From contig CAMBLP010000070.1 in NCBI GenBank assembly GCA_945868195.1, positions 1 to 11,166 on the forward strand: a DNA stretch of 11,166 nucleotides. The letters run 5' to 3'. The DNA comes from Bordetella parapertussis (GTDB lineage: Bacteria > Pseudomonadota > Gammaproteobacteria > Burkholderiales > Burkholderiaceae_B). Below the pieces are notes generated by a model. That model ran no database searches. It saw only the letters and a program-made list of their open reading frames with translations, and was not told the origin of the DNA. Shown piece after piece: positions 1 to 11,166 of the stretch (position 1 is its first letter; every line of letters begins with the position of its first letter). Position numbers and translations under genes: made by a program.

Positions 1-336
1 ATTCAGGCGGGGCGTATCAAGGGCATCGGAGTATCGAGTGCAGCACGCGCTTCTTCGCTTCCTAATTTGCCGACATTTATCGAACAAGGTCAAAAAGACT
101 TTATTTTGAATTCTTGGGTTGGCATCCTTGCGCCACAAAAAACACCTGCCCCCATCATTAACAAGTTGAATGCAACGCTCAACGAGGTGTTGCGTGATCC
201 GGTGGTTGTTGAGCGTCTTCTGAAACTTGGGGTGACGCCGATGCCAGGAACGCCAGCTCAATTTGGTGCCGCGATGAAAGCAGATTTAGCCGATTTCGGT
301 AAAGTGGTCAAAGCTGCCAAAATTAATCAAAAATAA
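1..336 (+). CDS. Bug-family tripartite tricarboxylate transporter substrate-binding protein, C-terminal part (5' end outside window)
   Basis: The reading frame is open from the first base and ends at TAA 334-336, giving the last 111 residues of a protein that is usually about 320 residues long; signal peptide and first lobe lie outside the window. The segment shows the family's C-terminal pattern: LPTF, then SWVGILAP, then TPAPIINKLN followed by a helix with LRDP, LGVTPMPGTP, and a final amphipathic helix. Bug proteins are periplasmic receptors that bind carboxylates or related small acids, either for TctAB permeases or as orphan receptors. No tctA or tctB gene is visible here, so whether this one is an orphan cannot be decided. 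The next gene starts 18 bases downstream in the same frame, which suggests an operon. The ligand is unknown; the nearby carboxylate-processing genes suggest an organic acid. Confidence 0.93.
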   Translation: MQAGRIKGIGVSSAARASSLPNLPTFIEQGQKDFILNSWVGILAPQKTPAPIINKLNATLNEVLRDPVVVERLLKLGVTPMPGTPAQFGAAMKADLADFGKVVKAAKINQK

Positions 337-354
337 GTACTTCCAGTTTTAACT

Positions 355-1029
355 GTGTTGAAACTCCGACGCAACTGGCCGAGAATTGATCCAACGCTGC
401 TGTGTAATTTTGGCGGATTTTCCTCGAGCCAGTTGAGTGACGCGCACTCTGAGTGTGGAGTGATAGGTTTACCGATCAAACGACTTCATGGAAAAGGCGT
501 CATCCTGGGGACAGCGCTGACTGTTTCCACTGCTGGGGCGGCTGATAATTTGGCGCCTTATGCTGCGCTTAAGTTTGCGCAGCCTGGAGATATTGTTGTG
601 ATCGCTAGTCAGTCGTGTGACTCAAGCGCCCTGATCGGCGACAACCTTGTAGGGTTAATGCGAAATGCGGGAGTCGTCGGCGTCATTACCGATGGATTGG
701 TGCGCGATGCAGTGGGACTAGGCCACATAGGATTGCCCATTCATGCGAGAGGGCATTCACCTAAAGCGCCTACCAAGCAAGGACCCGGAGCGGTTGGTTT
801 GCCGATTCAGCTTTCTGGAGTCACGATTGAGTCGGGCGATTTTGTGATCGCTGATGAGGACGGTATTGTGGTTGTTGCGCCTTCGTTGCTCTTAGAGATA
901 CTTGAAAAGCTCCAACATATTCAAAGTAAAGATCAGATAAAAATGGATTTAATCAAATCCGGTGGAACGCTGCCTCCTGATCTTGACGCGTTGCTTGATC
1001 GTGTCGGTATGGATTGGCAGGAAAAGTAA
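355..1029 (+). CDS. RraA-family protein (HMG/CHA aldolase-like lyase)
   Basis: A 224-residue protein of the RraA/dimethylmenaquinone-methyltransferase-like fold, whose enzymatic members are metal-dependent aldolases and oxaloacetate decarboxylases acting on 4-hydroxy-4-methyl-2-oxoglutarate and related acids. The core signature is clear: G95-D96-N97, then R117-D118 about twenty residues later, with the C-terminal strand DEDGIVVV at 167-174. In the aldolases the arginine binds substrate and the aspartate helps hold the metal through water. The usual acidic residue three positions after that aspartate is G121 here, so classical aldolase activity is not certain. The start is GTG 355 (TTG 358 also possible); there is no in-frame ATG between the upstream TAA and here and no evident Shine-Dalgarno, so translation may depend on coupling to the Bug gene. 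The following gene begins two bases after the stop. Family assignment is firm; substrate unknown. Confidence 0.88.
   Translation: MLKLRRNWPRIDPTLLCNFGGFSSSQLSDAHSECGVIGLPIKRLHGKGVILGTALTVSTAGAADNLAPYAALKFAQPGDIVVIASQSCDSSALIGDNLVGLMRNAGVVGVITDGLVRDAVGLGHIGLPIHARGHSPKAPTKQGPGAVGLPIQLSGVTIESGDFVIADEDGIVVVAPSLLLEILEKLQHIQSKDQIKMDLIKSGGTLPPDLDALLDRVGMDWQEK
1019..1022 (+). promoter_or_regulatory. Shine-Dalgarno fixing the BKACE start
   Basis: AGGA within the last codons of the RraA-like gene, nine bases before ATG 1032. It supports ATG 1032 over the in-frame TTG at 1014 and shows the two genes are translationally linked. Confidence 0.6.
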
Positions 1030-1031
1030 AA

Positions 1032-1919
1032 ATGCAAAAACTGATCATCGAGGTACGCGTAAACGAGTACACCATGCGGCATGAAAATCCCCACGTACCT
1101 TGGTCTGCTAAAGAGCTAGGCGTGACTGCGCAAGAGATTCAAAGCGCTGGAGCAAGCATGGTCCACTTTCATATGAGAAAGACTGATGGAGCACCTGCGC
1201 ACGGTTTAGATGCCTACGAGGAGGCGGTGACTGCGATCAGAGCGCACTCCGGACTGTTAATCAATCCTACGCTGGGTCAAATCACGGTCGGTGGCAGTCT
1301 CGACAGAATCCAACACTTGGAGCATTTCAAGGATCGCCCCGATTTACTGCCGGAAATTTGCGGCATTGATCCTGGTTCAACTAATATTGATACCTATGAT
1401 GCAGCTTCAAAATCTTTTAAGACCTTGGACAAAGTGTACGTGAACGCCCACGAGACACTACAACTTTTTACGCAACGTTTTAAAGCGTTAGGAATCAAGC
1501 CGGCTTTAGCGTGTTGGAGTATCCCGTTTTTGCGCACGAGCGCCGCTTTGATAGAGATGGGTTTGATCGATCCACCTCCCTATTTCACTTTCATTTGTAC
1601 AGAGGGCGGTGTGATGGGCGGTCACCCAGCCACCCCTCAGGGTTTGCGTGCATACCTGGACCACTTGCCAAGTACAACGCCTCCCGTCTGGTCGGTATGT
1701 TGCAAGAGTGGAAATCTTTTGCCACTTGCAATGACAGCGATTGAGCAGGGTGGCCATGTTGCCATCGGAATCGGTGACTATGCTTATCCAGAGCTGGGAT
1801 ATCCAACGAATGCCGCCTTGGTAGACGAGGTTGTTAAGCTTGCCAGGCTCGTTGGCAGAGAAATCGCATCGCCTCAAGAAGCGCGCGAGATGTTGGGCAT
1901 TGCAAGCCCCTCTAGTTGA
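1032..1919 (+). CDS. Beta-keto acid cleavage enzyme (BKACE/DUF849) family protein with divergent metal site
   Basis: A 295-residue TIM-barrel protein of the DUF849 family, whose founding member (Kce of lysine fermentation) condenses a beta-keto acid with acetyl-CoA and splits it to acetoacetate plus a CoA ester. Family marks are AGASMVHFHMR (39-49) with zinc-ligand histidines H45 and H47, TEGGVMGG in the middle, SVCCKSG, and a C-terminal TNAALV...GREIASPQEAR block. The usual RVGLED motif reads AIGIGD at 244-249: the metal-ligand Glu is G248 and the substrate-binding Arg is A244, while D249 is kept. This marks a distinct subgroup, so the reaction may differ. ATG 1032 is chosen because AGGA 1019-1022 lies nine bases ahead; a TTG at 1014 is in frame but poorer. 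The gene follows the RraA-like gene by two bases and is surely co-transcribed with it. The downstream side is convergent. Confidence 0.9.
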   Translation: MQKLIIEVRVNEYTMRHENPHVPWSAKELGVTAQEIQSAGASMVHFHMRKTDGAPAHGLDAYEEAVTAIRAHSGLLINPTLGQITVGGSLDRIQHLEHFKDRPDLLPEICGIDPGSTNIDTYDAASKSFKTLDKVYVNAHETLQLFTQRFKALGIKPALACWSIPFLRTSAALIEMGLIDPPPYFTFICTEGGVMGGHPATPQGLRAYLDHLPSTTPPVWSVCCKSGNLLPLAMTAIEQGGHVAIGIGDYAYPELGYPTNAALVDEVVKLARLVGREIASPQEAREMLGIASPSS

Positions 1920-2064
1920 GTCAGCAGCCAGAGGGGGCGCAACGAGATCACGCAGATTACATATCAGCGTGCTTGCGGTCGAATTCCCATACTGCTTCAA
2001 ACCCCATCAGTTGACTAAACTTTTTGAAGTCATAGAGTTGTTTGAGTACAGATTGCGATGAACC
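1920..2064. other. Convergent intergenic gap, no clear terminator
   Basis: About 145 bases separate the ends of the + strand group and the long - strand group. I see no GC-rich stem followed by a T-run on either strand. A short TGACT/AGTCA dyad flanks an A/T-rich loop near 2011-2031, but it is too weak to call. No open frame with family likeness lies here. Confidence 0.5.
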
Positions 2065-2835
2065 TTACTTGAGAAGGGTACCGTACACTTGCTCAAGAAT
2101 TTGACCGACTGCTAAAAAGGCGGTCGCAGGATGGATAGCGATTTTGAAACCCATTTTTTCAAGTTCGGCTTTTGAATGGACGGGTGTTTTGCCACCTTCG
2201 ACAACGTTGATCAGTAAGGGTTTTGTGAAACTCTTTCCTATTGTGATCATTTCATCTGTTGACTCTGGAGCTTCGACAAATAGAATATCGGCACCGGCTT
2301 CAGCGAAAGCATGCGCCCGATCCAAGGCTTCGTTCAGGCCATGAGAAGTCCGTGAGTCCGTGCGCGCAACGATCAAAAAATCGTCATGTCGACGCGCTTC
2401 GCAAGCGACTTTGATTTTGTTGACCATATCCTTGAGAGGAATGACGCGGCGCCCCGGCGTGTGGCCACATTTTTTTGGAAACTCTTGATCCTCGAGTTGA
2501 ATGCCTGCAACGCCAGCCGCTTCGTAACCTTTGACAGTATGGGCAACGTTTAATAGACCGCCATAGCCCGTATCGGCATCTGCAATGAGGGGTTTCTCAC
2601 AACCCTGCGCGATCGTACCCGCACGATTGAGCATCTCCGTATAGGACGCCAGTCCCGCGTCTGGCAGACCTAAATACGAGGCCACCACGCCGTAACCTGT
2701 CATATACAAGACATCAAAATCCATTGAGTCTGCAAATTTTGCTGAAATCATATCGAATACGCCGGGGGCAACGATGAGTCCTGGCTCTGAAAAGCGTTGT
2801 TTCAAGCGTTTGCGTTTGTCTGCTGCATCAATCAT
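2065..2835 (-). CDS. Isocitrate lyase/PEP mutase family lyase (2-methylisocitrate lyase- or dimethylmalate lyase-like)
   Basis: A 256-residue TIM-barrel lyase of the ICL/PEP-mutase superfamily. It shows PGVFDMISA (24-32), the substrate loop region GLPDAGLAS (56-64), the magnesium site DADTGYGG (86-93), QLEDQ (113-117) and the mobile catalytic loop KKCGH (121-125) with C123, which marks true C-C lyases rather than PEP mutases or phosphonatases. Family members split 2-methylisocitrate, 2,3-dimethylmalate or similar hydroxydiacids to pyruvate or a 2-oxoacid plus a dicarboxylate. It is somewhat shorter than PrpB (about 290 residues), lacking the C-terminal helices used in subunit swapping. A good AGGAG (complement of 2846-2850) precedes the ATG by nine bases. 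It is the last gene of the - strand group, 46 bases after the CoA-transferase. The MmgE/PrpD gene across the window would be a natural partner as in the methylcitrate cycle, but no citrate synthase homologue is present, so the substrate is probably something else. Confidence 0.93.
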   Translation of the reverse strand: MIDAADKRKRLKQRFSEPGLIVAPGVFDMISAKFADSMDFDVLYMTGYGVVASYLGLPDAGLASYTEMLNRAGTIAQGCEKPLIADADTGYGGLLNVAHTVKGYEAAGVAGIQLEDQEFPKKCGHTPGRRVIPLKDMVNKIKVACEARRHDDFLIVARTDSRTSHGLNEALDRAHAFAEAGADILFVEAPESTDEMITIGKSFTKPLLINVVEGGKTPVHSKAELEKMGFKIAIHPATAFLAVGQILEQVYGTLLK

Positions 2836-2881
2836 TTTTTTAAGTCTCCTGTAAAGCTGATATGAATCAGTCTGCGTTTAA

Positions 2882-4093
2882 TCAAATCACACCAGCATCG
2901 ATAAGTTGCTGCAGTTCTTGATCAGAAAGCATTAGTCTACCGTGATAAATCTCTTCGTTATGCGCGCCAAGCGCCGGACCAAGAGAATTTACGCGTCCGG
3001 GCGTTCCAGACAGTCTAGGTACAATGTTTGGAATCGCTAGCTGCCCCGCGCGTTGATCATCAAAATATAAGATATTTTCTCTCGCCGCGTATTGCGGATC
3101 TTCGAAGATTTCGTCAATCCGGTAAACAGGACCACAGGGGACTTGAAAGTCCTCGCAGATATCGATGAGCGTGTTTCGAGAATGGGACTGTGTCCATGTT
3201 GCGACAGTCGCATCAACCTGAGCGCGTTCAGTATCGCGCCGTTTAACCAGTCCCCAGCGGTCTGGCAAAGCAAGGTCTGGTTGTCCCATTGCTTGCGCGA
3301 GGCGCTCAAAGATTTTGTCGCTTGTACAAGCGATGGCAAGCCACTTTTTGTCGGCCGTTGGATAATGATTGTGAGGAACGACATTCACCGTCCCTGAGCC
3401 CATGCGTTCTCGTACGAAACCACTGCGATGGTAGGCGGGGGCGAGTTCATCCAGAATCCGGAATATTGGCTCGTAAAGACCGATATCGATGATTTGTCCG
3501 ACGCCTGATTTTCGGAGCGCCTCGAGCGCGACCATGACGCCAAAAGCACCAAAGACGCCCGCGAGATAGTCTGGTAGTGTTGCCGATCCTGGCGTAACAG
3601 GGGGCTGATCGGGGAAGCCCGCTAAATAAGATAGCCCCCCAAAGGCATTGCCAATACGACCAAAACCCGGCCGATGTTTATAAGGGCCCGTTTGGCCATA
3701 GCCGGAAATGCGCAGCATGATCAGTTTAGGATTGGCTGTTTTCAATACATCCCAGCCAAGACCCCATTTCTCTAGGGTGCCAGGTTGGAAGTTTTCTATG
3801 AGTACATCTGTTTGCGCCAAGAGCCGTTTAAAAAGCTCCGCTCCCTGCGGTTTGCGCAAATCTAATGTGATCGATTTTTTATTGCGCGCCTCTGATAACC
3901 ATGGCAATGAGTCGCCACATTCGGTCATCGTGCCAAATTTTCTTAGGGGATCACCGCCGGTTGGTAATTCGAGCTTGATCACTTCGGCGCCAAATTCACC
4001 AAGCTGAACCGCGCAAAAGGGGCCTGCGATGAAGGTGGATATGTCGACAACTCGCAAGCCTCCAAGGGCTTGCGGTGTGGGTGTCGTGGTCAT
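2882..4093 (-). CDS. CaiB/BaiF family (family III) CoA-transferase
   Basis: A 403-residue family III CoA-transferase, the usual length. These enzymes move CoA between carboxylic acids through an aspartyl-CoA intermediate and form interlocked dimers in the cytoplasm. Seen in order: LGGLRVVDIS (10-19) with AGP, the EFGAEVIKLE block (33-42), ARNKKSITLDL (69-79), ENFQPGTLEKWGL (100-112), ISGYGQTGP (129-137), the catalytic aspartate in ATLPDYLAG (D175), and a C-terminal GPVYRIDEIFEDPQ segment. All expected active-site elements are present. It probably activates a dicarboxylate or hydroxy acid produced by the upstream hydrolases for the MaoC or lyase steps; donor and acceptor cannot be read from sequence. 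The isochorismatase-like gene ends 21 bases ahead. No Shine-Dalgarno is evident before its ATG, so coupled translation is likely. Confidence 0.95.
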   Translation of the reverse strand: MTTTPTPQALGGLRVVDISTFIAGPFCAVQLGEFGAEVIKLELPTGGDPLRKFGTMTECGDSLPWLSEARNKKSITLDLRKPQGAELFKRLLAQTDVLIENFQPGTLEKWGLGWDVLKTANPKLIMLRISGYGQTGPYKHRPGFGRIGNAFGGLSYLAGFPDQPPVTPGSATLPDYLAGVFGAFGVMVALEALRKSGVGQIIDIGLYEPIFRILDELAPAYHRSGFVRERMGSGTVNVVPHNHYPTADKKWLAIACTSDKIFERLAQAMGQPDLALPDRWGLVKRRDTERAQVDATVATWTQSHSRNTLIDICEDFQVPCGPVYRIDEIFEDPQYAARENILYFDDQRAGQLAIPNIVPRLSGTPGRVNSLGPALGAHNEEIYHGRLMLSDQELQQLIDAGVI

Positions 4094-4114
4094 GAAAGTA
4101 AAGTGATGATTGTT

Positions 4115-4744
4115 TTACTTCTTTTTAAGCGAAGAGAAATATGCAAGAGACTCTTTGGAGGTAAGCAGATCTGCATATTTTTGACCCATGTCGAAGATAC
4201 TGGCGTTATGCGGACCCTCTGCGCGATCACCCACGCAATCCGTCACGATCATGGGTCTCAAGCCATAAGCGGAAGCGTCAATCGTACTGGCACGTACGCA
4301 CCCGCTTGTCGTGCATCCGGTAATGAAGAGTGTATCGGCACCGACAAAGCTGAGCCAAGAGGCCAGATTCGTTCCAAAGAATGCCGAGCTATGACGCTTG
4401 ACCGAGACCCATTCGCCTTTTTTAGGTTTGACGCTATCAACAAACTGAGCGTTTTTAGAGTCAGGCGATAGTTTTTTAAGCGAGGGAACTTTGATCGCGA
4501 AAGTACCAATATCGACGCCATCGCATTCAGATGCAAAGCGAACGTGGGCAACGGGAATCTTGGCTGAACGAGCGCCTTTTAGAAGCTTAGCTGTATTGGC
4601 GATTGCTTCGTTGATGTTGAAGCCACCGAATACATCAGCGTTGGAGAATCCAACCTGGAAGTCGATAATCAGAAGTGCTGGTTGGCGCCCAAAACCGATT
4701 TTCTGACCAAATTGTTGTCTTTTATAAACATCAAGATCTGACAT
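4115..4744 (-). CDS. Isochorismatase-family cysteine hydrolase (N-carbamoylsarcosine amidohydrolase-like)
   Basis: A 209-residue cysteine hydrolase with the complete triad: D28 in ALLIIDFQ (23-30), K116 in VKRHSSAFFGT (115-125) and C149 in ITGCTTSGCVRAS (141-153), where the cis-peptide precedes the GCTTSGC loop. The extended N-terminus containing GFGRQPALL and the TTSGCVRA nucleophile loop are typical of the N-carbamoylsarcosine amidase, maleamate amidohydrolase and related C-N hydrolases, not of the isochorismate-cleaving enzymes. It most likely hydrolyses an amide or carbamoyl bond to ammonia (plus CO2) and a carboxylate, in the cytoplasm. Its place between a TRAP transporter and a CoA-transferase gene supports a role in freeing an acid for CoA activation. 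GAGGAG (complement of 4750-4755) precedes the ATG by about five bases, so this gene is strongly initiated within the operon. Substrate unknown. Confidence 0.93.
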   Translation of the reverse strand: MSDLDVYKRQQFGQKIGFGRQPALLIIDFQVGFSNADVFGGFNINEAIANTAKLLKGARSAKIPVAHVRFASECDGVDIGTFAIKVPSLKKLSPDSKNAQFVDSVKPKKGEWVSVKRHSSAFFGTNLASWLSFVGADTLFITGCTTSGCVRASTIDASAYGLRPMIVTDCVGDRAEGPHNASIFDMGQKYADLLTSKESLAYFSSLKKK

Positions 4745-4800
4745 GAAAACTCCTCAAATTTTATGAATGAAATGTATGGGTATAGTTTGTTTGATCTGAA

Positions 4801-6096
4801 TCATCGAATCGCAAACAGCGTGATGGCAGGGAAGGCAATCAGAAGACCGACGATGATGATCTCCATAATAAAAAACGGCATGACGCCTTGAAAAATTTCT
4901 CGGACGCTGATTTGTGGATTAGTCGTGGCCACTACAAATACATTGAGACCCACAGGTGGTGTGATGCAGCCGATCTCCGTCATTTTCACAACCAAGATCC
5001 CAAACAAGACTGGATCGATACCTGCTTGTTTAACGATAGGAAAAACAACTGGCATTGTCAAAAGAATCATGGAGGCAGCATCTACAAAACAACCTAAAAT
5101 AAGGAACGGAATTAACAGACAAATAAGTAAAACGACGGGGTTAAGGTTGAGTCCGACTGCCCATGCGGCAAGGCTCTGGGGGAGCTGTGTGACCGCAAGG
5201 GCCGCACTGAACACACCTGCACCAACAATCAGAAAGAAAATGGATGCTGTGCTGGCCCCCGATGATTGAAGTCCTGCCTTAATTTCCATCCAACTCGTTC
5301 CTCGATATAGGGCAATACCAAGAGCGACAAATGCACCAATTCCGGCTGCTTCACTGGCGGTCGCGATGCCGGTGTAGAGTGTGCCCATTACTGCAGTGAA
5401 AATTAATAAAATTTCCCAAGATGAAAAAGTAATCTTCAGGCGTTCGCGGTAACTCATTCGAGGCTGCACCGTCAGCGACTTCATTTTTGGGTCACGTTTG
5501 ACCATCACCCAAATACCGATTGCGTAAACAAAAATAGTTAGAATCCCAGGTACGACTCCTGCGATGAATAGCTCCGGTATTGGAGTCTCCGTTGCAATCG
5601 AATAGAGCACCATGATGGTAGAGGGCGGGATCAGAACTCCTAGAGTGCCACCAACCGCTACGCACGCGCCTGAGAGTTGTTTTGAATAGCCTGCCTTGAG
5701 AAGCTCAGGTATGGCTATTTTAGAAACGGTTGCTGCCGTGGCAATCGAAGAGCCTGATACCGTTGCAAATGCCCCGCACGCTACAACCGCGGAGGTTGCA
5801 AGACCCCCCGTGAAGTGACCGATCCATGCCCTGGCGGCTTGGAAGCCTTTGGCTGAGATTCCAGCCGAATAGGCCATGTGACCCATGAATAAAAATAGGG
5901 GGATGACAATGAAGGCAAACTCGGCAGTAATCGAATAGGGTAGGGTACCCAGCAAATAGTCGGCAGAGCGCCAACCATTCATCGCTAAAATTCCAATCAA
6001 TCCTGCTGAAAGTAATGATAAAGCGATGGGAAACCCCAGTGCTAAAAGCCCAAACAGGCCAAGTACTAAAAGCGTTCCTTGCTCGGTTGGACTCAT
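4801..6096 (-). CDS. dctM: TRAP transporter large permease subunit DctM
   Basis: A 431-residue, very hydrophobic protein with about a dozen membrane segments, the usual length for the large TRAP subunit. It carries the family's SGSSIATAAT (114-123), GTLGVLIPPS (150-159), the VDAASMILLTMPVVFPI segment (338-354) and TPPVGLN (379-385). The last is part of the ion and substrate path in the elevator domain. With DctQ it forms the inner-membrane sodium-driven symporter that accepts substrate from DctP. Its ATG overlaps the dctQ stop in ATGA (complement of 6093-6096), ensuring coupled translation and fixing the start. The isochorismatase-like gene follows after 56 bases with its own strong ribosome site. 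Confidence 0.97.
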   Translation of the reverse strand: MSPTEQGTLLVLGLFGLLALGFPIALSLLSAGLIGILAMNGWRSADYLLGTLPYSITAEFAFIVIPLFLFMGHMAYSAGISAKGFQAARAWIGHFTGGLATSAVVACGAFATVSGSSIATAATVSKIAIPELLKAGYSKQLSGACVAVGGTLGVLIPPSTIMVLYSIATETPIPELFIAGVVPGILTIFVYAIGIWVMVKRDPKMKSLTVQPRMSYRERLKITFSSWEILLIFTAVMGTLYTGIATASEAAGIGAFVALGIALYRGTSWMEIKAGLQSSGASTASIFFLIVGAGVFSAALAVTQLPQSLAAWAVGLNLNPVVLLICLLIPFLILGCFVDAASMILLTMPVVFPIVKQAGIDPVLFGILVVKMTEIGCITPPVGLNVFVVATTNPQISVREIFQGVMPFFIMEIIIVGLLIAFPAITLFAIR

Positions 6097-6656
6097 AGTC
6101 TAGACTCACCCAATTCATCACGAATTTCAGTTTCGAGATCCACGGCATAGGGATGCTCGCCTTTAATAGCAAACTCGAGCGCTAACATAATCGTTTGAAT
6201 CACCAGAATAGAGAAGCCTAGTGCAACAAGCGTTCGGCTTGGCCAAAGCGGAATCTCCACCATGCCAATGGCGACTTCTTCACGCGTAAAAGAGTAAATC
6301 GCACTACGCCAGGTAAACCACGCCAGCATTGCGATCACTGCTAATTGAAGCGCAAGCAATGTCCATGCAATTGGCGTACCAAGCCATCTAGGAAAGGCAT
6401 CCGCGATGATCGAAACGCGAAAGTTTTCCCTTAAGGCTAAGGTTGAGGGCAAGCCAAAAAAGATGAGCGCCAAAAGCAGCAAGACACTGATCTCCAAGAC
6501 TCCCCAAATCGCCACGCCCGCCATGCCTCTCAGCATGGCGTCGGCGACCACCCCAATCATCAGTGCGATGATTAAAAGACCGGTAAAACGAGCCAGCACT
6601 TTACAAAAAGCGCCGGATCGTTCAGTCAGTCGGATCAGTTGGTCGCGGCGACTCAT
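6093..6656 (-). CDS. dctQ: TRAP transporter small permease subunit DctQ
   Basis: A 187-residue membrane protein with four predicted helices (about 24-44, 52-75, 94-116 and 139-162), the DctQ pattern. The conserved amphipathic link after helix two reads LRENFRVSI (75-83), corresponding to the family's usual E-H-V/R-V segment, and the last helix is introduced by IPLWPSR (135-141). It is the scaffold that holds DctM in the inner membrane. Both its ends overlap neighbours by four bases (ATGA): with dctP upstream and dctM downstream, so the three subunits are translated together. The C-terminal tail of about 25 residues is acidic and presumably cytoplasmic. Confidence 0.93.
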   Translation of the reverse strand: MSRRDQLIRLTERSGAFCKVLARFTGLLIIALMIGVVADAMLRGMAGVAIWGVLEISVLLLLALIFFGLPSTLALRENFRVSIIADAFPRWLGTPIAWTLLALQLAVIAMLAWFTWRSAIYSFTREEVAIGMVEIPLWPSRTLVALGFSILVIQTIMLALEFAIKGEHPYAVDLETEIRDELGESRL

Positions 6657-7741
6657 TTTCCTTTCTTAGCCAAGAAGCGATCAACGCCTGTCACGTAAGG
6701 AGATTCTTTTTCATACTTGCGGACCAAGGCAATATAGCTATCGACCAATTGCTGGCCATTGGCACCATTTCGAGCTGCTTTGTCCAGGTACTTTTTCATG
6801 ACAGCCTCATTGGTTGCGTCGCGCCAGCGCTTTGCCTCCGCCGCATCTAGAGTACTGACCTGTACTTTGGTGGACTTGAGTAAGATATCGACGGACTTAT
6901 CCGCTTCCTTGCTCTGTTCGCTCACATAAAACATCAGTGCATCATTGGCTGAGCTTGTGAAAATATCTTGAAGCGGTTTAGGGAATGAATTCCATTTTTT
7001 AAGGTTAATACCCGTGACCACTGTTGCAAAGATACCCATGCGTGCAGCGTTTGAAAGGTGGTTCACCATGTTGGGTAGACCATCCATGACACCTTGTTCA
7101 AAAGGTGTGGTGGAAATGGCATCCACACCACCACGCGACAACAAATCGATCGCGTCTGTATAGGGAACAGTGACAGCCGTCGCGCCGAGTGCGGTCAGGA
7201 CTTCAGCTGGGCCGAGCAGTGTGCGGATACGCATACCTTTCAGGTCTGCTGCGGTATTGATTTTTTTCATGCTCCAGAGAACGTTCTCAGCGGCAGGCAG
7301 TGAGAGCAGCATATGGACGTCGTTTTTCTTGAACTCATTCTGAACAGCAGGAGTGGTGTTGTACCAGTCACGAAATGCCATACTCGCAGCACCTGGATTT
7401 TCAGTGACGAAGGGCAGGGTGATATCAGAGATCGGGTACTCGCGTGGATTAAAGGCGGCAGGTACCGTGAATCCGATGTCGACCACACTGCGGCTAATGC
7501 CAGGGAATACGTCCGTCGCTTTGAGCAAAACACCGCCGTAGAACCATTCGAATGTAACTTTGCCGCCGGTTTTTTTTGTAACTTGATCGAAGTAGTGTTG
7601 TTGAACACGGCTAAACAAGGACGTGGCAGGATAGTTAGACGCAACTTTGAGTTTCATTGGCTTGAAATCCTGCGCGACGGCAGGCGCACTGGCTATCAAG
7701 CCGCCGATCAGCAGGGACGCCAGAAAGTTTCTTTTTTTCAT
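6653..7741 (-). CDS. dctP: TRAP transporter substrate-binding protein DctP
   Basis: A 362-residue periplasmic receptor with a clear signal peptide: KKR at 2-4, a hydrophobic stretch, and a likely cut after A23 (AVA-QDF). The mature part shows the DctP fold: a first strand LKVASNYPA (31-39), FYGGVLLKATD (67-77), SRSVVDIGF (83-91), and the binding-arginine segment LKGMRIRT (167-174), where R173 corresponds to the arginine that grips the ligand carboxylate in most family members. An acid ligand is therefore expected. AAGGAG (complement of 7752-7757) lies about ten bases before the ATG. It opens the dctP-dctQ-dctM set, and the amidase gene sits 82 bases upstream on the same strand. The ligand may be an amide-bearing or hydroxylated carboxylate, judging only from neighbours. 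Confidence 0.94.
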   Translation of the reverse strand: MKKRNFLASLLIGGLIASAPAVAQDFKPMKLKVASNYPATSLFSRVQQHYFDQVTKKTGGKVTFEWFYGGVLLKATDVFPGISRSVVDIGFTVPAAFNPREYPISDITLPFVTENPGAASMAFRDWYNTTPAVQNEFKKNDVHMLLSLPAAENVLWSMKKINTAADLKGMRIRTLLGPAEVLTALGATAVTVPYTDAIDLLSRGGVDAISTTPFEQGVMDGLPNMVNHLSNAARMGIFATVVTGINLKKWNSFPKPLQDIFTSSANDALMFYVSEQSKEADKSVDILLKSTKVQVSTLDAAEAKRWRDATNEAVMKKYLDKAARNGANGQQLVDSYIALVRKYEKESPYVTGVDRFLAKKGK

Positions 7742-7823
7742 ATTGGTTCAGCTCCTTAATAATGAATAGATGCACAGAAAGGACTACAAAGAACAAATGG
7801 TAATCGGGTGGATCAAACGATCA

Positions 7824-9167
7824 TCAGGCTGGAAAGACGGGCTCCCTCAGATGGTGATTCGTGACTTGTTGAAAAGCATGCCCAAGCCTCAGTACGATTT
7901 CCTCGGCAAATGGAGCAGCGGCAAGCTCCATGGAAAGAGGCATGCTATTTTCGGTAAAACCGCAAGGTAAGGCCAGGGCAGGCGCACCAGCGGCTGCAAA
8001 CACAGAGGTAAACTTTGGAATGGCCCGAATCGCATTGCTGTAATCCATGCCTGCAATCTCGGGCGCGGGAAATGGAACGGTTGGATGCAGCATGGCGTCA
8101 ACCGAATGCCAGACGCGCTCAAGACGGAGTTGAAAATTTTCAATCCAGCGTAAGGCTTCAGCGTATTGCGCGCCAGTGACATTTTTCCCGATTTCGTATC
8201 GGATTAAAAGATCTTGGCCATAATCTTTGCGCCTAAGCGCCAATTGCTTTTCGTGCATGGCATAGGCATCGGCCAGAATAATGCGAAACCCTAGCATCTG
8301 CTGTGCGTTCTCAACGTCACCCAAATCAATATCGACGATATCGACGCCCAGGTCGCGATAGATGCCGATGGCTTTTTCTAAGCTGAGTTTCAAGTCGGGA
8401 TGAATATCGTCAAAGAACCATCGTTTCATCACGCCAATGCGCATCCCTTTAACGGGATCGTTGAGGCGACGCGTGACCGCGGGGACGGGACGATCGATCG
8501 AGTATGCGTCGCTAGGATCATGTCCCGCGATGACTTCAAACGTGCGCGCTACATCTGAGACACGACGCGCCAACGGACCCAGGCTATCAAAGCGGGCACT
8601 CACCGCCACACTGCCGCTGCGTGAAATGCGACCGGTTGTGGGACGCAGACCTGCTAGCCCATTAAACGCGGCAGGTATGCGAATGGATCCGCCTGTGTCA
8701 CTACCAATCGATACCACGCTCATGCCAGCAGCCACCGAGGCGCCAGAGCCGCCACTTGAGCCGCCTGCGAAACATTTTAAATTCCAAGGATTTTTAACTG
8801 GACCAAAGTGCTGGCTTTGGCTGGTCGGTCCAAATACCCATTCGTGCAAGTTGGCCTTGCCTGTCAAGACAGACCCTGCTGCCAATAACCGATCGACGAT
8901 AAAGGCGTTTTGGGTGGGTCGACTGTCTTTCAAGATAATCGATGCGGCGGTCGTAGGCGTGCCCACCCAGTCTATGTTGTCTTTGAGCGAGACAGTGACT
9001 CCACCGAGTAATCCTGACCATTCGCCCCGATTTGTTAAATCATCAATACGTTGCGCACAGGCCAAGGCCTCAGTCGTTGTGACGGTCAGCATGGCATTAA
9101 GCGTTGGATTCCAACGCTTAATCTGCGATAAGGCGTGTTGAACACGACTCTGTGCTGTGTACGTCAC
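7824..9167 (-). CDS. Amidase signature family hydrolase
   Basis: A 447-residue amidase-signature enzyme with the full Ser-cisSer-Lys triad: K62 in VSLKDNID (59-66), cis-serine S137 in GGSSGGSG (135-142) and nucleophile S161 in DTGGSIRIP (157-165); the 24-residue distance between the two serines is the family norm. It hydrolyses an amide to an acid and ammonia or an amine. It is unlikely to be GatA of the tRNA amidotransferase because no gatB or gatC is nearby and its setting is catabolic. The start is GTG 9167, supported by AGGAG nine bases ahead; an ATG just upstream is out of frame and stops at once. Two in-frame TGA codons end the gene. It lies 54 bases after the glutaredoxin-DinB gene and 82 before dctP, so it probably acts on a compound imported by this TRAP system. 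It has no signal peptide, so it should be cytoplasmic. Confidence 0.95.
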   Translation of the reverse strand: MTYTAQSRVQHALSQIKRWNPTLNAMLTVTTTEALACAQRIDDLTNRGEWSGLLGGVTVSLKDNIDWVGTPTTAASIILKDSRPTQNAFIVDRLLAAGSVLTGKANLHEWVFGPTSQSQHFGPVKNPWNLKCFAGGSSGGSGASVAAGMSVVSIGSDTGGSIRIPAAFNGLAGLRPTTGRISRSGSVAVSARFDSLGPLARRVSDVARTFEVIAGHDPSDAYSIDRPVPAVTRRLNDPVKGMRIGVMKRWFFDDIHPDLKLSLEKAIGIYRDLGVDIVDIDLGDVENAQQMLGFRIILADAYAMHEKQLALRRKDYGQDLLIRYEIGKNVTGAQYAEALRWIENFQLRLERVWHSVDAMLHPTVPFPAPEIAGMDYSNAIRAIPKFTSVFAAAGAPALALPCGFTENSMPLSMELAAAPFAEEIVLRLGHAFQQVTNHHLREPVFPA

Positions 9168-9176
9168 CGCATCGAT

Positions 9177-9181
9177 CTCCT
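9177..9181 (-). promoter_or_regulatory. Shine-Dalgarno fixing the GTG start of the amidase
   Basis: The complement reads AGGAG, nine bases before GTG 9167. An ATG between them is in another frame and ends in TGA after one further codon, so this site decides in favour of the GTG start. Confidence 0.6.
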
Positions 9182-9221
9182 GTTTTATTATCCGATGTTT
9201 AAGATGCCAGGTGGTTGGTGC

Positions 9222-10007
9222 TCAACTTTCTATCTTCTCATCGTCCCACACTTTCTGCGGCATTGGCAAGCCTTCAAAAGTTTCTGGTGGAATCGGACGA
9301 TCGACCCTCACGGATAAACCCTCGAGCACCCACATCAGCTGCCTGGCATGCTGCGCGCTGTGCCAGACCGTTCTTTCCAGAAATTGATGTTGATTTTGAT
9401 CGCCATAATAAACATCAGCTTTTTGTTTCCAGCCATATTGTTGACCAGGACCATCAAACCATTCAGCGACGATTTTCTGAACATGTCGAAGGTAGCGAAG
9501 CATGACTTCGCGACCATTTTCCGTAGGACCCGGAAACCGGTTATACGATGCAAACGTCAAGGGAATGCCGTCTTTCTCTTCTAAAAAAGCATCCGCATTA
9601 TTAAAGATGTGATAGACGAGATCGGTGTAGCTTCTCGGACGGTTCGGAAGCATCGAGTGCAATGCTGAATCTGGAAGTTGCTGATAGAAACGTTCGGAGG
9701 ATTCGAGCACCAACATTAAGCGCCGTCTCAACTCATCGACGGGAAGCATGTTGAGATTGATGCCCTGAATACCCACTAAGTCAGCGACATCTTTAAGGAC
9801 TTGGCCATTAGCCCATTTTTTTCCCTTTGTCACGATCGGCACTTGACGAAGACCAAATTCAGCCAACTCTTCAAACGCTTTGGGGTCGCCTAATACATTG
9901 CGAGATTCAAACGGAATGTCGTAGCGCGTTAAAAACTCTTTTGTTCTTAGGCAGCTCGTGCAGCCAGGTTGCCAGTAAACACGAATGACGTCTGCTGCAA
10001 CATTCAT
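9222..10007 (-). CDS. Glutaredoxin-DinB fusion protein
   Basis: A 261-residue protein in two parts. Residues 7-80 form a glutaredoxin/thioredoxin-like domain: strand VIRVYW, redox motif C16-T-S-C19 after QPG, the cis-proline loop RQVPIV (P57), and a C-terminal helix ending DLVGI. Residues about 92-235 form a DinB-type four-helix bundle with metal-ligand histidines H133 (LVYHIFNNAD) and H216 and H220 (WHSAQHARQL), the usual H...HxxxH trio. DinB-fold proteins include mycothiol- and bacillithiol-dependent transferases and maleylpyruvate isomerase; proteobacteria use glutathione instead. A glutathione-linked metalloenzyme or self-reducing thiol transferase is therefore a reasonable inference, but no activity can be named. 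It is the first gene of the - strand group and abuts the divergent control region. GGGGA lies about seven bases before the ATG. No signal peptide is seen, so it should be cytoplasmic. Confidence 0.92.
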   Translation of the reverse strand: MNVAADVIRVYWQPGCTSCLRTKEFLTRYDIPFESRNVLGDPKAFEELAEFGLRQVPIVTKGKKWANGQVLKDVADLVGIQGINLNMLPVDELRRRLMLVLESSERFYQQLPDSALHSMLPNRPRSYTDLVYHIFNNADAFLEEKDGIPLTFASYNRFPGPTENGREVMLRYLRHVQKIVAEWFDGPGQQYGWKQKADVYYGDQNQHQFLERTVWHSAQHARQLMWVLEGLSVRVDRPIPPETFEGLPMPQKVWDDEKIES

Positions 10008-10123
10008 TTTTTGTCCCCATTTAAGTCTTGATTAGAGAATTTAATGTCATTATGTCCGAAATTCTGTGAAGCAAACTAGCATTCTTTTTTCGTACGGGTT
10101 TCTACTATCAGGAAATTACTAGA

Positions 10124-10138
10124 TTCTATACTATAGAA
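10124..10138. promoter_or_regulatory. Perfect 7-1-7 palindrome over the -10 region (possible operator)
   Basis: TTCTATACTATAGAA is a perfect inverted repeat of seven bases around a central C. It contains TATACT (10127-10132), five of six matches to the sigma-70 -10 box, so a protein bound here would block the promoter. No convincing -35 box is found 16-18 bases upstream, which suits an activator-dependent or weak promoter. The symmetric TCTATA...TATAGA also fits the loose T-N11-A pattern of LysR-type sites, though that pattern is very permissive. Confidence 0.45.
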
Positions 10139-10139
10139 G

Positions 10140-10157
10140 ACTTTGTCCGGACAAGGT
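10140..10157. promoter_or_regulatory. 18-base near-perfect palindrome TTGTCC-GGACAA with flanks (probable operator)
   Basis: ACTTTGTCCGGACAAGGT pairs at eight of nine positions, with a perfect 12-base core (10143-10154). It begins two bases after the first palindrome, about where transcription from the TATACT box would start, a typical repressor position. The GT...AC half-site symmetry is like operators of GntR-family (FadR/FCD) regulators, which often control acid catabolism and TRAP transporters; this assignment is inference. Confidence 0.5.
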
Positions 10158-10188
10158 GATAAACTTTTTAAAACATCACAATCGCTTA

Positions 10189-10707
10189 ATGAGTAACGAG
10201 ACAATGGAAATTCTTAAAGTGGGTCCTAATCGTTATCGCGCTAGCTACGGTCGTTACCTTGAGGACTTTGAGATCGGCGCGACCTATGAACACCGTCCGG
10301 GACGCACCATTACGGAAACGGACAATATCCATTTCTCTTTGCTGACGATGAATATGCACCCGATGCATTGTGATCATCATTTCGCTGCAAAAAGCGAATT
10401 TGGCCAACCTTTAGTCAATAGCGCTTTTACTCTGGCTGTTGTAGTCGGCATGACGGTAAACGATGTGAGCGGCAAGGCAATCGCTAACCTTGGCTGGAAA
10501 GACATCAATTTGCTTGCTCCAGTATTTGCAGGCGACACGCTGTATGCAGAGTCTGAAGTGTTAGAAAAGCGAGAATCTAAAAGCCGTCCCACACAAGGCA
10601 TCGTCACCGTGCGGACACGTGGCTTCAAGCAGGATGGAACAGAAGTGATCAACTTTGTTCGTTCGGCACTCGTACCAAAGCGCGGTCATGGCGTGGGTGA
10701 TACGTAA
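10189..10707 (+). CDS. MaoC-family (hot-dog fold) acyl-CoA hydratase/dehydratase
   Basis: A single hot-dog domain protein, 172 residues from ATG 10189. It shows GRYLEDFEIGATYEH (21-35), GRTITETDN (38-46), the hydratase motif region LLTMNMHPMHCDHHFAA (51-67), EFGQPLVNS (70-78), then NLGWKDINLLAPVFAGDTL and SRPTQGIVTVRTRG. The last two belong to a well-spread subgroup of enoyl-CoA-type hydratases related to mesaconyl- and itaconyl-CoA hydratases. Catalytic H60 is present, but the Asp of the usual GD-x-NP-x-H motif is N55 here. Start choice is uncertain: GTG 10156 would overlap the palindrome, ATG 10204 is also possible, and none has a strong Shine-Dalgarno. It probably adds or removes water on a CoA ester made by the CaiB-type transferase across the divergent region. 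The MmgE/PrpD gene follows after 44 bases. Confidence 0.88.
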   Translation: MSNETMEILKVGPNRYRASYGRYLEDFEIGATYEHRPGRTITETDNIHFSLLTMNMHPMHCDHHFAAKSEFGQPLVNSAFTLAVVVGMTVNDVSGKAIANLGWKDINLLAPVFAGDTLYAESEVLEKRESKSRPTQGIVTVRTRGFKQDGTEVINFVRSALVPKRGHGVGDT

Positions 10708-10751
10708 CCTCTGCAGCACATTTGATGACACCTGATACGTTGGAGTGAGAC

Positions 10752-11166
10752 ATGAAAAACGACCTAAACCAGGCAGTAATAGCCACCGCGTCAATTTCCG
10801 AGCAGCTCGCGGCATTTGCGGCAGGCTTTGACAAGCAAGTGATCCCCGAGGCCGTGCGTGAGCGAGCGCGACATTTGATGTTGGACTCGCTGGGGATTGC
10901 TTTTGCTTCGCGTGCCTATGACTTTGCTGACAAAGCGATGGCGGGTATTCGGGATTTGAACGAAGGCGGGCAATCCATAGTGATTGGTACTGCTGAAAAG
11001 CTTGACACACGCAATGCAATTTTGATGAATGGCATTTTGATACATGGACTCGATTTCGACGATACCCATGCCAAGGGCGTGATTCACGCGACCGCATCGG
11101 TGCTCCCTACGGTGCTTGCTGTCGCTGCCAAGTATGATCGTAGTGGCGAGGAGTTAGTCACGGCAT
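10752..11166 (+). CDS. MmgE/PrpD family protein, N-terminal part (3' end outside window)
   Basis: The frame opens at ATG 10752 and stays open to the window edge, giving the first 138 of an expected 450 or so residues. GGAG at 10742-10745, six bases ahead, supports the start. Family marks are HLMLDSLGIAFAS (41-53), the RNAILMNGILIHGLDFDDTH block (active-site loop LDFDDTH at 100-106) and the IHATASVLPTVLAVA helix (111-125). Members include 2-methylcitrate dehydratase (PrpD), cis-aconitate decarboxylase and iminodisuccinate epimerase, acting on tricarboxylates or substituted dicarboxylates. In this setting a dehydratase or isomerase making a branched unsaturated di- or tricarboxylate is likely, with the ICL-type lyase downstream in the same pathway. 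Which member it is cannot be told from this portion. Confidence 0.93.
   Translation, partial: MKNDLNQAVIATASISEQLAAFAAGFDKQVIPEAVRERARHLMLDSLGIAFASRAYDFADKAMAGIRDLNEGGQSIVIGTAEKLDTRNAILMNGILIHGLDFDDTHAKGVIHATASVLPTVLAVAAKYDRSGEELVTA

Follow-up and report, generated by a model that had tools for sequence, protein, structure and literature searches.

The window, the whole stretch of 11,166 nt analysed here, carries an operon whose genes run in the order glutaredoxin–DinB fusion, amidase, TRAP components DctP, DctQ and DctM, isochorismatase, family III CoA-transferase and a lyase of the isocitrate lyase family, with a MaoC hydratase gene diverging from it (Table 1). The amidase, TRAP and isochorismatase genes bore out the preliminary description, which had the fusion as the first gene of an uptake and degradation operon. 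By sequence, the window's isochorismatase was closer to NicF (3ot4/3uao; E 3e-50 over 204 residues) than to N-carbamoylsarcosine amidohydrolase (1e-39). The catalytic triad of NicF, given as Asp29/Lys117/Cys150 in the accessible text of PMC5806882, could be matched by eye as Asp/Lys/Cys in the 4115–4744 ORF, the similarity to NicF being one of sequence only. A second catabolic cassette on the forward strand converges on the operon (67–2000: a TctC-like tail, unscanned and named from reading, an RraA-like aldolase and the beta-keto acid cleavage enzyme BKACE); an RraA-like gene lies beside the isochorismatase in locus L007, too. In Zwartia vadi (L001), a LysR regulator gene (8957–9940) sits between the MaoC gene and the operon; it is absent from 10008–10155 in the window. 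The N-terminus of the isochorismatase, MSDLDVYKRQ, was also considered as a remnant of a sequencing adapter, which we took to be Nextera; this origin was rejected, with no pattern match in the window and, for a pattern one base shorter, none in 181 loci, and the Zwartia (L001) isochorismatase begins similarly at the corresponding position.

Table 1. Features of the fusion gene, its operon and the adjoining divergent gene in the window
Feature	Position	Strand	Remark
Isocitrate lyase/PEP mutase superfamily lyase	2065..2835	-	
CoA-transferase family III	2882..4093	-	domain scan
Isochorismatase-family amidohydrolase, NicF-like	4115..4744	-	closest solved structure by sequence 3ot4/3uao, E 3e-50
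TRAP large subunit DctM	4801..6096	-	named from ORF reading and place, unscanned
TRAP small subunit DctQ	6093..6656	-	domain scan
TRAP solute-binding protein DctP	6653..7741	-	domain scan
Amidase-signature enzyme (PF01425), second gene, 54-bp gap	7824..9167	-	
Glutaredoxin–DinB fusion, 261 aa, first gene of the operon	9222..10007	-	
DinB four-helix-bundle domain, residues ~86-242	9282..9752	-	fold comparison
H216xxxH220, putative metal ligands	9348..9362	-	invariant 125/125
H133, putative metal ligand	9609..9611	-	invariant 125/125
Glutaredoxin/NrdH-like domain, residues 1-81	9765..10007	-	Pfam PF00462 residues 9-61; 3zit/7c10/NrdH structures, residues ~5-84
C16-T-S-C19 redox motif	9951..9962	-	C16 = TGC in window; TGA, probably selenocysteine, in 28 relatives
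Divergent intergenic region between operon and MaoC gene; presumed promoter region	10008..10155	.	position only
Divergent MaoC hydratase, similar to RipB/Ich	10156..10707	+	E 3e-65, under family cut-off

The fusion of a CxxC glutaredoxin fold to a DinB bundle, as read at the outset, was confirmed by Pfam, a structure model and fold comparison. The N-terminal part matched PF00462 above the Pfam gathering score, with the Trx fold, the CxxC motif and Pro57 all present. The predicted model (pLDDT 90.8, pTM 0.87) gave the C-terminal domain the expected DinB four-helix-bundle fold on structure comparison, an identity visible by fold comparison only, since the PDB sequence search with profile A1 returned no DinB chain among its 42 matches up to E 10. 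The histidine trio H133, H216 and H220, previously described as intact, was invariant, together with C19 and P57, across 125 full-length aligned sequences comprising the window's protein and its relatives. Among NCBIfam models, the best for the window's protein was NrdH (TIGR02194; E 3e-10, 40.1 bits, below the cut-off of 85.75), whereas the Grx3 model (TIGR02181) reached only E 0.0057 (16.9 bits, below the cut-off of 90); the nearest solved structures of this domain by sequence were Spx (E 3e-6) and NrdH (4e-4). Classical glutathione-binding glutaredoxins hold glutathione with a GG-x-DD stretch, which in the window's protein, placed by eye, is G68-Q69-V70-L71, with V70-L71 in place of the Asp pair. 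The glutaredoxin part seems to be of the NrdH/YruB/Uxx-star kind, not a classical glutathione-binding glutaredoxin, and the earlier suggestion that it binds or recycles glutathione is weakened by the replaced Asp pair and the better NrdH score.

Relatives of the fusion were numerous: 2134 proteins at E ≤ 0.001 among 2494 candidates in the protein database search, which rules out a fusion that is rare or confined to the window. The species-representative genome set contains 290 stretches encoding a relative, the best 80 of which were used, and 14 plasmid records carry one, 13 of them covering at least 80% of the query. The class of a Hyphomicrobiaceae MAG (G009) yielded a match at E 1e-20 or better in at least 32 of 385 genomes in a class-wide draw, a lower bound because a maximum of six candidates was scored per genome, and the order of the same MAG yielded a match in 3 of 249 genomes drawn. 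Matches were found in 12 of the 150 genomes drawn from the family of G003, among them G500 with two contig-end pieces, plus three short or weak rows, and in 2 of 398 genomes in a phylum draw around G001, G001 itself included, plus 12 short glutaredoxin-like rows. The family is mainly proteobacterial. The MAG titles of L038, L059, L002 and L034 (Chloroflexi, Nitrospira, Bordetella parapertussis) seem at odds with their placement among proteobacterial sequences, possibly through binning or naming errors. An unannotated stretch of a Nocardia plasmid (NZ_CP089213.1, L110) matches residues 4–111 with 32% identity (E 3e-6).

In six distant relatives, a TGA codon was first met within the gene, every time at residue 16. 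Among the 126 distinct regions over all loci, 28 have TGA as this codon, whereas the other 98 have TGC or TGT; these include the window, whose codon 16 is TGC and whose protein is therefore a Cys form without UGA at the catalytic position. The in-frame UGA thus aligns with the conserved Cys of homologues, and the reading frame is kept past it in the 28 TGA-form genomes or records; apart from the TGA, the listed rows show a single internal stop, the terminator of L106 itself, at 257. In 25 TGA-form genes, start codons, picked by a rule made for this analysis, place the TGA at codon 12 to 20, and several are preceded by a Shine-Dalgarno-like stretch. A changed genetic code was rejected as the cause because TGA is the true stop of 11 of these same 25 genes. 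The main TGA clade is 33–42% identical to the window's protein; three further TGA forms (L041–L043) are 46–47% identical to it and branch off separately, within the window's own starred clade of 45 rows, so position 16 appears to have been swapped between Cys and Sec more than once. The tree has four state changes at this position, at least two of them forced by starred branches. Among the Alphaproteobacteria having the protein, the TGA form was present in 19 of the 32 genomes with a match (class-wide draw of 385). One genome, G827, encodes the fusion twice, once as a Cys form and once as a TGA form (L113, L166).

Of the 28 TGA regions, 25 share a predicted hairpin with eight possible pairs at nt 33–51, numbered from the first base of the TGA, with the loop GUG (GGG once). 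Its cells are standard pairs in 91.8% of cases in these 25 regions, compared with at most 58.7% with the partner columns slid by 1 to 3 positions. Changes on both sides occurred in three pairs, a count reached by 11 of 500 shuffles, the slid versions attaining one pair at most, and the covariation score exceeded that of all 500 shuffles, which take no account of kinship. Of the eight pairs, at least seven form in 23 of the 25 TGA regions (six in L101 and L134) but in none of the 98 Cys regions, the best of which forms six. The codon for residue 29 is CGT in 24 of the 25 TGA regions and mostly a His or Asn codon in the Cys genes. The first helix (15–31) was weaker, with 71.4% of its cells paired, and for both helices together the number of doubly changed pairs was unexceptional, being reached by 137 of 500 shuffles and by the slid versions too. 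The minimum free energy was lower in the 28 TGA regions than in the 98 Cys regions (p 2e-5; z-scores, p 7e-4); single z-scores were modest (L082 −0.4, L131 −1.0, L135 −1.0, L042 −0.5, L043 −2.5; Cys-form window −1.0), and L131 favours another fold. L041–L043 form two or three of the eight pairs of the shared hairpin and have a different hairpin, nearer to the TGA. As a prediction, then, the family possesses a SECIS stem-loop 3′ of the UGA.

The distribution of the selenocysteine machinery followed the codon in a sample of 55 genomes, 26 with a TGA form (G827 also with a Cys form) and 29 with a Cys form only. SelA scored over its cut-off in 25 of the 26 TGA-form genomes, the sole exception being G564 (2.8 Mb), versus 4 of the 29 Cys-only genomes (G602, G603, G725 and G445; Fisher p 2e-10, kinship ignored). 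A tRNA-Sec of at least 65 bits was found in 24 of 26 versus 5 of 29. The 65-bit threshold, which falls in a score gap from 53.5 to 66.1 bits, was chosen for this analysis because the library cut-off of 47 was passed in 45 of the 55 genomes, we think through other long tRNAs. In a smaller set of 23 genomes, SelB was over its cut-off in all nine TGA-form and none of the 14 Cys-form genomes; in the Cys-form genome G445, which has SelA, SelB fell short by 0.75 bits. On the tree, the association between TGA and SelA comprises two independent contrasts on starred branches and four on the best tree, numbers at which significance at 0.05 is out of reach for a sign test. In G881, SelA and a TGA form occur without a tRNA-Sec match of 65 bits or more, and G007 (L028) has a high-scoring tRNA-Sec, perhaps a relic, with neither SelA nor SelB over the cut-off. 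Since the relatives with UGA at position 16 have the Sec machinery, this UGA is very probably read as Sec and the TGA-form relatives are very probably selenoproteins with a UxxC motif.

The probable selenoprotein family may have been overlooked because many database entries begin at a leucine codon just past the UGA. Among the 120 matches listed in a search with 25 TGA-form proteins, 74 have CxxC, 44 lack the redox motif because their start is the leucine adjacent to C19 (MKLKEFLS, LKLKEFLS and similar), and 2 are other. This leucine, at the fourth codon past the TGA, is encoded by CTG in 17 of the 25 TGA loci. Such short-start sequences, known here as protein entries, include a "glutaredoxin domain-containing protein" of Reyranella soli (P0230) and a "DinB family protein" of an Acetobacteraceae MAG (P0131). 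No NCBIfam model for the glutaredoxin–DinB layout was found; the models matched most often were NrdH, YruB and Uxx_star, and wherever a score was given it was under the cut-off of the model. The statement in the preliminary description that no characterised enzyme has this layout agrees with the open-licence literature: among the papers listed, no title or abstract beginning describes a glutaredoxin–DinB fusion protein or a DinB selenoprotein. A selenoprotein inventory of 2026 counts 119 families by its text (PMC13188914); its Table 1 lists no family with a DinB domain, and the word DinB was not found in its main text as accessible, nor in the accessible text of deep-Sep (PMC12013277) or of a 2022 review (PMC9312934). 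The probable DinB-fused UxxC selenoprotein looks previously undescribed as far as the literature found goes.

To place the fusion in its genomic context, neighbours were identified with home-made gene callers, BLAST clusters and Pfam/NCBIfam scans of representatives rather than curated annotation; the focal gene was supplied beforehand in the final gene calling, and cluster names such as "aconitase" and "LLM" were checked for scanned members only. An isochorismatase gene lay within six genes of the fusion in 26 of the 43 loci with at least 51% identity to the window's protein, as against 0 of 41 at 39.5–51%, 1 of 15 other Cys forms (a group including L146, a fragment without residue 16) and 1 of 28 TGA forms. 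The catabolic link therefore belongs to the nearer relatives, and a whole family serving the amidase/isochorismatase pathway is ruled out by the 2 of 84 loci outside the nearest group. A role in the operon's pathway, proposed beforehand, accordingly held for the nearer relatives and failed for the wider family, where homologues are spread without the catabolic link, one half of what had been named as speaking against it.

The isochorismatase (NicF/carbamoylsarcosinase-like) is directly upstream of the fusion, and on its strand, in 19 loci belonging to the window's clade; by called starts, 18 of these have gaps between −4 and 39 bp, and in L173 the distance to the matched region is 46 bp. Two transporter types, Dpp ABC and TRAP, accompany the pair: Zwartia vadi (L001) and L002–L005 have the amidase, TRAP transporter and isochorismatase in common with the window, and most Roseomonas-type and Kiloniellales loci have a Dpp ABC transporter, an isochorismatase and then the fusion gene. 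Aconitase-cluster subunits directly follow the fusion gene in L021, L025, L026 and L030, LeuC-like in L025, the sole one scanned. Subunits of the aconitase/LeuCD cluster are also near the fusion gene in separate branches (L171 and L172, LeuC-like). In the Belnapia relatives (L027–L029, L031, L033, L181; L036 similar), the fusion precedes an LLM-class oxidoreductase, an enoyl-CoA hydratase and TctC, with DctP divergent, an arrangement that differs from the clade's remaining operons. For the single Roseomonas isochorismatase tested (L019), the match to N-carbamoylsarcosine amidohydrolase (E 3e-46) was better than that to NicF (5e-39), so maleamate is not assured as the substrate. Given the NicF-/carbamoylsarcosinase-like and LeuC-like neighbours, maleyl-type or related amides and acids may be taken as a fair guess at the substrates and no more. 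Outside the window's clade, no tallied neighbour family was near the fusion in most loci; the commonest were CoA-transferase III and SDR clusters at 39.5–51% identity (6 of 41 loci each) and an LLM-oxidoreductase cluster beside the TGA forms (8 of 28). TGA forms also adjoin genes for an ArsR/LMW-phosphatase protein (L042), a chromate transporter (L162) and a ferric-reductase-like protein (L158). In L149, L160 and L163, TGA forms are followed by two small conserved ORFs of ~110–126 and 88 aa, neither of which matched Pfam in L160; upstream in L160 are genes for a glyoxalase-like protein and a TctC-cluster protein.

Because the relatives look like selenoproteins at position 16, C16 is most likely the redox nucleophile of the window's protein. 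The probable selenocysteine in 28 sequences favours redox chemistry and weakens the thiol-holding role in an isomerase that had been envisaged. We put at even chances a family of redox enzymes in which the DinB metal would bind the substrate and the C/Sec16–C19 pair would reduce it, near the window on a maleyl-type intermediate. The DinB His trio would hold a divalent metal on which a small substrate is bound and polarised; this substrate would be an electrophilic carboxylic acid or amide, or a thiol adduct of one. The thiolate or selenolate of position 16 would attack this substrate, taking an oxidising equivalent or a thiol group and forming a mixed (seleno)sulfide, which C19 would resolve to an internal disulfide or selenenylsulfide, and the pair would be re-reduced by glutathione or thioredoxin. 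In the window and its nearest relatives, the pathway would import an amide or organic acid and open it with the amidase and the NicF-like amidohydrolase, so the fusion would probably reduce or dethiolate a maleyl-type intermediate; elsewhere in the family the gene has different surroundings, and thus the substrate probably varies across the family. The pathway as drawn needs no redox step, which counts against the redox reading. That the family as a whole is an unrecognised selenoenzyme family, with a metal-bearing DinB domain and a covalently attached selenol or thiol redox arm acting directly on the metal-bound substrate, Sec being commoner in the Alphaproteobacteria having the protein and the Cys form working in amide/maleyl-type operons of the window's branch, seems to us a little short of an even chance.

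A glutathione-dependent isomerase or S-transferase of maleyl-type compounds, in which the DinB metal activates glutathione, glutathione adds to the double bond and the glutaredoxin binds or recycles the thiol, appears unlikely: a thiol-regenerating isomerase needs no CxxC, still less selenocysteine, the NrdH/Uxx-star-like part is without the glutathione-binding Asp pair, the L019 isochorismatase leans towards N-carbamoylsarcosine amidohydrolase, and the wider family is without these neighbours. The scattered neighbours outside the window's clade, and the arsenic-, chromate- and ferric-type genes beside TGA forms, would suit a general protein of thiol-redox or metal/electrophile defence that merely hitch-hiked into catabolic operons; however, the closely spaced isochorismatase directly upstream in 19 loci and the two transporter types that go with it suggest a pathway role, and we regard mere defence as distinctly unlikely. 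Maleate isomerases act on a double bond with a Cys nucleophile, and C16 or Sec16 might likewise add to the double bond of a substrate held by the DinB metal, let the bond turn and leave again, a mechanism compatible with Cys or TGA at position 16 and with neighbours that suit maleyl-type acids; we judge it improbable, as it leaves the invariant C19 (125 of 125) unexplained. That the TGA forms are pseudogenes, sequencing errors or products of other recoding is extremely improbable, despite the missing SelA of G564, in view of the recurrence of TGA at one residue in 28 genomes or records, the kept frame, the conserved hairpin and the Sec machinery.

If the preferred reading of a metal- and selenol-bearing redox enzyme holds, the fusion is a new selenoprotein family, absent from the latest inventory found (119 families by its text; PMC13188914) and the first there, as far as its accessible text goes, with a DinB domain. 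Public entries of the hosts for this family are often shortened. With paired Cys and Sec forms, both present in G827, what selenium contributes to a single active site becomes directly testable, the function to look for would be a redox enzyme coupling a DinB metal site to a thiol/selenol pair, and the named operon (transporter, amidase, NicF-like amidohydrolase) narrows the search for a substrate.

Among known systems, the DinB/YfiT (STL) superfamily, with the BstA bacillithiol transferases, mycothiol S-transferase and mycothiol-dependent maleylpyruvate isomerase, shares with the window's protein the DinB four-helix-bundle fold and the three conserved putative metal ligands of the His trio, at 8–16% identity. 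The window's DinB domain differs in being fused to a redox domain; the bound divalent metal and thiol-transferase activity that mark the superfamily are at most putative for the fusion. Unlike the bacillithiol and mycothiol DinB enzymes, the fusion occurs in hosts that we take to be glutathione-making bacterial groups. With selenoprotein glutaredoxins, Uxx-star proteins and the HUGP/GUXX-star fusion, it shares a Trx-fold domain with U/CxxC, and all 25 TGA forms match the NCBIfam models Uxx_star, NrdH and YruB at E 0.001 or better; against Uxx_star, NrdH and HUGP, however, the fusion scores far under the model cut-offs where shown (P0001, L149). NrdH redoxins and Spx/ArsC-like proteins are the nearest relatives of the N-terminal part, from which the fusion differs as a two-domain protein, and, unlike the case of NrdH, no ribonucleotide reductase gene was named among its scanned neighbours. 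Comparison with the glutathione S-transferase fold (GST, SspA, MglA) gave rmsd values of 3.8–6.0 over 116–150 residues at 8–13% identity in six rows, and 77 residues aligned at rmsd 2.6 in the row for 3lyk. The high rmsd and low identity make this likeness a convergent layout at most, and the C-terminal domain of the fusion is DinB, not GST-C.
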